Assembly: GCF_002161085.1 (NCBI RefSeq)
Contig: NZ_NFLU01000002.1
Coordinates: 186,001 to 250,000 of the forward strand
Length of the DNA stretch: 64,000 nt
Reading direction: 5' to 3'
From: Flavonifractor sp. An112
GTDB taxonomy: Bacteria > Bacillota > Clostridia > Oscillospirales > Oscillospiraceae
In this document: positions 1-64,000 of the stretch, one piece after another
Numbering within the stretch: the first letter of the stretch is position 1
Layout of the letters: each line of letters begins with the position of its first letter
The notes under the pieces: model-generated
Database searches by the model: none
Told to the model about the DNA's origin: nothing
The model's input: the letters and a program-made list of their open reading frames with translations, nothing else
Translations under genes and position numbers: made by a program

Positions 1-419
1 GAGCAGCCCAGATCACCGCCGCCGGGCAGCTTGGAAGCGGCCACGCAGTCGTGAAGGCCCACATAGTTGTACTGCTTGTAGTTCTGACCGCAGCCGGTGC
101 AGTGGACCTGAGCGATCATCTTGACGGAAGCGCCGGCAGCCACGCCCATAATCTCACCGATCTGAGCGGCGACAGCCTCGCCGCCGGCGGCGCAGGCATT
201 GACAGGGGCCTTGCCCTTGGCCACAGCGGCAGCATAACCGGAGCAGCCGGGGAAGCCGCAGCCGCCGCAGTTGGCGCCGGGCAGGCAGGCCAGCACAGCC
301 TCCTCCTTGGGGTCCACCTCAACGGCAAACACCTTGGCGGCGATGGCCAGTACCAGGCCGAAGATGGCGCCCAGCACAGCCAGGACCACAACGGCAAAGA
401 TAACAGTATTCATATCCAT
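1..419 (-). CDS. rnfB: RnfB, ferredoxin:NAD+ oxidoreductase iron-sulfur subunit (partial)
   Basis: RnfB is the electron-entry Fe-S subunit of the Rnf complex, thought to accept electrons from ferredoxin at the membrane. Only the first ~139 residues are in the window; the 3' end lies beyond base 1. The visible part has one N-terminal membrane segment (about residues 5-25), then the four-cysteine cluster motif CLPGANCGGCGFPGC (about residues 43-57), and a later CTGCGQ motif. The ATG at 419 is preferred because AGGGAGG lies about 10 nt upstream; an ATG two codons on (413) is possible. It is the last gene of rnfCDGEAB. Confidence 0.93.
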   Translation of the reverse strand, partial: MDMNTVIFAVVVLAVLGAIFGLVLAIAAKVFAVEVDPKEEAVLACLPGANCGGCGFPGCSGYAAAVAKGKAPVNACAAGGEAVAAQIGEIMGVAAGASVKMIAQVHCTGCGQNYKQYNYVGLHDCVAASKLPGGGDLGC

Positions 420-435
420 GATTCATCCGCCTCCC

Positions 436-1026
436 TTAACCAAAGACCTTCAGGCCGGAGAAGCCCATGAAGGCCAGAGCCACCAGACCGGCGGCCATCA
501 GGGCGATGGGGAAGCCCTCAAAGGCCTTGGGGCACTCGGAGAACTCCATCCGCTCCCGGATGGAGGCGAAAATCACGATGACCAGCAGGAAGCCGATACC
601 GCCGGTGACGCCGTATACCACACTGGTAATAAAATCGTAGCTGTTCTGGGTGTTCTGGAGCACCACGCCCAGCACGGCGCAGTTGGTGGTAATCAGGGGC
701 AGGTACACGCCCAGGGCCTCATAGAGGGAGGGCATGGACTTCTTCAGGAACATCTCGATGAACTGCACCAGGGCGGCAATGACCAGGATGTAGGTCACGG
801 TCTGCATGAAGGTCAGCCCCAGGGGCACCAGAATCAGCTCATTGATGGGCCAGCAGATAGCGGAAGCCAGACCCATAACGAAGATAACGGCCAGGCCCAT
901 ACCGGAGGCCGTCTCCACCTTCTTGGACACGCCCATAAAGGGGCAGATACCCAGGAACTGGGCCACGATGAAGTTATTGACCAGGATGGCGCCAAGGGCC
1001 ACGGTAAACAGGTTTGCCCAATCCAT
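436..1026 (-). CDS. rnfA: RnfA, ion-translocating oxidoreductase membrane subunit
   Basis: RnfA (196 aa) is a six-helix integral membrane subunit, a paralogue of RnfE in inverted topology; the pair is thought to hold a membrane [2Fe-2S] centre and take part in ion transfer. The protein is almost wholly hydrophobic and carries family hallmarks such as VNNFIVAQFLGICPFMG near the N-terminus and LITTNCAVLG in the middle, each with the conserved Cys. Its ATG overlaps the rnfE stop by one base, so the two are translationally coupled. The next gene, rnfB, starts 16 nt after its stop. Confidence 0.95.
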   Translation of the reverse strand: MDWANLFTVALGAILVNNFIVAQFLGICPFMGVSKKVETASGMGLAVIFVMGLASAICWPINELILVPLGLTFMQTVTYILVIAALVQFIEMFLKKSMPSLYEALGVYLPLITTNCAVLGVVLQNTQNSYDFITSVVYGVTGGIGFLLVIVIFASIRERMEFSECPKAFEGFPIALMAAGLVALAFMGFSGLKVFG

Positions 1027-1709
1027 TACTTGGCCACCTCCTCAGTCTTTTTCTCGCCCTTCTTGGGCTTGTTCAGAATGTACTGCATGGCAGCGATGAG
1101 CACGGCCAGCGTGATGAAGCCGCCCACAGGGAGAATCATGCCCAGAGCGGGGATGCCCTCGGGCAGGATGCGAATGCCGGCGGCGGTGCCCAGGCCGAAG
1201 GCCAGGTTGCCGTCCTTGCCGATCTCCAGCAGGCCGCCCATGATGGTGCCGTTGCCCAGGAACTCACGGACCACACACATGATTACCAGGATCATGGTAT
1301 AGCCCAGGCCCTGGAAGATACCGTCCATGGCGGAAGCGCCGATGCCGTTCTTGTAAGCAAAGGACTCGGCACGACCCAGAATGATACAGTTTACCACGAT
1401 CAGAGGGATAAACAGACCCAGGCTGGCCGACAGAGCAGGTACAAATGCCTGGAGCATCAGGTCCACGATGGTCACGAAACCGGCAATGACCACGATGAAG
1501 CAGGCAATACGAATATTGTTGGGAATAATCTTACGCAGAGCTGCGATGATAATATTGGCCAGGGTCAGGATCACCAGCACGGACACACCCATGCCCAGTC
1601 CGTTGAACAGAGTGGTGGTGATGGCCATGGTGGAACACATACCCAGCAGCTGGACGGTAACGGGGTTCTGATAGAACAGACCGTCCATCAGTTGTTTTCT
1701 TGCATTCAT
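1026..1709 (-). CDS. rnfE: RnfE, ion-translocating oxidoreductase membrane subunit
   Basis: RnfE (227 aa) is the second of the two homologous RnfA/NqrD-type membrane subunits. It has about six hydrophobic helices and conserved Cys motifs in VQLLGMCSTMA and LIVVNCIILG. An in-frame upstream start exists, but the ATG at 1709 (MNARKQLMDG) is chosen because AAGGAGGGA sits just upstream and because it matches the usual family N-terminus. It follows rnfG by 14 nt and overlaps rnfA by one base. The C-terminus is lysine-rich (KPKKGEKKTEE). Confidence 0.95.
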   Translation of the reverse strand: MNARKQLMDGLFYQNPVTVQLLGMCSTMAITTTLFNGLGMGVSVLVILTLANIIIAALRKIIPNNIRIACFIVVIAGFVTIVDLMLQAFVPALSASLGLFIPLIVVNCIILGRAESFAYKNGIGASAMDGIFQGLGYTMILVIMCVVREFLGNGTIMGGLLEIGKDGNLAFGLGTAAGIRILPEGIPALGMILPVGGFITLAVLIAAMQYILNKPKKGEKKTEEVAK

Positions 1710-1723
1710 GGTTTGTTCCCTCC

Positions 1724-2281
1724 TTAACCCATGCTGGCCGCGGCGGCAATAGCGGAGGAAACCGCCTCGCATACGCCTCGGGAGGTGATGGTGGCGCCGG
1801 TGAGCGCGTCGATGGTGCCGCCGTCCTTGGTCACATGGACCTCACCAGTGGCACCAACGAACTGGGCACGGAAATCCTCCTTGCTGGCGTTGGAACCCAG
1901 GCCGGAGGTCTCGCCGGTCTTGACGATGGACACACCGGAGCAGGCTCCGGTAGCGTCCACGCCTACCATAATGGTCAGGTTGCCGCTGAAGGAAGTGGCA
2001 GGCTTGACCTGCACCACATAGCCGGCGTCGCCGGCGCTGTAGACGTCTTCCACGGTAGCGTCGCCGCCGGTGTACTGATCGGTAACCTTCTCATAGCTGT
2101 CGGCAGGCAGCACAGCCGCCATGGCCTCCTGGGTGGTCTTTTCGTTGTTGGCCGCAATGTAGGGCTTGGTGACCTCATTGGTCAGGCCCAGCAGCAGAGC
2201 AGTAACGGCGCAGATAGCAAACAGCACAATGACCAGAGTGGCCATGCCGGCTTCTTTCTTCTTAGTAACAGTTTCGCTCAT
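1724..2281 (-). CDS. rnfG: RnfG, flavin-bearing subunit
   Basis: RnfG (185 aa) carries a covalently bound FMN on the extracytoplasmic face and relays electrons within Rnf. There is one N-terminal transmembrane segment (about residues 13-33) followed by a soluble FMN-binding domain. The flavinylation site is visible as ALTGATITS near residue 163; in this family FMN is attached by ApbE to the last Thr of the S/T-G-A-T motif. The gene follows rnfD by 3 nt. No apbE gene is in this window, so the flavin transferase must be encoded elsewhere. Confidence 0.94.
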   Translation of the reverse strand: MSETVTKKKEAGMATLVIVLFAICAVTALLLGLTNEVTKPYIAANNEKTTQEAMAAVLPADSYEKVTDQYTGGDATVEDVYSAGDAGYVVQVKPATSFSGNLTIMVGVDATGACSGVSIVKTGETSGLGSNASKEDFRAQFVGATGEVHVTKDGGTIDALTGATITSRGVCEAVSSAIAAAASMG

Positions 2282-2284
2282 GGC

Positions 2285-3349
2285 TTAGCCCTCCTTTCCG
2301 GCTTTGGCCTTTGCCTTGGCGGCGGCCTTCATTTCCTTGGTAACGCCGTAACGGTTGGGCTTGCCCACCTTGTCAATGAGCCACACGCAGCAGTTCATGA
2401 TCAGGATGGAGTAGGACACACCCTCTGGATAGCCGCCGAAGTAGCGGATAAACACGGTGAGCAGACCGCAGCCGATGCCAAAGATGACCTCGCCCTTCTT
2501 GGTAACGGGGCTGGTCACATAGTCGGTAGCCATGAAGAAGGCACCCAGCATCAGGCCGCCGGTGCACAGCTGATAGAGCATCCAGGTCAGCCGGTCATTG
2601 CCGCCCATGGGGAAGGCAAAGGTAAGTACCGCCACGGTGGCGATGTAGGCCACGGGGATACGGGCACGGATCACGCCGCGCCAGATCAGGTACAGGCCGC
2701 CCAGCAGCAGCATGAGCGCGGAGATCTCACCAATACAGCCCATCTTGTTGCCCACAAAGGCATCCAGCAGGGAAACATCGGTGGGCAGCAGGCCCTTGTG
2801 CATGAAATCGGCGGACAGGGGGGTGGCGCCGGAAACGATGTCGGCGCCGGCCATGGTGGTAGTGCCACCCAGCAGGTCAGGCCAGTACTGCGTACCGATG
2901 CCCTGGGGTGCCCAGGTGGTCATGGCTACAGGATAGCACAGCATCAGGAAGGCACGGCCGCCCAGGGCGGGGTTCATGAAGTTCTGGCCCAGGCCGCCGA
3001 AGAGCTGCTTGACCACCACGATGGCGAAGAAATCGCCGATGATCAGCATCCAGTAAGGCAGAGTGGGGGCGCACACGAAGGCCAGCAGCACGCCGGTAAC
3101 GGCAGCGGACAGGTCCTTGTTGGCGCAGGACTTCTTCATCAGCTTGCGATAGCCCCACTCAAAGAACTCGCAGGCCACCACAGAGATCAGAGTGGCAACG
3201 AGAGCACGGGGGCCGAAGAACACCACGCCCATGACCAGGGCGGGCACCAGCGCAATGAGCACATCGCGCATCAGGTTCTGGGTATCGATGGGGGAGGCCA
3301 CGTGGGGGGACGAGGCCACCGTCAGATTCAGCTTCTTTTCCTCATTCAT
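2285..3349 (-). CDS. rnfD: RnfD, flavin-bearing membrane subunit
   Basis: RnfD (354 aa) is a polytopic membrane protein of the NqrB/RnfD family and binds FMN covalently. The flavinylation motif VSGATPLS is at about residue 172. Conserved GGLGQNFMNPALGGRAF and CAPTLPYW segments and about nine or ten hydrophobic helices support the call. The start ATG overlaps the rnfC stop in an ATGA arrangement, so translation is coupled. Length is normal for the family. Confidence 0.95.
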   Translation of the reverse strand: MNEEKKLNLTVASSPHVASPIDTQNLMRDVLIALVPALVMGVVFFGPRALVATLISVVACEFFEWGYRKLMKKSCANKDLSAAVTGVLLAFVCAPTLPYWMLIIGDFFAIVVVKQLFGGLGQNFMNPALGGRAFLMLCYPVAMTTWAPQGIGTQYWPDLLGGTTTMAGADIVSGATPLSADFMHKGLLPTDVSLLDAFVGNKMGCIGEISALMLLLGGLYLIWRGVIRARIPVAYIATVAVLTFAFPMGGNDRLTWMLYQLCTGGLMLGAFFMATDYVTSPVTKKGEVIFGIGCGLLTVFIRYFGGYPEGVSYSILIMNCCVWLIDKVGKPNRYGVTKEMKAAAKAKAKAGKEG

Positions 3350-4692
3350 GCTTTGGCCGCCTCCTTTGCCGCTTTTTCCTTGGCCGCCAGGTTCCGCAGT
3401 TCACCCTTGGTCACGCGGAAGGACTGGACCAGATGGATGCGGGCGGGGCAGATGTAGTTGCAGGAACCGCACTCGATGCAGTCCATAACGTTGAGGGCCT
3501 CCGCCTCTTTCCACATACCCTTGCCGGCATACAGGTGCATATACACGGGAGTCAGGTGCATGGGGCAGACGTTGACACAGCGGCCGCAGCGCAGGCAGAC
3601 CTCTTCCTCCACCACGGGGGCAGCCTCGTGCTTGGTGAGGCAAAGCACGGCGTTGGTGCCCTTGATGCAGGTCACATTCAGGTCATACTGAGCGATACCC
3701 ATCATGGGGCCGCCGGTGAGGATGCGCTCAGGCTCCTCCTTGAAGCCCTTGGCCTCGTTGATGAGCTCCTGGAAGGACACGCCCAGGGGCACCATCAGGT
3801 TCTTGGGCTCCTGGATGGCGTCGCCGGTGACGGTGATCACACGGTGGGTGACGGGCTTGCCCTCCACCACGGCATCGTACACAGCAGCAGCGGTGCCCAC
3901 GTTGAACACGGCGCAGCCCACATGGGCGGGCAGGCCGCCGGGAGGCACCTCACGACCGGTGATGCGCTGGATCAGCTGCTTCTCAGCGCCCTGGGGGTAC
4001 CGGGTCCGCAGAGACTCCACAGTGATGTCACCCTTGCCGCCCACCAGAGCACGCAGGTGCTCGATGGCATCCTCCTTGTTGGCCTCCACACCGATCACGC
4101 CGCTCTTGAGGCCGAAGGCCTGCATGAGGATGCGCAGACCGCCCACAACCTTCTCGCCATGCTCCAGCATGAGGCGATGGTCGGCGGTGATGTAGGGCTC
4201 ACACTCGGCGCCGTTGAGGATCACGGTGTCCACCTTGCCGATGCCCGAGCTGATCTTCACATGGGTGGGGAAGCCGGCGCCGCCCATACCGGTAAGGCCA
4301 GCCTCCTTCACGATGTTGACGATCTCATCGGTGCTCAGCTTGGTGTAATCGGGATGGGGAACGAGCTCGGAGCCCCAGGTATCCTGGAAGTCGTTCTCGA
4401 TCACCACCGACATACACTTGCCGCCGCCCACATAGGGACGGGACTCCACCGCCTTGACCTCACCGGAGACCGAAGCGTGGATGGGGGCGCCCAGGCCGGC
4501 GATCTCGCCGATCTTCTGACCCACCTTAACGTGATCGCCCACAGCAACGATGGGCTTACAGGGAGCACCGATATGCATGGACATAGCGATGACCACCTGC
4601 TTGGGAGCAGCGCTCAGAGGCGCTATCTCCTTGTGGCGTGCCAGCTCCTTCCGGTCATGGGGATGCACGCCGCCGTAAAAGCTTTGCTTCAT
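3346..4692 (-). CDS. rnfC: RnfC, NADH/FMN and Fe-S subunit
   Basis: RnfC (448 aa) is the peripheral subunit that binds NAD(H) and FMN and passes electrons through two [4Fe-4S] clusters. The nucleotide-binding region includes GMGGAGFPTHVK (about residues 135-146). Two ferredoxin-type cluster motifs are visible, CLRCGRCVNVCP near residue 362 and CIECGSCNYICP near residue 404. The N-terminus MKQSFYGGVHPHDRKE is typical. The ATG at 4692 is chosen over a longer frame because AGGTGG lies just upstream. It is the promoter-proximal gene of the operon. Confidence 0.96.
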   Translation of the reverse strand: MKQSFYGGVHPHDRKELARHKEIAPLSAAPKQVVIAMSMHIGAPCKPIVAVGDHVKVGQKIGEIAGLGAPIHASVSGEVKAVESRPYVGGGKCMSVVIENDFQDTWGSELVPHPDYTKLSTDEIVNIVKEAGLTGMGGAGFPTHVKISSGIGKVDTVILNGAECEPYITADHRLMLEHGEKVVGGLRILMQAFGLKSGVIGVEANKEDAIEHLRALVGGKGDITVESLRTRYPQGAEKQLIQRITGREVPPGGLPAHVGCAVFNVGTAAAVYDAVVEGKPVTHRVITVTGDAIQEPKNLMVPLGVSFQELINEAKGFKEEPERILTGGPMMGIAQYDLNVTCIKGTNAVLCLTKHEAAPVVEEEVCLRCGRCVNVCPMHLTPVYMHLYAGKGMWKEAEALNVMDCIECGSCNYICPARIHLVQSFRVTKGELRNLAAKEKAAKEAAKA

Positions 4693-4766
4693 AGGTCCAC
4701 CTCGCAAATCTGACCCACACACGGGCCATTTTTCTGAGTTGTTTGACCGGTATCTCAAACAGAATT

Positions 4767-4795
4767 ATCATATCGCAAAGCACACAAATTGTCCA
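4767..4795 (-). promoter_or_regulatory. Promoter of the rnf operon
   Basis: Read on the minus strand, TGGACA (4790-4795) and TATGAT (4767-4772) are separated by exactly 17 nt. This is a good sigma-A promoter placed about 75 nt upstream of rnfC. The surrounding 4.75-4.95 kb region is AT-rich compared with its neighbours, and no open frame in it is convincing. Confidence 0.6.
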
Positions 4796-4988
4796 GTTAA
4801 AACCGTCAAATTTCTCACTGTTTTTTCATTTAAACTCACCAGTTTTATCAAAAAGCTGAATTCTTCCTTGCTTTTCCTCCTTTTTGAAAAAACTATACCA
4901 GTCGGTTTTCTAATTGGCGGAACCGTGGATTCTGTCCCCCTGCCACGGTACTTTACTTGTTTAAAATGCAGAAGTTTCAAATGGCAGA

Positions 4989-5017
4989 TTGACAAAGCCC
5001 ACCGGGAAAGCTATGAT
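4989..5017 (+). promoter_or_regulatory. Promoter of the ilvBNC leader
   Basis: TTGACA (4989-4994) and TATGAT (5012-5017) are spaced by 17 nt, a near-consensus sigma-A promoter. A transcript starting near 5024 would contain the whole T-box leader before ilvB. It is divergent from the rnf promoter across about 190 nt that hold no supported gene. Confidence 0.75.
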
Positions 5018-5023
5018 TATACC

Positions 5024-5300
5024 TACAACTTGCAGTTCATCCTCTGGGATGGACGCTTCAAATGCGATGACCGGGACAGTACGGGCGGCGCATAAGCGCA
5101 GAGAGGGAGCGGTTGGTGTAAGCTCCCGTGAGGCCGCATCGGAAGGTCACCCGGGAGCGGCTCCGCCGAAGGCAGTAGGCGGGGACGGTTACCCTCCGTT
5201 ACCGGGGCATGAGTGCGCGGGTATGCCCGCGAAGTTAGGTGGTACCACGGAGTGTCATGGCGGCTTCGTCCTATGGGACGAAGCCGCCATGTTATTTTTC
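5024..5300 (+). promoter_or_regulatory. T-box riboswitch upstream of ilvB
   Basis: The leader has the hallmarks of a T-box that senses uncharged tRNA. Stem I has AGTA on the 5' side of the specifier loop, the GAGAGG motif and the GGTTGGTGTAAGC-type distal loop (5101-5122). The conserved T-box sequence AGGTGGTACCACGG is at 5237-5250. A strong intrinsic terminator follows: CATGGCGGCTTCGTCC (5256-5271) pairs with 5276-5291, then a T-rich run. The specifier is probably GTC (Val, 5146-5148), which follows GGAAG and precedes an A; ATC (Ile, 5138-5140) is the less standard alternative. Both suit branched-chain control. Confidence 0.92.
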
Positions 5301-5332
5301 TCCCATACCAGCCAAAGGAGGTCTTTTCCACC

Positions 5333-7042
5333 ATGAGAATGAAAACAGCCCAGATCCTGATGGAATGTCTGCTGGAGCAGGGGGTGGATACCGTATTCGG
5401 TTACCCCGGCGGCACCATTCTAAATGTATACGACGAGTTCGAGCTGCACGGCTATAAGGATAAGATCCGTCACATCCTCACCGCCCACGAGCAGGGCGCC
5501 TCCCACGCCGCTGACGGCTACGCCCGGGCTACCGGCAAGGTGGGTGTGTGTTTCGCCACCTCCGGCCCCGGCGCCACCAACCTGACCACCGGCATTGCCA
5601 CCGCCTACTACGACTCCTCCCCCGTGGTGTTCATTACCTGTAACGTCAGCGAGAACCTGATCGGCAAGGACTCCTTCCAGGAGGTGGATATCACCGGTAT
5701 CTCCATGCCCATCACCAAGTGCAACTACCTGGTAAAGGACCCCAACCAGCTGGCCGACGTGATCCGGGAGGCCTTTGCCATTGCCCGCACCGGCCGCCCC
5801 GGTCCGGTTCTGGTGGACATCGCCAAGAACGTCACCGCCGCTGAGGCGGAGTATGAGCCCCTGCCCCTGTCTGAGCACCCCAACCACGGCCGTCTGGCCG
5901 CCATGCTCCGCCGGGCCAGCCACGAGCTGAAGGCTCCCGAGCCCGACGCCGGCGACATCCAGACCCTGCTGGACATGATCGAGGAGGCCCGCCGTCCCCT
6001 GGTGCTGGTGGGTGGCGGCGTGATCCGCTCCAAGGGCGCTGTGCCTCAGTTCCGGAAGTTCATTGAGACCCTCAATGCCCCGGTGGCCTCCACCATTATG
6101 GGCGGCGGCGCCTGCCCCGGCGACCATCCCCTGTTCACCGGCATGATCGGAATGCACGGCTCCCACGCCTCCAACCACGCCAGCGACCAGTGCGACCTGC
6201 TCATCGCCATCGGCTGCCGGTTCTCCGACCGGGTGGCCACCGACCCCGCCACCTTCGCCCCCAACGCCAAAATCGTCCACATCGATATTGACCGCGCCGA
6301 GATCGATAAGAACGTGGTCACCGACCACCACATCATCGGCGACGCCCGTCGGGTGCTGGAGCTGCTCAACACCAAGCTGCCCGCCCACGACTATCCCGAG
6401 TGGAAGGAGTGGGTGTTCTCCCACAAGGAGATCCCCCTGAAGAAGGACGACATTCTCCACCCCCATGAGATTCTGGAGACCATTCAGGCGGTCACCGACG
6501 GGGACGCTATCATCACCACCGACGTGGGCCAGCACCAGATGTGGTGCGCCCAGTACTACCACTTCTCCCGCCCTGGCCAGCTGATCACCTCCGGCGGCTT
6601 CGGCACCATGGGCTTCGGCCTGGGTGCCGCCATGGGCGCCGCCGTGGGCAACCCGGGCAAGGTGGTGGTCCAGTGTACCGGCGACGGCTGCTTCCGCATG
6701 AACTGCCATGAGCTGTGTACCGCCGAACACTACAACATCCCGGTGATCACCGTGATCTTCAACAACCGGACCCTGGGTATGGTACGCCAGTGGCAGAACC
6801 TGATTTATCACAAACGTTTCTCCCAGACCGATCTGGACCGGGGCCCCGACTTTGTGAAGCTGGCGGAGGCCTACGGCATCCAGGGTGAGCGTGCAGCCAC
6901 CCAGCCGGAATTTGAGGCCGCTTTCCGCCGTGCCGTGGCCTCCGGCCGTCCCTATGTGATCGAGTGCGCCATCGACAAGGACGCCATGGTCCATCCCATG
7001 ATCTCCGCCGGTACGCCGGTCACTGACTTCATTCTGGACTAA
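5333..7042 (+). CDS. ilvB: Acetolactate synthase, catalytic subunit
   Basis: This subunit condenses two pyruvates (or pyruvate and 2-oxobutyrate) to acetohydroxy acids, the first common step of valine, leucine and isoleucine synthesis. It is 569 aa, normal for the family. Visible features are FGYPGG, the catalytic glutamate in AHEQGASHAADGYARATG (Glu53), and the ThDP/Mg motif starting GDGCFRMN near residue 450 and ending in NN about 27 residues on. The start at 5333 follows AAAGGAGG; an ATG two codons later is also possible. It is controlled by the T-box leader and followed by ilvN after 14 nt. Confidence 0.96.
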   Translation: MRMKTAQILMECLLEQGVDTVFGYPGGTILNVYDEFELHGYKDKIRHILTAHEQGASHAADGYARATGKVGVCFATSGPGATNLTTGIATAYYDSSPVVFITCNVSENLIGKDSFQEVDITGISMPITKCNYLVKDPNQLADVIREAFAIARTGRPGPVLVDIAKNVTAAEAEYEPLPLSEHPNHGRLAAMLRRASHELKAPEPDAGDIQTLLDMIEEARRPLVLVGGGVIRSKGAVPQFRKFIETLNAPVASTIMGGGACPGDHPLFTGMIGMHGSHASNHASDQCDLLIAIGCRFSDRVATDPATFAPNAKIVHIDIDRAEIDKNVVTDHHIIGDARRVLELLNTKLPAHDYPEWKEWVFSHKEIPLKKDDILHPHEILETIQAVTDGDAIITTDVGQHQMWCAQYYHFSRPGQLITSGGFGTMGFGLGAAMGAAVGNPGKVVVQCTGDGCFRMNCHELCTAEHYNIPVITVIFNNRTLGMVRQWQNLIYHKRFSQTDLDRGPDFVKLAEAYGIQGERAATQPEFEAAFRRAVASGRPYVIECAIDKDAMVHPMISAGTPVTDFILD

Positions 7043-7056
7043 GGAGGGTGTGGAAT

Positions 7057-7614
7057 ATGAATGAAATGAATGCCACCCGCCGCACCCTTTCGGTGCTGGT
7101 AGAAAACGCCGCCGGTGTCCTGTCCCAGGTCTCCCGGCTGTTCTCCCGAAAGGGCTATAACATCGAGTCTCTGGCCGTGGGCACCACCGACGATCCCACG
7201 GTGTCCCGTATCACCATTGAGGTGTGGGCCGACGCCCCCATGATCGAGCAGATCATGAACCAGCTTCGCAAGCAGTACCCCGTCTATTCTGTTCAGGAGC
7301 TGAAGCCGGAGCGTTCCATCCGCCGGGAGCTGGTGATGTTCAAGGTGAAGGCGGAGACCCACGACATCCGCAACGAGGTCATCCAGATCGCCAACATTTT
7401 CCGGGCCTCCATCATCGACGTATCTCTGAAATCCCTGACCCTGGCCCTCATCGGCGATGAGACCAAGGCGGAGGCCATGCAGAAGCTGCTGGAGGCCTTC
7501 GGCATCCTGGAGCTGGTCCGCACCGGCATGGTGGCCCTGGAGCGGGGCGCCTATACCATTGAGGACGAGACCAAGGAGCAAACCGAGTTCAACCTGGGCA
7601 AAAACTTCCTTTAA
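7057..7614 (+). CDS. ilvN: Acetolactate synthase, regulatory subunit
   Basis: The small subunit (185 aa) binds branched-chain amino acids and gives feedback control of IlvB. It has an N-terminal ACT domain (about residues 8-82, RTLSVLVENAAGVLSQVSRLF) and the C-terminal ALS_ss domain. The ATG at 7057, 8 nt after AGGAGGG, is preferred to the in-frame GTG inside that ribosome site. Its last 83 coding nucleotides are repeated 290 nt downstream at 7822-7904, beyond a hairpin-rich insert. The gene itself is intact and ends with the first copy. Confidence 0.95.
   Translation: MNEMNATRRTLSVLVENAAGVLSQVSRLFSRKGYNIESLAVGTTDDPTVSRITIEVWADAPMIEQIMNQLRKQYPVYSVQELKPERSIRRELVMFKVKAETHDIRNEVIQIANIFRASIIDVSLKSLTLALIGDETKAEAMQKLLEAFGILELVRTGMVALERGAYTIEDETKEQTEFNLGKNFL
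7532..7614 (+). repeat. Direct repeat copy 1: functional 3' end of ilvN
   Basis: This 83-nt stretch is the working end of ilvN and matches 7822-7904. The first 54 nt (7532-7585) are identical in both copies. After that, eight of the last nine sense codons differ, each by a synonymous third-position change (for example GAG/GAA, TTC/TTT, AAC/AAT, CTG/CTC, GGC/GGG), and both end in TAA. The codons here fit the GC-rich usage of the host better than those in copy 2. Confidence 0.9.
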
Positions 7615-7821
7615 GAAGGGCCACCAGGCCGCTACCGGCGGCCCGCCGCTGTGCGGCGTCCAAGCGTTTTGCGCAGCAAAACCTTGCCGCAGGGGCAATT
7701 CACTGCACAGCCGTTGGCGGCTTTGCCGCCCTACGGATGTGGCGTACCCCTTGCGGGTACTTCCGCCGAGGAGGTTAAATCCGCCCGGAGGGCTCCCAAA
7801 CGTGCCTGCACGTTTGGGAAC
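7615..7821 (+). mobile_element. Gene-end insert E1 (hairpin-rich, non-coding), after ilvN
   Basis: This 207-nt segment lies between the two ilvN tails and shares its core with the inserts after rnc and trmFO, in the same orientation relative to the host gene. It has a chain of hairpins: GGCCGC/GCGGCC, CGCCGC/GCGGCG, CAAGCGTTTTGC/GCAAAACCTTG, GGCGGC/GCCGCC, GTACCC/GGGTAC and, at the 3' end, CCCAAACGTGC/GCACGTTTGGG. No hairpin has a following T-run, so it should not stop transcription inside the ilvBNC operon. No protein-coding frame is supported. I do not recognise the family. Confidence 0.75.
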
Positions 7822-7904
7822 TGGCCCTGGAGCGGGGCGCCTATACCATTGAGGACGAGACCAAGGAGCAAACCGAATTTAATCTCGGGAAGAATTTCCT
7901 GTAA
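7822..7904 (+). pseudogene. Displaced second copy of the ilvN 3' end
   Basis: This is a duplicate of the last 27 codons plus stop of ilvN, lying downstream of insert E1 without a start codon or ribosome site. It still encodes the same residues as the functional tail, with eight of its last nine codons synonymously different. Because ilvC follows it, it probably marks the original ilvN end; that is an inference. Its last codons are richer in A/T than is usual for this genome. Confidence 0.85.
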
Positions 7905-8034
7905 TATTTTAGAAATACAAGCCACGCCGAAATCTTTTCTGAGATTGTATCACACTTATCATTCTTTTCTTCCCCGCTGTGTTATCATCGTGGACAAGAA
8001 AAAAACCTTCATTTGACAAAGGAGTGCAAAGACT

Positions 8035-9054
8035 ATGGCTAAGATGTATTACGAGAAGGACTGTGATCTGTCCTACCTGAACGGCAAGAAGATCGCCATC
8101 ATCGGCTACGGCTCTCAGGGCCACGCCCACGCCATGAACCTGAAGGATTCCGGCTGCGATGTGTGCGTTGGCCTGCGTGAGGGTTCCAAGAGCTGGGCCA
8201 AGGCCGAGCAGGCCGGTCTCCAGGTCAAGACCGTTGCCGAGGCCGCTCAGTGGGGCGACATTGTGATGATCCTCATCAACGACGAGGTTCAGGCTGAGGT
8301 TTACAAGAAGGATATCGCTCCCTACATGACCGAGGGCAAGGCCCTGGCTTTCGCCCACGGCTTCAACATCCGCTATCAGCAGATTGTGCCTCCTGCCGGC
8401 GTGGATGTGTTCATGGCTGCCCCCAAGGGCCCCGGCCACACCGTCCGCTCCACCTACGTCAACGGCAAGGGCGTGCCCTGCCTGGTGGCCGTGGAGCAGA
8501 ACGCCACCGGCAACGCCTATAAGATCGCCCTGGCCTACATCGCCGGTATCGGCGGCGCCCGCGCCGGCGTCATGGAGACCACCTTCCACGACGAGACCGA
8601 GACCGACCTGTTCGGTGAGCAGGCTGTGCTGTGCGGCGGCGTAGTGGATCTGATGAAGTGCGGCTTCGAGACCCTGGTGGAGGCCGGTTACGAGCCCGAG
8701 AACGCCTACTTCGAGTGCATCCACGAGATGAAGCTCATCATCGACCTGATCAACAAGGGCGGCGTGGCCGCCATGAACTACTCCATCTCCGACACCGCCG
8801 AGTACGGCGAATATGTGTCCGGTCCCCGGGTGCTGCCCTACGAGGAGACCAAGAAGAACATGAAGGCCGTGCTGGCCGACATCCAGGACGGCACCTTCGC
8901 CGGCAAGTGGATCGCCGAGAATAAGAACGGCCGTACCTTCTTCAACTCCAAGCGCGCCGCGCTCAAGAAGCACCAGATGGAGATCGTGGGCGAGGAGCTG
9001 CGCAAGAACATGATCTGGGGCGGCGACACCGACCTGGATACCGCTTCCAACTAA
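8035..9054 (+). CDS. ilvC: Ketol-acid reductoisomerase (NADP+)
   Basis: IlvC isomerises and reduces acetohydroxy acids to dihydroxy acids, the second common branched-chain step. At 339 aa it is a class I (short) enzyme. The Rossmann motif [10 protein letters not shown] is at about residues 24-33, and [11 protein letters not shown] follows, a loop of the type that favours NADPH. Metal-binding acidic residues lie in the [14 protein letters not shown] and [11 protein letters not shown] segments. AAAGGAGTG precedes the ATG. It is 130 nt beyond the displaced ilvN tail and ends at a strong terminator. Confidence 0.97.
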
Positions 9055-9065
9055 TTGCAATATAA

Positions 9066-9100
9066 AAAAGGTGGCCCTCCGGCTGGAGGGCCACTTTTTA
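9066..9100. terminator. Bidirectional terminator between ilvC and the acyltransferase gene
   Basis: GTGGCCCTCC pairs with GGAGGGCCAC around a 4-nt loop. An A-run lies on the left and a T-run on the right, so it can serve both convergent genes. Confidence 0.85.
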
Positions 9101-9103
9101 TAC

Positions 9104-10123
9104 TCAGGATGCAAACCGCCTCATGAGCCGCTCCAGGATCCGGTGGAGCAGCACGCCCAAAGCGATATTGAGCGTATAGGCGATGAGATAGAAGCTGATG
9201 TGTCGGGGATCGTGGTCCAGCCAGGGCGCCAGCAGGCCGAACTCCCGGGTGATCACCACATTGAGCAGATAGATCTCCAGGCTGCTCCCCCCCACCAGAC
9301 GCAGGAAGGCAGGGACCCACCGTCCGGGGTACCAGTGCAGCACTCTACCCAGAAGTAGGCAGACAGGCATCACACCCACCACAACCGCCAGAATCAGGGG
9401 GAAGATCACCGGCTGGACCAGCCAGCCGGCCACAACTGCCAGTGCCAGAACAGCTGAAGTCACCCACACCGCCAGGTGCCGGGCATTGAGTTTTTTGCCC
9501 TCCATCACATAGGAGCCCACCAGAAAGCCCATGGCAAAATCGGGAATACGCAGCAGAAAATCCGGCAGATACAGTAGCCCGCCCCCCCAGGTTACCCGAT
9601 AGAGCAGGTAGCTGATCAGATAGATGAACAGGGTCAGCCACTCTTTATGGGCGCAGCGGCGGAACAGCTTGAAATAGAACGGTGCCGCCAGATAGAACGC
9701 CAGGATGGCGGAGATATACCAGTTGAACCCCTCCGGCACATTCAGCCAGTAGGATAAGGTGGACAGATTCCAGAAGATCACATCAGGAGTGATCCGCCCG
9801 GCCGCGGCCAGGGCCGCACTGTAGATCCCCACCACCAGCCAGAAGGCGGGCAGCAGCCGCCGCAGCCGTCGGCCTAGATAGCGCCCGTAGGACTCCTGTT
9901 CCCGCCGGGCCAGGGAGCAGCAGATTCCCATGCCGGAGAGCACCAGAAAGATGTCCACCCCTGCAAACCCCATGGAGCGAAAGGCCTTGAAGGGCAGGAA
10001 AGTGTCGTTCAGCTCATAGGCGTGGAAGAGCATGACATACAGCATGGCAATCCCCATCAGCTCTCCCCGGTAGCGGCTCAGCAGCCCATAGCCGCCAACT
10101 TCCCTGCCGTTTTCGTCGATCAC
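9104..10123 (-). CDS. Acyltransferase 3 family membrane protein
   Basis: A polytopic membrane protein of 339 aa from the acyltransferase 3 (OafA/YrhL-like) family, which O-acylates cell-surface sugars or lipids. About ten hydrophobic helices are visible. The N-terminal region has YVMLFHAYEL (with the catalytic-type His) and the later FAGVDIFLVLSGM motif typical of the family. The GTG at 10123 follows GGGGGTGG; longer frames upstream have no ribosome site. It stands alone between terminators, so the acceptor substrate cannot be told from context. Confidence 0.82.
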   Translation of the reverse strand: MIDENGREVGGYGLLSRYRGELMGIAMLYVMLFHAYELNDTFLPFKAFRSMGFAGVDIFLVLSGMGICCSLARREQESYGRYLGRRLRRLLPAFWLVVGIYSAALAAAGRITPDVIFWNLSTLSYWLNVPEGFNWYISAILAFYLAAPFYFKLFRRCAHKEWLTLFIYLISYLLYRVTWGGGLLYLPDFLLRIPDFAMGFLVGSYVMEGKKLNARHLAVWVTSAVLALAVVAGWLVQPVIFPLILAVVVGVMPVCLLLGRVLHWYPGRWVPAFLRLVGGSSLEIYLLNVVITREFGLLAPWLDHDPRHISFYLIAYTLNIALGVLLHRILERLMRRFAS

Positions 10124-10210
10124 CTGTCCACCCCCTTTTATCGTGGTTTCATTATAGGTGGCTCCTTCTCTTCCGTCAATCCCCCCAAACACCACTATGC
10201 TCCCAGCACA

Positions 10211-10239
10211 TTGTAGACTCCCTCCCCTCATGCTATAGT
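10211..10239 (+). promoter_or_regulatory. Promoter of the lipoprotein gene
   Basis: TTGTAG (10211-10216) and TATAGT (10234-10239) are spaced by 17 nt, about 35 nt upstream of the lipoprotein ATG. A GAGGAGGAAAA ribosome site follows. Confidence 0.55.
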
Positions 10240-10274
10240 ACAGGTGTATATAATCTGATGAGGAGGAAAATGCA

Positions 10275-11210
10275 ATGAAATATCACCGGCTGCTGCCTGG
10301 GGCCCTGGCCCTGGCGCTCTCCGTCTCTCTGTGCGCCTGCGGCGGAGCGCCTGACAGTCCTTCCGGCGCACCGGCCCAGACGCTGGAAGAACTGACCGCT
10401 GGCCAGACTATCACATCAGAAACCGCTGAGCTCACCCTGAAAGGGGTGGTCATTCTGGACGCAGTGGTGGATGAAAACATCAACCTGAACGCCAAGGATG
10501 ACAGCGACTACCTGTGTGCCATCTACAACATCAAAAATACCGGTGCCACGGAGGACGATCTCATTCCGGAAACCGTACTCTCTAATAAGGTATTTTACCA
10601 GGAAAAATATGAATATACGGAATTTGATCAGGATATCGCAGGCAACGGCAACGCCTATACCGGCCATACTCCCCTGCCGCCGCTGCGGGATTTCACCCTG
10701 TACTGCATCGTGGAAATCCCGCCGGAGGCCTCCGAGCATCCGGAGGAGCTGGTGCTGACCACCACTCTGGCCGGAACCAGCTATCAGACCACCGAGGTTC
10801 AGAACGCAATAGCATTCCAGCAGGAAGCCCTGGAGGTGGTGGGCGAGTTCACCAGCGGCATCCATGACTTTTTCAACACCATCAACTTCACCATCAGCTT
10901 CGACACTGAGCCCTATCGGGAGGCCTATCGCGCCGCCCAGGCTTCCTATGATCAGGTGAAGGATGCTCTGTCCCAGCTGACACCCCCTCCCTACTATCAG
11001 GAGGGCTATGACGCCCTGATGGAAGTCGCTGCACAGTGGGAGGAATTCCTTACTCCGGTATGCGCTCTGCTGGATGCCTCTGACCAGGAATTTGCCCAGG
11101 CCATGTCTGATTCCAGCGACAATTTTGATGCGGAGGCCTTTGACCAGCGCATTGATCTGATCCAAACTTCCATACCTTTCCTGATGGATACCGACCTGCG
11201 GAATCTGTAA
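10275..11210 (+). CDS. Putative secreted lipoprotein of unknown function
   Basis: A 311-aa protein with a lipoprotein signal peptide: a short basic start, a hydrophobic stretch and the lipobox-like end LCAC at about residues 19-22. After a Pro/Ser-rich linker comes a region of about 130 residues with alternating beta-type hydrophobicity, resembling the immunoglobulin-like DUF4352/DUF5067 fold (inference). The last ~130 residues look helical. GAGGAGG precedes the start. It forms a single-gene unit with its own promoter and terminator. No enzymatic motif was seen. Confidence 0.7.
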   Translation: MKYHRLLPGALALALSVSLCACGGAPDSPSGAPAQTLEELTAGQTITSETAELTLKGVVILDAVVDENINLNAKDDSDYLCAIYNIKNTGATEDDLIPETVLSNKVFYQEKYEYTEFDQDIAGNGNAYTGHTPLPPLRDFTLYCIVEIPPEASEHPEELVLTTTLAGTSYQTTEVQNAIAFQQEALEVVGEFTSGIHDFFNTINFTISFDTEPYREAYRAAQASYDQVKDALSQLTPPPYYQEGYDALMEVAAQWEEFLTPVCALLDASDQEFAQAMSDSSDNFDAEAFDQRIDLIQTSIPFLMDTDLRNL

Positions 11211-11223
11211 CCTAACTCCTTGC

Positions 11224-11250
11224 GCGGCCCCCGTCTGGGGGCCGCTTTTT
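11224..11250. terminator. Terminator after the lipoprotein gene
   Basis: GCGGCCCCC pairs with GGGGGCCGC, followed by TTTTT. It touches the 3' end of the convergent GntR gene. Confidence 0.8.
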
Positions 11251-11920
11251 ACAGTCCCATCACATCCATGGAGTGGCGCATATGGATGGCCATGGCGTAG
11301 CCCGCCCCCTCTCCGTCCCGCTTACGGAAAAATTCCATCAGCAGAGCGTGGTCCCGGCACGTGTCTTCAGCCAGCCGCTCCTGGTGCTCTCCCGCCGTGA
11401 GAGCGGCGGCCACCGCCTGATCGATGAGGGGAAGCAGCCGCACCAGAAACTCATTGTGGGCGCCCCGGACGATGGCGGCGTGAAAGGCCCGGTCGGCCTG
11501 GGTTCGGTCCTCCCCCGCCCGGATGCACCGCTCTACTTCCTCTCCCCGGGCCAGGATATTTGCCAGCTCCTCCTCTGTGGCCCGTTGGCAGGCCAGGGCG
11601 GCAGCCCTGGGTTCAAAAATAGAGCGCAGCTCAAACAGGTCCCGCAACTGCCCCCGTACCCGCTCCAGGCTGGAGAAGCCGAAGTCGTCCATCTCCTCCA
11701 CCGCCGCCGACACAAAGGTGCCCTTGCCCCGGCGCACCTCCAGCACCCCCTGGGCAGTCAGGGTGCGGATGGCCTCCCGCAGGGTGGCCCGGCTCACCCC
11801 CAGCTCCCCGGCCAGCTCCACCTCATTGGGCAACTTCTCCCCCGGCTTAAGTCCCTTCTCCACTACAATACGACTGTATAATCCCTCCGCCGTCTGCTGA
11901 GCCAAACTTTTTTTCTCCAT
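11249..11920 (-). CDS. GntR/FadR-family (FCD) transcriptional regulator
   Basis: A 223-aa regulator with an N-terminal winged helix (about residues 10-75, including ELGVSRATLREAIRTL and the wing GVLEVRRGKGTFVS) and a C-terminal helical FCD effector domain. FCD proteins usually sense small carboxylic acids through a metal site; conserved Asp/His positions such as FHAAIVRGAHN are present. It is divergent from ilvD across 117 nt, which suggests it may control ilvD in response to a keto or hydroxy acid. That role is inferred from position only. Confidence 0.85.
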   Translation of the reverse strand: MEKKSLAQQTAEGLYSRIVVEKGLKPGEKLPNEVELAGELGVSRATLREAIRTLTAQGVLEVRRGKGTFVSAAVEEMDDFGFSSLERVRGQLRDLFELRSIFEPRAAALACQRATEEELANILARGEEVERCIRAGEDRTQADRAFHAAIVRGAHNEFLVRLLPLIDQAVAAALTAGEHQERLAEDTCRDHALLMEFFRKRDGEGAGYAMAIHMRHSMDVMGL

Positions 11921-11945
11921 ACCCTACTTCCCTTCTGGTCAGTCC

Positions 11946-11974
11946 TTGACAGTTCTGCCACTATCATATAGTAT
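11946..11974 (+). promoter_or_regulatory. Promoter of ilvD
   Basis: TTGACA (11946-11951) and TAGTAT (11969-11974) are 17 nt apart. The -10 region lies in an AT-rich, partly palindromic stretch (CTATCATATAGTATATAG) that could be the operator of the divergent GntR regulator; that is a guess. Confidence 0.65.
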
Positions 11975-12037
11975 ATAGTCAGACAATGCAAGCGTTATCA
12001 TACAACGCAAGTGATACATAGAAGGAGGTCATTCCCC

Positions 12038-13699
12038 ATGCGCAGCGACAATGTTACCAAGGGCGTGGAGCGCGCCCCCAACCGCTCCCTTTTTTATGCT
12101 CTGGGCTACACCAAGGAGGAGCTGGAGCGTCCCCTCATCGGCGTGGTGTGCTCCTACAATGAGATCGTCCCCGGCCACATGAATCTGGACAAGATCGCCG
12201 AGGCCGTCAAGGCCGGCGTCCGGGCTGCCGGCGGCACCCCGGTGGAGTTCCCCGCCATCGCCGTGTGCGACGGCATCGCCATGGGCCACATCGGCATGAA
12301 GTATTCTCTGGTCACCCGTGATCTCATCGCCGACTCCACCGAGGCCATGGCCATTGCCCATCAGTTTGATGGCCTGGTGATGATCCCCAACTGCGACAAG
12401 AACGTGCCCGGCCTGCTGATGGCCGCCGCCCGGGTGAACATTCCCACCATCTTCTGCTCCGGCGGTCCCATGCTGGCCGGCCGGCTCAACGACGGCCGCC
12501 GCTCCTGCCTGAGCCATATGTTTGAGGCGGTGGGCGCCTACAAGGCCGGCAAGCTGGACGAGTGCGGCGTAGAGGACTATGAGAACAATGCCTGCCCCAC
12601 CTGCGGCTCCTGCTCCGGTATGTACACCGCCAACTCCATGAACTGCCTCACCGAGGCCATCGGCATGGGCCTGCGTGGCAACGGTACCATTCCCGCCGTG
12701 TGGTCCGCCCGGCTGCGGCTGGCCAAGCACGCCGGTATGCAGATTATGGAACTGGTGAAGAACAACATCCGTCCCCGGGACATCATGACCCCTGCCGCCT
12801 TCCACAACGCCGAAGCGGTGGATATGGCCCTGGGCTGCTCCACCAACACCATGCTCCACCTGCCCGCCATCGCCCACGAGTGCGGCATCGAGCTGGATCT
12901 GGACATGAGCAACGAGATCTCCTCCAAGACTCCCAACCTGTGCCATCTGGCTCCCGCCGGCGACACCTACATGGAGGATCTGGAGGGTGCCGGCGGCGTG
13001 TACGCCGTGATGAAAGAGTTGACCAAGAAGGGCCTGCTGGACACCTCTGTTATGACCTGCACCGGCAAGACCCTGGAGGAGAATCTGGAGGGCGTCACCA
13101 ACCGCAACCCGGAGCTCATCCGCCCCATCGAGAACCCCTACTCCCCCGACGGCGGCATTGCCGTGCTCAAGGGCAATCTGGCCCCTGAGGGCTGCGTGGT
13201 GAAGCGCTCCGCTGTGGCTCCTGAGATGATGGCCCACACCGGCCCCGCCCGTGTCTTTGACAGCGAGGAGGAGGCTATTTCCGCCATCTACGCCGGCAAG
13301 ATTGTCCCCGGCGACGTGGTAGTCATCCGCTACGAGGGCCCCAAGGGCGGTCCCGGTATGCGCGAGATGCTCAACCCCACCTCCGCTATCGTGGGTATGG
13401 GTCTGGGCGAGAGCGTGGCTCTCATCACCGATGGCCGGTTCTCCGGAGCCACCCGAGGCGCCGCTATCGGCCACGTCTGCCCCGAGGCTGCTCAGGGCGG
13501 CCCCATCGCCCTGGTAGAGGAGGGCGACATCATCTCCATCGATATCCCCTCCTGCAAGATCGAGCTGCAGGTGGACGAGGCTACCCTGGCCCAGCGGAAA
13601 GCCAAGTGGGTGTGCCCCGAGCCCAAGGTCAAAACGGGATATCTGGCCCGGTACGCCAAGCTGGTCACCTCCGCCTCCCGGGGCGCGGTGCTGGAGTAA
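12038..13699 (+). CDS. ilvD: Dihydroxy-acid dehydratase
   Basis: IlvD dehydrates dihydroxy acids to branched-chain 2-keto acids, the third step after IlvB/N and IlvC. At 553 aa it has normal length. The Fe-S cluster cysteines are visible in PNCDKNVPG (about residue 115) and in [18 protein letters not shown] (about residues 185-202). The ATG at 12038 follows GAAGGAGGTC; the longer upstream frame lacks support. It is separated from the T-box-controlled ilvBNC genes by 3 kb and has its own promoter, so it is probably controlled differently. Confidence 0.97.
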
Positions 13700-13724
13700 G
13701 CCCCTATTTCCCTTTCAAGATGCA

Positions 13725-13757
13725 AAACATGGCCGCCCTGACGGGCGGCCATGTTTA
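13725..13757. terminator. Bidirectional terminator between ilvD and sdaAA
   Basis: AAACATGGCCGCCC pairs with GGGCGGCCATGTTT around TGAC, followed by a T-rich tail. Confidence 0.85.
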
Positions 13758-13772
13758 TTTTGTATTAAGTTG

Positions 13773-14642
13773 TCAGCCGCAGCACCCGCACCGCTCGCAG
13801 GCGGAAGGAGTGGCAGCACAGCCGCCCTGTGCGGTCTCCCGCAGCTCGGCGGGCAGGTAGCGACCCACCCGGTACATGGCGGCCAGCATCTCATCAAAGG
13901 GGATCAGCTGCTGAATTCCGCTCAGCGCAATTTCGGCGGCAACCAGCGCATTTGCCACACCGGCAGCATTGCGGTTCTGACAGGGGTACTCCACCAGACC
14001 GCCCACCGGGTCACACACCAGGCCCAGCATATTCATCAGCACAGTGGACGCCGCGCTGAGACACTGCTCCGGCTCACCGCCCATCAGCTCCACGGCAGCA
14101 GAGGCAGCCATGGCAGCGGCAATGCCCACCTCCGCCTGGCAGCCGCCCACCGCACCGGCCACGGTTGCATTCCGCATGGCCAGATAACCGATGGCGCCGG
14201 CGTTGAACAGCCCTTCTATGATCCGGGCGTCCGAGATGTGGTAGGTATCCTGAAGGGCCAGCAGCAGGCCGGGCACCACGCCGGAGGAACCAGCGGTAGG
14301 GGCGGCCACGATCAGGCCCATGGAGGCGTTGACCTCCAGCACCGCCATGGCGTAGGTAATGGCCTTCTGAAGCACAGGTCCGCAGATATCCTTCTTCTTG
14401 GCGGCGTGGGCGGCCAGATGCTTGGCCTCGCCGCCGATGAGTCCGCCCATGGAGCGGACAGGGCTGGTCAGCGGAATAGTGGCTGACTCCCGCATGATCT
14501 CCAATGCCCGTTTCATGCGCCGGGTGACCGTATCCACCGTGGTCTCTCCCAGAATGCACTCCCGGCGACGCATGATCTCAGAGATGGAACACCCCTCCTG
14601 ACGGCACAGCGCCAGCAGTTCGTTGGCATTTTTAAACTCCAT
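13773..14642 (-). CDS. sdaAA: L-serine dehydratase, alpha subunit
   Basis: With the beta subunit it deaminates L-serine to pyruvate and ammonia using an oxygen-sensitive [4Fe-4S] cluster. The 289-aa sequence has AAPTAGSSGVVPG (about residues 113-125) and cysteines in the expected cluster region (CDPVGG, VEYPCQNRN). The C-terminus ends in an unusual Cys-rich run, ACERCGCCG. It follows sdaAB by 12 nt in one operon with a DAACS transporter, which suggests serine uptake and breakdown. Confidence 0.95.
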   Translation of the reverse strand: MEFKNANELLALCRQEGCSISEIMRRRECILGETTVDTVTRRMKRALEIMRESATIPLTSPVRSMGGLIGGEAKHLAAHAAKKKDICGPVLQKAITYAMAVLEVNASMGLIVAAPTAGSSGVVPGLLLALQDTYHISDARIIEGLFNAGAIGYLAMRNATVAGAVGGCQAEVGIAAAMAASAAVELMGGEPEQCLSAASTVLMNMLGLVCDPVGGLVEYPCQNRNAAGVANALVAAEIALSGIQQLIPFDEMLAAMYRVGRYLPAELRETAQGGCAATPSACERCGCCG

Positions 14643-14654
14643 GTTCCCGCCTCC

Positions 14655-15323
14655 TTACGACTGAACAATCATAACGTCCTGGATATAGGGGTTGGCCCGC
14701 AATTCCTCGCCGATGCCGTCGGGCAGAGTACCGTCCGACTCGATGATACTGTAAGCGGTATCTCCCTTGCCCTCCCGGAACAGACGCATAAAGGCGATGT
14801 TCACGTTGCGGTCACTGAGCACCTTGGTCAGGTGGGCCACCACTCCGGGCTTGTCCTGCTGGATCACCACCACCGAGGCGTACTCGCCGCTGAAGTCCAC
14901 ACGGACGCCGTTGATGCGCACGATGTGCATCTTGCCGCCTCCCAGGGACTCGCCCCGGACGGTCATAACCTGCCCGGCAGCGTTCTCCATGCGGATGTCC
15001 ACGGTGTTGGGGTGGATGTCGGTCTCCACCTCATTGGGAGTAAAAGAGAAGGCAAGGCCCCGCTCGTTGGCAATGCGGAAGGAGTCCCGAATGCACAGAT
15101 CATCGGTGGAGAAACCCATGATACCGCCCAGCAGGGCCCGGTCGGTACCGTGGCCGTGGTAGGTCTTGGCAAAGGAACCGTAGAGGGTAAAGTCCACCTT
15201 CTTCAGAGGCGGCGCCAGCAGCTTGTGAGCCACGTTGGCAATAAGCACCGCACCGGCAGTGTGGGAGCTGGACGGACCAATCATATTGGGTCCCAATACG
15301 TCGAATACGCTGATGAACGACAT
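14655..15323 (-). CDS. sdaAB: L-serine dehydratase, beta subunit
   Basis: This 222-aa subunit has the SDH beta domain at the N-terminus (VFDVLGPNMIGPSSSHTAGA, about residues 6-25) and a C-terminal ACT domain (about residues 145-220, DKPGVVAHLTKVLSDRNVNI). The ACT domain is a likely serine-sensing or dimerisation module. It lies between the symporter gene (4 nt) and sdaAA (12 nt) on the same strand. Confidence 0.95.
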   Translation of the reverse strand: MSFISVFDVLGPNMIGPSSSHTAGAVLIANVAHKLLAPPLKKVDFTLYGSFAKTYHGHGTDRALLGGIMGFSTDDLCIRDSFRIANERGLAFSFTPNEVETDIHPNTVDIRMENAAGQVMTVRGESLGGGKMHIVRINGVRVDFSGEYASVVVIQQDKPGVVAHLTKVLSDRNVNIAFMRLFREGKGDTAYSIIESDGTLPDGIGEELRANPYIQDVMIVQS

Positions 15324-15327
15324 AGAA

Positions 15328-16554
15328 TCACTCCTCCGAGGCGGCAGGCGCCTTCAGAATGAATTTCTGGTAGATGGCATTGACAATGGTACCGATGGCG
15401 TTGTCACCGGATACGTTACAGGCGGTGCCAAAGGAATCCTGAGTAATATAGAGGGCCACCATGATGGCACAGATGGGGCCGTTCACATCGCCGGCCTCGG
15501 TACCGAACACCATGTACAGGAAGGGCAGCGCGGTCATGATGGAGCCGCCGGGGGCGCCGGGGGAGGCCACCATGGCAATGCCCAGAGTCATGATGAAGGG
15601 CACCACAGTACCCAGGCTGATGGGCAGCTGGTACATCAGGCACACGGCGGTGGCACAGGCGGTGATGGTGATCATGGAACCGGCCATATGGATGTTGGCG
15701 CACAGCGGCACCACAAAATTGCGGATCTCCTCCAGAATGCCGTCCTTCTTGGCGCACTCCAGGTTGACGGGGATGGTGGCGGCGGAGGACTGAGTGCCGA
15801 TGGCGGTGGCGTAGCCGGGGATCTGGTTGCGGATCAGAGCGAAGGGATTCTTCTTGGATACTGCACCTGCCACAATAAACTGGATGCAGATATAGATCAG
15901 GTGCATGGCGATGACCACCAGGAATACCTTCCACAGGATGCCCAGAATGGCGAACGTCTTGCCGGAGGCAGTCATGTTGGTAAAGGTGCCGCAGATGTAG
16001 AGGGGCAGCAGGGGGATGATGACCACATGGAGCACCTTATCAATAATGGCGGAGAAATCCTCCATGCCGTGATAGAGGCTGTCACCAATCTCCTTGCCCC
16101 GCATATTGGACAGGCACAGCCCCAGCACGAAGGCCAGAGTAACCGCGGACAGGGTATCCAGCAGTGGAGGAATGGATAAAGAAAAATAGCTTTCCAGAGA
16201 AACGTCCGCCGTCTGGGCAATCTGGTCCAGGGCGCCTTCACTCATGAAGGAGGGGAAAAGGTTGGAGGAAACCAGATAGGAGGCGGAACCCGCCACCAGC
16301 GTAGACACATAGGACAGGGCCACTGTAATGAGCAGAAGCTTACCGGCGCCGCTGCGCAGGTTGGCAATGCCCATGGTCACATAGGCCACAATCATCAGCG
16401 GGATGATGAAGGACAGGAATGTGCTGAAAATCGAGGAGCAGGTCACAATCACACGGTTGAACCCCTCCGGCATATAGGAGCCAAACAAGATGCCAAGGAT
16501 AATTGCAATGATGAGCTTCGGGATCAGGCCAATTTTAATCTTTTTCTTTGCCAT
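15328..16554 (-). CDS. Dicarboxylate/amino acid:cation symporter (DAACS family), probable serine uptake
   Basis: A 408-aa transporter with about eight hydrophobic helices and the re-entrant serine-rich motif GTQSSAATIPV (about residue 260), typical of the DAACS/SstT/GltP family. The ATG at 16554 follows AAGGGAGGAAC; an in-frame upstream start has no support. It is the first gene of an operon with sdaAB and sdaAA, so serine or threonine is the most likely substrate. This is inferred from context; glutamate or dicarboxylate transport cannot be excluded. Confidence 0.85.
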   Translation of the reverse strand: MAKKKIKIGLIPKLIIAIILGILFGSYMPEGFNRVIVTCSSIFSTFLSFIIPLMIVAYVTMGIANLRSGAGKLLLITVALSYVSTLVAGSASYLVSSNLFPSFMSEGALDQIAQTADVSLESYFSLSIPPLLDTLSAVTLAFVLGLCLSNMRGKEIGDSLYHGMEDFSAIIDKVLHVVIIPLLPLYICGTFTNMTASGKTFAILGILWKVFLVVIAMHLIYICIQFIVAGAVSKKNPFALIRNQIPGYATAIGTQSSAATIPVNLECAKKDGILEEIRNFVVPLCANIHMAGSMITITACATAVCLMYQLPISLGTVVPFIMTLGIAMVASPGAPGGSIMTALPFLYMVFGTEAGDVNGPICAIMVALYITQDSFGTACNVSGDNAIGTIVNAIYQKFILKAPAASEE

Positions 16555-16616
16555 ATAAGTTCCTCCCTTAACTTTCTCTATTTTGTCCATTTCCCTATTG
16601 ACTTTTGGAGGGCCTT

Positions 16617-16645
16617 AGTATAACATTGCACAACAATTAAATCAA
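16617..16645 (-). promoter_or_regulatory. Promoter of the serine-uptake/sda operon
   Basis: On the minus strand, TTGATT (16640-16645) and TATACT (16617-16622) are 17 nt apart. The 60 nt around it are very AT-rich, as is common for a LysR-regulator binding region shared by divergent genes. Confidence 0.55.
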
Positions 16646-16716
16646 ATAAATCTAATTTATCATATAATTGAATTTTCTTAATATCAAACTCACCGGTATG
16701 GCAGGAGGCTTGCATT

Positions 16717-17634
16717 ATGGAGCTGCGTCAGCTGACCACATTCATCCGGGTGGCCCAATTTCAAAGTTTCTCCAAGGCGGCGGCCAGTTTGGGATATTCC
16801 CAGTCCGCCGTCACGGTACAAATCCGCCTTCTGGAGGAGGAACTGCGGGTCCGGCTCTTTGACCGTATGGGAAAGCGGGTGTGTCTCACCGGACAGGGGA
16901 AGGTCTTTCTGGACAGCGCCATCAGCATCATTCAGGATGTATCTAAAGCCAAGCTGGCTCTGGCAGGTGAGGATGAAACCCTGCGGGGCCAGCTCCATAT
17001 CGGGACACTGGAATCCCTCTGCTACGCCCGACTGCCCGGTATCATCCGGAATTTCCGGATACGGCATCCCCAGGTGAGCATCCAGATCACCACGGGTACG
17101 CCGGAGGAGATCATCACTAAAATGGAGCGGGGAGAGCTGGACATCATTTACATTCTGGATGAGCCACTCTATAACAACAGCTGGTGCAAAATGCTGGAGC
17201 TGCAGGAGGAAGTGGTAGTGGTAGCCTCCGCTTCGCTGGGGGCGGCGCTGAGCGGCCACTCCCACAAGCTGGTGGACCTGCTGGACAAGCCCTTCTATCT
17301 GACGGAGCGGGACGCCAACTACCGTCGGCTGCTGGACCAGCGGCTGGCTGCCTTTGGCCAGGCCATCACCCCTGCATTGGAGAGCAGCTACGCCTCCTTC
17401 CTGCTGCGAGTTCTGGAGGAGACGGAAGGGCTGTCCTTCCTGCCCCGTTTTCTGGTGGAAGAACCGGTGCGCCAAGGAAAGTTGGCCATTGTGGATGTCA
17501 GCGACCTCAAGGCGGTAATGTATGGCCAGATCTTCTATCACCGGGAGAAATGGGCCACCCGGGAGATGGAGGAGTTTGTCCGCTTCTGTACCCCGCCTGG
17601 AGAGGACCGTCCCTCTGTCCTGTTATCCCTGTAA
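16717..17634 (+). CDS. LysR-family transcriptional regulator
   Basis: A 305-aa LTTR with the N-terminal winged helix (residues 1-60, MELRQLTTFIRVAQFQSFSK and SLGYSQSAVTVQIRLLEEEL) and a C-terminal periplasmic-binding-like effector domain. It is divergent from the symporter-sdaAB-sdaAA operon across about 160 nt, the classic layout for a LysR regulator of that operon. The likely effector is serine or a related compound, inferred from context only. Confidence 0.88.
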   Translation: MELRQLTTFIRVAQFQSFSKAAASLGYSQSAVTVQIRLLEEELRVRLFDRMGKRVCLTGQGKVFLDSAISIIQDVSKAKLALAGEDETLRGQLHIGTLESLCYARLPGIIRNFRIRHPQVSIQITTGTPEEIITKMERGELDIIYILDEPLYNNSWCKMLELQEEVVVVASASLGAALSGHSHKLVDLLDKPFYLTERDANYRRLLDQRLAAFGQAITPALESSYASFLLRVLEETEGLSFLPRFLVEEPVRQGKLAIVDVSDLKAVMYGQIFYHREKWATREMEEFVRFCTPPGEDRPSVLLSL

Positions 17635-17638
17635 AAAA

Positions 17639-17696
17639 CAAAACAGCCGCCCCGTGAGCCTGCTTCCACAGAAGCGGTTCACGGGGCGGCTGTTTA
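17639..17696. terminator. Terminator after the LysR gene
   Basis: AAACAGCCGCCCCGTGA (17641-17657) pairs with TCACGGGGCGGCTGTTT (17679-17695) around a 21-nt loop. It can act for the LysR gene and for the convergent phage-derived operon. Confidence 0.8.
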
Positions 17697-17708
17697 CACG
17701 ATCATGCG

Positions 17709-17843
17709 CTATGCTTTTTCCGTCTGGCTGAGAATTGCCGCAGCTTCTTCCTCTGTCAGCTTGCCTGCCTCTGCCAGGGCCTGTATACGCTGCTCATCCC
17801 ACAGTCTGGGATAATATTTCTTAGCCAACTCGTACACGTTCAC
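17709..17843 (-). CDS. XkdX-like small phage protein
   Basis: A 44-residue frame starting with GTG that overlaps the previous stop in a GTGA arrangement. The pattern YELAKKYYPRLWDEQRIQAL followed by KLTEEEAAAIL resembles XkdX-type proteins encoded at the end of phage tail modules. It is the last gene of a four-gene overlapping operon. The family link is by eye, from length and pattern. Confidence 0.6.
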   Translation of the reverse strand: MNVYELAKKYYPRLWDEQRIQALAEAGKLTEEEAAAILSQTEKA

Positions 17844-18136
17844 AGTTCCACCCCCGTCATAATGGCCAGAAAGTCCACATCCGCCCGCAGCCGCTCCAAT
17901 TCCGTAGGTTCAGGCTCCGGTGTGGGTTCCGGTTCCGGCACCTGGCCGGGGGTCAGCCCCACCAGAATGCCGTCCTGAATGTCCAGTTCGCAGTAGCCGC
18001 AGCAGTCCCACGCCGCCTGTTCCAGCTGGGGCGGCACTGCAATCCACCCCTCCAGCCAGCACTCCGTTCGGTGGCTTTGGCTCTGTAAACCGTGACCGCC
18101 GTCCGCTCTGGCCTCGATCTCAATGATAGTCAGCAT
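17840..18136 (-). CDS. Small phage tail-module-like protein with a Pro-Glu hinge
   Basis: A 98-aa protein with an N-terminal globular part rich in Trp and Cys, a PEPEPTPEPEPTE hinge (about residues 67-79) and a short C-terminal helix, LERLRADVDFLAIMTGVEL. Proteins with this kind of terminal helix often sit just before XkdX in tail modules of Bacillota phages. Its ATG overlaps the end of the sigma-like gene by 17 nt. Function is unknown. Confidence 0.55.
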   Translation of the reverse strand: MLTIIEIEARADGGHGLQSQSHRTECWLEGWIAVPPQLEQAAWDCCGYCELDIQDGILVGLTPGQVPEPEPTPEPEPTELERLRADVDFLAIMTGVEL

Positions 18137-19208
18137 CCAGATCCCTCCTCATCCATGTTAGTAAGTGATACAACAACTTGCGCAGCCAAGCCCGTTTTTC
18201 CTTCCGCCCCTCCCCCTGCTCCCTCAGCCAGGCCAGCAGCCTGCCGCTGCTCCAGCCATCCGTTCCGAGGGACAGATCAGGCGCACCCGCCTCTACAATC
18301 CGTATCTGTCCGCCCCGCACCAGACGAAGCAGCCGCTGTGCCAGCGATATCGGCTTGTGATCGGCAGACGGAACACCTCGCTTTTGATAAGTACGCTTCT
18401 CCCGGGTCTCCTCCGGAGGCAGGTCATTGAAGTGGGCCATCAGCCGCTCCTCCAGTCTCTCCAGTCCCCGCACCTCCACCTGTTCTCCCAGGGCCAGACT
18501 TTCCAGCCTCTTTAGTCCGCACCGGATGGACCGCAGTACCGACGCATGGTCCACCCCCAGCAAAGTTCCGATCTCCCGCAGGGAGAGCCACTCGCCATAA
18601 TAGAGATACAGATAGGTCTGCTGCCGGAGGGTGAGCCGGTCCAGCACCGCTTTCAGTACTTCCGGCTCCCCCAGGTCCACCACCAGAGGACCTCCCTCCT
18701 GGCAGTCCAGCAGCCGATAGAGGAACTTAGCGTCCTCCGCAATCCGTTTTTGTCCCCGTTGCAGCGTACGGCATACAGTGGAGCGGTTCCGCCCCGCCTC
18801 CCGGGCCACCTGGGCCTGAGGATTGCCACTGTCGATACCTGCCAGATAAGCTTTCTGGACAGGCGTGATCCCCGTCCGGGCCGTCCGTACCGCCAGGCGC
18901 ATCTTGTCCTGTTCCGTGGGGCCCTCCGGTGCCTCCGCGCCTTCCACCTCCGCCCAGGTCTTATACTGCATTCTGTCCCACCGCCAGCCGTCCACCCCGG
19001 CCCAGGTGGTACCTCGACTGATCCTGTGCCGGGGCATCAGTTCCCGCAGTTGCCGGGTGCAGTTCGCCAGATCCTCCTCGGCCCGGGCCAGTTCCAGCCG
19101 GAGGGCTTTCTTCTCTCTCCCCTGCGCTCCATCCAGCTCAGTTTGAAGGGCGGCCTTTTGCTCCCGCAGTACCTTGATTCGTTCTCTGATCTCTCTGGCT
19201 CTGCTCAT
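18120..19208 (-). CDS. Sigma-70 region 4-like regulator, phage-derived
   Basis: A 362-aa protein with a coiled N-terminal part (about residues 1-65), then two helix-turn-helix segments: one near residues 120-155 (ITPVQKAYLAGIDSGN then REAGRNRSTVCRTL), and one resembling sigma-70 region 4 near residues 195-240 (LTLRQQTYLYLYYGEWLSLR, IGTLLGVDHASVLRSI). Such proteins act as late-gene regulators in phages. Its start overlaps the stop of the 88-aa gene. The long antisense extension of this frame towards 21 kb is not coding, since it runs opposite to cdsB. Confidence 0.7.
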   Translation of the reverse strand: MSRAREIRERIKVLREQKAALQTELDGAQGREKKALRLELARAEEDLANCTRQLRELMPRHRISRGTTWAGVDGWRWDRMQYKTWAEVEGAEAPEGPTEQDKMRLAVRTARTGITPVQKAYLAGIDSGNPQAQVAREAGRNRSTVCRTLQRGQKRIAEDAKFLYRLLDCQEGGPLVVDLGEPEVLKAVLDRLTLRQQTYLYLYYGEWLSLREIGTLLGVDHASVLRSIRCGLKRLESLALGEQVEVRGLERLEERLMAHFNDLPPEETREKRTYQKRGVPSADHKPISLAQRLLRLVRGGQIRIVEAGAPDLSLGTDGWSSGRLLAWLREQGEGRKEKRAWLRKLLYHLLTWMRRDLDADYH

Positions 19209-19471
19209 CGCTTTTCCTCGTTGATTCGGGGCGCGGTCAGGTCGGCGGTGGTATATTTTCCGTTTCTGGGCCGGGTGTAGTATTCCTCCGCCAGCTGCCG
19301 CAGTTCCCGCATCTCCCGCAGCATCTGCCGCAGCATCAGGATCTCCCGATTGGTCACCTGTCGTTCTGTTCCCTCCTGGCTTTCCAGACGCTGCTTGGCC
19401 GCCTCCAGGCCCAACCTCAGCCGGGCGGCCGCCTCCCGATACTGCCCGGATAATTCCTGCAATCTGGCCAT
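19205..19471 (-). CDS. Small coiled-coil protein, first gene of a phage-derived operon
   Basis: An 88-aa, highly charged, probably coiled-coil protein (MARLQELSGQYREAAARLR to the end INEEKR). The ATG at 19471 has a strong AGAGGAGGTG site; a longer frame upstream has no ribosome site. It overlaps the sigma-like gene by 4 nt. It has no recognisable domain. Its place before a sigma-like regulator and tail-type genes suggests a phage origin. Confidence 0.6.
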   Translation of the reverse strand: MARLQELSGQYREAAARLRLGLEAAKQRLESQEGTERQVTNREILMLRQMLREMRELRQLAEEYYTRPRNGKYTTADLTAPRINEEKR

Positions 19472-19534
19472 CCTGTTCACCTCCTCTTTCCCGGAGCGGC
19501 CGCCCCAGCCCTGTATCCGCCCCGCTCGCTGTTG

Positions 19535-19556
19535 GAAGAGACTCCATGGTCTCTTC
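19535..19556. other. Inverted repeat in the leader of the phage-derived operon
   Basis: GAAGAGAC (19535-19542) pairs with GTCTCTTC (19549-19556) around a 6-nt loop, about 64 nt upstream of the 88-aa gene. It may be an operator or a leader hairpin; nothing decides between them. Confidence 0.4.
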
Positions 19557-19641
19557 ACTTTTAGCGGTTCCACCCCCAAAAGTTGGACGGTTTCGTACAC
19601 CAAAGAAAAAGATTTTTTGAATTTCAATCTTCCGCCAAAAT

Positions 19642-19680
19642 AAAGAGGTCCTTTCCTGAGATGGAAAGGACCTCTTTACA
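19642..19680. terminator. Strong hairpin between the phage-derived operon and cdsB
   Basis: AAAGAGGTCCTTTCC (19642-19656) pairs perfectly with GGAAAGGACCTCTTT (19663-19677). On the minus strand it is followed by TTTATTTTGG, a terminator-like tail. No supported gene ends here on either strand, so it may be a leader attenuator or a shield between divergent units. Confidence 0.6.
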
Positions 19681-19760
19681 ACTGGGGGAAGGTCGGATAT
19701 CATGTAGATAACAGGAGAAAGCGCGCTCCCTGGGGAGCCCGCAGGAAGGAAGAACTGTTC

Positions 19761-21041
19761 ATGAAGAAAACCGATCCCCATTATCAAGCTTATCTGCAAA
19801 TTCTGCGGGAAGAGCTGGTCCCCGCCATGGGCTGCACCGAGCCCATCGCGCTGGCCTACGGCGCGGCGGTGGCCCGCCGGGCCCTGGGCTGCCTGCCCGA
19901 AACCGTCTCCGTCCAGGTCAGCGGCAACCTGATCAAAAACGTGAAGAGCGTCATTGTCCCCAACACCGGCGGATTGAAGGGCATCCCCGCCGCTGTCACC
20001 GCCGGGCTGGTGGCTGGCGACCCAGATAAGGTGCTGGAAGTTATTTCCGTGGTGACGGAGGAACAGAAGGCAGAAATGACTGACTTCCTCCGCTCCCACC
20101 CCATCGGAGTCCATCTGGCCAACACTCCCCTGACCTTCGACTATACCGTCACCCTTACCGGCGGCGGCCATACCGTCACCCTGCGCATCGCCAACTATCA
20201 CACCAACATTGTGCTGCTGGAGAAAGACGGCGTGAAGGAGATCGACATTCCGGTGGAGGGCGAGCAGGAGACCGCCCTCACCGACCGCTCCATCCTCTCC
20301 ATCCAGGAGATCGTGGACTTTGCCGACAGCGTGGACGTGGACGACCTGCGTCCCCTGCTGGACCCCCAGATCCAGTATAATATGGCTATCGCGGAGGAGG
20401 GCCTGCTCCACGCCTACGGGGCCAATGTGGGCAAGGTACTCATGAGCACCGAGGCCTCTCTGGAGCGGCGGGCCCGGGCCAAGGCCGCCGCCGGCTCCGA
20501 CGCCCGGATGAACGGCTGTGAAATGCCGGTGGTCATTGTTTCCGGCAGCGGCAACCAAGGCATCACCGCCTCGGTGCCCGTCATTGAGTACGCCCGCTCC
20601 CTGGGCATTCCGGAAGAGCGGATGTACCGGGCGCTGGCAGTGTCCGACCTGTGCACCATCCACCAAAAGACTTATATTGGCCGTCTGTCCGCCTTCTGCG
20701 GCGCGGTGAGCGCCGGCGCTGGCGCCGGGGCCGGTATCTGCTACCTGCTGGGCGGCGGTTACGATCAAGTGAAGCACACCATCGTCAATGCCCTGGCCTT
20801 CCACTCCGGCGTGGTGTGTGACGGCGCCAAATCCAGCTGCGCCGCCAAGATCAGTATGGCGGTGGAGGCCGGTATCTTTGGTTATCAGATGTACCAGAAC
20901 GGCCAGGAGTTCCGCACCGGCGACGGCATCATCAGCGACGGCGTGGAGCACACCATTCAGAACGTGGGCGAACTGGGCCGCCAGGGGATGCGGGAGACCG
21001 ACCATGTGATTCTGGAAATGATGACTCGGGAACCCTGCTAA
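19761..21041 (+). CDS. cdsB: L-cysteine desulfidase / serine dehydratase-like Fe-S lyase (UPF0597)
   Basis: A 426-aa member of the UPF0597/CdsB family, whose members use a [4Fe-4S] cluster to break cysteine (or serine) into pyruvate, ammonia and sulfide or water. Candidate cluster cysteines are in PAMGCTEPIALAYG (about residue 24), SDLCTIHQK (about residue 298) and VVCDGAKSSCAAK (about residues 352-361). The glycine-rich SGSGNQGITA segment is typical. A GGAAGGAAGAA site precedes the ATG. It is a single-gene unit. Cysteine versus serine preference cannot be read from sequence. Confidence 0.85.
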   Translation: MKKTDPHYQAYLQILREELVPAMGCTEPIALAYGAAVARRALGCLPETVSVQVSGNLIKNVKSVIVPNTGGLKGIPAAVTAGLVAGDPDKVLEVISVVTEEQKAEMTDFLRSHPIGVHLANTPLTFDYTVTLTGGGHTVTLRIANYHTNIVLLEKDGVKEIDIPVEGEQETALTDRSILSIQEIVDFADSVDVDDLRPLLDPQIQYNMAIAEEGLLHAYGANVGKVLMSTEASLERRARAKAAAGSDARMNGCEMPVVIVSGSGNQGITASVPVIEYARSLGIPEERMYRALAVSDLCTIHQKTYIGRLSAFCGAVSAGAGAGAGICYLLGGGYDQVKHTIVNALAFHSGVVCDGAKSSCAAKISMAVEAGIFGYQMYQNGQEFRTGDGIISDGVEHTIQNVGELGRQGMRETDHVILEMMTREPC

Positions 21042-21052
21042 CAAGAAAGTAT

Positions 21053-21085
21053 AAAAAAAGCGTCTGCCGAGGCAGACGCTTTTTT
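21053..21085. terminator. Bidirectional terminator between cdsB and the O-antigen ligase-like gene
   Basis: GCGTCTGCC pairs with GGCAGACGC around GA, with an A-run on the left and a T-run on the right, so it serves both convergent genes. Confidence 0.88.
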
Positions 21086-21098
21086 GTGCTTCTATTCG

Positions 21099-22631
21099 TT
21101 ATGCCTTTTTCTGTTGCTGTCTGACCAACTTGACGCAGGCAGCGATGACGCCGAAGAGGAACCAGTAGGTGAACATATTGCGGGGGTAGAACCAGGTATA
21201 CTCCGCCACACTCACCACCAGGATGCCGCAGAAGGCGCCCAGGGCTGCCGCCAGCATCCGCTTGGTGCGCTTATCCAGAGCAGCCCGGAAGGCCTTCACG
21301 CCGCTCTTAAGCTGGTAGAGCAGCAGGGCCAGGAAGGAGATTACGCCCCAGATACCGGTCTCCGCCCACATCTGCAAATAGTTGTTGTGGGTGTGGATGG
21401 GATAGGTGCCGTCAAAGTTGGTGGGATAAGTCTGGAACACCTCTTTCATCACATCGGTACCCAATCCTATACCCTTGACCCAGTGGTCCCGCATCAGGTT
21501 GCTGGTAGTGGAGTAGATCTCGAAGCGGTACTGGGTGGAGCTGTCCTCGGTGTTGGTGATGGTGAGGATCCGGTTGTAGATGGTCTCCGGCAGGAAGGGG
21601 ATGGCCACCAGTCCGGCCACAATGAACAGGGGCACCCACCGCCAGTCGATGAGGGCCAGGAACACCACCACCGCCAGGGCCAGCCCGATCCAGCAGGAGC
21701 GGCCATAGGTAAGGCCGATGGCCACCACGCCCACGCACAGGGCGAGCAGGGAGAGTGTCTTGCCCCGCCAGTGGGAGTTGAGGAAGAGGGCCAGCTCCAG
21801 AGGCAACAGCATGACCAGCTGCTCGGCGAAGTTGTTGGGGTTGTCAAAGACGGAATAGACCCGGCCGGGCATACCGGCGTTGACGGTCATATCCTGCTGG
21901 GAGGCCACCACCTCCACGCCGATATATCCCTGGTAGCAGCCGTAAATGGAGGCGATGGAGATACCCAGCACCGCCAGGGCCACCATCAGCTGGAGCTGCT
22001 CATACTTCCGCACGGAACTTACCACCAGCAGCACCAACAGGAAGGCTGTAATGTGGAAGGCAAAGAAGCGCATAGACAGGCGGGTAGAGATAGACCCGGC
22101 CAGAGCAATGCAGATAAAGGCCATATAGAGGCTCATATAGGGCCCCAGCGTATCCAGCTCCAGCCGATCCTTGGCCCGGGAGGCGCTGCCGATGATGAAC
22201 AGGCCGGTGACCGCAACCGCGCCCAGCAGGCCATAGGTGTTGTTCCACATCTCATGGGGGGCCACCAGCATCACCAGCATGAACAGGCCCAGGAAGAAGA
22301 ATCCGGCTCCGCCCACGGTGCCCAGGAAGCGGCAGAACAGGCTGCCGTCCCATACCGGGCGGCCGATCTTGCAGAGCCACTTACAGATGGCACAGGGGAT
22401 GTTGATGATAGCGGTGAGCAGCCTGCAGATCAGGCTGTCCGGCCAGGCCTTTGGGATGACTCCCTCCCGCCAGACAAAGCGGAAGAGAATGCTCCCCCGC
22501 AGCTGCCGGGTGAACCACCGCTCCAGGCCCGCGCAGGCCCGTCCGGGCAGACTGCCCGCCCAGGCCTGCCTGAGTCCCAGCCAGAAGGCCAGGAAAAAGC
22601 GAAGAAACAGGCTGTTTTTTGCGATAGACAT
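21099..22631 (-). CDS. O-antigen ligase / polymerase (Wzy/WaaL) family membrane protein
   Basis: A 510-aa polytopic membrane protein with about eleven to twelve hydrophobic helices and one large extracytoplasmic loop towards the C-terminus that carries GIGLGTDVMKEVF and, about 20 residues on, HTHNNYLQMWAETG. That His-rich loop motif is typical of the O-antigen ligase (Wzy_C) family. It likely polymerises or transfers a surface glycan. It follows a glycosyltransferase gene by 20 nt, consistent with a small surface polysaccharide unit. Confidence 0.85.
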   Translation of the reverse strand: MSIAKNSLFLRFFLAFWLGLRQAWAGSLPGRACAGLERWFTRQLRGSILFRFVWREGVIPKAWPDSLICRLLTAIINIPCAICKWLCKIGRPVWDGSLFCRFLGTVGGAGFFFLGLFMLVMLVAPHEMWNNTYGLLGAVAVTGLFIIGSASRAKDRLELDTLGPYMSLYMAFICIALAGSISTRLSMRFFAFHITAFLLVLLVVSSVRKYEQLQLMVALAVLGISIASIYGCYQGYIGVEVVASQQDMTVNAGMPGRVYSVFDNPNNFAEQLVMLLPLELALFLNSHWRGKTLSLLALCVGVVAIGLTYGRSCWIGLALAVVVFLALIDWRWVPLFIVAGLVAIPFLPETIYNRILTITNTEDSSTQYRFEIYSTTSNLMRDHWVKGIGLGTDVMKEVFQTYPTNFDGTYPIHTHNNYLQMWAETGIWGVISFLALLLYQLKSGVKAFRAALDKRTKRMLAAALGAFCGILVVSVAEYTWFYPRNMFTYWFLFGVIAACVKLVRQQQKKA

Positions 22632-22651
22632 CAGGTTTTTACTCCTTGGAA

Positions 22652-23758
22652 TCAGTCGTGAAGGGCTTTTTCGTACACACCGTAGGTAACCTTGGCCATC
22701 TTGTGGATCTCGAACTTCTCCTCGATGGTCCGCAGGGCGTTCTCCCGGCAGGCCGCTCTGAAATCCGGGTCCTCCAGGAACCGCTTCATGGCCCCCGCCA
22801 TGGAGTCGGGGTCGTCATAGGTCACCAGCAGGCCGCAGCCCGCCTCGTCATTTACAATGTCCGAATTGCCGCCCATATCGGTGGCAATCACCGGCAGACC
22901 GGCAGCCATAGCCTCGATGATGAGGAAGGACAGTGCCTCATGCTGAGAGGAGTTGACGTACAGATCGGAGCCCTTGTACAGGTTCTTGATATCCTTGCGG
23001 AAGCCGATGAACTTCACCTGCTCCTCCAGCCCCAGCTCCTTGACCTGGGCCTTGGAGGGTTCCAGCAGAGGGCCGTCTCCCGCCAGCACCAGGGTAAAGG
23101 GCTTGTCCGTCAGCTCCGTCAGCCGCTTCACTGAGTCAATGAGGTACTTATGTCCCTTGTCGTCGGCAAAGCGGGAGGCGCACAGCATGACAAACCGGTC
23201 CTCGGGCAGACCCAGTTCGGAACGAAGGGTGGATTCCGAGCGGTCCCCCGCCCAGGCTTCCAGATCCACCGCGTTGAAGATGACCTGGATCCGGTCGGCG
23301 CTCCAGCCGTTGGCAATGAGCTGCTCCTTGCCCTTGTTGCACACGGCGATCATCTGGTCCTGCCGCTTATCCATCCAGCGGTTGGACAGCCGGGTGATAA
23401 AGTCGTTGGCCAGGACAAAGTGGTTGGTGTACACCACCCGGATTTTTTTGTTGTACTTTTTAGCCAGCAGGGCAGTATAGTGTTCCCGCAGGTAGTGGCA
23501 GTGGATAAGATCAATATCCCACTCCCGGCACAGGTCGGCCAGCGCTCTGGCGGCCTGCTTGTCGAACCGGCGACGCATGGTGACCTGGCGGCAGGGGACC
23601 CCCATGGCCTCCAGCCGCTCCACCAGCAGCCCGCCCTCGTTATAGGCAAAGAAGGGCTGCACCAGCCCGTCGGCAGAGAGGTACTTCACCAGAGTTTCCA
23701 CATACCGCTCCGTCCCCGCCTTGCCCGCATAGTTGAGCAGATAGAGTACCTTGCACAT
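22652..23758 (-). CDS. Glycosyltransferase family 4
   Basis: A 368-aa GT-B fold glycosyltransferase. The N-terminal nucleotide-fold start is VLYLLNYAGKAGTERYVETL; the C-terminal GT4 donor-binding motif is EALSFLIIEAMAAGLPVIAT (about residues 275-294, with the EX7E pattern). It probably acts at the cytoplasmic membrane in making a surface glycan, together with the ligase-like gene downstream. The sugar cannot be predicted. Confidence 0.88.
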   Translation of the reverse strand: MCKVLYLLNYAGKAGTERYVETLVKYLSADGLVQPFFAYNEGGLLVERLEAMGVPCRQVTMRRRFDKQAARALADLCREWDIDLIHCHYLREHYTALLAKKYNKKIRVVYTNHFVLANDFITRLSNRWMDKRQDQMIAVCNKGKEQLIANGWSADRIQVIFNAVDLEAWAGDRSESTLRSELGLPEDRFVMLCASRFADDKGHKYLIDSVKRLTELTDKPFTLVLAGDGPLLEPSKAQVKELGLEEQVKFIGFRKDIKNLYKGSDLYVNSSQHEALSFLIIEAMAAGLPVIATDMGGNSDIVNDEAGCGLLVTYDDPDSMAGAMKRFLEDPDFRAACRENALRTIEEKFEIHKMAKVTYGVYEKALHD

Positions 23759-23785
23759 GGCAAATTCTCCTTTTCCTTCGGCGGA

Positions 23786-24907
23786 TTATTTCTCCGCCCA
23801 GTTGCCGGTAGCCTCCGCCTTCAGATAGGCATTGATAAAGCCATCCAGATCGCCGTCCATCACGCCGTTGACGTTGCTGGTCTCATAGCCGGTGCGGTTA
23901 TCCTTCACCAGCTGATAGGGCATGAACACATAGGACCGGATCTGGCTGCCCCACTCGATCTTGAGCTGGACACCCTTGATGTCGGAGATCTTCTCGGCGT
24001 GCTGCTGCATCTTCAGCTCCACCAGCTTGGCCCGCAGCATCCGCAGACAGGTGTCCTTGTTCTGGAACTGGCTGCGCTCGGTCTGACAGGACACCACAAT
24101 GCCGGTGGCATGGTGGATCAGTCGGACGGCAGAAGAGGTCTTGTTGATGTGCTGACCGCCGGCGCCGGAGGAACGGAACACCTGCATCTCGTAGTCCTCG
24201 GGCCGAATCTCCACGTCGGCGTCCTCGGGCAGGTCGGGCATGACCTCGATGGCGGCAAAGGAGGTCTGCCGCCGGGCGTTGGCGTCAAAGGGGGATACCC
24301 GCACCAGCCGGTGCACACCGTGCTCACTGCGCAGGTGACCGTAGGCATTCTCGCCCTCAATGAGGATGGTGGCGCTCTTCAGACCGGCCTCGTCGCCGTC
24401 CAAGTAGTCCAGTGTCTTGCAGGTGAAGCCGTGACGCTCGGCCCAGCGGGTGTACATCCGGAAGAGCATCTGGGCCCAGTCCTGGGCCTCAGTACCGCCG
24501 GCGCCGGCGTGGAAGGTGAGGATGGCGTTGGAGTTGTCGTACTCGCCGGTGAAGAGGGTGGACAGCTTGGCCTCCTCCATGTCGGCCTGCAGCTTGGCAA
24601 AGCCCTCCTCCAGCTCGGGCACCAGGCTCTCGTCCTCCATCTCGTTGCCCAGCTCGCACAGGGTCATCAGGTCCTCCCACTGGCTCTGGCGCTTCTCCTG
24701 GCCCTCAATCTTGTCCCGCAGGTTCTTCACCCGCTGCTGCACCTTCTGGGCCTTCTCCAGGTTGTCCCAGAAGCCGTCGGAGGCGGACTCCGACTCCAGC
24801 ATCTCGGCCTCCCGCCGGGCGGCCTCCAGGCCCAACGCCTGCTCCAGCTCGTCCAGCTCGGGCCGCAGGTTGTTGAGCTTTACCTTATATTCATCAAACT
24901 GTAACAT
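23786..24907 (-). CDS. prfB: Peptide chain release factor 2, without a programmed frameshift
   Basis: RF2 ends translation at UGA and UAA. The 373-aa protein is one uninterrupted frame from MLQFDEYKVKLNNLRPE to the end. The peptidyl-hydrolysis motif SGAGGQHINKTSS is near residue 248. Many bacteria use an in-frame UGA and a +1 shift near codon 25 to autoregulate RF2; no such site is present. The ATG at 24907 is chosen by homology to the usual N-terminus, as the ribosome site (GAGAGTGG) is modest. Confidence 0.95.
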   Translation of the reverse strand: MLQFDEYKVKLNNLRPELDELEQALGLEAARREAEMLESESASDGFWDNLEKAQKVQQRVKNLRDKIEGQEKRQSQWEDLMTLCELGNEMEDESLVPELEEGFAKLQADMEEAKLSTLFTGEYDNSNAILTFHAGAGGTEAQDWAQMLFRMYTRWAERHGFTCKTLDYLDGDEAGLKSATILIEGENAYGHLRSEHGVHRLVRVSPFDANARRQTSFAAIEVMPDLPEDADVEIRPEDYEMQVFRSSGAGGQHINKTSSAVRLIHHATGIVVSCQTERSQFQNKDTCLRMLRAKLVELKMQQHAEKISDIKGVQLKIEWGSQIRSYVFMPYQLVKDNRTGYETSNVNGVMDGDLDGFINAYLKAEATGNWAEK

Positions 24908-24982
24908 AGATCCACTCTCATTTCCGTAAAATAGCCATATTATTATACCCAACGGCAGGGCCGATGTAAAGAGAGGGGCACC

Positions 24983-25012
24983 AAAAAACCGCCCGAAGGC
25001 GGGCGGTTTTTA
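24983..25012 (-). terminator. Terminator of the 35-residue ORF
   Basis: On the minus strand CCGCCCG pairs with CGGGCGG and is followed by TTTTTT. It begins at the stop codon of the small ORF and lies just upstream of prfB. Confidence 0.75.
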
Positions 25013-25117
25013 TCGGCTGCTGGCGGACCACGCCGGATCGGTACAGAAGATCAGATCATCTACGTCTCCGCTGGGACCGGTGGACTGAATGGTGTCATCA
25101 TGCGGGTACTGCTTCAT
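25010..25117 (-). CDS. Unknown 35-residue peptide
   Basis: A short frame (MKQYPHDDTIQSTGPSGDVD, then a 15-residue end with one Cys and one Trp) with a strong GGAAGGAGGGAG ribosome site 5 nt upstream and a terminator overlapping its stop codon. This makes it a compact single-gene unit. It is acidic, hydrophilic and has no signal peptide or transmembrane segment. I do not recognise it. A leaderless regulatory peptide or a small protein partner are both possible. Confidence 0.55.
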   Translation of the reverse strand: MKQYPHDDTIQSTGPSGDVDDLIFCTDPAWSASSR

Positions 25118-25238
25118 TTGGCTCCCTCCTTCCCGGTGATGTACATATCAGTATATGCCAGATGGCAGGGAGAAGGTGCACGGTTTCTGTCGCAGATTTT
25201 CCTCTTTTCCCCATCCTCTTTCGACCGTTTGGAATGGC

Positions 25239-25267
25239 TTGACAAGTCCCCCATCCCGTGCTATAGT
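25239..25267 (+). promoter_or_regulatory. Promoter of the glycine riboswitch leader
   Basis: TTGACA (25239-25244) and TATAGT (25262-25267) are spaced by 17 nt, so transcription would start just before the first glycine aptamer. Confidence 0.75.
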
Positions 25268-25313
25268 TCTGCATATCAAATCGGATGGACATTCGTCCGC
25301 CGCATAGCGACAA

Positions 25314-25490
25314 AGGAAGTCCACAGGAAAAAGCCGACGGCTTGCCGAAGGAGCAAAACTCTCAGGCGTTTCCCCCGGGAAATGAGGACTGTGGATGGAT
25401 GTGGCTCTGGAGAAGTCCCCCCAGCGGGGATGCCGAAGGTGCAACGCGCCCCCATGGGGCACGAATCTCTCAGGCAAAAGGACAGAGTGA
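25314..25490 (+). promoter_or_regulatory. Tandem glycine riboswitch (gcvT type)
   Basis: Two consecutive aptamers are visible. Aptamer 1 has the core from GCCGAAGGAGCAA (from 25344) to CTCTCAGGC (ending 25367), closed by AGTCC (25319 region) pairing with GGACT. Aptamer 2 has GCCGAAGGTGCAA (from 25432) to TCTCTCAGGCAAAAGGACAG (ending ~25486), closed by CTCTG/CAGAG. This is the cooperative tandem form. It precedes an amino acid symporter gene rather than gcv genes, consistent with control of glycine transport. Confidence 0.93.
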
Positions 25491-25537
25491 AGAACAGCGG
25501 CATCCGGTTCACCGGATGTCTTTCTGCTTGTATTTCA

Positions 25538-25577
25538 GGGCCAAACCGCAGTGTGTGTGCGGTTTGGCCCTTTTCTT
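25538..25577 (+). terminator. Expression-platform terminator of the glycine riboswitch
   Basis: GGGCCAAACCGCA (25538-25550) pairs with TGCGGTTTGGCCC (25558-25570), followed by TTTTCTTT. A second small hairpin, CATCCGGttcaCCGGATG (25501-25518), lies between the aptamer and the terminator and may belong to the switching region. Confidence 0.8.
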
Positions 25578-25610
25578 TGCCGCAATTCCAAGAGACGAGG
25601 AGAGAGTACA

Positions 25611-26978
25611 ATGGAATGGATCGAAGGACTGGTGGGCGCGGTCAACACCGTGCTGTGGGACTATGCGCTGCTCTTTTTGCTGGTAGCCACCGGTATTTTC
25701 TTTACGGTGCGGCTGGGCTTTATCCAGCTGCGTAAATTCGGCGAAGGAATGCGCCGGCTGTTCGGCGGCTTCTCCATGAAGGGCGCCCGGGCGGGCAAGG
25801 AGGGTATGTCCTCCTTCCAGGCTCTGACCACCGCCATTGCCGCCCAGGTGGGCACCGGCAACATCACCGGCTGCGCCACCGCCCTGTATTCCGGCGGCCC
25901 CGGCGCCATCTTCTGGATGTGGCTGTCCGCCTTCTTCGGTATGGCCACCATCTATTCCGAGGCGGTGCTGGCCCAGCGGTTCCGTACCACCGATGCCGAC
26001 GGCCATGTCACCGGCGGCCCCCTGTACTACATCCGGGCAGCCTTCCGGGGCAAGTTCGGCAAGTTCCTGTCCGGCTTCTTTGCCATCGCCATCATCCTGG
26101 CCCTTGGCTTTATGGGCAATATGGTCCAGTCCAACTCCATCGGCGACGCCTTCCACACCGCCTTTGGCATTCCCAAACTGGCGGTGGGCGTTGTGGTGGC
26201 CGTTATTGCCGCCTTTATCTTCCTGGGCGGTGTGCGGCGCATCGCCTCCTTCACCGAGAAGATCGTCCCCATTATGGCCTTCTTCTACATTGTAGGCTGC
26301 ATCATCATCCTGTGCATCAACCACGAGACCCTGCTCTCCGCCCTCCGCTCCATCTTTGTGTGCGCCTTTGATCCCCAGGCGGTGTTTGGCGGCGCTCTGG
26401 GCCTGAGTGTGCGGGAGGCCATGCGGTACGGCGTGGCCCGGGGCCTGTTCTCCAACGAAGCCGGTATGGGCTCCACCCCTCACGCCCACGCTATGGCCAA
26501 GGTGGAAAAGCCCCAGGATCAAGGCATCATTGCCATGATGGGCGTGTTTATCGACACCTTTGTGGTGCTCACCCTGACTGCCCTGGTCATCATCTCCTCC
26601 GGTATGCTCCAGCCTGTGAACGGCCCCCTCCAGGGTACCGCCCTGGCCCAGGCCGCCTTCAACGCCGCCTTTGGCTCCTTCGGCAACGCCTTTGTGGCCA
26701 TCTGTATGCTGTTCTTCGCCTTCTCCACCATCATCGGCTGGTATTTCTTCGGCGAGGTCAATGTGAAGGCCCTGTTCGGCAAGGGGGCCGCCAAACTGTA
26801 CGCCGTGATCGTGGTGGTCTTTATCGTGGTAGGTTCCACCCTGAAAGTGGATCTGGTCTGGAGTCTGTCCGATATGTTCAACGGCCTGATGGTACTGCCC
26901 AACCTGATCGGTCTGCTGGCCCTCAGCGGCCTGGTGGTCAAGATCACCCGTGGCTCCGGGAATCAGCTCCATCGCTGA
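25611..26978 (+). CDS. agcS: Sodium:alanine/glycine symporter (AGCS family)
   Basis: A 455-aa transporter with about ten hydrophobic helices. Family motifs are QVGTGNITGCATAL (about residues 76-89), GGPLYYI, and NEAGMGSTPHAHA (about residue 282). The glycine riboswitch upstream makes glycine, with alanine, the likely substrate. Typical glycine riboswitches act as on-switches for gcv genes; for a transporter they may be on or off, which cannot be decided here. The ATG at 25611 follows GACGAGGAGAG. Single-gene unit. Confidence 0.93.
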   Translation: MEWIEGLVGAVNTVLWDYALLFLLVATGIFFTVRLGFIQLRKFGEGMRRLFGGFSMKGARAGKEGMSSFQALTTAIAAQVGTGNITGCATALYSGGPGAIFWMWLSAFFGMATIYSEAVLAQRFRTTDADGHVTGGPLYYIRAAFRGKFGKFLSGFFAIAIILALGFMGNMVQSNSIGDAFHTAFGIPKLAVGVVVAVIAAFIFLGGVRRIASFTEKIVPIMAFFYIVGCIIILCINHETLLSALRSIFVCAFDPQAVFGGALGLSVREAMRYGVARGLFSNEAGMGSTPHAHAMAKVEKPQDQGIIAMMGVFIDTFVVLTLTALVIISSGMLQPVNGPLQGTALAQAAFNAAFGSFGNAFVAICMLFFAFSTIIGWYFFGEVNVKALFGKGAAKLYAVIVVVFIVVGSTLKVDLVWSLSDMFNGLMVLPNLIGLLALSGLVVKITRGSGNQLHR

Positions 26979-26984
26979 CAATAG

Positions 26985-27018
26985 AAAGAGCGCGCTGCAC
27001 TCCGCAGCGCGCTCTTTT
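26985..27018. terminator. Bidirectional terminator between agcS and the M23 gene
   Basis: AAAGAGCGCGCTGC pairs with GCAGCGCGCTCTTT around ACTCC. Confidence 0.88.
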
Positions 27019-27021
27019 CCG

Positions 27022-27747
27022 TTATCCGTTCAGCAGTTCCATGGGGTCCACGCTCTGGCCCTCCCGCTCCACACTGAAATGCAGATGGCTGGCCAGGGCA
27101 CTCTCGGCAATGGCGGTGTTCCCCACCGAGCCGATGATATCCCCTACCGTCACCTCATCCCCCACTTCCACTGTGGGAACGGAGGCCAGGTTGGCGCAGG
27201 TTGTGGTCAGGTCGCCTCCGTGGTCGATGACCACAGTGGTGCCCAGCATCACATCCTCGGTCACCTCAACCACCACACCGGAGGCGGGAGCCCGGACCTC
27301 CGTGCCGGCGGCGGCGGCAATATCCACACCGGCGTGGGTGCGCCAGTCAGCCATGGTCACGTCATAGGCCAGGGTCTCCACGCTGTAGCTGGTGAGCACC
27401 TCTCCCTGTACCGGCCAGGTGAGAGAGGTGGGGGCGCTCTTAGGTGTGGGCGTCGGCTGAACGGTGGCCGAGGGCGTGGCAGAGACTACGGCGGGAACCG
27501 TAGCGGTAGGCCTGGGGGTTGCGGTCACGGTGGGCTTCACCGGCGTTACAGTAGCAGCCGGTGTGGGGGCAGGGGTCACCGTGATGCTGGCTGTACCGCC
27601 TACAGGCTGCTCCTCCTGCTCCCCGGTCAGGGAGGAGAACAGGAACCAGCCGGAAAGCCCGATGGCCGCAAGACAGAGAGCCAGGACGATGTAAAATCCC
27701 TTTCCCTCGATAAAGTCGCTGAAACGGTGGTAGAATGATTTTTTCAT
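27022..27747 (-). CDS. Membrane-anchored M23 (LytM) peptidase-like protein, SpoIIQ-like
   Basis: A 241-aa protein with one N-terminal transmembrane segment (about residues 20-42), a Thr/Pro-rich spacer (about residues 55-110) and a C-terminal M23 domain. Both zinc-ligand motifs are kept: HAGVD (about residue 142) and HLHF (about residue 221), so it could be an active endopeptidase. Size and layout resemble SpoIIQ, which links mother cell and forespore in sporulating Bacillota; that identity is a suggestion. The ATG at 27747 is 10 nt after GGAGG, better placed than the upstream GTG. Confidence 0.75.
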   Translation of the reverse strand: MKKSFYHRFSDFIEGKGFYIVLALCLAAIGLSGWFLFSSLTGEQEEQPVGGTASITVTPAPTPAATVTPVKPTVTATPRPTATVPAVVSATPSATVQPTPTPKSAPTSLTWPVQGEVLTSYSVETLAYDVTMADWRTHAGVDIAAAAGTEVRAPASGVVVEVTEDVMLGTTVVIDHGGDLTTTCANLASVPTVEVGDEVTVGDIIGSVGNTAIAESALASHLHFSVEREGQSVDPMELLNG

Positions 27748-27835
27748 ACTCTTCAGCACCTCCGAGCCTTATTTTGGACAGGCCGGAGAGGGGTTATACA
27801 CATCGGGCGGAAATTTCTGCATTTCAAATGATAAA

Positions 27836-27882
27836 CCCCGCCCCGCAGAGCATATCTGGCTCTGCGGGGCGGGGCTCTTTTC
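27836..27882 (-). terminator. Terminator after the SLH-protein gene
   Basis: CCCCGCCCCGCAGAGC pairs with GCTCTGCGGGGCGGGG; on the minus strand a TTTATCATTT tail follows. Confidence 0.75.
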
Positions 27883-27891
27883 TTCTGAGGC

Positions 27892-29781
27892 TTACCGGGC
27901 CACGATCACGCGGATCCGGCCACCGGCACTCTCGCTCTTGTCGTACCAGCCGGTGAGGGCATAGTCTCCTTCCGTCACCTTGGACAGGCTGGAGAGCAGA
28001 TAGTCGCCCTTATCATAGACATAGACCACCACCTGCTCGGAAAGCGCATACTGCCGCCGGTCAGTGCCCACAGCAAAGTTTCCGCTGACACTGACGCTGT
28101 CCAGCTTCTGCTCACTCAGGTTGTACAGGCGCTCCACATTGGTATCACTGTCCATCTTGACCTGGCAGGGACCGGTTTTCAGATTGTAGATCTTGGAGTC
28201 GGAGCCAAACATCAGCTCCTGACCGCCCACATCATAAGTGTAAGCGGAAGAGATCTGGAAACCGCCGGTGGGCAGGCTTACATTGACCTCATTCACATCG
28301 GTAATGATGCCGTACTGGTGCAGATCACCGGTCACATCGTCCAGGATCAGATGGCTGATCTCTCCGGCGCTGTTGAGGGCATAGTAGCGCACCATGCTGC
28401 CGGTCAGCTCCACCCCCGCCAAGCGGCTGGGATAGACCCGGATGGGAGTGCGGGATTCATAGGTATCAATGATCTGCACATCATCCGCCAGCACATAGCT
28501 GCCCAGCTTGGTGCCATCGGAATTGACCTTGCCGGTCAGCTTGGCGGTGCTCAGCCGCTTCACCTGGACCTGGCTGTCGCCGGTGATAACCTGGACCAGG
28601 TCCCCCTCCTCCAGGCTCTTTTCACTGCACTGATAGCGGTAGCTGCTGCCGTCGGTGGCCGCCACCGTCACCGTGCGGGCGGTATAGGTACCGTTGTTTC
28701 CGTCGTCATAGGGTAGGTTTTCCACCTTGGTGATCACGCCGTAAATCAGCGCACCCTCGCTGGGCGCCTCACCCAGAGCGGCCACGCCGCCGTTGCGGCC
28801 CAGCAGCAGGGTGACCTGATCGCCCACCGCATAGCTGCCCAGGTCGGACAGCGCATAGGCGGCGGAGGTGGTCTCGATGGCATAGGTCTTGCCCGCCACC
28901 GTCACCGAAGTAGGTGCGGAAGCGGAGGGGCTGAGGGCCTCCAGTGTACCAGTGGCCTTATCCGAGTAGGCCCACACCGTCCGCATGGACTTGGACCAGT
29001 AGAGCACATCCTGCTCCTGAATGCTGCCCAGTGTGGCCGCCTTGCTGTTGCGGTATACCGTGGCAGTGGAGGCATTAAAGGGCAGGGCGTCCTGCCAGTT
29101 GGCGGAGGCCACCACCGGCCCCTCCATGGCAGAGTTGATGAGAGCCACCCGGTCCAGCTCACCGGCGGCATTCACCAGATTCAGGGTGGGTTCCAGCACA
29201 TTCAGGTGGTAGACCCCCGATTTGTTCTTGGTGACCATCAGATTGTAGAACAGGTACAGAGCGTCCCGACGGGTCATATTCTCACTCTGCCCACAGGTCA
29301 CGCCCTCATCCAGATCCAGGGCCCGGTACTGAGCCATCTGGCCTGCGGGCCAAACGCCGGTAAAGTCGCTGTCGGTATAGCCCAGCAGCCGCAGTACCAT
29401 GGTGACCCCTTCCGCCAGAGTGATCTTCTGGTCGGGGTTGAAGTTGCCGTACAGATCGCCCTGAACCAGGCCCAGGTCCACAGCGGCTTTCACATAGGGA
29501 GCCGCCCAGTGGGTCTGGGGCACGTCCGGATAGGGCTTGACAGCCACCGTATCCCCCACCGTATCCCGGCTGGTGGAGGCCGCCACTGTCATTTTGGTGA
29601 ATTCCGCCCGGGTAATGGTACGGTCCAGGGCCAGATCACCATTTTGATCTCCTACCATAATGTCCAGCGCAGCCAGTACCTGGGCAGCCTCCGCCTCGGC
29701 CGGAGGGGCGGCCAGCGCCCCGGGGGCCAGCCCCAATACCAAAACCAGGGCCAGCAATCCGGATAACAGTCTATGCTTCAT
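27892..29781 (-). CDS. Secreted protein with S-layer homology (SLH) domains
   Basis: A 629-aa protein with a clear signal peptide (MKHRLLSGLLALVLVLGLAP, cleavage near ALA-AP) and three SLH repeats in about residues 30-205 (RTITRAEFTKM, FNPDQKITLAEGVTMVLRLL, NMTRRDALYLFYNLM). SLH domains anchor proteins to cell-wall polymers. The remaining ~420 residues are beta-rich with repeated short modules and no enzyme motif. GGAAGGAG precedes the ATG at 29781. It is a single-gene unit with its own terminator. Confidence 0.85.
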   Translation of the reverse strand: MKHRLLSGLLALVLVLGLAPGALAAPPAEAEAAQVLAALDIMVGDQNGDLALDRTITRAEFTKMTVAASTSRDTVGDTVAVKPYPDVPQTHWAAPYVKAAVDLGLVQGDLYGNFNPDQKITLAEGVTMVLRLLGYTDSDFTGVWPAGQMAQYRALDLDEGVTCGQSENMTRRDALYLFYNLMVTKNKSGVYHLNVLEPTLNLVNAAGELDRVALINSAMEGPVVASANWQDALPFNASTATVYRNSKAATLGSIQEQDVLYWSKSMRTVWAYSDKATGTLEALSPSASAPTSVTVAGKTYAIETTSAAYALSDLGSYAVGDQVTLLLGRNGGVAALGEAPSEGALIYGVITKVENLPYDDGNNGTYTARTVTVAATDGSSYRYQCSEKSLEEGDLVQVITGDSQVQVKRLSTAKLTGKVNSDGTKLGSYVLADDVQIIDTYESRTPIRVYPSRLAGVELTGSMVRYYALNSAGEISHLILDDVTGDLHQYGIITDVNEVNVSLPTGGFQISSAYTYDVGGQELMFGSDSKIYNLKTGPCQVKMDSDTNVERLYNLSEQKLDSVSVSGNFAVGTDRRQYALSEQVVVYVYDKGDYLLSSLSKVTEGDYALTGWYDKSESAGGRIRVIVAR

Positions 29782-29869
29782 CTTTTTTCTCCTTCCCACG
29801 GAAACGGGCCTTCGTTACCGTAAGTATATACCCCCTGAAGGCAGGAGGCAAGAGGTTCCTCCCCACCTG

Positions 29870-31102
29870 TCAATCGTAACGCAGGGCATCAATTGGGTTG
29901 AGTTTGGCCGCCTTGTTGGCAGGCAGGTAACCGAACAGGACGCCGATGCCCACCGACACGCCAAAGGACACCAGGATGCCGCTGAGATTGGGAATGGCGG
30001 CAAAGCCCTCGGCGTCGCTCATCACCACTCCCACCACCGCGGTAAACAGATTGGCCAGCAGGATACCAAACAGGATACCGATCACGCCGCCGATGGCGGA
30101 GGTGGTACCCGCCTCAATGATAAACTGGCTGCGGATATCCCGGCCCTTGGCCCCCAGAGATTTCCGGATGCCGATCTCCCGGGTGCGCTCGGTCACCGAT
30201 ACCAGCATGATATTCATGATGCCGATGCCGCCCACCACCAGGGAAATAGCGGCAATAACCACCAGAATGGTCATGAGCACACCCAGCATGGAGTCCATCA
30301 TGTCCATCATTTCCGCCGAGGTCATGACCAGATAGGCACTGCTGTCCCCATAGATGCGAAAGAGCATATTCTCAATGACACCCTTGGCGGCGGAGGAGGT
30401 ATCCTTGTTGGTACTGGTGACCAGGTAGGAGTTGCTGCTCATTCCCATCATGCTGCCGGTAGCGTTGATCTGCTCCACCAGGCCATAGGGCAGATAGATC
30501 TGGTCGTCTCCGCTGCCCTCGGTGGAATCCGCCTTCTGGGCCAGCGTGCCGATGACGGTGTAGGGTACGCCTCCTATGGTCAGGGTCTGTCCCAGGCCCT
30601 GACCGCCAAACATATCCTCATTGAGGTAGCTGCCAATCACGCACACCTTTTGATTCTTTTCCACATCCACATAGCTGAGGAAGCGGCCTTCCTCCAGCTT
30701 GTCACCGGTAGCTGTCTGGCCCTTCTCGCTGTTGTACATGGTTTCGCTGACGCCGTAGACTTTGGTGCGCTCATACTCCTGTGCGCCCTGGCGGACAATG
30801 GTGGTAGCGCTGAGGTAGGGACTCACCGAATCGATGTACTGAGGATATTTTTCCGCCAACTCATAGAAGTCCTCCGGCGTGGCCTCCCGGTTTCCGCCGT
30901 AGGAGTAGATCCCCACCTGGATCATATTGACACCGATCTGCTCAAACTGGCTGTTCATGTACTGCTGCATCCCGTTGCCCAGGGAAACAATGACGATGAC
31001 CGCTGCCACGCCGATGATGATACCCAGCATGGTAAGCAGCGCCCGCACCTTACTGGTCATCAGGCTCTTGATGGCCAGCCGGAAGGACTGTCCTATCTTC
31101 AT
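29870..31102 (-). CDS. MacB/FtsX-type ABC transporter permease
   Basis: A 410-aa permease with one N-terminal helix (LLTMLGIIIGVAAVIVIVSL), a large extracytoplasmic domain (about residues 45-280) and three C-terminal helices, the MacB/FtsX layout. Conserved GGIGIMNIMLVSVTERTREI and LGAKGRDI motifs are present. It overlaps the ATPase gene by 4 nt. With the adaptor it should form a tripartite-like exporter of peptides or antimicrobials in the membrane. Confidence 0.9.
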   Translation of the reverse strand: MKIGQSFRLAIKSLMTSKVRALLTMLGIIIGVAAVIVIVSLGNGMQQYMNSQFEQIGVNMIQVGIYSYGGNREATPEDFYELAEKYPQYIDSVSPYLSATTIVRQGAQEYERTKVYGVSETMYNSEKGQTATGDKLEEGRFLSYVDVEKNQKVCVIGSYLNEDMFGGQGLGQTLTIGGVPYTVIGTLAQKADSTEGSGDDQIYLPYGLVEQINATGSMMGMSSNSYLVTSTNKDTSSAAKGVIENMLFRIYGDSSAYLVMTSAEMMDMMDSMLGVLMTILVVIAAISLVVGGIGIMNIMLVSVTERTREIGIRKSLGAKGRDIRSQFIIEAGTTSAIGGVIGILFGILLANLFTAVVGVVMSDAEGFAAIPNLSGILVSFGVSVGIGVLFGYLPANKAAKLNPIDALRYD

Positions 31103-31854
31103 AGATTCAGCACCTCCCTGGCTCCGCCGTGTTCCTCCTCCAGATCGGGCTGGACTACAGCTCTGGGATCGTGGGCGTCCCCGTCATAGATGATTCGTCC
31201 ATCCTGAAGGCGGACGATGCGTTTGGCCCTTACCGCAATGGAATTGTCATGGGTGATGAGGACCACGGTGTCTCCCTCGGCGTTGAGCTTCTGAAGGAAG
31301 CCCAACACCTCCCGGCCGGTGCGGGAATCCAGAGCGCCGGTGGGCTCGTCGGCCAGGATCACCGACGGATTTCCCGCCAGAGCGCGGGCAATGGAGACCC
31401 GCTGCTGCTGACCACCGGAGAGCTGGCTGGGCAGATTCTTCCGCTTGTCCGCCAGTCCCACCCGTTCCAGCGCCTGAAGGGCCCGCTCCCGGCGCTCGCT
31501 GCCGGGCACACCGGCATACAGCAGGGGCAGCTCCACATTTTCCAGCACGTTGAGCTTGGGTATGAGGTTATACTGCTGGAAGATAAAGCCCAGCATCTTG
31601 TTGCGGATCTCGGCCTGCTGGTCGTCATCCATGGTGGACACGTCCACCCCACTTAAATGATAGGTACCGGAGGTGGGCACATCCAGGCAGCCGATGATAT
31701 TCATGGCAGTAGACTTGCCGGAGCCCGACTGGCCCACAATGGCCACAAATTCCCCCTGATCCACCGTCAGGGAGATGCCGTCCAAAGCGTGGACGGTCTC
31801 CTCACCCATCTGGTAGATCTTATAGACGTCTTTGAGTTCAATGAGGTGTTCCAT
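31099..31854 (-). CDS. ABC transporter ATPase (MacB/LolD type)
   Basis: A 251-aa ATPase with Walker [10 protein letters not shown] (about residues 39-47), the Q-loop [10 protein letters not shown], signature LSGGQQQR (about residue 144), Walker B VILADEP and the switch His in LITHD. It powers the adjoining FtsX-type permease. It sits 3 nt after the adaptor gene, within a three-gene operon. Confidence 0.95.
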
Positions 31855-31857
31855 GGC

Positions 31858-33522
31858 TTAACCCATCCCCATCATAGCTTCCATCATATTGGACCCCTGA
31901 GGGCTGGGGGCCAGAATCACTTCCCCCTCCTCCAGGCCGTCCACGATCTCGATGTAGTTGTCGTCGTTGCGGCCCAGGGTCACCTGACGCTCTTCTGTGG
32001 CAGTGACATCCACTACATTTCCCTTTTCATCCAGGCAGCCCTCTTTGGCCACCAGAACAGTATTCCCCCGTTCCACAGCCTCCACCGGCAGGACGAGCAC
32101 ATTGCCCACCTCTTCCACAATGATTTTGGCAGAGACGTTCATGCCGGGATACAGTTCTTCAGGAGAGCCATCCACCAGAACAGTGACCGGATAGCTGGTG
32201 TGTCCGCTGGCGGTGGTGCCGTTGATGTTGATCTTATCCACCACACCGGTGAAGCTCTGCCCGTCTAGAGCATCGGCGGTGATCTCCACCTTCTGGCCCA
32301 CCTGGATCTGGCTGATGTCCTGTTCGTCAATATCCATCTCAAAGGTGAGCTGGGAGCGGTCATAGATCACGGCGGGATAGGTCACGGTGGTGCCGGAGCT
32401 GGACATACCGTTGATGTTGTCTCCCACATCCAGGTTCTTCTCAATGACCTGACCGTCGATGGTGGAGGTGATGGTATAGTCGTCCAGCTTTTCCTGGGCG
32501 TTTTTCAGGGAGAGCTGGGCATTTTCCAGGGCGATCCTGGCGTTTTCGATCTGGGTGTCCAGATCCGCCTCGGCGATCACACCGATGACCTGCCCCACAC
32601 TGACCCGGTCCCCCTCCTTCACATTGAGGACATCCAGGTCACCGGAGGCCTTTGCTGTGATCTGGGCGGAGGCCGCATAGGTAAAGTTGGAGCTGGCCGC
32701 GCAGGCCGCGCCGCCGATGGAGGCGGTACCCTGGCTGGTCTCGGACAGCACACCCGGGTTGTTGACCTGAATGGTTACCTGGCGCACCAGAGTGCCGCCC
32801 GCTCCCACCTCGTCGGTGGCAGCGATCTCAGTCACTGTACCGGTCAGGGTGGAGCCGGTGCCGTTCACAGTCACCGTGGCGGTCTGTCCCACATAGAAGC
32901 CTGCAGCGTCCGCCGCATGGAAGGGTACCTTCAGCTTCATGTGATCCCGGTCCAGCACGTCGGCGATCACAGTACCCACCGTAACGGTGTCCCCCTGCTC
33001 CACGTGCAGTTCGGTGATAACGCCGGCGTCTTTGGCGGTGATGTTCCGGTCCTTCTGGTTGTCGCTCTGGGTCTTGAGCAGATCGTCCAGGGTGAGCTGA
33101 GCCGAGCGGACATTGAGCTGGAGCTGCTCAATGTTGTTCTCCACATCCTTGGCATCGATGCGGAAGAGCACGTCGCCCTTATGTACCGTCTGGCCCTCCT
33201 CAAAGGGAGCCTCCAGAATCTCGCCGCTGACCAGAGTGGTCACGTTGTAGGACTGGATGGGTTCAATGGTACCGGTACCCGACACGGACACCGTCATATC
33301 CTGCATGGAGGCCGTGTAGGGCAAATAGGCACTGCTGATGATCTGCTTGCCCGCACCCATACAGCGGGAGAGCAGGAAGGCAATGATCACCACGATCACC
33401 ACCAGAGCAATCACCCGCTTGACCCACTTGCGCTTCTTTTTGGGCGCCTTAAACTCCGGAAGTTTTTTCTGATCCTCCTTGGGCGCCGCTGTGGTTTCCG
33501 ATTTTACTTGGGTTGCTTCCAT
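31858..33522 (-). CDS. Efflux adaptor (HlyD/MacA-like membrane fusion protein)
   Basis: A 554-aa protein with a Lys-rich cytoplasmic start, one transmembrane helix (about residues 36-52), then split biotinyl-lipoyl domains, a coiled-coil hairpin (about residues 335-350) and beta-barrel domains as in MacA/HlyD. In Bacillota such adaptors work with MacB-like permeases. It is the first gene of the operon, 15 nt downstream of the TetR gene and in the same direction, so TetR, adaptor, ATPase and permease may be one transcript. Confidence 0.88.
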   Translation of the reverse strand: MEATQVKSETTAAPKEDQKKLPEFKAPKKKRKWVKRVIALVVIVVIIAFLLSRCMGAGKQIISSAYLPYTASMQDMTVSVSGTGTIEPIQSYNVTTLVSGEILEAPFEEGQTVHKGDVLFRIDAKDVENNIEQLQLNVRSAQLTLDDLLKTQSDNQKDRNITAKDAGVITELHVEQGDTVTVGTVIADVLDRDHMKLKVPFHAADAAGFYVGQTATVTVNGTGSTLTGTVTEIAATDEVGAGGTLVRQVTIQVNNPGVLSETSQGTASIGGAACAASSNFTYAASAQITAKASGDLDVLNVKEGDRVSVGQVIGVIAEADLDTQIENARIALENAQLSLKNAQEKLDDYTITSTIDGQVIEKNLDVGDNINGMSSSGTTVTYPAVIYDRSQLTFEMDIDEQDISQIQVGQKVEITADALDGQSFTGVVDKININGTTASGHTSYPVTVLVDGSPEELYPGMNVSAKIIVEEVGNVLVLPVEAVERGNTVLVAKEGCLDEKGNVVDVTATEERQVTLGRNDDNYIEIVDGLEEGEVILAPSPQGSNMMEAMMGMG

Positions 33523-33537
33523 GGTCGTTTCTCCTTT

Positions 33538-34164
33538 TCATTGCTGTCCCCGGCCGGGCACAGCCTCTTTTGCAGCTACGCCCCGCTGTAAGATCCCCAA
33601 AATACGAATCAGCCTGGCTCTGGCCTGCTCCAAGCCGCCGTCCTGCTCTGCCGTCAGCATGGTCCCCGCCACTGCGGAGATCAGCAGGTGAAATAGATCA
33701 GGCAGATCAGTCTCGCTGCGCAGATCCAGCCGGGACAGATCAATCTTGTCCCGCAGGCGGTCCACAATGGCGCAGGGCCCCTGCCGGTTGAGGATCAGTC
33801 CCGGCTGAAGCCGCTGATTGCGGCGGAGGATGGCCGCCATCTCCCGGAAATCATCGCTGTTCCGGTTGGCCTGCAGATAGTCAAACAGGTCCAGAAAGGC
33901 CTGAAACAAATCTCCGCCATCCCGATCCAGCCATTCCTCCACCTGCTCCACCAGCTGCTGTCCATAGGACTCCATCAGATAGCGGAACAGGTCCTCCTTA
34001 TCGGTAAAGTACATATAGAAGCTGCCCCGTGGGATACCTGCCTCCCGGATCATCCGGTTGATGGAGGCATCTTCGTAGGGCACCCGGACAAATTCCGCCC
34101 GGGCCGCTGCCAGCAGCCGCTCCCGCTTTTCTGCCGGCAGATGAAAAAAGGTCGTACTTGGCAC
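33538..34164 (-). CDS. TetR-family transcriptional regulator of the ABC exporter
   Basis: A 208-aa repressor-type protein with the N-terminal TetR helix-turn-helix (about residues 10-58, including ASINRMIREAGIPRGSFYMY). The C-terminal ligand domain has no obvious subfamily. The GTG at 34164 is favoured by the GGAGGG site 7 nt upstream. It heads the exporter operon and has an inverted-repeat operator over its own promoter, so it likely controls itself and the exporter in response to an exported compound. Confidence 0.88.
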   Translation of the reverse strand: MPSTTFFHLPAEKRERLLAAARAEFVRVPYEDASINRMIREAGIPRGSFYMYFTDKEDLFRYLMESYGQQLVEQVEEWLDRDGGDLFQAFLDLFDYLQANRNSDDFREMAAILRRNQRLQPGLILNRQGPCAIVDRLRDKIDLSRLDLRSETDLPDLFHLLISAVAGTMLTAEQDGGLEQARARLIRILGILQRGVAAKEAVPGRGQQ

Positions 34165-34182
34165 AGTGGTTCCCTCCAAACC

Positions 34183-34229
34183 TGACAACCTGTCGTATTA
34201 TCTTAATCCGACAAGCTGTCATATGTCAA
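34183..34229 (-). promoter_or_regulatory. Promoter with TetR operator
   Basis: TGACAACCTGTCG (34183-34195) and CGACAAGCTGTCA (34209-34221) form an inverted repeat with 11 of 13 arm positions matching and a 13-nt spacer. On the minus strand a TTGACA (34224-34229) is followed 18 nt later by TAAGAT inside the repeat, so the operator overlaps the promoter. This is a typical autoregulation layout. Confidence 0.7.
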
Positions 34230-34381
34230 CAGGGCGGGCGCAGAATTCACAATTTGTTCCCAACCGTTCCGTCAGACAGGATAGCAAATCCTTCCCAAAT
34301 CTTCCATAAAAAAAGATGAAATTTTTCTAAAAGAATGGGGCTAGCCGCAGCAGGATCCTACCGGCTTCCCGTTTTTGATGC

Positions 34382-34412
34382 AAAAAGGGGCGCTGCATAG
34401 CAGCGCCCCTTT
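34382..34412 (-). terminator. Terminator of ackA
   Basis: AAAGGGGCGCTGC pairs with GCAGCGCCCC on the minus strand and is followed by TTTTTG. The ~150 nt between it and the TetR operator hold no supported gene. Confidence 0.85.
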
Positions 34413-34436
34413 GAATGGAACGATATTCTGTTTTCC

Positions 34437-35633
34437 TTACTTGCCCACGATGGCGGCGGTATCCATGGCGATCATGAGCTCCTCGTCGGTGGGGATGAGC
34501 AGCACCTTCACCTTGGAGTCGGCTGCGGAGATCACGGTCTCCTTTCCGCGGACCCTGTTGGCCTCGGCGTCCATCTTCACGCCCATGAACTCCAGGCCGG
34601 AAGCGGCAGCCAGACGGGTGTTGGCATCGTTCTCGCCCACGCCGGCGGTGAACACGATAACGTCCACACCACCCATGGCGGCAGCATAGGCACCGATGAG
34701 CTTCTTCACGCCATACTGGAAGGCCTCCAGAGCCAGAGCAGCCTGCTTGTTGCCCTCCTCGGCGGCGTTCTCAATGTCGCGGAAGTCGGAGGACACACCG
34801 GAGATACCCAGCACGCCGGACTTCTTGTTGAGGATGGTCATCATTTCCTTCATGTCGTAGCCATACTTGTTCATCAGGTACTCCATGATACCGGCGTCCA
34901 GATCGCCGGAGCGGGTGCCCATGGGCAGACCGGCCAGGGGGGTGAAGCCCATGGAGGTGTCCACGCTCTTGCCGCAGTCCACAGCGGCCACGGAGGAGCC
35001 GTTGCCCAGGTGGCAGGTGATGATCTTCAGCTCCTCAATGGGCTTGCCCAGCATAGCGGCAGCCCGGGCGGAAACGTAGCGGTGAGAGGTGCCGTGGAAG
35101 CCGTAGCGGCGGACCTTGTCCTTCTCATAGTACTCGTAGGGCAGAGCATAGATGTAGCTCTTGGCGGGCATGGTCTGATGGAAGGCGGTGTCAAACACGC
35201 CCACCATGGGCACGCCGGGCATGACCTTCTGGCAGGCGCGGATGCCGGTGATGTTGGCAGGATTGTGGAGAGGGGCCAGGGGGATGCACTCCTCCAGAGC
35301 AGCCATGACCTCGTCGGTGATGAGCACGGAGGAGGCGAACTTCTCGCCGCCGTGCACCACGCGGTGACCCACAGCGTCGATCTCAGAGGCGCTCTTGATC
35401 ACGCCGTGCTCGCTGGAGAGCAGAGCGTCCAGCACGGCCTGAATGGCCTCGGCATGGGTGGGCATGGGGATCTCGAACTCACACTTGGCGTCCTTGGCGG
35501 GGACCTTATGGGTCAGGCGGCCGTCGATGCCGATGCGCTCACACAGGCCCTTGGCCAGCACCTCACGGGTGGCGGGGTCCATGAGCTGATACTTGAGGGA
35601 AGAGCTGCCAGCGTTGATGACCAGAACTTTCAT
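34437..35633 (-). CDS. ackA: Acetate kinase
   Basis: AckA converts acetyl phosphate and ADP to acetate and ATP, the energy-yielding step of acetate fermentation. At 398 aa it is normal. Motifs are [11 protein letters not shown] at the N-terminus, RVVHGGEKF, the catalytic region [21 protein letters not shown] (about residue 175) and [10 protein letters not shown]. The ATG at 35633 follows AAGGAGAGATGG. No pta gene is adjacent. It is divergent from tmcAL. Confidence 0.97.
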
Positions 35634-35804
35634 GGTTCCATCTCTCCTTACATTTCCTGATAAACTATGGCTTGAGAGCCAGGCGTTCCCGTAGTACAAT
35701 AACAGAAACATATCAGTTTTATTTTATCCCTTTTTTTCACAAAGAACAACCCACATTTTGACTGAAAGGGAGAGAAATTTTACTCTCGTTCTGGAGGAAA
35801 AGCC

Positions 35805-36971
35805 ATGACCGCTGTAGGCATCGTCGCGGAATACAATCCATTCCACCTGGGCCACGCCTGGCACATCGCCCAGACCCGCCGCCTGCTGGAGGAGGACCGG
35901 CCGGTGGTGTGCGTCATGAGCGGCCACTGGGTACAGGGGGCGGATTGTGCCGTTACGGACAAATGGACCCGTGCTGGACTGGCTCTGGAGGGGGGCGCCG
36001 ATCTGGTGCTGGAGCTTCCCACCCCCTGGGCCATGGCCTCAGCAGAGGCCTTTGCCCGGGGAGCGGTGTCGATTCTGGCTGCCACCGGGGTGGTAGATAC
36101 CCTCTCCTTTGGCAGCGAGTGCGGCAGCGCTGATGAACTGCGCCAGGCAGCGGAGGCTCTGGATGCCCCGGACTTCCCTGCCAGGCTGCGGGCAGCTCTG
36201 GGCAAGGGGCTGTCCTTTCCCGCCGCCCGGCAGGAGGCTGCAAATTGTTCCTGCCTGTCCACCCCAAACAACAACCTGGGGGTGGAATACCTGCGGGCCC
36301 TCCGCCATCTGTCCGCCTCCATGGAGGTAGTAACGGTACCCCGCCGGGGGGCGGAGCATAACAGCAGCCGGACGGTGGAGGGTTTCGCTTCCGCTACCCA
36401 GATCCGGCGACTGCTACGGAGCGGACAGCAAGAGGAAGCCGCTCTGCTGGTGTGCCCCAACGCTCTGGACCGGATGGATACGGTATCCTCCCTGTCCCAT
36501 ATCGAGCGGGCCATTCTGGCCAAACTGCGCACCATGGACGCCTCAGACTGGGCCGCCCTCCCCGACAGCGGCGCGGCAGAAGGCCTGCCGGAACGGCTGG
36601 TCCGCGCCGCCCGACAGGCCCTCTCCCTGGATGAATTCTACTCCCTTGCCAAAACCAAGCGCTATACCCACGCCCGACTCCGGCGGCTGGCCCTCTCTAC
36701 TTTTCTGGGGATGGACGGGAACCGCCCCCCGCTGCCCCCCTATGTGCGGGTGCTGGGGCTCAACAGCCGGGGACAGGCACTTCTGAAGGAGATGAAAAGA
36801 ACCTGTCCCCTCCCCATTCTGACCAAGCCCGCTCAGGCCAGGGACCTGACCGGTCCGGCCCGCCAGCTCTTTGAGGCGGAAGTCCGATACACCGACCTGT
36901 ACGGTCTGTGCTTCCCTATACCCAGGCCCTGCGGCTTGGAGTGGACCTCCAGTCCAGTCATCATGAAATAA
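35805..36971 (+). CDS. tmcAL: tRNA(Met) cytidine acetate ligase
   Basis: TmcAL (formerly YlbM) activates acetate with ATP and makes N4-acetylcytidine at the wobble base of elongator tRNA-Met. The 388-aa protein begins VGIVAEYNPFHLGHAWHIAQ, which holds the nucleotidyl-transferase HxGH-type motif, and has NNLGVEYLRAL further on. It is divergent from ackA, whose product is acetate, so the pair links acetate supply and tRNA acetylation; the link is by context only. Confidence 0.92.
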   Translation: MTAVGIVAEYNPFHLGHAWHIAQTRRLLEEDRPVVCVMSGHWVQGADCAVTDKWTRAGLALEGGADLVLELPTPWAMASAEAFARGAVSILAATGVVDTLSFGSECGSADELRQAAEALDAPDFPARLRAALGKGLSFPAARQEAANCSCLSTPNNNLGVEYLRALRHLSASMEVVTVPRRGAEHNSSRTVEGFASATQIRRLLRSGQQEEAALLVCPNALDRMDTVSSLSHIERAILAKLRTMDASDWAALPDSGAAEGLPERLVRAARQALSLDEFYSLAKTKRYTHARLRRLALSTFLGMDGNRPPLPPYVRVLGLNSRGQALLKEMKRTCPLPILTKPAQARDLTGPARQLFEAEVRYTDLYGLCFPIPRPCGLEWTSSPVIMK

Positions 36972-37006
36972 AAAAGTGTCGCGGGAAATCCCGCGACACT
37001 TTTTTA
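36969..37006. terminator. Bidirectional terminator between tmcAL and rsfS
   Basis: AAAAAAGTGTCGCGGG pairs with CCCGCGACACTTTTTT around AAAT. Confidence 0.9.
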
Positions 37007-37011
37007 CTGCT

Positions 37012-37374
37012 TTAGTTTTCGGTGAGCACACCGGACAGGTCCACAGGGGTGGCGTCGCTCCACAGGCGCTCCAGATCGTAGAACTCTCTGGCCTCCTCAT
37101 TGAAGATGTGGACTACCACGGAGGAGAAGTCCAGCAGGATCCAGATGCCGCCCCGGTGGCCCTCCACATGATGGGGGGGCTCGCCAGCGTCCTTCAGCTC
37201 CTTCTCACAGACGTCGGCCAGGGCCTTGATCTGGGTGGTGGAGGTGGCGGAGCACAGCACGAAATAGTCGGCCAGCGTGGTCAGATGACCGGTCTCCAGC
37301 ACCTTAATATCCAGGCCCTTCTTACTGTCCAGCGCTTTGGCGGCCAGCAGGGCAATTTCCTTAGGTGTTAACAT
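37012..37374 (-). CDS. rsfS: Ribosomal silencing factor RsfS
   Basis: RsfS (120 aa) binds ribosomal protein uL14 and blocks subunit joining when nutrients run out. The conserved core is LETGHLTTLADYFVLCSATS, with HHVEG and the DFSSVVVHIFNEEAREFYDLE segment. It is last in the minus-strand run nadD-yqeK, LCP gene, rsfS, a common order in Clostridia. Confidence 0.95.
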   Translation of the reverse strand: MLTPKEIALLAAKALDSKKGLDIKVLETGHLTTLADYFVLCSATSTTQIKALADVCEKELKDAGEPPHHVEGHRGGIWILLDFSSVVVHIFNEEAREFYDLERLWSDATPVDLSGVLTEN

Positions 37375-37386
37375 AAAATCTCTCCT

Positions 37387-38913
37387 TTACTCCACAGGCT
37401 CCATGCCCGGACCAATCTCCGGTGTCGATTCAGGAGCGGGTGTGGCTGCCGGCGTAGGGGCCGGAGTTGGGGTAGGCGCCGGGGTCGCAGAGGGCTGCGC
37501 ACTGGCCGTGGGACTGGGTGTGGAAGCCGGGGTCGCGGAGGGCTGCGCACTGGCCGCCGGACTGTTACTGGGCCTGGGCGTGGAAGTCACTTCCGGCTTG
37601 GGCGTGCTGCTGGGCTTGGTCGTTGTGTTGGAGCTACCCGAGCCGCTGGAACTGTTCGAACTGGAAGAACCGGACGAACTGCTGGAGCTGCCGCCCTGAG
37701 GCTTAGCCGCATAGGTGTCCTCCACATGGCCGCTGGTGGAGGACAGAGACCCGTCGTCATTGACGCTCATCAGATCCAGCTGATCCAACCGGATGTCCTC
37801 CAGATAGGGGTTGAAATAGGTGTTGATCATTTCCAGGGTCTGATCCTGGATGGGGGTCACATAGGACTGCTTGTTGCCCACCGTCCGGCTATAGACGTAG
37901 ACGCCCTCGCAGGGCAGGGTCATGAAGTTGACATTCTCCATGCTCAATCCGCCCAGAATGGCCTCCTGGGCAAACCAGGCCAGGTTATTCACGGTAAGAG
38001 TGCCGCGGGTATCCACATTATTGAAGAAGATCTGAGCCAGGGCGGGGATCTTATCCACAGTCAAGTTGTTCAGACAGGTCTCAATGACCGCCTTCAGGAA
38101 ATCCTGCTGGGTCTGGATACGGCCCAGATCGCCGGAGGGGTAACCGCCGTAGACAATCAGTTTGCCGTTTTCAATCTTGTTGTTTTTCCGCCAGCGCAGC
38201 AGCTGCATGGCCTCGTCGCCGTCGATCTCCTGGTAGCCGGCCTCCAGGTGGATGTAGAGGTCCTGGGTACCATCATCATAATTCATGTCGTATGGTACAT
38301 CAAACCACACGGGCCCGATAGCATCCACCAGCTCACCCACAGCCTCCCATTCCACCACCATGGTGAAGTCGGGCTGGAAGCCGATGAGGTAGGAGATCTC
38401 CTCCTTCAGGTAATCGATGCCATCCCTGTCGTAGTTGGAAGCCCAGTTGTAGACGGAATTGATCTTCTTCACGTCCCAGGGCACATTGACCATAGTATCA
38501 CGGGGAATATTCAGCACATTGAGCTGCTGGTTGGGAATGTCGTAGGACATGACCATAATGGTGTCGGTGTTGCCGCCGCCGCCGGTATCCCGTCCCACCA
38601 CCAGGAAGGTGTAGAACTCCTCCTTCCGGTCGCCGGACAGTTTCGGTCCCGTCATCTCCATTCCGGCAGATTCCTCCGCATCGGGGGGCGCTACATTGGG
38701 AATCTCCGGCTTGACCACCAGCAGCTTATAGGCCACAAACAGGATCACGATCAGGGCTGCGATCACCGTAAAGATGATAAACAAGATGCGCAGGATCTTT
38801 TCCCTGGGCGTGCGCTGGGGCTTTGGTTTTTTCTGCTTGGGGGCTTTGGGCGGCTTTTGCTCTTTCGCGAGCCGGGCGCCGCCGCGGCTGTTCTTTTTCT
38901 CTTCCGGGTTCAT
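37387..38913 (-). CDS. LytR-CpsA-Psr (LCP) family cell-wall glycopolymer transferase
   Basis: LCP proteins attach teichoic acids or capsular glycans to peptidoglycan. The 508-aa protein has a Lys/Pro-rich cytoplasmic start, one transmembrane helix (about residues 42-65) and an LCP domain (about residues 100-310) with DTIMVMSYDIPNQQLNVLNI and the arginine-bearing IPRDTMV and LGRIQTQQDFLKAV motifs. The C-terminal ~110 residues are a Ser-rich then Pro/Thr/Ala-rich tail with a 16-residue repeat starting SAQPSATPA encoded by a 48-bp DNA repeat (37483 and 37531). The tail probably spans the wall. Confidence 0.9.
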   Translation of the reverse strand: MNPEEKKNSRGGARLAKEQKPPKAPKQKKPKPQRTPREKILRILFIIFTVIAALIVILFVAYKLLVVKPEIPNVAPPDAEESAGMEMTGPKLSGDRKEEFYTFLVVGRDTGGGGNTDTIMVMSYDIPNQQLNVLNIPRDTMVNVPWDVKKINSVYNWASNYDRDGIDYLKEEISYLIGFQPDFTMVVEWEAVGELVDAIGPVWFDVPYDMNYDDGTQDLYIHLEAGYQEIDGDEAMQLLRWRKNNKIENGKLIVYGGYPSGDLGRIQTQQDFLKAVIETCLNNLTVDKIPALAQIFFNNVDTRGTLTVNNLAWFAQEAILGGLSMENVNFMTLPCEGVYVYSRTVGNKQSYVTPIQDQTLEMINTYFNPYLEDIRLDQLDLMSVNDDGSLSSTSGHVEDTYAAKPQGGSSSSSSGSSSSNSSSGSGSSNTTTKPSSTPKPEVTSTPRPSNSPAASAQPSATPASTPSPTASAQPSATPAPTPTPAPTPAATPAPESTPEIGPGMEPVE

Positions 38914-38914
38914 C

Positions 38915-40123
38915 TCAAGGTTCCTTTCTGCTGGATTTGCTCCTCAGCCAATCCCTGGCCTGCAGCGTGTTGCTGTGGACCGGCAGGCCCCGGTCCTTCA
39001 TCTCCTGAATACTCATCTCGCAACCCAGCAGCACTGCCTGGTCCAGATCCTCATAAGCCAGCTTCCGCAGCTTCTCCACGCCCGGGAAGTCCCGGTTGGG
39101 TTCCATGTAGTCGGCGATGTACAGGATCTTCTCCAGCAGCGTCATATCCGCTTTGCCGGTGGTGTGCCAGAAAATCGCATTGTAAATATCGTCACTCACT
39201 CCATACACATCCCGGGCCACACACGCCCCGGTTTTGGAATGGAGCAGCTTAACAGCACGCTGTTCCAAATCATCCAGTACGATACCATATTTATGGCATA
39301 ATTGCAACTGTTCGTCCATCTCCAGATATTTTGTAATATCATGGAGGATACCTGCCCGGCGGGCCTTTTCCTCGTCGGCGCCCCAGCGGCGGGCCAGACG
39401 CACCGCCTCCTCTTCCGTGCCCCTGATGTGGGCAATTCGCTTGGCCCGGATCATGGAGCAGGCGCAGGCCCGCAGTTCCCGGTCCGGCAGATACTTCAGG
39501 TCAAAATGGACCCCGTACAGGCCGTGGCGGATGATATATCCATATACCGCCGGAGACAGATACTCCTGTCCCTCTCCCCGGGCCAGCAGCTCCCGCAGCT
39601 GGGTGGAGGATACATCTACAATATGGGGCAGCTGGAGCACACAGGTCTTGGCCCCGAAGGTCTTTTGCAGATACTCTGCCTGGATGTTCAAAGCCTCGCC
39701 GCTGTCGCTCTGGGTACGGGCAAAGGTACATATTCCCGCCAGTCGGGTGATCCGTTGGGGCTCCCACCAGTTTTGCAGGGTAAGAAACATATCGGTACCC
39801 ATCATCAGCCACAGCTCCGCGTCGGGATACTGGGCGTGGATCTGCTCCAGCGTATCCGCAGTGTAGCTTTTCCCGGGTCGGGAGAGCTCCAGGGCATTGA
39901 CCCCGATCCGATCGGGCAGCAGCAGACTGTCCGCCGCCAGCTCCACCATAGCCAGCCGCTCCCGGGGTCCGGGACTGTCCTCAGGCAGTTCCTTGTGGGG
40001 CGGCAGCGCCGCCGGGACAAACTGCAAACGGTCCAGCTCCAGAACGTCCATCGCCGCCTGAGCCGAGGTCAGATGCCCCAAATGGGGCGGATTGAAGGTC
40101 CCGCCATAAATGCCCAGCTTCAT
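38915..40123 (-). CDS. nadD: Fused nicotinate-nucleotide adenylyltransferase and YqeK-type HD phosphatase
   Basis: One 402-aa frame joins NadD (about residues 1-200; GGTFNPPHLGHL motif, KSYTADTL, and ISSTQLR-like DVSSTQLREL) to a YqeK-type HD domain (about residues 205-400; HDITKYLEM, HSKTGA, FWHTTGKADMTLLEKILYIAD). NadD makes deamido-NAD; YqeK hydrolyses diadenosine tetraphosphate. In most Bacillota they are separate adjacent genes. No stop or frameshift separates the halves. The ATG at 40123 follows GAGGGGGC by 7 nt; an ATG two codons upstream is possible. Confidence 0.92.
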   Translation of the reverse strand: MKLGIYGGTFNPPHLGHLTSAQAAMDVLELDRLQFVPAALPPHKELPEDSPGPRERLAMVELAADSLLLPDRIGVNALELSRPGKSYTADTLEQIHAQYPDAELWLMMGTDMFLTLQNWWEPQRITRLAGICTFARTQSDSGEALNIQAEYLQKTFGAKTCVLQLPHIVDVSSTQLRELLARGEGQEYLSPAVYGYIIRHGLYGVHFDLKYLPDRELRACACSMIRAKRIAHIRGTEEEAVRLARRWGADEEKARRAGILHDITKYLEMDEQLQLCHKYGIVLDDLEQRAVKLLHSKTGACVARDVYGVSDDIYNAIFWHTTGKADMTLLEKILYIADYMEPNRDFPGVEKLRKLAYEDLDQAVLLGCEMSIQEMKDRGLPVHSNTLQARDWLRSKSSRKEP

Positions 40124-40142
40124 GACCATGCCCCCTCGTTTA

Positions 40143-40466
40143 TTATGCTTTCCGCTTTTTATCCGATACCAGAACGATCTTGTCTTTCTTATCCTTTTTG
40201 TGGGTTGGACGATACAGAACAAATTTTGTTCCGATCACCTGCACCACGTCACTGCGGGTGGCCGCGGCCAGCTCCTCCGCCGCCTCCCGGCTGGTGAGCA
40301 TACAGTTCTCCAGGACCTTGCCCTTGATGAGCTCCCGGGCCTCCAGGGCATCGTCGGCCTGTTTCACCAGGTTGTCCCCGATGCCATCCTTGCCTACATG
40401 GAGGATGGTGTCGATGTTGTTTGCCAGGCCCCGCAGCTGGGCCCGCTGTTTACTGGTCAGTTCCAT
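40143..40466 (-). CDS. yhbY: YhbY-type CRM-domain RNA-binding protein
   Basis: A 107-aa protein that is a single CRM (CRS1-YhbY) domain (MELTSKQRAQLRGLANNID, LHVGKDGI, VQVIGTKFVLYRP), which binds RNA and associates with pre-50S ribosomal particles. A Lys-rich tail follows. Its start overlaps the end of rdgB by 17 nt, so translation is coupled. Confidence 0.92.
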   Translation of the reverse strand: MELTSKQRAQLRGLANNIDTILHVGKDGIGDNLVKQADDALEARELIKGKVLENCMLTSREAAEELAAATRSDVVQVIGTKFVLYRPTHKKDKKDKIVLVSDKKRKA

Positions 40467-41049
40467 TCAGATAGTTCTCCAATTCTGTTTTAAATTTGTT
40501 CAGCGCATTTCCCCGATGGGAAATGGCGTTCTTCTCCTCGGCAGTCAGTTCCGCAAAGGTCTTTTTCAGTCCGGGGATAAAGAACACAGGGTCGTAGCCG
40601 AAGCCGCCCTCACCCCTGGGGGCGTAAGCAATGGTGCCGGGGCACTCTCCTCTGGCCTCCACCTTGTCCCCGTTGGGGAAGCAACAGCAGATGCAGGAGA
40701 CAAATTTGCCCCGCCGGTCCAGCTGGCCCCGCAGGTTCTCCAGCAGCAGCTTGTACCGGCCCACGTCGTCCAGCTCGGGACCGCCGTAGCGGGCGGAGTA
40801 CACGCCGGGGGCGCCGTTGAGGGCGTCCACACACAGGCCGGAGTCGTCGGCAATGGCGGGCAGACCGGAGGCCTCACATACCGCATGGGCCTTCAGATAG
40901 GCATTCTCCTCAAAGGTAGTGCCCGTCTCCTCCACGTCCACATCCACGCCCACTTCGGACTCCAGCACCACGTCCACCCCCAGCTGGGAGAGGATGGCCT
41001 TCATTTCCACCAGCTTGTGGGCGTTCTTGCTGGCCAATACCATTTTCAT
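40450..41049 (-). CDS. rdgB: XTP/dITP diphosphatase
   Basis: RdgB removes non-canonical purine nucleotides (ITP, XTP) from the pool. At 199 aa it has the family start MKMVLASKNAHKLVEMK, the EENAYLKA and ADDSGLCVDAL motifs (about residues 48-75) and FGYDPVFF. It lies 3 nt after rph, a common pairing, and overlaps yhbY. Confidence 0.96.
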   Translation of the reverse strand: MKMVLASKNAHKLVEMKAILSQLGVDVVLESEVGVDVDVEETGTTFEENAYLKAHAVCEASGLPAIADDSGLCVDALNGAPGVYSARYGGPELDDVGRYKLLLENLRGQLDRRGKFVSCICCCFPNGDKVEARGECPGTIAYAPRGEGGFGYDPVFFIPGLKKTFAELTAEEKNAISHRGNALNKFKTELENYLNGTDQ

Positions 41050-41052
41050 GTC

Positions 41053-41754
41053 TCAGCCCTCCAGTACGTTTTTCTGGATGGTCTGGAGCTGGGCGATGCC
41101 CTTGGCACATAGGTCCACCAGAGCCCGCTGCTCCTCCACGGTAAAGGCCCGGCCCTCGCCGGTGCCCTGGATCTCCACCAGCTTGCCGTCCCCGGTCATG
41201 ATACAGTTCAGGTCCACCTGAGCGGAGGAATCCTCCTCATAGCATAGGTCCAGCAGCAGCTGATCGTCCACAATGCCGGCAGACACCGCCGCCACCTGAT
41301 CCACCAGAGCATCGGCAACCCCTACCTTCTTCAGGGCCAGGGCCAGGGCCACATAGCCGCCGGTAACGCTGGCAGTACGAGTGCCGCCGTCTCCCTGGAG
41401 CACATCGCAGTCAATAGTTACGGTGCGCTCACCCAGCTTTTTCATATCCACGCAGGCCCGGAGGGAGCGGCCTACCAGCCGCTGGATCTCCGCGGAGCGG
41501 GGGGACAGCTTCAGCTTGGATACGTCCCGCTTGGAGCGCTCCCGGTTGGCCCGGGGCAGCATGGAGTATTCGGCGGTGACCCAGCCCTCCCCCTCGGGAA
41601 CGTGGGGCGGGGTGCGCTCCTCCACGCTGGCGCAGCACAGCACCTGAGTGTTGCCGCAGCGGATGAGGCAGGAACCCTCAGCAAATTTGTTGAAGTTAGG
41701 AATGATCTCTACAGGCCGCAGCTGGTCCGCCGCCCGTCCGTCAATTCTGGCCAT
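41053..41754 (-). CDS. rph: Ribonuclease PH
   Basis: RNase PH is a phosphate-dependent 3'-5' exonuclease that trims tRNA precursors. The 233-aa protein starts MARIDGRAADQLRPVEI and has the conserved DGRxxDQLRP motif, GEGWVTAEYSMLPRA and CDVLQGDGGTRTASVTG. The ATG at 41754 is 8 nt after ATGGAGG. It sits between ftsY and rdgB. Confidence 0.96.
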   Translation of the reverse strand: MARIDGRAADQLRPVEIIPNFNKFAEGSCLIRCGNTQVLCCASVEERTPPHVPEGEGWVTAEYSMLPRANRERSKRDVSKLKLSPRSAEIQRLVGRSLRACVDMKKLGERTVTIDCDVLQGDGGTRTASVTGGYVALALALKKVGVADALVDQVAAVSAGIVDDQLLLDLCYEEDSSAQVDLNCIMTGDGKLVEIQGTGEGRAFTVEEQRALVDLCAKGIAQLQTIQKNVLEG

Positions 41755-41768
41755 TGTTATAACCTCCA

Positions 41769-42668
41769 TTAAATCAGCGCTTCCACAAAGGCCTCCGCTT
41801 CAAAGGGCATAAGGTCGTCGATACCCTCGCCCACGCCGATATACTTCACCGGCACCTGGAGCTCCTGGGCGATGGCAATGACGATGCCGCCCTTGGCGGA
41901 GCCGTCCAGCTTGGTGAGGACGATGCCGGTAATGCCGGCGGCCTCCTTGAACTGCTTGGCCTGGATCAGGCCGTTCTGACCGGTGGTGGCGTCCAGCACC
42001 AGCAGGGTCTCCCGGTCGCAGCCGGGCAGCTCCCGGTCCACCACCCGGGAGATCTTGTTCAGCTCATTCATCAGGTTCTGCTTGTTGTGCAGCCGCCCGG
42101 CGGTATCGATGAGGATCACATCGGTACCTCTGGCCTTGGCGGCGGTGAGGGCGTCAAACACCACGGCGGCGGGATCAGCCCCCTCGTGCTGGCGGACGAT
42201 CTCCACGCCGGAGCGCTGGCTCCAGATCTCCAGCTGATCTGCGGCGGCAGCCCGGAAGGTATCCGCGGCAGCCATCAGCACCCGCTTGCCCTCCCCCTTC
42301 ATCTTGGCGGACAGCTTGCCGATGGTGGTGGTCTTACCCACGCCGTTCACACCGATGAACAGAGCCACCGAGGGGGTGGTGGTAAGGTGGAGCTCCGGCT
42401 CACCCACCTGAAGCATCTCGGTGAGCACCCGCCGCAGGCAGGCTCGGGCGGAATCCATGTCCTTGATCTTCTCCTCCTTCACCCGGCGGCGCAGGGTCTC
42501 CACCGCCTTCAGGGTGGTGTCCACGCCCATGTCGCCCAGGATCAGGGTTTCCTCCAGCTCGTCGTAGAAGTCGTCGTTGAGCTCACCGGCAAACAGCTGG
42601 TCGATGGAGTGGCCGATGTTCTCCTTGGTGCGGGTCAAACCCGCCTTAATCTTCGCAAAAAAGCCCAT
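41769..42668 (-). CDS. ftsY: Signal recognition particle receptor FtsY
   Basis: FtsY binds the SRP-ribosome complex at the membrane for co-translational insertion. The 299-aa protein has a short N-terminal part and the full NG domain: GVNGVGKTTTIGKLSA (G1, about residues 109-124), DTFRAAAADQLEIW, DTAGRLHNKQNLM and TKLDGSAKGG. It lacks the long acidic A domain seen in E. coli, normal for Bacillota. It follows smc by 41 nt, the usual smc-ftsY order. Confidence 0.97.
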   Translation of the reverse strand: MGFFAKIKAGLTRTKENIGHSIDQLFAGELNDDFYDELEETLILGDMGVDTTLKAVETLRRRVKEEKIKDMDSARACLRRVLTEMLQVGEPELHLTTTPSVALFIGVNGVGKTTTIGKLSAKMKGEGKRVLMAAADTFRAAAADQLEIWSQRSGVEIVRQHEGADPAAVVFDALTAAKARGTDVILIDTAGRLHNKQNLMNELNKISRVVDRELPGCDRETLLVLDATTGQNGLIQAKQFKEAAGITGIVLTKLDGSAKGGIVIAIAQELQVPVKYIGVGEGIDDLMPFEAEAFVEALI

Positions 42669-42709
42669 ATTGATTTTGGTTCCTTTCGGTTGTTGATAAA
42701 GCTGCCGAC

Positions 42710-45700
42710 TTACTTGATATGCAGCTCTTTTTCCACATCATTGAGATTGATAGTCAACATCCGGCTGACGCCCTGCTCCTGCATGGTGACGCCGTAGAGC
42801 ACATCCGCTTCCTCCATGGTACCGCGGCGGTGGGTGATGACGATAAACTGGGTCTTGTCCGCCATCTGGCGCATATAGTGAGCAAAGCGCACCACGTTGG
42901 CATCGTCCAGAGCGGCCTCGATCTCATCCATCACCACGAAGGGGGTGGGCCGCACTTTCAGAATGGCAAAGTAGAGGGCAATGGCCACGAAAGCCTTCTC
43001 GCCGCCTGACAGCAGGGAGAGCACCTTCAATGCCTTGCCCGGAGGCTGCACCCTGATTTCAATGCCGCAGTTCAGGATATCCTCCGGGTCCTCCAGTTCC
43101 AGGGTGGCTTTACCTCCTCCGAAGAGCTCAGTAAAGGTCTGCTGGAAGGACTCATTGAGGATGGAAAACTGCTTGGCAAAGATGGCTCGCATCTCCTCGG
43201 TAATGTCGGCGATGATGCTCTCCAGCTCTTTCTTGGACTTCTGCACGTCGTCCCTCTGGTCGGTGAGGTAGGTATAGCGCTCATTGATGCGCTGAAACTC
43301 GTCGATGGCGTCCAGGTTGATGTTGCCCAAAGCAGAGATGGATTTTTTCAGCTCGCCCACCCGGCGCTGGGCCTTGGGGACGCTCTCCAGCTCCACCCGC
43401 TGGGCCATGGCCGCCTGGTGGGACAGTTCGTAGGTCTCCCACAGCTTGTCCAGCAGGTTCTTCTCCTCCATGGCAGCGGCAGCCTTCTTTTGCTCCAGCA
43501 CCGACACCTCCCGCTCCAGATTGAGCAGGGCGCTGTTCTTGTCCCGGGCGTCCTTGTCCGCCTGGTTGCGCTGGGCCTCCAGGGCCAGCTTCTCGTCGTT
43601 GATGCGGCTGATGGCGGCCTGACGATCCTGGTTCTCCTGCCGGATGGTCTGGAGCTGCCGCTCCTTTTCCGCAATCTCCCGCTCCAGGCCGGCGTTCTTC
43701 TCCTGGAACTGGGAGAGCATCTTTTCCCGCTCGGCCTTGTCGCCGGTCAGATCCCGGCGCAGTTCCTCCAGTTCGGTCATGGACTTCCGGGCGGCCTGGT
43801 CTTCCGCCTCCAGGGCGGCCAGGCGCATATTCAGTTCGGCAATGGCCTCCCCCAGAGCCGTGGCCTTCTCCTGGGCTTCGCTCTGGCCTCTGGCCTTGCC
43901 CTCTGCCTCGGCCCGCAGGGCGGCGGCAGCCCCCTCCAGGGACTCTACCCGGGCACGAGCGGCACGGGTGTCCGCCTCGATCTGGGCGGAACGGGCCTGG
44001 AGCTGTTCCAGCTCATTCTTCTGGTCGGCCCGCTGCTTCTTCAGATCGGCCAGCTGGGTATCCAGATGGCCCAGGCGCTCCTCCAGCTTGAGGATGTCGT
44101 CCTCATGGCGGCGCTGCTGGGATTGGGCAGTCTCCATCTCGTAGGCAGCAGCGGTGGCCTCCCGCTTAGCCTCCTCCATGGCGTGGGCCGCGTCGGCCAG
44201 CTGCTGGGCCACGCCGGTGCGCTGCTGAGCCAGCCGCTCCAACTCGTTGGCCCGGCTCAGGATGCCCGCGCTGCGGGACGCCGAGCCGCCGGTCATGGAG
44301 CCGCCGGGGTTGAGCACCTGGCCGTCCAGGGTAACAATTTTGAAGCGATAGTTGTATTTCCGGGCCATAGCGATGGCCTTGTCCATATCCTCGGCCACCA
44401 CGGTGCGGCCCAGCAGGTTGGAAAAGATCTTCTCATACCGGGGGTCAAACTGGATGAGTTCGTTGCCCAGGCCCACAAAGCCGGGCTCCCTGCGCACGCC
44501 CTGATCCCGGAAGTCGGAAGGCCGCATGGAGGTCAGGGGCAGGAAGGTGCTCCGACCGCCGTCCCGGCGTTTCAGGTACTGGATGGCGGCTTTGCCGTCC
44601 TCCTCCCGCTCCACCACGATATGCTGCATAGCGCCCCCCAGGGCGATCTCGATGGCCACGGTGCAGGCGTCGGGCACGTGGATGAGCCCGGCCACCGGGC
44701 CATGGATCCCCCGGAGCTGGCCCTTCTTGGCCTCCCCCATCACCAGCTTTACCGCTTTGGAGTAGCCTTCATACATCTTTTCCATCTCGGAGAGCATATG
44801 GATGCGGGAGTTCAGGGCGTTGTCCTCCATCTGGAGTTTGACGTGGCGCTCCTCCGCCTCCCTGGCCTTCCGCTGCCGGGTCTCCAGCCGCAGGGCGTAA
44901 CCGCTGATGATGTTCTGTAAGCTGTCCTTGTCCTCTCTGGCCTGGTCCAACTCCTGAGCGGCCTGACGGCGGGTCTCCTCCGCCTCCTGGAGTCGATCCT
45001 CACCGGCGGCCAGCTCCTGACGCATGGCCTCGTCCCGGTCCAGCACCTCCTGGGCGGCGGCGGCCAGGGCGGAGATGAGGGCCTTTGCGTCGGCGGCGGA
45101 GGCGTTCTCCACCGCCTCCTTCCGGCGCAGATCCTCCAGCTCCTGGGCAATGGCCCCGGCAGAGCGGCTGGCGGAGGCAGCCTCATTCTGGCGGTCTGTC
45201 AACTGCTGACGCAGTCCGGCAGTCTGGCCTTCCAGCTCCTCCAACCGGGTCTTACGCTCCCCGATCTGAGCGGCGATGGAGTCGGCCCGGCCCTCCTGCT
45301 GTTCCAGCTCCCGCTGGATGCGGTCCCGGTTCTCCAGGTTGTTCTGAATATTGGTCTTGAGAACGGCGATGGCATTTTCCAGGCTGTTGGCATCGGCCTC
45401 CCGCTGCATCATCTGGAAGCGGACGCCTTCGGTCTCCACGTCCTTGTCCCGCATCTGAGCGGAGAATGCCTCAGCGGCGGCGTACAGATCCTCCACCTGC
45501 TGCTGGACCTCCCCTTTCTGGCGGAGGGCATTCTCGTAGTCGGACAGGGTCTTGCGGGACCCGGAGCGAATTTTCTCCAGCTGGTCCAGCCACAGGGAAA
45601 TCTCCAGCCCACGCAGCTCGTCCCGCAGGATGAGGAACTTCCTGGCCTTCTCGCTCTGCTGGCGGAGGGGCTCCACCTGGAGCTCCAGCTCATCGATCTT

Positions 45701-46279
45701 GTCGGTGATGCGCACCAGATTCTCCTGGGTGCGCTCCAGCTTGCGCTCGGCCTCCTCCTTCCGGTGGCGGAACCTGGAGATACCGGCGGCCTCCTCAAAA
45801 ATCTCCCGGCGGTCGCCGCTCTTCACCGACAGGATCTCGTCGATACGGCCCTGACCGATGATGGAATAGCCCTCCCGGCCCAGGCCGGTGTCCATGAACA
45901 GCTCGTTCACGTCCTTCAGGCGGACGGAACGGCGGTTGATGTAGTATTCACTCTCGCCGGAGCGGTAGTACCGGCGGGTGACCATGACCTCGCTCTCCTC
46001 CAGCGGGAAGATATGGTCGGTATTATCCAGCAGCAGGGACACCTCGGCAAAGCCCTGCTGCTTGCGCAGGGCGGTACCGCCGAAGATCACATCCTCCATC
46101 TTACCGCCCCGGAGGGCCTTGGTGGACTGCTCCCCCATGACCCAGCGGATGGCGTCGGAGATATTCGATTTTCCGCTGCCGTTGGGACCAACGATAGCGG
46201 TGATGTCCTCCCCGAAGGAGAGGACCGTTTTATCCGGGAATGATTTGAATCCCTGGATCTCCAGCGCTTTTAAATACAA
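42710..46279 (-). CDS. smc: Chromosome segregation ATPase SMC
   Basis: SMC forms the condensin ring with ScpA/ScpB. At 1189 aa it has normal size: Walker A GPNGSGKSNI (about residues 32-41), two long coiled coils, the hinge (about residues 515-670, with GGSMTGGSA), signature LSGGEKAFVAIAL (about residue 1089) and Walker B FVVMDEIEAALDDAN (about residue 1117). I place the start at a TTG at 46279 because AGGTG lies upstream and the usual N-terminus YLKALEIQGFKSF follows; a GTG six codons earlier is less likely. Confidence 0.96.
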   Translation of the reverse strand: MYLKALEIQGFKSFPDKTVLSFGEDITAIVGPNGSGKSNISDAIRWVMGEQSTKALRGGKMEDVIFGGTALRKQQGFAEVSLLLDNTDHIFPLEESEVMVTRRYYRSGESEYYINRRSVRLKDVNELFMDTGLGREGYSIIGQGRIDEILSVKSGDRREIFEEAAGISRFRHRKEEAERKLERTQENLVRITDKIDELELQVEPLRQQSEKARKFLILRDELRGLEISLWLDQLEKIRSGSRKTLSDYENALRQKGEVQQQVEDLYAAAEAFSAQMRDKDVETEGVRFQMMQREADANSLENAIAVLKTNIQNNLENRDRIQRELEQQEGRADSIAAQIGERKTRLEELEGQTAGLRQQLTDRQNEAASASRSAGAIAQELEDLRRKEAVENASAADAKALISALAAAAQEVLDRDEAMRQELAAGEDRLQEAEETRRQAAQELDQAREDKDSLQNIISGYALRLETRQRKAREAEERHVKLQMEDNALNSRIHMLSEMEKMYEGYSKAVKLVMGEAKKGQLRGIHGPVAGLIHVPDACTVAIEIALGGAMQHIVVEREEDGKAAIQYLKRRDGGRSTFLPLTSMRPSDFRDQGVRREPGFVGLGNELIQFDPRYEKIFSNLLGRTVVAEDMDKAIAMARKYNYRFKIVTLDGQVLNPGGSMTGGSASRSAGILSRANELERLAQQRTGVAQQLADAAHAMEEAKREATAAAYEMETAQSQQRRHEDDILKLEERLGHLDTQLADLKKQRADQKNELEQLQARSAQIEADTRAARARVESLEGAAAALRAEAEGKARGQSEAQEKATALGEAIAELNMRLAALEAEDQAARKSMTELEELRRDLTGDKAEREKMLSQFQEKNAGLEREIAEKERQLQTIRQENQDRQAAISRINDEKLALEAQRNQADKDARDKNSALLNLEREVSVLEQKKAAAAMEEKNLLDKLWETYELSHQAAMAQRVELESVPKAQRRVGELKKSISALGNINLDAIDEFQRINERYTYLTDQRDDVQKSKKELESIIADITEEMRAIFAKQFSILNESFQQTFTELFGGGKATLELEDPEDILNCGIEIRVQPPGKALKVLSLLSGGEKAFVAIALYFAILKVRPTPFVVMDEIEAALDDANVVRFAHYMRQMADKTQFIVITHRRGTMEEADVLYGVTMQEQGVSRMLTINLNDVEKELHIK

Positions 46280-46369
46280 GGCGGCACCTCGCAACACATA
46301 TACTTCTGAATAAAGTATTATATCAAGGAATGAAGGCTATTGCAAATCCTTTTGCCCCCGAAACACATA

Positions 46370-46402
46370 AAACAGGACTGCGGATGATCCGCAGTCCTGT
46401 TT
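46370..46402 (-). terminator. Terminator of the rnc transcript
   Basis: AAACAGGACTGCGG pairs with CCGCAGTCCTGTTT. It lies 18 nt beyond the displaced rnc tail, not beyond the functional stop, which suggests it was the original rnc terminator. Confidence 0.8.
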
Positions 46403-46419
46403 CTTTCCAGTTGATGCCC

Positions 46420-46468
46420 TCAGCCCTTCAGCTTCTCAATGGCAGCTTTGGCGGTATTCTGCTCCGCC
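46420..46468 (-). pseudogene. Displaced second copy of the rnc 3' end
   Basis: These 49 nt repeat the last 49 nt of rnc (46628-46676), 208 nt away, including a TGA stop. Six positions differ: five are synonymous (AAG/AAA, GCC/GCT, ATC/ATT, AAA/AAG, GGT/GGC) and one changes Ala to Thr. There is no start codon. The old terminator follows directly, so this is probably the ancestral rnc end. Confidence 0.82.
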
Positions 46469-46627
46469 CCCAAACCGCACGGCGGTTTGGGAACCCCATT
46501 TCATTCTATCTGTCCGGGTGAAGTGAATTCACCCGGCATCAAGGTTTTGCCTCCGGCAAAACGCTTGGCGCCGCAGAGCGGCGGCTCGCTTACGCTCGCA
46601 AAAGAGGCGGAGCACTCTGGCAATCAC
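46469..46627 (-). mobile_element. Gene-end insert E2 (hairpin-rich, non-coding), after rnc
   Basis: This 159-nt segment lies between the functional and displaced rnc tails. In the sense of rnc it reads as GCGAGC/GCTCGC-type, CGCCG..CGGCG, CAAGCGTTTTGC/GCAAAACCTTG, CCGGGTGAA/TTCACCCGG and a final CCCAAACCGCC..GCGGTTTGGG hairpin that directly abuts the displaced tail. The core aligns with E1 and E3. It carries no T-run terminator and no coding frame. Confidence 0.78.
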
Positions 46628-46676
46628 TCAACCCTTCAGTTTCTCGATGGCGGCCTTGGCGGCATTCTGCTCCGCC
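46628..46676 (-). repeat. Direct repeat copy 1: functional 3' end of rnc
   Basis: The working end of rnc, matching 46420-46468 at 43 of 49 positions. The differences are confined almost entirely to third codon positions. Confidence 0.82.
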
Positions 46677-47299
46677 TCTTTTTTGCTGCGGCCCTTGCCC
46701 TGTCCGATGGGGGTGCCGTTCAGGTCCACCTCCACCGAGAAGATCTTGGCGTGGTCGGGGCCCTCGGCGCCGATGAGCTGATAGCCCAGCACCTGGCCGC
46801 TCTCCCGCTGGACCAGTTCCTGCAGGGCGGTCTTGTAGTCCCGGCTGGCGCTCTTCTCCTCTTCCCGGTCCAGGATAAACTTCTGGATGATCTTGCGGGC
46901 GGAGCCGATGCCGCCGTCCAGGTAGACAGCGGCGATCACCGCCTCCACCGCATCAGCCACGATGGAGGGCCGCTCCCGGCCGCCGCCGGCGTCCTCACCC
47001 TTGCCCAGTTTCAGGTAGGCTCCCAGGTTCAGCTGCTGGGCCACCTCCACCAGGCTGCCCTCGCACACCAGGGCCGCCCGGGTGCGGGTCAGATCCCCCT
47101 CGGGCAGATCGGGATGGGTGCGGAACAGGTAGTCCGCCGTCACCATACCCAGCACGGAGTCTCCCAGAAACTCCAGCCGCTCATTGCTCTGGCACCCTCT
47201 CGCCTTGTTCTCGTTGGCGTAGGAGCTGTGGGTCAGAGCATTTTCCAACAGGGCCCGCTGGTTGAAGCGGTAACCCAGCTTTTCTTCCAAGGCTTCCAT
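46628..47299 (-). CDS. rnc: Ribonuclease III
   Basis: RNase III cuts double-stranded RNA in rRNA processing and decay. The 223-aa protein has the signature NERLEFLGDSVLG (about residues 39-51), the second metal-site segment VADAVEAVIAAVYLDGG, and a C-terminal dsRNA-binding domain (about residues 155-222) ending KKEAEQNAAKAAIEKLKG. GGGAGGG precedes the ATG. It lies between acpP and smc, the normal order, but its last 49 nt are duplicated downstream by insert E2. Confidence 0.96.
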   Translation of the reverse strand: MEALEEKLGYRFNQRALLENALTHSSYANENKARGCQSNERLEFLGDSVLGMVTADYLFRTHPDLPEGDLTRTRAALVCEGSLVEVAQQLNLGAYLKLGKGEDAGGGRERPSIVADAVEAVIAAVYLDGGIGSARKIIQKFILDREEEKSASRDYKTALQELVQRESGQVLGYQLIGAEGPDHAKIFSVEVDLNGTPIGQGKGRSKKEAEQNAAKAAIEKLKG

Positions 47300-47322
47300 G
47301 GCCGTCCCTCCCTTTCATGACA

Positions 47323-47347
47323 GGAGCCCCGCCGACGGCGGGGCTCC
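47323..47347. other. GC-rich hairpin between acpP and rnc
   Basis: GGAGCCCCGCC pairs with GGCGGGGCTCC around GAC. It lacks a T-run, so it may act as an RNA-stability or processing element rather than as a terminator. Confidence 0.5.
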
Positions 47348-47363
47348 CCAGTCTGATTCTGTG

Positions 47364-47597
47364 TCAGTCTTCCAGTTTGGACTTCAGATAGCGGACCAGG
47401 TCGGCCACAGTGGCAACGCCGGACAGGTCGTCCTCGTCCATATTCTCCAGGCCGAACTCCTCTTCCACCGCCATGGTCAGTTCCACGATGTCCAGAGAGT
47501 CGGCACCCAGGTCCTCGAAGGAGGTGTCCATGGTGATGCTGTCAGCTTCCACACCAAACTGCTCGGACAGCAGACCGGCAATCTTCTCAAAAATCAT
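47364..47597 (-). CDS. acpP: Acyl carrier protein
   Basis: ACP carries growing fatty acyl chains on phosphopantetheine. The 77-aa protein has the attachment motif LGADSLDIVELTM with Ser at about residue 34. The ATG at 47597 (MIFEKIAGLL) is 9 nt after AGGAG and matches the normal start; the ATG two codons earlier is too close to the ribosome site. It follows plsX by about 95 nt and has its own promoter with a palindrome. Confidence 0.96.
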   Translation of the reverse strand: MIFEKIAGLLSEQFGVEADSITMDTSFEDLGADSLDIVELTMAVEEEFGLENMDEDDLSGVATVADLVRYLKSKLED

Positions 47598-47643
47598 GTT
47601 CATCTACTCCTGTCGCATCCGTCGTCCGACGGCGTCTTTGCTT

Positions 47644-47683
47644 TTGCACTATGATAATAGTGCAAGTTTCAATGACCTGTCAA
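47644..47683 (-). promoter_or_regulatory. acpP promoter with overlapping palindromic operator
   Basis: On the minus strand TTGACA (47678-47683) is followed 18 nt later by TATTAT. The -10 lies inside a perfect inverted repeat, TTGCACTAT-GATA-ATAGTGCAA (47644-47665). A repressor bound there would block the promoter. In Bacillota fatty-acid genes are often controlled by FapR or FabT; this palindrome is not a clear match to either site as I know them. Confidence 0.65.
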
Positions 47684-47691
47684 TAGGTAAG

Positions 47692-48729
47692 TCAAATTTT
47701 TTCCTCGCCACCGGGGGTCAGGCGCATATATTCGATGTTATCCACCAAATCGTCGATCATGCCGGAGGCGGCAAAATCCCGAGCCTGACGGATGGCGTTT
47801 TTGATGGCGTAGTCGTTAGAGGAGCCATGGGCCTTGATCACCGGCTTGGAAATACCGATAAGAGCGGTACCGCCCACCTCGCTGGAGTCCATCTTCTTTT
47901 TGAACTGCTTGAGCCCGCCGGACACCAGCACCGCAGCCAGTTTGGTGAGGAAGCTCTTCTTGAACATGGCCTTCAGCTCCTTGGCCATATACCCGGCGGT
48001 ACCCTCCATGGTCTTGAGGAAGATGTTGCCCGAGTAGCCGTCGGACACGATGACGTCCACCTGGCCGAACACCGCCTCACGGGCCTCCACGTTGCCCACG
48101 AAGTGGATGCGTCCGGCCTTGTCTGCCTCGGTGAGCAGGGCGTGGGCTTCCCGCTGCAGATCGGTGCCCTTGGAGGGCTCGGCGCCGATGTTCAGCAGGC
48201 CCACCTTGGGCTCAGGCCGCTTAAGTACCCGTTCGGCATAGTAGGAACCCATGAAGGCAAACTGGAGCAGGTACTCCGGGGTACCCTCGGCAGTGGCGCC
48301 GCAGTCGATGAGCACCGCCCCGCCGGCGCCAGTGGGCACCACAGGGGCCAGGGCGGCCCGGCGAATACCGCGCACCCGCTTGATCATCAGGGTGGCGGCG
48401 GAGAGCAGGGCGCCGGTGCTGCCGGCGGACACAAAGGCATCGCCGTCCCCGTTTTTCAACAGATTGAGGCCCACAGTGAGGGAGGAGTCCTTCTTCTCCC
48501 GGAAGGCGGTGGCGGGGTTGTCGCACATCTCCACCACCTGGCTGGCGTGGGCGATCTCCAGGCCGGGAGGCAGCTGATCGATACCGTCGTCCTTCAGGAC
48601 CTTGAGGATATCCTCTCCCCGGCCCACCAGGATGACCTCCACCCCCAGCTCACGGACCGCAGCCAGTGCGCCCCGCACATTGGAAGCAGGCGCGTTGTCG
48701 CCCCCCATGGCGTCTACGATGATCTTCAT
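47692..48729 (-). CDS. plsX: Phosphate acyltransferase PlsX
   Basis: PlsX converts acyl-ACP to acyl phosphate for phospholipid synthesis at the membrane. The 345-aa protein starts MKIIVDAMGGDNAP and has VSAGSTGALL (about residue 98), IDCGAT and VSDGYSGNIFLKTMEG. AGAGGAGAACC precedes the ATG. It is followed by acpP as in most Bacillota. The displaced trmFO tail ends about 52 nt upstream of its start. Confidence 0.96.
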   Translation of the reverse strand: MKIIVDAMGGDNAPASNVRGALAAVRELGVEVILVGRGEDILKVLKDDGIDQLPPGLEIAHASQVVEMCDNPATAFREKKDSSLTVGLNLLKNGDGDAFVSAGSTGALLSAATLMIKRVRGIRRAALAPVVPTGAGGAVLIDCGATAEGTPEYLLQFAFMGSYYAERVLKRPEPKVGLLNIGAEPSKGTDLQREAHALLTEADKAGRIHFVGNVEAREAVFGQVDVIVSDGYSGNIFLKTMEGTAGYMAKELKAMFKKSFLTKLAAVLVSGGLKQFKKKMDSSEVGGTALIGISKPVIKAHGSSNDYAIKNAIRQARDFAASGMIDDLVDNIEYMRLTPGGEEKI

Positions 48730-48780
48730 ATGGTTCTCCTCTTCTTTCTATGTTCTTCCGTTTTCAGACGGGTGGGGTCT

Positions 48781-48852
48781 CAGCCCTCTACATCCAGTCC
48801 CGCCAGCATTTCCAGAGCCCGCTTGGAGAGTTCGGCATTCTTGTTCCGCTTG
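48781..48852 (-). pseudogene. Displaced second copy of the trmFO 3' end
   Basis: Sixty-four nt (48789-48852) are identical to the last part of trmFO (49009-49072), 220 nt away. The end differs: this copy would finish ...LDVEG-stop (TGA), while the functional gene finishes ...LDVK-stop (TAA). It has no start codon and is followed by plsX, so it probably marks the original trmFO end. Confidence 0.88.
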
Positions 48853-49002
48853 TTCCCCACGGAAATCATATTTCCGTGGGGGCCCCGATCCTTAAATCTG
48901 CTCGGGCGAAGTGAATTCGCCCGGCATCAAGATTTTGCTTCGCAAAATACTTGGCGCCGCACGGCGGCGGGTCGCTTTCGCTCCCGGGTAAGCGGACGCG
49001 CC
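48853..49002 (-). mobile_element. Gene-end insert E3 (hairpin-rich, non-coding), after trmFO
   Basis: This 150-nt segment sits between the two trmFO tails. In the sense of trmFO it has CCGCCG..CGGCG, CAAGTATTTTGC/GCAAAATCTTG, CGGGCGAA/TTCGCCCG and a terminal CCCCACGGAAAT/ATTTCCGTGGGG hairpin abutting the displaced tail. Compared with E2 several stem pairs differ on both sides so that pairing is kept. No coding frame, no T-run terminator. Confidence 0.78.
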
Positions 49003-49072
49003 TTATTTTACATCCAGTCCCGCCAGCATTTCCAGAGCCCGCTTGGAGAGTTCGGCATTCTTGTTCCGCTTG
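49003..49072 (-). repeat. Direct repeat copy 1: functional 3' end of trmFO
   Basis: 49009-49072 is identical over 64 nt to 48789-48852. Only the last three codons (GTA AAA TAA here) diverge from the downstream copy (GTA GAG GGC TGA). Confidence 0.9.
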
Positions 49073-50307
49073 CCCTTGACCTTATAGCCCAGGGGTGGGA
49101 TGATGCCGAAATTCACGTTCATGGGTTGGAAATCGGTAACGCTCTCATTGCTGATATACAGGGCCAGGGCACCGGTAGCGGTCTCCTGAGGGAAATCCAC
49201 CGGCGGCTTGCCGGTGAGCCGCCGGGCCAGCTCCACCGCCGCCAGGAAACCGGAAGCGGTGGACTCCACATAGCCCTCCACGCCGGTGATCTGGCCAGCA
49301 AAACAGATCCGGGGGTCCTTCTTCACCCGGTAGTACCGGTCCAGCAGCCGGGGAGAGTCCAGATAGGTATTGCGGTGCATGACGCCGTAGCGGACGAATT
49401 CCGCGTTTTTCAAAGCAGGGATCATGGAGAATACCCGCTTCTGCTCCGGCCACTTCAGATGGGTCTGGAAGCCCACCAGATTGTAGATGGTGCCGCCGGC
49501 GTTGTCCCGCCGCAGCTGCACCACGGCGAAGGGCTCCTTGCCGGTCTTGGGGTCCCGCAGGCCCCGGGGCTTCAGGGGCCCGTAGCACAGGGTCTGCTTC
49601 CCCCGGCGGGCCATGACCTCCACCGGCATACAGCCCTCAAACACGTTCTTGTCCTCAAAGCCGTGGACCTCCGCCTCCTGGGCGGCACACAGCTCAGTCC
49701 AGAATGCGTCGTACTCTTCCTCGGTCATGGGGCAGTTGATGTAGTCCGGGGTACCCTTGTCATAGCGGGAGGCAAAGAAGGCGCTGTCCATGTCTACGCT
49801 TTCAAAGGTGACCAGCGGGGCGGCGGCATCAAAGAAGTTGAGGTAGTGGCTCTCCGGGAAAAAATCCTTGATGGCATCTGCCAGCACGTCGGAGGTCAGG
49901 GGCCCGGAGGCCACAATCACGTTGCCCTCGGAGGGGATGGCAGTAACTTCCTCCTCCACCACAGTAATGAGAGGATGATTCCGGATCTTTTCGGTGATGG
50001 CCTGAGCAAAGCCGTGGCGGTCTACCGCCAGGGCGCCGCCGGCCTCCACCCGGTGCTCGTCGGCGCAGGAGAGGATGAGGGAGCCCATCCGCCGCAACTC
50101 CTCCTTCAGCAGGCCCACCGCGTTCTCCAGCTGGTCGGAGCGCAGGGAGTTGGAGCACACCAGCTCACCGAACCACTGGGTATGGTGGGCGGGGGTCATC
50201 TTGTGGGGCTTCATTTCCTTCAGGGTCACGGGGATGCCACGACGGGCCAGCTGCCACGCAGCCTCACACCCGGCCAGACCCGCGCCGATCACGAGTACAG
50301 GTTCCAT
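49003..50307 (-). CDS. trmFO: Methylenetetrahydrofolate-tRNA-(uracil-5-)-methyltransferase TrmFO
   Basis: TrmFO makes 5-methyluridine-54 in tRNA using methylene-THF and FAD. The 434-aa protein has the FAD-binding start VIGAGLAGCEAAWQLARRG (about residues 5-23), CSNSLRSDQLENAVGLLKEE with the catalytic Cys region, and ITGVEGYVESTASG near the C-terminal FAD site. AAGGAGGAACC precedes the ATG. Its last 64 nt before the final codons are duplicated beyond insert E3, so its present C-terminus (LDVK) is probably not the ancestral one (LDVEG). Confidence 0.95.
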   Translation of the reverse strand: MEPVLVIGAGLAGCEAAWQLARRGIPVTLKEMKPHKMTPAHHTQWFGELVCSNSLRSDQLENAVGLLKEELRRMGSLILSCADEHRVEAGGALAVDRHGFAQAITEKIRNHPLITVVEEEVTAIPSEGNVIVASGPLTSDVLADAIKDFFPESHYLNFFDAAAPLVTFESVDMDSAFFASRYDKGTPDYINCPMTEEEYDAFWTELCAAQEAEVHGFEDKNVFEGCMPVEVMARRGKQTLCYGPLKPRGLRDPKTGKEPFAVVQLRRDNAGGTIYNLVGFQTHLKWPEQKRVFSMIPALKNAEFVRYGVMHRNTYLDSPRLLDRYYRVKKDPRICFAGQITGVEGYVESTASGFLAAVELARRLTGKPPVDFPQETATGALALYISNESVTDFQPMNVNFGIIPPLGYKVKGKRNKNAELSKRALEMLAGLDVK

Positions 50308-50328
50308 AGGTTCCTCCTTGGAGTAAGG

Positions 50329-50946
50329 TCAGCGGATGAAGTTGGTCCGCTGGGCGGGTTCCCGCTGAGGCAGGCCGTACTGGGCCTTGCCCAGGGCAAT
50401 GCTCTTGACCAGGAAAGCCATGTTCCGGGCCAGGGTACGCATGGTTTGCAGCCCCTCCGCATCCTGAGCGGCCTCGCCGGGCGCTCTGCCGTGGATGCTG
50501 TTCCAGTACTGGCTGGAGGCCACCGGCATCCCGCTGATGGTAAAGAATTTATTCAGCTCGTCAAAGGTGGACGACAGTCCGCCCCGGCGGGCGGCCACCA
50601 CGCTGGCTCCCACCTTCATGGTCTTGTCAAAGGGGGTGGAATAAAACAGGCGGGTCAGAAAAGCCACCAGGGCGGCATTGGCCGAGGCGTAGTACACCGG
50701 GCTGCCTACCACCAGGCCGTCGCAGGCCTCAAACTTGGGGGCAACCTCATTGACCAGATCGTCAAATACGCACCGGCCCAGCTCGCTGCACCGGCCGCAG
50801 GCCACACAGCTGCGAATATCCCGATGCCCAATGTGGATCTGCTCCGTCTCAATGCCCTGGTCGGCAAATACCTTCTCCATCTCTCCCAGCGCCAGGGCGG
50901 TATTGCCGTTGGCCCGGGGGCTTCCGTTCAGCAGCAGGATCTTCAT
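50329..50946 (-). CDS. NADPH-dependent FMN reductase / flavodoxin-fold iron-sulfur flavoprotein
   Basis: A 205-aa flavodoxin-like protein. The FMN-phosphate loop is LNGSPRANGNT (about residues 6-16), and a compact cysteine motif CVACGRCSELGRC (about residues 47-59) suggests an Fe-S cluster as in the Isf family. VVGSPVYYASANAALVAFL is the second FMN-contact segment. It is 21 nt upstream of trmFO in the same direction and 26 nt after topA. The physiological substrate is unknown. Confidence 0.85.
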   Translation of the reverse strand: MKILLLNGSPRANGNTALALGEMEKVFADQGIETEQIHIGHRDIRSCVACGRCSELGRCVFDDLVNEVAPKFEACDGLVVGSPVYYASANAALVAFLTRLFYSTPFDKTMKVGASVVAARRGGLSSTFDELNKFFTISGMPVASSQYWNSIHGRAPGEAAQDAEGLQTMRTLARNMAFLVKSIALGKAQYGLPQREPAQRTNFIR

Positions 50947-50972
50947 GGATTTTCCTTCCCTTTCTCCGCCGG

Positions 50973-53291
50973 TCAGGCCTCTTCTGTGGTCTTGGCGGCT
51001 TTTTGGGTGGTCGTCTTTTTCGTTGTGGTCTTTTTGGCGGCGGTGGCCTTTTTCGTGGTCGCCGCCTTCTTGGTGGTGGTCTTTTTGGCAGCCGTCTTCT
51101 TGGCAGGCTTCTTCTCCTCCTCGGGGGGAGCGCCCTCCGCCGGAGTCTCTGTGACGGCAGTGGTCTTTTTCTTATAGCCCCGCTGGTCCTCAGGCAGGAA
51201 GTTGGGGCACTCGGGGTTGATGCAGAAGGGCTTCTTGAAACCACGGCCCGACTTCTTGAACAGGGTATGGCCGCACTCGGGGCAGTTGTCCTTCACGGGT
51301 ACATCCCAGGTCATAAAGTCACACCGGCGGGCCTCGTCCTTGTTGGAGTTATTCTCGCAGCCGTAGTAGGCATAGCCCCGCTTAGAGGTCTTTTTCAGGA
51401 TCTTTCCGCCGCACTTGGGGCACTTGCCCGGCATTTCAATGACGATGGGCTGGGTGTGGTCGCACTCCGGCCAGCCGGGGCAGGCCAGGAACCGACCAAA
51501 CCGGCCGGATTTGTACACCAGGTTGCGGCCGCACTTGGGACAGATCACGTCGGACACCTCGTCGGGCACCTTGATCCGCTCGCCGTCCAGGTCCTGCTCG
51601 GCCTGCTTCAATTCCTTCTCAAAGCCGCCGTAGAACTGGCTCAGCAGACTCTTCCAGTCCACCTTGCCAGTCTCCACCTCGTCCAGTTGCTCCTCCATGT
51701 TGGCGGTGAAGGCGGTATCCACAATGTCGGTGAATTTGTCCTTCATCAGGCCGGTCACCACCTCTCCCAAGGGGGTGGGCCGCAGGTTCTTGCCCTCTTT
51801 TACCACATACTCCCGGTCCAGAATGGTGGAGATGGTGGGGGCATAGGTGGAGGGGCGTCCGATGCCCTTCTCCTCCAGGGCCTTGATGAGGGTAGCCTCG
51901 GTGTAGCGGCTGGGGGGCTGGGTGAAGTGCTGATCGGGTTTCAGGCCCTTCAGCTCCAGGGGCTCCCCCTCCTTCAGGTCGGGCAGGGGGGACTGGAAAG
52001 CCTCGTCCTCCTCGTCCTTACCCTCCACGTACACAGCGGTATAGCCGGAGAACTTGAGAGAGGAGTGGGTGGCCCGGAAGGTATAGCCGGCGGACTCCAC
52101 CTCGATGGACACGCTGTCATAGACGGCGGAGGCCATCTGGCAGGCCAGGAAGCGGCTCCAGATCAGCTTATAGAGCTTGTACTGCTCGGCGGTAAGGGAC
52201 TTTTTGATGTCCTCCGGGGTGAGTGCCACGTTGGAGGGCCGGATGGCCTCGTGGGCATCCTGGGCCCCGGATTTGGTCTTGTACACCCGGGGCTTGCCGG
52301 GGTAGTACTGCTCGCCATAGCGGGACAGGATGAAGTCCCGGGCGGCGGCGGTAGCCTCGTCGGACAGGCGGAGGGAGTCGGTACGCATATAGGTGATGAG
52401 ACCCACGGTACCCTCACCCTCAATGTCCACGCCTTCATAGAGCTGCTGGGCGATGGACATGGTGCGCCGGGGGGTCATGTTCAGCTTGCGGCTGGCCTCC
52501 TGCTGGAGGGTAGAGGTGATGAAGGGGGGTGCCGGATTGCGCTGCTTGTCCTGGCGCTTGACGCTCTTCACGGAGAAGGGGGAAGCCTGGACAGCCTGGG
52601 CCACTTCCTGAACGGCCTCCTCGCTGTTCAGCTCCATCTTCTTCTCTTTTCCGTAGAAACTGGCCTTGAACTGCCCCAGATTGGGGGAGATACGGGCCAG
52701 ATCGGCCTCCAGGGACCAGTACTCCTGAGGCACGAAGGCCTTGATGTCGGCCTCACGCTCACACACCAGCCGGGTAGCCACCGACTGCACCCGTCCGGCG
52801 GACAGGCCCCGGCGGATCTTTTTCCACAGCAGGGGGGAGATCTGATAGCCCACAATACGGTCCAGCACCCGGCGGGCCTGCTGGGCATTGACCAGGTCCA
52901 TGTCGATGGCCCGGGGGTGGGCGATGGAGTCGTTGACCACCTTTTTTGTGATCTCGTTAAAGGTCACCCGGTAGGTCTTGTCGTCGGGAATCCCCAGCAT
53001 CTCCTTCAGATGCCAGGAGATGGCCTCTCCTTCCCGGTCAGGGTCGGTGGCCAGAAATACTTTATCGCTCTTCTTGGCGGCCTTGGTCAGGTCGTCGATG
53101 ACCTCTTCCTTGCCCTTGATGGGCTGATAGTCCACCGTGAAGTCGTTGTCCACATCCACGCCCAGCTTGCTCTTGGGCAGGTCCCGGACATGGCCCATGG
53201 AGGCCTTCACCTGATAGCCGGGCCCCAGATATTTGCCAATGGTCTTGGCCTTCGCCGGGGACTCGACGATCACCAGATTCGATTTCGCCAC
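50973..53291 (-). CDS. topA: DNA topoisomerase I
   Basis: TopA relaxes negative supercoils. The 772-aa protein has the Toprim start NLVIVESPAKAKTIGKYLG, the active-site tyrosine in GLITYMRTDSLRLS (about residue 300), and three C-terminal four-Cys zinc fingers (CPKCGRNLV, CPKCGGKIL and CPECGHTLF, about residues 590-690). After these is a 45-residue Lys/Thr/Ala repeat tail (AKKTTTKK-type), which probably binds DNA nonspecifically. The start is GTG at 53291 after AAAGGAG. It follows dprA by 15 nt, the usual order. Confidence 0.97.
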   Translation of the reverse strand: MAKSNLVIVESPAKAKTIGKYLGPGYQVKASMGHVRDLPKSKLGVDVDNDFTVDYQPIKGKEEVIDDLTKAAKKSDKVFLATDPDREGEAISWHLKEMLGIPDDKTYRVTFNEITKKVVNDSIAHPRAIDMDLVNAQQARRVLDRIVGYQISPLLWKKIRRGLSAGRVQSVATRLVCEREADIKAFVPQEYWSLEADLARISPNLGQFKASFYGKEKKMELNSEEAVQEVAQAVQASPFSVKSVKRQDKQRNPAPPFITSTLQQEASRKLNMTPRRTMSIAQQLYEGVDIEGEGTVGLITYMRTDSLRLSDEATAAARDFILSRYGEQYYPGKPRVYKTKSGAQDAHEAIRPSNVALTPEDIKKSLTAEQYKLYKLIWSRFLACQMASAVYDSVSIEVESAGYTFRATHSSLKFSGYTAVYVEGKDEEDEAFQSPLPDLKEGEPLELKGLKPDQHFTQPPSRYTEATLIKALEEKGIGRPSTYAPTISTILDREYVVKEGKNLRPTPLGEVVTGLMKDKFTDIVDTAFTANMEEQLDEVETGKVDWKSLLSQFYGGFEKELKQAEQDLDGERIKVPDEVSDVICPKCGRNLVYKSGRFGRFLACPGWPECDHTQPIVIEMPGKCPKCGGKILKKTSKRGYAYYGCENNSNKDEARRCDFMTWDVPVKDNCPECGHTLFKKSGRGFKKPFCINPECPNFLPEDQRGYKKKTTAVTETPAEGAPPEEEKKPAKKTAAKKTTTKKAATTKKATAAKKTTTKKTTTQKAAKTTEEA

Positions 53292-53306
53292 AGTACGATA
53301 CTCCTT

Positions 53307-54530
53307 TTATTCTTGTACCTCGAAACGGACGGCGGCGGCAAAGCGCCGGCCCGGTAATTCCTTCAGATAGCCCCCGGCCTGCAGCAGGGTGAGGGCGGTA
53401 TTGACCCGCCGGGCAGGGATCTCCGTCTGCCCTACGATCTCGTCGGCAGTGAGGATCTCTTCCGACAGCAGGAAGAAAATCTCCCGCTGCTCCTCCCCCA
53501 TCTGCTCCAGACCGCTGCGGGGGACCACAGGCAGCCCCTCCTCTTGGGCGGGCTTTGCGGGTTTAGGCTCAGGCTCCGGCGGCGGGGTGGGCATAACCTC
53601 CAGCCGCTCATCCGCCTCCTCGGCGGTCATAGGCTGGGGCCGGCACAGCTTGTGGGCATATCGCCCCTCATACTCACACAGGATATCCCCGGCGGTACGC
53701 ACCAGCTTGGCCTCGCCCTGAGCGATGAGCCGGTTGGTCCCGGCGCTGGTGGCGGCATCCACCGGTCCGGGAACCGCAAATACATCCCGCCCCTGGTCCA
53801 GGGCGTCGTGGGCGGTAATAAGAGCGCCACTGCGCTCCCCCGCCTCCACAGCTACCACACCCAGACACAGTCCGCTTAAGATGCGGTTGCGCTGGGGAAA
53901 ACGCCAGCCATCCGGCCGGGTACCCGGCGGATTCTCCGACAGGATGGCGCCCCGGGCGGCCACATCCTCATAGAGCCAGCTGTTGCAGGTGGGATAGACC
54001 ACATCCACACCGCCGGCCAGCACCGAAACTACAGGTCCGCCGCCCTGGAGCGCGCCCTTCAGGGAGGCCGCGTCGATACCCTGAGCCAGACCGGACACCA
54101 CCAGAGCGCCTGCCCGGGCCAGGCCCATAGCAATCCGCCCGGCGGTCCGTACACCGTAGGCGGAGCACTGGCGGGAGCCCACCATTGCAATGGCGACCTC
54201 TTCATCAAAGCGGAACAACCTCCCCTTGCCGTAGAGCACCAGGGGATAGTCGCTGAGCTGGAGCAGCCGCTCCGGGTAGGCTCCGTCCTGACAGCTGAGC
54301 AAAAACAGGCCCAGCCGGTCGCAGCTCTCCAGAATCCGATTGGTCTGGTCCAGAGATTTGTCACACAGGGAACGCCTGGCCTCCTGGGTCAGGTGCAGAG
54401 GCTCATAGGCCTCCCGGTCGGCAAAGTACACCCGCTCGGCGCCGCCGAAATAGTCCATCAGCTCCACCTGGTGCCGCTGGGGCAGGCCCCGCCGGGTAGA
54501 GAGCCAGAGCAGATATTGAATGCCCGCCAC
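53307..54530 (-). CDS. dprA: DNA-processing protein DprA
   Basis: DprA (Smf) loads RecA on incoming single-stranded DNA in natural transformation. The 407-aa protein has an N-terminal HhH/SAM-like part, the Rossmann domain (about residues 105-290) with AMVGSRQCSAYGVRTAGRIA, SGLAQGIDAASLKGAL and NRILSGL, then a Pro/Glu linker and a C-terminal winged-helix (DLA) domain from about residue 345. The GTG at 54530 follows GGAGGGG. Confidence 0.95.
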   Translation of the reverse strand: MAGIQYLLWLSTRRGLPQRHQVELMDYFGGAERVYFADREAYEPLHLTQEARRSLCDKSLDQTNRILESCDRLGLFLLSCQDGAYPERLLQLSDYPLVLYGKGRLFRFDEEVAIAMVGSRQCSAYGVRTAGRIAMGLARAGALVVSGLAQGIDAASLKGALQGGGPVVSVLAGGVDVVYPTCNSWLYEDVAARGAILSENPPGTRPDGWRFPQRNRILSGLCLGVVAVEAGERSGALITAHDALDQGRDVFAVPGPVDAATSAGTNRLIAQGEAKLVRTAGDILCEYEGRYAHKLCRPQPMTAEEADERLEVMPTPPPEPEPKPAKPAQEEGLPVVPRSGLEQMGEEQREIFFLLSEEILTADEIVGQTEIPARRVNTALTLLQAGGYLKELPGRRFAAAVRFEVQE

Positions 54531-54554
54531 GGCGGCCCCTCCTCTCTCGTTGGC

Positions 54555-55325
54555 TCAGCGGTTCCGCCAGCCCTCCCACAGCACCACGGACGCCGCCACG
54601 GCGGCGTTGAGGGACTCGCAGCGGTCCCGCATGGGGATCTTCAAGGTCAGGGCACAGGCGTCCAGCACAGCCTGGGACACGCCTCTGCCCTCGCTTCCAA
54701 TGACTACCGCGGCGCGGCTCAGATCAGCCGCGCGCAGATCGGCGGTATCCTCCCGCAGGGCGGTGGCATACAGCGGCAGCTCCGCCGTTTTCAAGAGGAC
54801 GGTAAGTTCCTCCAGCCCAGTCTCCCACACCGGCAGACGGAAGCAGGCACCCATGGTGGAGCGCACCGTCTTGGGGGAGAATGGCTCGGCACAGCCGGGG
54901 AGCAGGAACACTCCCTCCGCGCCAAAGGCGTCGGCAGTGCGCCACACAGTACCCACGTTGCCCGGGTCCTGGACCCCGTCCAGCACCAGATAAAGTCCCG
55001 GGGTCAGTGTCTTTGGCGGGGTCAGGTCGGGGGTACGGCACACCGCCAGCATTCCCTGAGGCGTGTCCACCGTGGAAACCGACTTGAGCACGTCGGCTGG
55101 TACCTCTACCAGGCGCACACCCTCCGGCAACTCCCGGGGCGGCTCAATGCCTTCGGCCACCACCAGAGTTTCCACCACGGCATTCCAGCGCAGGGCCTCC
55201 TCCACCAGCTTATGTCCTTCACAGAGAAAGACTCCCTCCTGCCGGCGGGTTTTCTTGTCGTTTCCCAGCTTCCGCAGCCGGGCCACCAGAGGATTCTGGC
55301 GGCTGGTGATTCGTTCCATACCCAT
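54555..55325 (-). CDS. SpoU/TrmH-family RNA 2'-O-methyltransferase
   Basis: A 256-aa SPOUT methyltransferase that uses S-adenosylmethionine, probably on rRNA (RlmB/TsnR-like). An N-terminal substrate-binding domain (ITSRQNPLVARLRKLGNDKK, LCEGHKLVEEAL) precedes the knotted domain with the three family motifs: DGVQDPGNVGTVWRTADAFG (about residues 115-135), VIGSEGRGVS, and IPMRDRCESLNAAVAASV. The exact target nucleotide cannot be told. It starts directly after the ktrA stop. Confidence 0.9.
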   Translation of the reverse strand: MGMERITSRQNPLVARLRKLGNDKKTRRQEGVFLCEGHKLVEEALRWNAVVETLVVAEGIEPPRELPEGVRLVEVPADVLKSVSTVDTPQGMLAVCRTPDLTPPKTLTPGLYLVLDGVQDPGNVGTVWRTADAFGAEGVFLLPGCAEPFSPKTVRSTMGACFRLPVWETGLEELTVLLKTAELPLYATALREDTADLRAADLSRAAVVIGSEGRGVSQAVLDACALTLKIPMRDRCESLNAAVAASVVLWEGWRNR

Positions 55326-55326
55326 C

Positions 55327-55980
55327 TTACAGATCCTGCAGGCGGTTGACGTCCTCGGTGCGGCCCAGGGCCACCACCGTGTCTCCCGCCTCCATAATGG
55401 TGCTGGGACCGGGGGTCACATTGAAGGCCTCCTGGCCCTTTTTCCGTACCGCAATGATGTTGACCTTATAGCGGGCCCGTACATTCAGTTCCGCCAGATT
55501 TTTTCCCAGCCAGTCCCGGGGCACGGTGGTCTCCACAATACCAAAATCTTCGCTGAGCTCAATAAAATTGAGGACATTGGAGCTGGACAGGCCCTGGGCC
55601 AGCTTGACGCCCATCTCATGCTCGGGGAACACCACCCGGTCGGCGCCGATTTTCTCCAGCACTTTGCGGTGGACATGGCTCTGGGCTTTACAAATTACCT
55701 TACGCACGCCCAGTTCCTTCAGGTTCAGGGTGATGAGGGCGGAAGTACCCACATCCACGCCTACCGCCACCACGGCGCAGTCGTAGTTGCGTACGCCCAG
55801 GGCCCGGAGCACCGCCGGATCTCTGGCGTCGCCGGTAACGGCATGGGTGACCTTGTCGGCCACCTTCTGTACATTCTCCTCGGAGTCGTCCAGGGCCAGC
55901 ACCTCGTGGCCCAGGGAGCTGAGCTCGGTGGCCACGGCGCTGCCAAACCGGCCCAGGCCGATGACAACGAAGGTTTTCAT
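55327..55980 (-). CDS. ktrA: Potassium uptake regulatory subunit KtrA/TrkA
   Basis: A 217-aa RCK protein with one N-terminal Rossmann domain (VVIGLGRFGSAVATELSSLG) and one C-terminal TrkA_C domain (about residues 140-217), the size of KtrA rather than two-domain TrkA. It gates the KtrB channel by ATP/ADP; the C domain binds c-di-AMP in several Bacillota. The ATG at 55980 is chosen over one four codons upstream because the latter overlaps the ribosome site. It follows ktrB by 28 nt. Confidence 0.92.
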   Translation of the reverse strand: MKTFVVIGLGRFGSAVATELSSLGHEVLALDDSEENVQKVADKVTHAVTGDARDPAVLRALGVRNYDCAVVAVGVDVGTSALITLNLKELGVRKVICKAQSHVHRKVLEKIGADRVVFPEHEMGVKLAQGLSSSNVLNFIELSEDFGIVETTVPRDWLGKNLAELNVRARYKVNIIAVRKKGQEAFNVTPGPSTIMEAGDTVVALGRTEDVNRLQDL

Positions 55981-56008
55981 TCGGTTACACATCCTTCCAA
56001 CCGGGTGG

Positions 56009-57391
56009 TTACCCGATCATCACATTCATTTCCGGATATTTGATCTTGGCCGTCCGGCCGCCGCGGGTGATAAAGGCAATGGAGAAGGAGAGCACACCCA
56101 CCCGGCCCATATACATCAGCAGAATAATCAGAGACTGGGAAAACACACTCAGTCCCGGTGTGATACCAGTGGTCAGACCCACCGTACCCATGGCGGAGGC
56201 TACTTCAAAGGCACAGTCCAGATAGGGCAAATTTTCCACCGTAGAGATCGTCATAGACCCCACCAGGAACAAAAACAGCATCACCAGCGCCAGCGTCATG
56301 GCGTTGAGTACCCGGCGGTAGGGAATGGTGCGGCCTCGGAAGGTGACCTGCTCCCGTCCTGCCAGTCCGGACCGGAGGGCCAGCAGCAGCACCGCCACAG
56401 TAGCCGTTTTCAGGCCGCCGGCAGTGGAGCCGGAGGAGCCGCCAATCAGCATCAGGATAGAAGAAAATGCCTTGCTGGTATCGCTGAGTCCTCCCTGTCC
56501 GATGGCGTCAAAGCCGGCGGTACGCAGGGTAATGGACTGGAAGATGGAGTTCATGATCTTCTCCCACAGAGGCATATTCCCCAGGGTGGCGGGATTGGAG
56601 TATTCCTCCACCAGGAAGAACAGCGCGCCGCCGATAATCAGCACTCCGGTAACGATAAGCACCATTTTGCTGTACACCGAAAGTTTGTGCCAGCAGCGCT
56701 TTTCCAGGATATCCTCCCACACAAAAAAGCCCAGGCCGCCCACTACAATGAGGGCTCCGATGGTGCCCAGCACCAACGGATTGTTCTGCAATCCGGCCAG
56801 GCTGCTGAATGCACCGAATTTTCCGCCCAGCAAATCGAAGCCGGCGTTACAGAAGGCGGAGATGGAATGGAAGATCCCCCGCCAGATGCCGCCCAGGATA
56901 CCAAAATGGGGGACCATGGCAATGCTCAGCAGCACCGCCCCTGTTCCCTCGATCAGGAAGGTACCCATCAGAGCGTGGCGCACCATCCGTACCACACCAT
57001 CCAGATCGTTCAGGTTCAGAGTGGATACCATAATAAGCCGCTCAGACAAGCCGATGCGGCGGCGCAGGGCAAAGGACACCAGGGTAATCACCGTCATGAA
57101 GCCCAGGCCGCCCAACTGAATCATAAGGATAATCACCAGTTGGCCGAAGAAGGACCACTGGACCCAGGTATCCACTAGGATCAGGCCTGTGACGCAGGTG
57201 GACGAGGTGGCAGTGAACAACGCCGTAAAGAATCCGGCGCTCTGGCCGTCCCGGGATGCAATGGGCAGGGTGAGCAGCAAAGCACCCACCAAAATGATCA
57301 CGGCAAAAGAGGCCGCCACGATCCGGGTAGCATTCAGGCTTCGGTTGCGGATAAACATATCCCGCAGCCAAAGAGCAAATCGTTTGATCAC
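56009..57391 (-). CDS. ktrB: Potassium uptake channel subunit KtrB/TrkH
   Basis: A 460-aa membrane protein with four repeated M1-P-M2 units. Selectivity-filter segments are visible as TATSSTCVTGL (about residue 63), SAFCNAGFDLL, SITLRTAGFDAIGQG and ASAMGTVGLTTG. It moves K+ (usually with Na+). I place the start at GTG 57391 because GGGGGAGGG is 8 nt upstream. It has a long leader with an attenuator-like hairpin. Confidence 0.93.
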   Translation of the reverse strand: MIKRFALWLRDMFIRNRSLNATRIVAASFAVIILVGALLLTLPIASRDGQSAGFFTALFTATSSTCVTGLILVDTWVQWSFFGQLVIILMIQLGGLGFMTVITLVSFALRRRIGLSERLIMVSTLNLNDLDGVVRMVRHALMGTFLIEGTGAVLLSIAMVPHFGILGGIWRGIFHSISAFCNAGFDLLGGKFGAFSSLAGLQNNPLVLGTIGALIVVGGLGFFVWEDILEKRCWHKLSVYSKMVLIVTGVLIIGGALFFLVEEYSNPATLGNMPLWEKIMNSIFQSITLRTAGFDAIGQGGLSDTSKAFSSILMLIGGSSGSTAGGLKTATVAVLLLALRSGLAGREQVTFRGRTIPYRRVLNAMTLALVMLFLFLVGSMTISTVENLPYLDCAFEVASAMGTVGLTTGITPGLSVFSQSLIILLMYMGRVGVLSFSIAFITRGGRTAKIKYPEMNVMIG

Positions 57392-57640
57392 AGCTGGGCC
57401 CTCCCCCAAAAGTCGGCGCCCGCCGAACGGTCTGTTGGACGCAGAAAAGCATACCGAAGGAAGCTCATTCCTTCGGTATGCCCATTCTCTCTCCGACCGG
57501 AGCCCACCGATTTACCGGCTTCCAGGCTCCACCTGTTTGCAATAAAGCATACCTGATCCGCTGCACAGGGGTACATAGGTCGTTCCTCATCTTTCCATAT
57601 TTTCCCGGGGAACACCCCCGTGGAATCATACAAAAGTAAC
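57392..57640 (-). promoter_or_regulatory. Attenuator-like leader of ktrB, class unknown
   Basis: The leader is about 250 nt. Its 3' part has a strong terminator: GCATACCGAAGGAA (57468-57481 read on the minus strand) pairs with TTCCTTCGGTATGC (57449-57462), then TTTTCTG. Upstream, an identical GGTATGCTTTA (about 57543-57553) could pair with the GCATACC side and break the terminator. Between them lies a compact stem-loop, GGAGCC..CCGGTAAATCGG..GGCTCC. This is switch architecture. c-di-AMP (ydaO) riboswitches precede ktr genes elsewhere, but I could not match that consensus here. Confidence 0.6.
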
Positions 57641-57672
57641 TATAGCATACCCTCCAAAGATATTCAAGTCAA
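57639..57672 (-). promoter_or_regulatory. Promoter of the ktrB leader
   Basis: On the minus strand TTGACT (about 57667-57672) and TATGCT (about 57644-57649) are spaced by 17 nt; TATAGT slightly downstream is an alternative -10. Confidence 0.5.
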
Positions 57673-57803
57673 CGATTATTATACCCCCACCCTGAATTTC
57701 CTACCTTATGTATAAAAAGCCGGCGGGTCCAACCTCCTCCCCTCCTGCACATTTAACAGATTTCGCCAGTTATCAGCCTGTTTGGCATTTCACAATGAAA
57801 GAG

Positions 57804-57833
57804 TTGAAATCCGAGTCAGATACAAGGTATAAT
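57804..57833 (+). promoter_or_regulatory. Promoter of the zinc-ribbon/SPFH pair
   Basis: TTGAAA (57804-57809) and TATAAT (57828-57833) are 18 nt apart. The region from 57673 to 57803 shows no supported gene. Confidence 0.65.
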
Positions 57834-57895
57834 CAGCTATACGCTTCACCAACGCCGGCCCTGTCCGGTATCCAGTTACGAAAGAGGGTCACGGT

Positions 57896-59068
57896 ATGCA
57901 GACAGAACATCAGGAAAAAGTGGACCGCCAGGTATGTGCCAACTGCGGCGGAACCATCAAATGGAACATCGCCAAGCAGCGTCTGGAGTGCTCCGCCTGC
58001 CGGACTCCCTACATAGCGGAGACTACCGTTCAACGGGTGGAGGAGCATGATTTTGAGGGATATGTCCAGCGGGAGGGTCAAAGAGTGTCCTTCCCTGACA
58101 CCGCCATTATCGCCTGCGGTACCTGCGGCGCACAGATCGCTGTGGACGAGCACTGCACTGCCACGGTCTGTCCCATGTGCGGCTCCACCCAGCTTTTGGA
58201 AAGCCGCCAGGAGGCCGGCGTTCCCCCCGACGGTGTAATTCCCTTCCGGGTGGATCGGGAAACCGCCCAGCAGAATTTTGCCAAGTGGGTCAAAAGCCGC
58301 TGGTTTGCCCCCAACCGTCTGAAACAGGCCTATCAGGCAGGCAAACTCCAGGGCATTTACCTTCCCTTCTGGACCTTTGACGCCCAGGTAACCAGTACAT
58401 ACTGGGGACAAGGCGGTAACACCCATACTGTTCGGGACAGCAAGGGCAACACCCGCACGGAAATTCACTGGCGGCCGGTAAGCGGTACTGTGGGCGGCTT
58501 TTATGACGATTTGCAGGTATGCGCAACCATGAATTCAGCCAGCCAGGTGGTGGAAAAGGTCCTGCCCTACAATACCTGCGACAACACCCTTCCTTTCTCC
58601 CCCAGCTATCTGTCCGGTTTTCTGGCGGAGCACTATGCCATCCCCGCCACCCAGGCGGTGGATACCGCCAAGGAACAGGTCCGCGCCAATCAGATCGAGC
58701 AGGCAGAAAACGACATCCGGTCCCGGGGCTTTACCCATGCCCGGGTCAGCAATATCAACATTGAATATCACAAGATCACCTATAAACACGTGCTGCTGCC
58801 CGCCTGGTCCTCGGCCTTTGCCTATAATGGCAAGCAGTATATGTACATCATCAACGGTGAGAGCGGCAAAGTAGGCGGCCAGCGGCCCTACAGTATTCCC
58901 AAAATTGTAGCGGCGGTAGCCGCGGCAGCGGCAGCCATCACCGCCGCGGTAATTCTGCTTACCGGCGCAGCCGCTCCGCCCGCTCTTCAGGCGAAGGAAA
59001 ACGCACAGCCTCAGGCTGTTGTCATCCAGGAGGATTCTCCCTGGACGGCCTGGGAGGACAATCTCTGA
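57896..59068 (+). CDS. Zinc-ribbon membrane protein, YdjG-like
   Basis: A 390-aa protein with two N-terminal zinc ribbons (CANCGGTIKWNIAKQRLECSAC, about residues 14-35, shown by its four Cys; and CGTCGAQIAV..CPMCGS, about residues 75-97), a long central domain with LPFWTFDAQVTSTYWGQGG, and one late transmembrane helix (about residues 340-362). It resembles B. subtilis YdjG, which recruits the membrane-stress system with YdjH/YdjI and PspA. Here it pairs only with the SPFH gene downstream. Role in envelope stress is inferred. Confidence 0.75.
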   Translation: MQTEHQEKVDRQVCANCGGTIKWNIAKQRLECSACRTPYIAETTVQRVEEHDFEGYVQREGQRVSFPDTAIIACGTCGAQIAVDEHCTATVCPMCGSTQLLESRQEAGVPPDGVIPFRVDRETAQQNFAKWVKSRWFAPNRLKQAYQAGKLQGIYLPFWTFDAQVTSTYWGQGGNTHTVRDSKGNTRTEIHWRPVSGTVGGFYDDLQVCATMNSASQVVEKVLPYNTCDNTLPFSPSYLSGFLAEHYAIPATQAVDTAKEQVRANQIEQAENDIRSRGFTHARVSNINIEYHKITYKHVLLPAWSSAFAYNGKQYMYIINGESGKVGGQRPYSIPKIVAAVAAAAAAITAAVILLTGAAAPPALQAKENAQPQAVVIQEDSPWTAWEDNL

Positions 59069-59092
59069 GATATAGAAAGGACGGAAACAGCC

Positions 59093-60154
59093 ATGGCATG
59101 GTTTGGTCAAGGAAAAGATACCATTGAATGGGAAGAATTCCGGGACGACGTACTCTTTTACAAGTGGCCCGCCAAGGAGATCAAGCGGGGCTCCCACCTT
59201 ATTGTGCGGCCGGGACAGAAGGCCATTTTCTACTCCGACGGTATTGTAGGCGCAGTCTTTGAAAATCAGGGCAATTTTGATATCTACACCGATATTGTGC
59301 CCTTCTTCTCCACCCTGAAGGGCTGGCTGTCCCTGCGGGGGGACTCCGGCCTGCGTGCGGAAGTCTACTTTGTCAACGCGAAGGAACTGACTCTGCCCTG
59401 GGGCACCCGGCAGCGGATCATGATCCCCACGCCCGAGGTACCCAGCGGTATCCCCGTTGGATGCAACGGCAATCTGGTCATTGAGTTCCGGGACTACCAG
59501 ACCTTTATCAACAAGGTGGCCGGAGTCAAAGCCACCTATTCTCTGGAGGATGTGGCCGACCGGATCATGGGCGAGCTCAACCCGGTGGTAGCCGAGGCCA
59601 TCCTGGGCGGACAGCAGCAGATGGGGCTCAACGCGCTGGTGGGGCTTCAGCAGAACAGCCGGAAGCTGGGAAAAGCCATTCAGGAGGAGCTGGACAAAGA
59701 GCTCAGCGACTTTGGTCTGGGCGTGGCGGACGTCAATATCCTGGCCTTTAACTATCCGCCTGAGGTCCAAAAGATGGCGGAGAAGGTGGCCGCCCAGTCC
59801 TTCGTTACCGACATGGGCAAATATACCTCCGTCAGTATGGCCGACAGTATGTCCACCCCCGGCAGCGCTGGTTCGGCCGCCGCCTCTGGTATGGGAATGG
59901 CCATGGGAATGCAGATGGCCGCCCAGATGATGGGTCAGATGGGACAGATGACACAGCCCCAGGCCGCCCAGCCTCAGCAGGCCGCCTGTGTCTGTGCCTC
60001 CTGTGGCTATGCCAGCCCCACCCAGGTCAAATTCTGTCCTCAGTGCGGCAAGCCCATGGGCCAGCCTCAGCCGGCCGGCGACCGTTTCTGCCCCAACTGC
60101 CGTAAAATGGTGGCGGGCAAATTCTGTCCCGACTGCGGCACACCCACCGTGTAA
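59093..60154 (+). CDS. SPFH-domain (virion core-like) protein with C-terminal zinc ribbons, YdjI-like
   Basis: A 353-aa protein. About residues 10-255 form the SPFH/virion-core-like domain (WPAKEIKRGSHLIVRPGQKA, FFSTLKGWLSLRGDSGL, LSDFGLGVADVNI). A Met/Gln/Ala-rich linker (about residues 265-300) leads to two zinc ribbons (CASCGYASPTQVKFCPQCG and CPNCRKMVAGKFCPDCG). YdjI of B. subtilis has this type of domain plus ribbon. It follows the zinc-ribbon gene by 24 nt. It probably forms a membrane-associated scaffold. Confidence 0.82.
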   Translation: MAWFGQGKDTIEWEEFRDDVLFYKWPAKEIKRGSHLIVRPGQKAIFYSDGIVGAVFENQGNFDIYTDIVPFFSTLKGWLSLRGDSGLRAEVYFVNAKELTLPWGTRQRIMIPTPEVPSGIPVGCNGNLVIEFRDYQTFINKVAGVKATYSLEDVADRIMGELNPVVAEAILGGQQQMGLNALVGLQQNSRKLGKAIQEELDKELSDFGLGVADVNILAFNYPPEVQKMAEKVAAQSFVTDMGKYTSVSMADSMSTPGSAGSAAASGMGMAMGMQMAAQMMGQMGQMTQPQAAQPQQAACVCASCGYASPTQVKFCPQCGKPMGQPQPAGDRFCPNCRKMVAGKFCPDCGTPTV

Positions 60155-60182
60155 TTCACCTCTATCTTTTTAGAAAAACAAG

Positions 60183-60219
60183 AAAAGGTGGCAGGCACAA
60201 AAGTGCCTGCCACCTTTTT
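60183..60219 (+). terminator. Terminator after the SPFH gene
   Basis: AAAAGGTGGCAGGCAC pairs with GTGCCTGCCACCTTTTT around AAAA. Confidence 0.9.
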
Positions 60220-60335
60220 GCTTTGCAAAAAGCCCGGATTATTTCGCTGTGCTCTCCGCACTCCTCAGTCTGTGCCACCGATCTCTTTCGCGCATAATAT
60301 GTTGTGGGATCATTTCCCAGAAGGTGGTAACACGA

Positions 60336-60776
60336 ATGGGTGTTACAAATTCCAACAAGGTAATCAATACCGACCGCATTGCCTGCGACGGGTCGCTGCG
60401 TGTGAGTCTGACACTGACTGCCGCGCCGGATATTATCACCAATCCAACCGATATCGTGCTGATTCTGGATCGCTCCGGCAGTATGGCAGGCATACCACTG
60501 ACCAATATGAAGCTGGGTGCAAAGACATTCATCGACATCATCGATGAGGCCACCGATAACACGCAAGACGGTCAAATCGGTTCCGGCAGCCGGATCGGCA
60601 TCGTCAGCTTCTCCAATACCGCTGTGGCAAACACGCAGCTTATCACCTCGGTGGACACACTGAAAAGCGCAGTGGACAGCCTGACCGCCTCGGGCACTAC
60701 CAATCATGCAGACGCCTTTACCAAGGCAATTCAGCTCTTTGATCCCGCCTCCAGCAATGCGAAGGTTATCGTAATG
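60336..60776 (+). pseudogene. Truncated von Willebrand factor A-domain protein
   Basis: The frame opens MGVTNSNKVINTDRIACDGS after an AAGGTGG ribosome site and runs into a vWA domain with the metal site DRSGSMAG (about residues 48-55) and TNHADAFTKA. It breaks off just after AKVIVM, where vWA proteins normally continue with FTDG. From there the frame reads unrelated residues (PWSVPRRSFCF...) to a stop at 60821. At ~145 real residues it is missing the second half of the domain. The break is the junction with a minus-strand fragment. Confidence 0.78.
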
Positions 60777-60975
60777 CCTTGGTCAGTCCCCCGTAGGTCT
60801 TTTTGCTTTCAGCCTTCTTGATTTCCTTCTCGGCAATCTGGAAGGTGGGGTTCTGCTTCATCAGATTCATCAAAGCCTTGTATTCGACGGAGTTGGGGAC
60901 ACCGGCCTTTTTCAGAGTAGTCTTGGAAGCAATGATGGTGTTGTTCGCAAAATCGACAGTAAACAGGTTCTTCAT
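60766..60975 (-). pseudogene. 3'-truncated small unknown gene
   Basis: A 69-residue frame, MKNLFTVDFANNTIIASKTT through KKTYGGLTKALR, with an AAAGGATT ribosome site. Its last residues are encoded across the junction with the truncated vWA gene, so its true C-terminus is probably lost. It is Lys-rich and AT-richer than the host genes. I recall similar starts in mobile-element cargo but cannot confirm the family. Confidence 0.5.
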
Positions 60976-61018
60976 GGTAAATCCTTTCTGATGCTTTTGG
61001 CATCCTGCGTATTTCTTA

Positions 61019-61431
61019 GGTCGCCACCATTATTTTGTTTATGAGGTCTTGTTTCATCTCTCACTTTCTGACTGTATTATAATATCTAACCTATCCAATA
61101 TAATGGGATAGGTTTAAAAGAATATCGCCTTGCTTTAAATTCTTTTTCCTTTTGGAATTGAAGCAAGATGCATGATGATGTATAGGCGTGTTGAAAGACA
61201 AAAAAACACGCTCAAAGATGTTCAATAAAGTCCCAACATCTTGTTTCCTGAACATCTGAGCGTGTATAATACCAATATCCACTTTTCTAATATCCACTTT
61301 TGGCAATTTGGGAGGAAGCAGGCGGCGGTTGTATCCACTGTTTTATCCACTCCATCTGGAGCGGGAGCAAAAAAGAGAGGGAACCGGTTTCCCGATTCCC
61401 TCTCAAAAAGTACTTGATTATCCGATTTGGA
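61019..61431. other. AT-rich island with long inverted and direct repeats
   Basis: This 410-nt stretch is visibly AT-rich and has no supported gene. It has three inverted repeats: AACCTATCC/GGGATAGGTT (about 61090-61116), CTTGCTTTAAATTC/GAATTGAAGCAAG (about 61132-61168) and ACACGCTCAAAGATGTTCA/TGAACATCTGAGCGTGT (about 61206-61266). A 12-nt direct repeat, AATATCCACTTT, occurs twice near 61273-61302. It looks like the remains of a mobile element next to the deletion scar. Confidence 0.45.
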
Positions 61432-61974
61432 TTAGCCGAAGTAACGCTTCAGCAGGCCCTCGAAAGCCTTGCCGTGACGGGCCTCGTCGCGAGCCATCTC
61501 GTGCACGGTGTCGTGGATGGCGTCCAGGTTGTGCTGCTTGGCCAGCTTAGCCAGGTCAGTCTTGCCCTGGGTAGCGCCGTTCTCGGCGTCCACACGCATC
61601 TCCAGGTTCTTCTTGGTGGAGTCGGTCACGACCTCGCCCAGCAGCTCAGCAAACTTAGCGGCGTGCTCAGCCTCTTCGTAGGCAGCCTTCTCCCAGTACA
61701 GGCCGATCTCGGGATAGCCCTCGCGGTGAGCCACACGGGCCATAGCCAGGTACATACCAACCTCAGAGCACTCGCCCTGGAAGTTTTCGCGCAGGCCCTG
61801 GATGATCTCCTCGGGAGCGCCCTTGGCCACGCCTACCACGTGCTCAGAAGCCCAGGTCTTGTCGCCGCCCTGGAGCACAAACTTCTCCTTGGGAGCCTTG
61901 CAGATGGGGCAGAAATCAGGGGCGGAATCCCCTTCGTGAACATAACCGCAAACAGAGCAGACCCACTTTTTCAT
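61432..61974 (-). CDS. Reverse rubrerythrin
   Basis: A 180-aa non-heme iron protein with the rubredoxin domain at the N-terminus ([10 protein letters not shown] and [11 protein letters not shown], about residues 6-35) and the ferritin-like diiron domain after it ([32 protein letters not shown]). This is the reversed order seen in clostridial enzymes that reduce O2 and H2O2 with NADH. A GGAGGAAAAT ribosome site precedes it. A Fur/PerR-like box lies in its promoter region. Confidence 0.93.
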
Positions 61975-62037
61975 GTGATTTTCCTCCTAATTTGTCATTC
62001 ATTTTATTTCATTTCGGGTTAGCCGGAAGTGCTAATC

Positions 62038-62091
62038 AGTAATGATTATCATTTCTGATATTAAGATAGCACAACTTAACTCTGCCGTCAA
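62038..62091 (-). promoter_or_regulatory. Promoter of reverse rubrerythrin with Fur/PerR-like box
   Basis: On the minus strand TTGACG (62086-62091) and TATCTT (62063-62068) are 17 nt apart. Just downstream of the -10, AATGATTATCATT (62041-62053) is a 13-nt palindrome that matches the core of Fur/PerR boxes. A peroxide-sensing PerR is the likely regulator for this gene (inference). Confidence 0.65.
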
Positions 62092-62130
62092 GTGTTTTTT
62101 TCAAATTCAAAAAACTTTTTTTACTTCCTC

Positions 62131-62289
62131 TTACTTTCCATATTTCCGTCGATAACGGCGGTGTCCCAGGACCAGGATTAACACCCCTACCGCTACCAGG
62201 ATTCCGCCCAGTACGATCTGAGTAATGATAGGACCATACATAAAAGACATCACATGGTCCATACTACTATTATAAAGATCAAGATCCAT
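62131..62289 (-). CDS. Small single-span membrane protein
   Basis: A 52-residue frame, MDLDLYNSSMDHVMSFMYGP, then one hydrophobic helix (about residues 20-42) and a basic end (HRRYRRKYGK). It follows the XRE regulator by 12 nt in the same direction. The GGGGGAT ribosome site is modest. Function unknown; its pairing with a membrane-linked regulator suggests they work together. Confidence 0.55.
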   Translation of the reverse strand: MDLDLYNSSMDHVMSFMYGPIITQIVLGGILVAVGVLILVLGHRRYRRKYGK

Positions 62290-62301
62290 ACTCTTATCCC
62301 C

Positions 62302-62673
62302 CTATGACAGGAATTCGGGTAACTTCATAAACTCCCACAAGCCACTCACCGCGGAAAGCTGCAGCACTCCCCGGATCAGCAAATACGCACCCACTGCCAG
62401 CGGCAAAATCCCCAGCAGATACCATCTGGGTTCTCTCTTCTCAGGCGCCGCCTCTGTGGGCGGGCCCGGATTGGGCCTCTCTCCCAGCAGCAGCTGGTCC
62501 GTGGTAATCCCAAACAACCTGGCCAGTGCCACAATCTTATCCAGTTCCGGCTGGGCGGCATCACCTTCCCACTTGCTCACCGCCTGGCGGGACACTCCCA
62601 GCAGTTCGGCCAGTCTCTCCTGAGACAAGCCTGCGCACTTGCGGTAATTCAGAATCCGCTCTCCCAAGGTCAT
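62302..62673 (-). CDS. XRE-family regulator with a C-terminal membrane segment
   Basis: A 123-aa protein with an N-terminal HTH_3 domain (about residues 5-62; LSQERLAELLGVSRQAVSKW) and, after a Pro-rich linker, one hydrophobic segment (about residues 84-106, WYLLGILPLAVGAYLLIRGV). Membrane-tethered XRE regulators of this size are common in Clostridia, with mostly unknown targets. GAAAGGATGG precedes the ATG. Confidence 0.82.
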   Translation of the reverse strand: MTLGERILNYRKCAGLSQERLAELLGVSRQAVSKWEGDAAQPELDKIVALARLFGITTDQLLLGERPNPGPPTEAAPEKREPRWYLLGILPLAVGAYLLIRGVLQLSAVSGLWEFMKLPEFLS

Positions 62674-62744
62674 TCTTTCTCGCCATCCTTTCTTCCGGCC
62701 TTACCGGACAGGTTCAGCCTATCAAACCATCCGGTTTTTCGCCA

Positions 62745-62801
62745 TAAAGTTTGGCTTGAACTTCCGCAACCGCTGGTTGCCAAAGGGCTTTTCAAGCGAA
62801 A
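62745..62801. other. Nested inverted repeat upstream of the XRE gene
   Basis: CTTGAA (about 62753) and TTCAAG (about 62793) flank an inner GCAACC-gct-GGTTGC hairpin (62765-62779). It lies in the promoter region of the XRE gene and may be its operator. Otherwise 62674-62861 shows nothing supportable. Confidence 0.4.
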
Positions 62802-62861
62802 TCATCATACCATAGCCGGCAGAACAGATTCAAGGGCTCCTTGGTAAAGATCCCGTATGTC

Positions 62862-62901
62862 AAAAAACGGGCGCGCTGCATATTGCAGCGCGCCCGTTTT
62901 T
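62862..62901 (-). terminator. Terminator of hsp20
   Basis: AAACGGGCGCGCTGCA pairs with TGCAGCGCGCCCGTTT around a 4-nt loop; on the minus strand a T-run follows. Confidence 0.88.
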
Positions 62902-62910
62902 AATACTTGC

Positions 62911-63354
62911 TTACTCGATGGCAATGGTGTGGTTCACAGGCAGCTGCTGAGCCATCTTGGGCAGGGTGATCTTCAGAATGCCGTCCTCAAACTTAGCGGA
63001 GACATCCTTGGCTTCCACATGATCGCCCACATAGAAGCTGCGGCTGCACTGGCCCGCATAGCGCTCCCGGCGCAGATAACGGCCGTTCTTTTCCTCCTCA
63101 TCCTTGTCCAGGCCCTTGGCCGCGCTGATCGTCAGACAACCATCCTTCAGTTCCAGCTGGACCTCATCCTTCTTAAAGCCCGGCAGATCCACATCCAGCT
63201 CATAGGTATTCTCAGTCTCCCGCACATCGGTCTTCATCAGATTCTTGCCGTGCTTACCATAGAGCGGGTTGTGATCGGAAAAAACCGACATCCGGTCAAA
63301 GGGGTCCTGGAAAAACTCATCAAACAAATTCTCACCAAAAATGCTAGGTAACAT
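62911..63354 (-). CDS. hsp20: Hsp20-family small heat-shock chaperone
   Basis: A 147-aa small heat-shock protein that holds unfolding proteins. The alpha-crystallin domain covers about residues 38-140 (KTDVRETENTYELDVDLPGF, LRRERYAGQCSRSFYVG, AKFEDGILKITLPK). The last is the conserved GxLxxxxPK-type end. It is controlled by a CIRCE operator upstream. Confidence 0.95.
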   Translation of the reverse strand: MLPSIFGENLFDEFFQDPFDRMSVFSDHNPLYGKHGKNLMKTDVRETENTYELDVDLPGFKKDEVQLELKDGCLTISAAKGLDKDEEEKNGRYLRRERYAGQCSRSFYVGDHVEAKDVSAKFEDGILKITLPKMAQQLPVNHTIAIE

Positions 63355-63495
63355 AAGTCATACCTCCATTCGTCTTCTGCGGCTCGTAGCTGGGGAGTGG
63401 GACCTCTCGGTGGCGAGCTTTTGTTACCTGCTTTGTTTTCTTGTAACCGTACCTTGGTCCGATTCCCTTTCGGTCCTCTTTCCTAAGCACAGCCT

Positions 63496-63538
63496 TATTA
63501 TAACACCAGAATTAGCATTGTCAATAGGAGAGTGCTAA
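63496..63538 (-). promoter_or_regulatory. hsp20 promoter with CIRCE operator (HrcA site)
   Basis: TTAGCATTG (63512-63520), a 9-nt spacer and GAGTGCTAA (63530-63538) match the CIRCE consensus, with a perfect right arm and 7 of 9 in the left. On the minus strand a TTGACA inside the spacer and a TATAAT 16 nt downstream form the promoter, so HrcA bound here would block it. Confidence 0.85.
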
Positions 63539-63588
63539 TGTTCACACAATCAATCAATATTGTTCACAATTTATGCGATTTCCCCCGC

Positions 63589-63632
63589 AAAAAAGCCGGG
63601 ACCCGTTGCACTGCAACGGGTCCCGGCTTTTT
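63589..63632 (-). terminator. Terminator after the cytidylate kinase-like gene
   Basis: AAAGCCGGGACCCGTTGCA pairs with the facing ACGGGTCCCGGCTTT arm; a T-run follows on the minus strand. Confidence 0.88.
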
Positions 63633-63639
63633 CAAAAAA

Positions 63640-64000
63640 TCAGCTGTCGGCAATCGCTTGGGCTGCGGCACGAATCACAGCCACACAGGCGTCGATACCA
63701 ATGCGGCTGTTGACGCACAAATCGTATTCCCGGCTCTGTCCCCAGCGGCCGGTGGCAAAATAGTTATAATAGGAGGCCCTGGCTTTATCCTGCCGGATCA
63801 CATAGCTCTCCAGATTGTTCTCCTGTACACCGTACTCCTCCCGGGCGCGGCGGATTCGCTGATCCAGAGGCGCATTGACAAACACCTTCAGGCAGCGGGG
63901 CTGATCCCGGAGAATATAGTCGGCACAGCGGCCTACAATGACGCAGGACTCTCTGGCAGCAGCCTCCTTAATGACCTTGGCCTGAGCGATAAACACCTGG
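63640..64000 (-). CDS. Cytidylate kinase-like family protein (partial)
   Basis: The C-terminal ~120 residues of a P-loop kinase-like protein of the AAA_26/cytidylate kinase-like family; the N-terminus with the P-loop lies beyond 64000. Visible family segments are ESCVIVGRCADYILRD, the LID-region arginines in APLDQRIRRAREEYG, and YYNYFATGRWGQSREYDLCV. The frame is open through the window edge. The nucleotide substrate is not known for this family. Confidence 0.82.
   Translation of the reverse strand, partial: QVFIAQAKVIKEAAARESCVIVGRCADYILRDQPRCLKVFVNAPLDQRIRRAREEYGVQENNLESYVIRQDKARASYYNYFATGRWGQSREYDLCVNSRIGIDACVAVIRAAAQAIADS

What the first reader, a model, noticed from the sequence alone, without database searches (positions are those of the whole stretch)
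7532..7904. E1 at ilvN: 54 nt of perfect identity then saturated synonymous divergence
The two ilvN tails are identical from 7532/7822 for 54 nt. In the remaining nine sense codons eight differ, every time at the third position and always synonymous. A plain target-site duplication followed by decay of the unused copy would not confine eight changes to silent positions (about 1 in 6,500 by position alone). So both tails evolved as working code in separate lineages and were brought together, with the perfect stretch reflecting a recombination or conversion tract. Recoding could also protect the new end from re-insertion, as in engineered homing designs; that is speculation.
Basis: partly seen in the sequence, partly recalled or inferred. 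Interest (0 to 1): 0.85.

Follow-up and report, generated by a model that had tools for sequence, protein, structure and literature searches.

The report
Guide-matched repeat duplicating gene ends
The odd double ending of the ilvN gene is one of about 29 copies in this gut bacterium of an undescribed small hairpin-rich element that sits at an exact spot inside a gene's end, carries a short stretch matching that spot, and leaves the gene with a second, differently spelled copy of its ending, so it looks like a natural homing element that repairs what it interrupts.

Summary
In detail: 7532-7614 and 7822-7904 are identical for 55 nt, then 8 of 9 sense codons differ, all silently. It is not peculiar to ilvN. 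The 207-bp insert belongs to an undescribed family with four strongly covarying hairpins: 29 strong copies in this Flavonifractor genome, copies in 20/20 genus members and in 22/245 genomes of the order, and no Rfam match. In 118 of 129 copies examined the element is flanked by a direct repeat (median 66 nt) of a gene end, and repeat differences are overwhelmingly silent (213 silent vs 45 amino-acid codon changes; neutral expectation 64 vs 188). Near its 5' end each element carries about 13 nt complementary to the host sequence spanning the left repeat boundary; this match tracks each species' own sequence (p about 1e-4). At truB and ilvN the far end of copy 1 travels with the element across species, while copy 2 keeps the native context. 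Best reading: a site-specific homing element with a target-matching guide that brings or duplicates a replacement gene end. Transcription, the mobilising enzyme and movement itself are not shown; element-rich genomes exist without any detectable reverse transcriptase or Y1 transposase.

The parts
7054..7614 (+). ilvN (acetolactate synthase small subunit), as now translated, ending in copy 1
   Evidence: ORF and Pfam ALS_ss_C / ACT
7525..7540 (+). target: host sequence spanning the left repeat boundary (between 7531 and 7532)
   Evidence: complementary to the guide 7617-7630 with one mismatch
7532..7614 (+). copy 1 of the ilvN tail: 7532-7586 identical to copy 2, 7587-7614 silently different; far end shared with other element-bearing species
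7615..7821 (+). element E1, 207 bp
   Evidence: covariance model match at 7644-7820, 79.6 bits; family
7617..7630 (+). guide-like segment AGGGCCACCAGGCC, reverse complement of the target
7627..7643 (+). hairpin P1 (GGCCGCTACCGGCGGCC)
7644..7658 (+). hairpin P2
   Evidence: covarying helix 1
7661..7686 (+). hairpin P3 with bulged C, the most conserved part of the family
   Evidence: covarying helix 2
7692..7771 (+). hairpin P4 region; in E1 its loop carries an extra segment of about 55 nt (7705-7759)
7795..7818 (+). hairpin P5 at the element's 3' edge, sequence-variable but paired
   Evidence: covarying helix 4
7822..7904 (+). copy 2 of the ilvN tail, continuous with the native untranslated region before ilvC
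46466..46583 (-). second copy of the element, at the 3' end of rnc (RNase III); tail copies 46628-46676 (copy 1) and 46420-46467 (copy 2, 5 of 6 codon changes silent); guide 46600-46614
48854..48969 (-). third copy, at the 3' end of a trmFO-like gene (Pfam GIDA); tail copies 49009-49072 and 48789-48852, identical over 64 nt; guide 48983-48997; copy 1 ends LDVK* where the native end reads LDVEG*

Best explanation
E1 is a member of a family of small, apparently protein-less, site-specific homing elements. The unit consists of a 5' segment of about 13 nt matching the target, a set of hairpins (P1-P5), and, on its left, the far part of a replacement gene end with its own stop (and sometimes terminator). 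Inferred cycle: the unit is directed by the matching segment to one exact place 30-110 nt inside the end of a conserved gene. Its 3' edge (after P5) is joined there, so everything to the right (copy 2) is the recipient's own gene end. Its left edge is joined by homology somewhere inside the tail, so copy 1 is the recipient's sequence near the site and the donor lineage's sequence further out. The gene stays intact and now ends in copy 1. Copies are lost by recombination between the two tails, multiplied in tandem the same way, and regained by renewed homing from other lineages. That is why the two ends differ almost only silently: each was a working gene end until the union. In ilvN the first 55 nt are the recipient's own and the last 28 nt of copy 1 came with E1. 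Shown: family, structure, target match, exact sites, silent divergence, co-travel of copy 1's far end with the element. Inferred: transcription, DNA targeting, the joining reactions and any enzyme.
For: Direct repeats at 118/129 elements, copy 2 starting next to P5. Guide complement at the repeat boundary p<0.01 in 74/118 and p<0.05 in 92/118; in those 92 the per-position match is 0.88-0.97 from -3 to +6, falling to background (about 0.27) within a few bases on either side. Guides fit their own species' target better than other species' at the same locus (893.5 vs 829.7 +/- 9.8, p about 1e-4). The same genes and the same base are reused across species (gdhA in 10, oppF in 6-7, rnc in 4). Elements cluster by locus (distance 0.16 vs 0.26, also within one genome). 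Silent divergence, also in gene-start duplications where the element is antisense to the gene, so the match is to a DNA strand rather than the gene's mRNA. Element distance tracks copy 1's far half (rho 0.31) but not its near half (0.01), while near halves of copies 1 and 2 track each other (0.79). truB: copy 1 contexts LA[QH]GRRG-MANG shared by G001, G007, G015; copy 2 contexts G015 PSRRWKT-MPNG and G001 PSGRWKR-MANG match insert-free relatives (PSGRWK[TRP]), G007 differs (PPRKEAL-MPNG). Structure: 99.0% of cells paired, 26 of 33 pairs changed on both sides, 535 double-changed cells vs 146 shuffled.
Against: No mobilising enzyme found: no TnpB in the genome, one small HNH, only a defence RT and a prophage DGR RT; four element-rich genomes of another family have no detectable RT or Y1 transposase. 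No pair of strains differing only by an insertion was found. G006's insert-free ilvN tail resembles copy 1. Elements that look too different at one locus (gdhA in G019) still share P1, P5 and terminator, so vertical descent is part of the story. The correlations use non-independent pairs, and many genomes are MAGs. The guide could be a by-product of insertion kept paired by other means.
Confidence: 0.55

Rival explanations
1. Old insertions with unusually long target-site duplications, inherited vertically. The guide is a by-product of the insertion (fold-back copying across the boundary) kept matched by template switching or by selection on RNA structure. Silent divergence arises because ordinary homologous recombination with insert-free strains and unequal exchange between the tails keep replacing one copy by working gene ends.
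For: Elements cluster by locus, share P1/P5 at gdhA even when the core differs; arrays and losses are expected from direct repeats; copy-1 ends at trmFO share a truncated end across species; no enzyme found.
Against: With ordinary exchange the target-side part of copy 2 should be donor-like and decaying; instead near halves of copies 1 and 2 agree with each other and not with the element. Copy 2 shows little decay (codon N/S 0.235 against about 2.9 neutral).
Confidence: 0.28
2. Copy 2 is a template that is repeatedly written into copy 1, as in diversity-generating retroelements but without mutagenesis, so both copies stay under coding selection.
For: Low amino-acid divergence of copy 2; near halves homogenised; genome holds a DGR RT in a prophage.
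Against: Native contexts lie beside copy 2 and element-linked contexts beside copy 1; differences are not adenine-biased; several element-rich genomes lack detectable RTs.
Confidence: 0.07
3. The element is a small intron: splicing joins the gene at the boundary to copy 2, the guide acting as an internal guide sequence aligning both exons.
For: The guide is complementary to the contiguous junction that splicing would create.
Against: Gene-start insertions, where the element is antisense to the gene, show the same silent divergence and guide match; no group I or II or other Rfam match; copy 1 already supplies an intact gene end.
Confidence: 0.04
4. Plain target-site duplication followed by drift of an unused copy.
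For: Some loci have identical repeats (71/71, 64/64, 83/83).
Against: 213:45 silent to amino-acid codon changes where 64:188 is expected; E1 8:0.
Confidence: 0.02

Closest known systems
Homing introns and homing endonuclease genes (site-specific invasion of conserved genes)
   Same: exact conserved target site, locus-specific lineages, patchy presence, flanking tract effects, target in housekeeping genes
   Different: no endonuclease gene, no splicing; the host gene is kept intact by a duplicated end instead of by removal from the RNA
Group II introns / group I internal guide sequence
   Same: short complementarity between a structured element and the sequence spanning its insertion junction
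   Different: about 210 nt in all, no catalytic domains recognised, no RT in several element-rich genomes; sits after, not inside, the restored gene end
Integrative elements that use gene 3' ends as attachment sites (general knowledge)
   Same: the gene's 3' end is replaced by an element-borne version
   Different: no integrase, 207 bp, site fixed by a variable complementary segment, and many different genes per genome
MITEs / REP-type non-autonomous repeats
   Same: small, dispersed, hairpin-rich, flanked by direct repeats
   Different: repeats of 26-138 nt within genes, no terminal inverted repeats recognised, locus-specific lineages, guide
Engineered home-and-rescue gene drives
   Same: site-specific spread with a differently spelled replacement of the interrupted gene end
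   Different: natural, no nuclease identified, and the target in the occupied allele is not destroyed

Membership tests
MITE / transposon-derived repeat | dispersed non-coding copies flanked by direct repeats | tested here: met
   29 copies in the genome; 118/129 with flanking repeats
MITE / transposon-derived repeat | terminal inverted repeats matching a transposase family | tested here: inconclusive
   no terminal inverted repeats noticed in the elements read; no transposase family matched to them; Y1 transposase absent from many element-bearing genomes
Group I / group II intron or any described RNA family | match to Rfam models | tested here: not met
   no overlap of any hit with the elements
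Homing element | exact, conserved insertion site reused across species | tested here: met
Homing element | encoded or associated site-specific nuclease | tested here: inconclusive
   none in the element; TnpB absent, HNH one hit in G000; other nucleases not searched
Homing element | transfer into an empty site | not testable with these tools
   needs strains or experiments; indirect support from truB and near-identical elements in diverged genes
RT-dependent retroelement | reverse transcriptase in genomes with many copies | tested here: not met
Diversity-generating retroelement | template with adenine-directed changes next to an RT | tested here: not met
   differences in E1 are of all kinds and silent; no RT near E1
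Structured RNA | compensatory base-pair changes | tested here: met
Structured RNA | transcription as RNA | not testable with these tools
   no expression data
TIGR array / IS110 bridge RNA | two spacers per guide pairing with opposite strands, with a Tas or IS110 protein | tested here: inconclusive
   E1-type elements show one contiguous footprint on one strand (rule from PMC12045711); the proteins were not searched

The most novel reading that the evidence does not exclude
A natural, protein-less, guide-directed home-and-rescue element: a structured RNA (or folded single strand) of about 200 nt that uses about 13 nt of complementarity to enter one exact base inside the ends of conserved genes and supplies a replacement gene end, using host machinery or an unknown enzyme, and that has spread through Oscillospirales gut bacteria.
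Probability: 0.42. Interest if true: 0.95.

Novelty: categorically new. Interest (0 to 1): 0.87.

Why it matters
If right, bacteria hold a third way for a site-specific mobile element to be harmless, beside RNA splicing and protein splicing: handing the interrupted gene a second working end. It would be a natural counterpart of engineered recoded-rescue homing designs and a possible new route of guided DNA insertion without a recognised nuclease or reverse transcriptase. Even under the rival reading it is an abundant, undescribed structured element that shapes the ends of housekeeping genes (ilvN, gdhA, oppF, rnc, trmFO, truB, hisS and others) in common gut bacteria and misleads annotation. 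The question is directly testable because about 29 loci per genome can be read in any strain collection.

Tried and rejected
Simple duplication plus drift (rejected). Splicing (rejected mainly by gene-start, antisense cases). Independent insertion of unrelated elements at one base, suggested by distant same-locus pairs, was dropped after reading them: P1, P5 and terminator are shared. A gene-end-specific cassette idea was dropped when hisS and truB starts were found duplicated. RT-driven target-primed insertion fits the anatomy, but genomes with many copies lack RTs. TnpB, HNH and Y1 transposase searches gave no partner. Rfam and literature searches found no described relative. An autonomous, gene-bearing version of the element was not found, but was searched for only indirectly.

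Full report
Observation. The two ilvN tails are as described, with the identical run 55 rather than 54 nt long. Copy 1 (7532-7614) ends ilvN as it is now translated; copy 2 (7822-7904) runs into the untranslated region in front of ilvC. Eight of the last nine sense codons differ, all silently. The differences are clustered (p about 0.0005).

A family, not one oddity. A search of the own genome with the 207-bp insert gave 13 partial matches besides itself. Read one by one, most lie between two copies of a gene end. A covariance model built from 14 of them finds 29 strong copies in the 2.96-Mb genome, three of them in this window: ilvN, rnc and a trmFO-like gene. All 20 genomes of the genus carry it (6 to 50 copies passing the cut), and 22 of 245 sampled genomes of the order do. 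Named relatives show that the genus is Flavonifractor. Rfam has no matching family. Four helices are supported by covariation: 99.0% of cells paired, 26 of 33 pairs with changes on both sides, 535 double-changed cells against 146 in shuffles, and 35-53% pairing when the partner is slid. The alignment was fitted to the model, which favours pairing, but not the number of two-sided changes to this extent.

Repeats and target match. Of 129 copies from 20 genomes, 118 have a flanking direct repeat that begins next to hairpin P5 (median 66 nt). Between the end of copy 1 and hairpin P2 lies a segment complementary to the host sequence across the left repeat boundary. It is significant at 0.01 in 74 and at 0.05 in 92 of 118 loci against random windows of the same locus. 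Over those 92 (a selected set) the match per position is 0.88-0.97 from -3 to +6 and falls to about 0.27 outside -6 to +12. In E1 the segment is 7617-7630 and the target 7525-7540, one mismatch. At the same locus in different species the guide follows that species' own target (permutation p about 1e-4). Outside the genus, ilvN of Intestinimonas and Pseudoflavonifractor carries elements whose different guides match their own target (read by eye). Where the element is antisense to the gene and duplicates a gene start (hisS, truB and others), the match is just as good, so it concerns a DNA strand and not the gene's mRNA.

Silent divergence. In 85 coding repeat pairs, 213 codon differences are silent and 45 change the amino acid; random substitutions would give 64 and 188. 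Copy 2 compared across species has an N/S codon ratio of 0.235, copy 1 0.148. Many of the amino-acid changes and the occasional premature stop lie in copy 2 (by eye), so copy 2 is not essential where it stands, yet it has not had long to decay. This rules out plain duplication and drift, and implies that both copies were working gene ends until recently. The same holds for duplicated gene starts, which argues against splicing.

Which end belongs to what. Elements cluster by locus (0.16) and not by genome (0.26 between loci even in one genome), so there is no sign of recent hopping between genes. Element distance goes with copy 1's far half (rho 0.31) but not with its near half (0.01) or copy 2's near half (-0.01), while the near halves of the two copies go together (0.79). 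Pairs of species with nearly identical elements show it plainly: at trmFO in G000 and G015 the elements differ by 1% and copy 1's far half by 0%, but its near half by 19%. These pairs are few and not independent. truB is the cleanest case: copy 1 in G001, G007 and G015 shares an element-linked context (LA[QH]GRRG-MANG), while copy 2 in G001 and G015 keeps the context of insert-free relatives. In ilvN, copy 1's end CTT TAA GAAGGGCCACCAGGCC is shared with an element-bearing tail in G016 (1 difference in 29) and copy 2 leads into the native TATTTTAG region. The contrary datum is insert-free G006, whose tail resembles copy 1; loss by recombination between tails would explain it, but that is not shown.

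Mechanism. The simplest account is insertion at one exact base, fixed by the complementary segment, with the right edge joined there and the left edge joined by homology within the tail. Tandem arrays (G017, G016, L128, L131) and remnants (G015, G003) fit repeated gain and loss, although ordinary unequal exchange between direct repeats would also make them. The guide-hairpin-copy 2 order has the logic of a primer-binding design, which suggests reverse transcription, but four element-rich genomes of another family contain no detectable reverse transcriptase or Y1 transposase, and the own genome has only a defence RT and a prophage DGR and no TnpB. The machinery is therefore unknown, and mobility is inferred from comparison only.

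Verdict. The finding leads to what appears to be an undescribed kind of element. I give the guided homing reading 0.55 and the vertical-inheritance reading 0.28.

Noticed in passing
window 7705-7759 and L162 (G019): The P4 loop of E1 holds an extra segment (AGCCGTTGGCGGCTTTGCCGCCCTACGGATG...) that also sits in the P4 loop of an element at another gene in another species: a nested insert with its own site preference.
   Followed up: partly
L153 (G011 contig) against window 7822-8434: A contig 97-99% identical to the window in ilvC and identical in the first 54 nt of the tail differs from it by silent changes in the last 29 nt of the tail and in the first bases after the stop: a short replaced patch, or contamination of the MAG by a near strain.
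   Followed up: partly
window 5058-5276: T-box leader upstream of ilvB (Rfam).
   Followed up: no
window 25314-25487: Tandem glycine riboswitch aptamers (Rfam).
   Followed up: no
L052 (G000:C1) and L053 (G000:C23): A Drt4/Drt6-like defence reverse transcriptase, and a diversity-generating retroelement with its variable protein in a prophage-like region.
   Followed up: partly
L031, L126, L142 and others, between ilvN and ilvC: Several relatives carry a small acetyltransferase-like gene between ilvN and ilvC, in G017 directly after a truncated element.
   Followed up: no
L058 / L072 / G014_L160 and similar: At some loci the duplicated stretch includes the transcription terminator, and at L070 the terminator stem appears rebuilt to contain the guide.
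   Followed up: no

What the first reader, a model, noticed from the sequence alone, without database searches (positions are those of the whole stretch)
46469..49002. Compensatory base changes in the insert hairpins
Stem closing pairs change on both sides between copies. GTTTTGC/GCAAAAC in E1 and E2 is ATTTTGC/GCAAAAT in E3. CCGGGTGAA/TTCACCCGG in E2 is CGGGCGAA/TTCGCCCG in E3. The 3'-terminal hairpin has a different sequence in each copy (CCCAAACGTGC, CCCAAACCGCC, CCCCACGGAAAT) but is always nearly perfect and always abuts the displaced tail. An ATTCAC loop is shared by all three. This indicates selection on folded RNA or single-stranded DNA, not only on primary sequence.
Basis: seen in the sequence. 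Interest (0 to 1): 0.8.

Follow-up and report, generated by a model that had tools for sequence, protein, structure and literature searches.

The report
Guide-bearing RNA element duplicating gene ends
Many genes of gut bacteria related to Flavonifractor are followed by a small folded RNA element that carries a built-in guide matching the gene and is followed by a second, still protein-coding copy of the gene's end, which is best explained as an undescribed kind of intron-like splicing in ordinary bacterial genes.

Summary
The hairpins of E1 (7615-7821), E2 (46469-46627) and E3 (48853-49002) belong to one structured element. R-scape was not available, but pair counts on 107 aligned copies show strong covariation: 98.4% of cells paired against 81.8% in shuffles, and 27 of 29 pairs changed on both sides.

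Beyond the finding, nearly every copy sits just after a gene in sense orientation. It carries a guide of typically 8-20 nt complementary to a junction J near the gene's end. It ends at the terminal hairpin, directly before a second copy of the gene's 3' end that starts at J (160 of 178 copies). Both copies remain coding: differences are 306 synonymous to 30 nonsynonymous, similarity collapses at the stop codon, and 126 of 158 second copies stop at the same codon. Empty orthologous sites show that the second copy is the native gene end.

Best explanation: the guide brings the two junctions together, and the RNA between them (tail 1 plus element) is spliced out. Splicing is inferred; no RNA data were available. 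It matches no Rfam family and fails group I and II splice-site rules. 32 of 92 sampled genera of the family carry it.

The parts
46628..47299 (-). rnc (ribonuclease III) reading frame, host gene of E2; its end is tail 1
   Evidence: ORF; name from the encoded protein and its neighbours smc, acpP and plsX, from general knowledge
46627..46676 (-). E2 tail 1: last codons of rnc, junction J at 46676/46677
   Evidence: 50-nt repeat, 88% identical to 46419-46468; 5 synonymous and 1 nonsynonymous codon differences (L021)
46600..46614 (-). E2 guide, 15 nt perfectly complementary to rnc 46668-46682 across J
   Evidence: inverted repeat I17; register (L021)
46467..46567 (-). E2 structured core: stem 1, stem 2 with ATTCAC loop, terminal hairpin 46469-46491
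   Evidence: model R1, 103.9 bits; fold
46419..46468 (-). E2 tail 2: native end of rnc, directly after the terminal hairpin
   Evidence: the empty orthologous site in G015 continues with the same 3' sequence
49003..50307 (-). trmFO-like reading frame, host gene of E3
   Evidence: ORF; name from general knowledge
49009..49072 (-). E3 tail 1, junction J at 49072/49073
   Evidence: 64-nt repeat, 100% identical to 48789-48852
48986..48996 (-). E3 guide, 10 of 11 nt complementary to 49065-49075 across J
   Evidence: sequence; fold pairs it with the gene
48854..48953 (-). E3 structured core with terminal hairpin
   Evidence: model R1, 97.8 bits
48789..48852 (-). E3 tail 2
7048..7614 (+). ilvN (acetolactate synthase small subunit) reading frame, host gene of E1
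   Evidence: ORF; name from general knowledge
7532..7614 (+). E1 tail 1, junction J at 7531/7532
   Evidence: 83-nt repeat with 7822-7904; 8 synonymous and 0 nonsynonymous codon differences (as L046)
7617..7631 (+). E1 guide, complementary to ilvN across J (AGGGCCACC plus partial extension)
   Evidence: (L046)
7661..7819 (+). E1 structured core; stem 2 disrupted by an insert; terminal hairpin 7795-7818
   Evidence: model R1, 37.2 bits
7822..7904 (+). E1 tail 2: native end of ilvN
   Evidence: the empty site in a relative (G006) has matching 3' sequence

Best explanation
The element is the 3' part of a small intron-like RNA that carries its own spare gene ending. The transcript reads: gene up to J, tail 1 with stop codon, guide, zero to two accessory hairpins, stem 1, stem 2, A-rich linker, terminal hairpin, tail 2 with stop codon and native 3' sequence. 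The guide pairs across J (from about -5 to +8), so it can hold the end of the upstream exon and, because tail 2 starts with the same letters, the start of tail 2 as a splint. Cutting at J and just after the terminal hairpin, and joining, would remove tail 1 plus element and restore the native mRNA. Unspliced RNA is translated to tail 1 and gives nearly the same protein, so the insertion is harmless either way. Shown here: the structure, guide, junction, empty sites, and protein-level constraint on both tails. Inferred: the cutting and joining, whether it is self-catalysed or protein-assisted, and how new copies with new guides arise.
For: Tail 2 abuts the terminal hairpin in 160 of 178 copies. 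The guide matches its own junction with 10 or more nt in 72% of copies, against 1.6% for swapped junctions and 0 of 158 for upstream control windows. In 159 registered helices Watson-Crick pairing is 82-94% from -3 to +6, highest across J. The guide tracks target changes in orthologous insertions: in rnc, target GGCGGAG with guide CTCCGCC is GGCCGAG with CTCGGCC in G007 and GGCGGAA with TTCCGCC in G009; further cases are. Tails 1 and 2 differ by 306 synonymous to 30 nonsynonymous single-base codon changes (dN/dS-like 0.034; P about 5e-83 against a model with tail 2 neutral). Changes private to tail 2 are 59 to 22, private to tail 1 36 to 11. Differences that are scattered, not block-like, are still 159 to 16. 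Identity is 0.84-0.96 before the stop and 0.40-0.47 after it. Tail 2 stops at the same codon in 126 of 158 loci. Empty sites show tail 2 plus 3' sequence as the native continuation. Only 20 of 158 tails 1 are followed by a terminator-like site before the core, so transcription can reach tail 2. G is at exon position -2 in 81% of junctions, and GG is near-invariant at the end of the terminal hairpin. The pattern repeats in other genera.
Against: No RNA data: no spliced junction was seen. The copies with tails lie at gene ends with a working tail 1; efficient splicing alone would also allow insertions in mid-gene. Some tails 2 are broken or lost (10 of 125 distinct pairs; L025, L031, L130, L147), so tail 2 is dispensable in some loci. 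Twenty loci have a terminator-like site between tail 1 and the core. In 14 of 53 divergent loci the differences are clustered, a sign of gene conversion or transfer. No known catalytic core is recognisable.
Confidence: 0.6

Rival explanations
1. A mobile DNA element that inserts near gene ends by a guide-directed mechanism which duplicates the gene tail. Tail 1 keeps the gene working; tail 2 is a by-product whose coding look comes from recombination with element-free alleles of other strains or from repeated homing.
For: The guide spans a contiguous target; species of one genus differ in presence; tandem arrays (L103-L110); clustered tail differences in 14 of 53 loci. Very long guides (19-20 nt) look copied from the target.
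Against: Scattered differences are still 159 synonymous to 16 nonsynonymous, and changes private to tail 2 are 59 to 22, against about 74% nonsynonymous if neutral. The guide follows later target changes. No consistently present reverse transcriptase was found: G005 is 99% complete, has 24 copies and no RVT_1 match. Transposases were not searched for.
Confidence: 0.2
2. A regulatory or 3'-end RNA element: guide pairing and hairpins control stability or termination of the host mRNA without any ligation.
For: Position after a stop codon in sense orientation; strong hairpins and conserved core.
Against: It gives no reason why the guide centres on exactly the point where tail 2 begins, nor why tail 2 keeps its reading frame and stop codon. 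The terminal hairpin has no U tract.
Confidence: 0.1
3. Trans-splicing: the element with tail 2 is made as a separate RNA that replaces mRNA tails, like designed trans-splicing ribozymes.
For: The order guide, core, 3' exon equals that of 3'-end-replacing group I constructs (PMC6155759).
Against: The cis arrangement makes a separate RNA unnecessary; a promoter between stop and guide was not looked for.
Confidence: 0.05

Closest known systems
Group I introns (internal guide sequence, P1 and P10), including trans-splicing ribozymes with a 3' exon
   Same: One guide pairs with the end of the 5' exon and can pair with the start of the 3' exon; the replacement gene end is attached downstream.
   Different: About 100-160 nt from guide to 3' boundary and no Rfam match. 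No uridine at exon -1 (T 14%) and no terminal G of the intron (G 13%). A duplicated coding tail with stop lies inside the presumed intron.
Group II introns, including alternatively spliced bacterial ones
   Same: RNA insertion in bacterial genes; exon pairing by intron sequence.
   Different: No fixed intron start motif, no domain V match in Rfam, far smaller, no maturase in the element, guide spans both exons contiguously.
IStrons and IS200/IS605 elements
   Same: Mobile or repeated hairpin-bearing elements that can remain harmless to their host gene.
   Different: No transposase in the element; the flanking repeat is the host gene's own end; the guide here is typically 8-20 nt and gene-specific.
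Diversity-generating retroelements
   Same: Near-copies of a gene's 3' end flank a hairpin at the gene end.
   Different: No adenine-specific differences (C/T and A/G dominate), no consistent reverse transcriptase, housekeeping genes.
REP/REPIN and other miniature repeats
   Same: Dozens of short palindromic copies per genome.
   Different: Mostly in sense orientation at gene ends, with a gene-tail copy of tens of bases and a matching guide.

Membership tests
Group I intron | Rfam or covariance match to the catalytic core | tested here: not met
   No match at gathering threshold or at E up to 10 for the region
Group I intron | Uridine at the end of the 5' exon and G at the end of the intron | tested here: not met
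   -1 is A 42%, G 40%, T 14%; intron end C 43%, T 26%, A 18%, G 13% over 91 junctions; the exact junction can be shifted by chance matches
Group I intron | Guide pairing with 5' exon end and 3' exon start | tested here: met
   Guide pairs about -5 to +8 across J
Group I intron | Guanosine-initiated splicing | not testable with these tools
   needs biochemistry
Group II intron | Domain V and conserved 5' GUGYG | tested here: not met
   No Rfam match; the presumed intron start equals the coding tail, no fixed motif
Diversity-generating retroelement | Adenine-specific differences between the repeats | tested here: not met
   Difference spectrum CT 229, AG 158, CG 85, AC 52, GT 41, AT 19
Diversity-generating retroelement or other retroelement | Reverse transcriptase in the genome | tested here: not met
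   Several genomes with many copies have no RVT_1 match, e.g. G005 at 99% completeness; others have one
Intron of any kind | Spliced RNA joining the flanks | not testable with these tools
   No RNA data
Intron of any kind | Removal restores the uninterrupted native gene | tested here: met
   Empty sites of rnc and ilvN continue directly into the counterpart of tail 2 and its 3' sequence
Transposon with terminal inverted repeats (MITE) | Terminal inverted repeats and short target duplication | tested here: not met
   No terminal repeats seen by eye; the flanking repeat is the host gene's own end, mostly 30-110 nt

The most novel reading that the evidence does not exclude
A new class of bacterial intron, with a core of roughly 100 nt, that uses a gene-specific guide of typically 8-20 nt as a splint for both splice sites and carries a duplicate, still coding, gene end as part of the intron. 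It would be present in housekeeping genes of many Oscillospiraceae-type gut bacteria.
Probability: 0.5. Interest if true: 0.96.

Novelty: categorically new. Interest (0 to 1): 0.88.

Why it matters
Splicing of ordinary protein-coding genes in bacteria is thought to be rare and to use group I or group II ribozymes. A third kind, with dozens of copies per genome in core genes such as rnc and (by my reading of the encoded ends) groEL, fusA and aspS, would change gene annotation and give a compact guide-directed RNA system. If instead it acts on DNA, it is a guide-bearing inserter that spares its target genes, which is also undescribed as far as I could find. Flavonifractor plautii is culturable, so one RNA-seq experiment can decide.

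Tried and rejected
Rfam at gathering and permissive thresholds: nothing relevant. Reverse transcriptase as partner: not consistently present. Phage carriage: no exact pattern match in viral contigs. Literature searches for introns or structured RNAs in Flavonifractor, duplicated gene ends or new self-splicing classes found nothing that matches; most subscription journals, supplementary tables and preprints could not be searched. I expected the guide to prefer tail 1 over tail 2: it does not (13 to 11 at differing sites). I expected broken tails 2 to be commoner behind a tail 1 terminator: not significant (3 of 20 against 12 of 138, P = 0.41). Simple RecA exchange between tails as the cause of the synonymous pattern was rejected because differences arisen in a neutral tail 2 since the last exchange should be about 74% nonsynonymous. 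Mutual information beyond the stems mostly reflects subfamilies.

Full report
WHAT WAS CHECKED. The bases named in the finding are present. E2 and E3 lie on the minus strand behind rnc and trmFO; E1 lies on the plus strand behind ilvN, outside the given coordinates. I aligned 14 copies from the same genome (consensus fold), built a covariance model (R1) and found 30 matches in the genome, the last one weak, and 9-59 in each of 20 genomes of the genus. Names of records carrying it (Flavonifractor plautii, Flavonifractor sp. An10, An82, An306, Pseudoflavonifractor phocaeensis, Intestinimonas and others) come. On 103 distinct aligned rows, covariation is far above both controls. The alignment was fitted to the model, which favours the structure, and related copies count more than once; but the gap (score 0.410 against 0.115; slid partners at most 0.077) is too large for that, and the first fold was predicted on an unconstrained alignment.

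ANATOMY. In gene orientation: the gene runs to its stop codon (tail 1); after some nucleotides comes a guide; then zero, one or two accessory hairpins, which fits the clustering of guide-to-core distances at 1-2, 19-21 and 31-40 nt; then CAAG-C-GTTTTGCC/GGCAAAACCTTG (stem 1), TGCCGGGCG/CGCCCGAGCA with an ATTCA(C/T) loop (stem 2), GATNAAA, a GGGGTCCCC-type segment and the terminal hairpin; then directly tail 2, a second copy of roughly the last 20-130 nt of the gene. Of 178 distinct copies 160 have tail 2 abutting the hairpin. Tail 2 begins at a point J within the gene, and the guide is complementary to the gene across J. Own guide-junction matches average 11.2 (score in nt), swapped ones 5.6 and upstream windows 5.3. 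The minimum-energy folds of E1, E2 and E3 with their gene ends form this helix.

BOTH TAILS ARE CODING. If tail 2 were debris it should decay like the sequence after it. Instead identity between the tails is 0.84-0.96 up to the stop codon and 0.40-0.47 after it. Single-base codon differences are 306 synonymous and 30 nonsynonymous. A model with tail 1 constrained and tail 2 neutral predicts 41% synonymous. Changes private to tail 2 have the same character as those private to tail 1 (59:22 and 36:11). Tail 2 has its stop at the same codon in 126 of 158 loci. E1 in the window is an example: 8 of 8 codon differences are silent. Recombination with foreign alleles could mimic this where differences form blocks (14 of 53 loci), but scattered differences are equally silent (159:16). 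The same pattern appears in other genera (G109, G105, G119, G173, G224, G226), though some copies there have no tail copy or an uncertain frame.

EMPTY SITES AND INHERITANCE. For rnc, genomes G006, G011, G012, G014, G015 and G018 lack the element; in G015 the gene continues into the same 3' sequence that follows tail 2 in the window (GGGCATCAACTGGAAAGAAACAGGACTGCGG). For ilvN, G006 shows the same with a few changes. So what has been added is tail 1's spare ending plus the element, and tail 2 is the native end. In rnc the same insertion is found in several species, and the guide follows the target: G007 has GGCCGAG with CTCGGCC, G009 GGCGGAA with TTCCGCC, most others GGCGGAG with CTCCGCC. This compensation in place argues that pairing is still used, not a relic of insertion.

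HOW IT MOST LIKELY WORKS. The guide marks exactly the point at which joining to tail 2 restores the native mRNA, and tail 2 is under protein-level selection although a stop codon precedes it in the unprocessed transcript. The simplest process that uses both facts is RNA splicing from J to the base after the terminal hairpin. Tail 1 makes unspliced RNA harmless and stops ribosomes before the folded core, which may explain why these copies are at gene ends. The chemistry is unknown. Tandem arrays of tail plus element (L103, L104 and others) are expected from unequal recombination between tails. How a copy reaches a new gene with a new matching guide is unexplained.

COMPARISON AND LIMITS. The arrangement of guide, core and 3' exon resembles group I introns, whose P1 and P10 helices play these parts (PMC6155759), but splice-site rules and Rfam models fail. 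Group II introns, diversity-generating retroelements and miniature transposons were considered and fail on tested features. Whether those distant matches all carry guide and tails was checked only for the 51 copies. G042, of another family of the order, has 89 matches without tail copies in the eight I read, so related cores exist without this arrangement. Gene names such as groEL, fusA, aspS and sepF are my reading of the encoded ends, not database hits. I found no description of this element, but only open-access papers were searchable. The statistics treat copies as independent after removal of identical rows; shared ancestry inflates them, though not the direction of the result.

Noticed in passing
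L020, L123, L029 (tail 2): Inside tail 2 of the fusA-like and pgi-like copies lies a different insert of about 120 nt with a shared TGGGA..AGGAG..CA.GGAA-like stretch; coding sequence resumes after it with few or silent changes. Possibly a second intron-like family; no match to its pattern in the window.
   Followed up: partly
G042 (L068, L077-L102): 89 matches to the core model in a 1.9 Mb genome of another family, some in tandem at about 118 nt spacing; the eight copies read have no gene-tail duplication.
   Followed up: partly
L103, L104, L274, L280: Tandem arrays of two or three tail-plus-element units; in L103 a later tail has acquired a stop codon.
   Followed up: partly
L040, L042: Diverged copies without a tail copy lie next to tRNA-like sequences and run into terminator-like hairpins.
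   Followed up: no
window 5058-5276 and 25314-25487: T-box leader upstream of the acetolactate synthase genes and a tandem glycine riboswitch (Rfam).
   Followed up: no
alignment A2 columns 172-175, 177-180 and 225-228: The GGGG before the terminal hairpin covaries weakly with the hairpin's CCCC/GGGG strands, which may mean alternative pairing.
   Followed up: no
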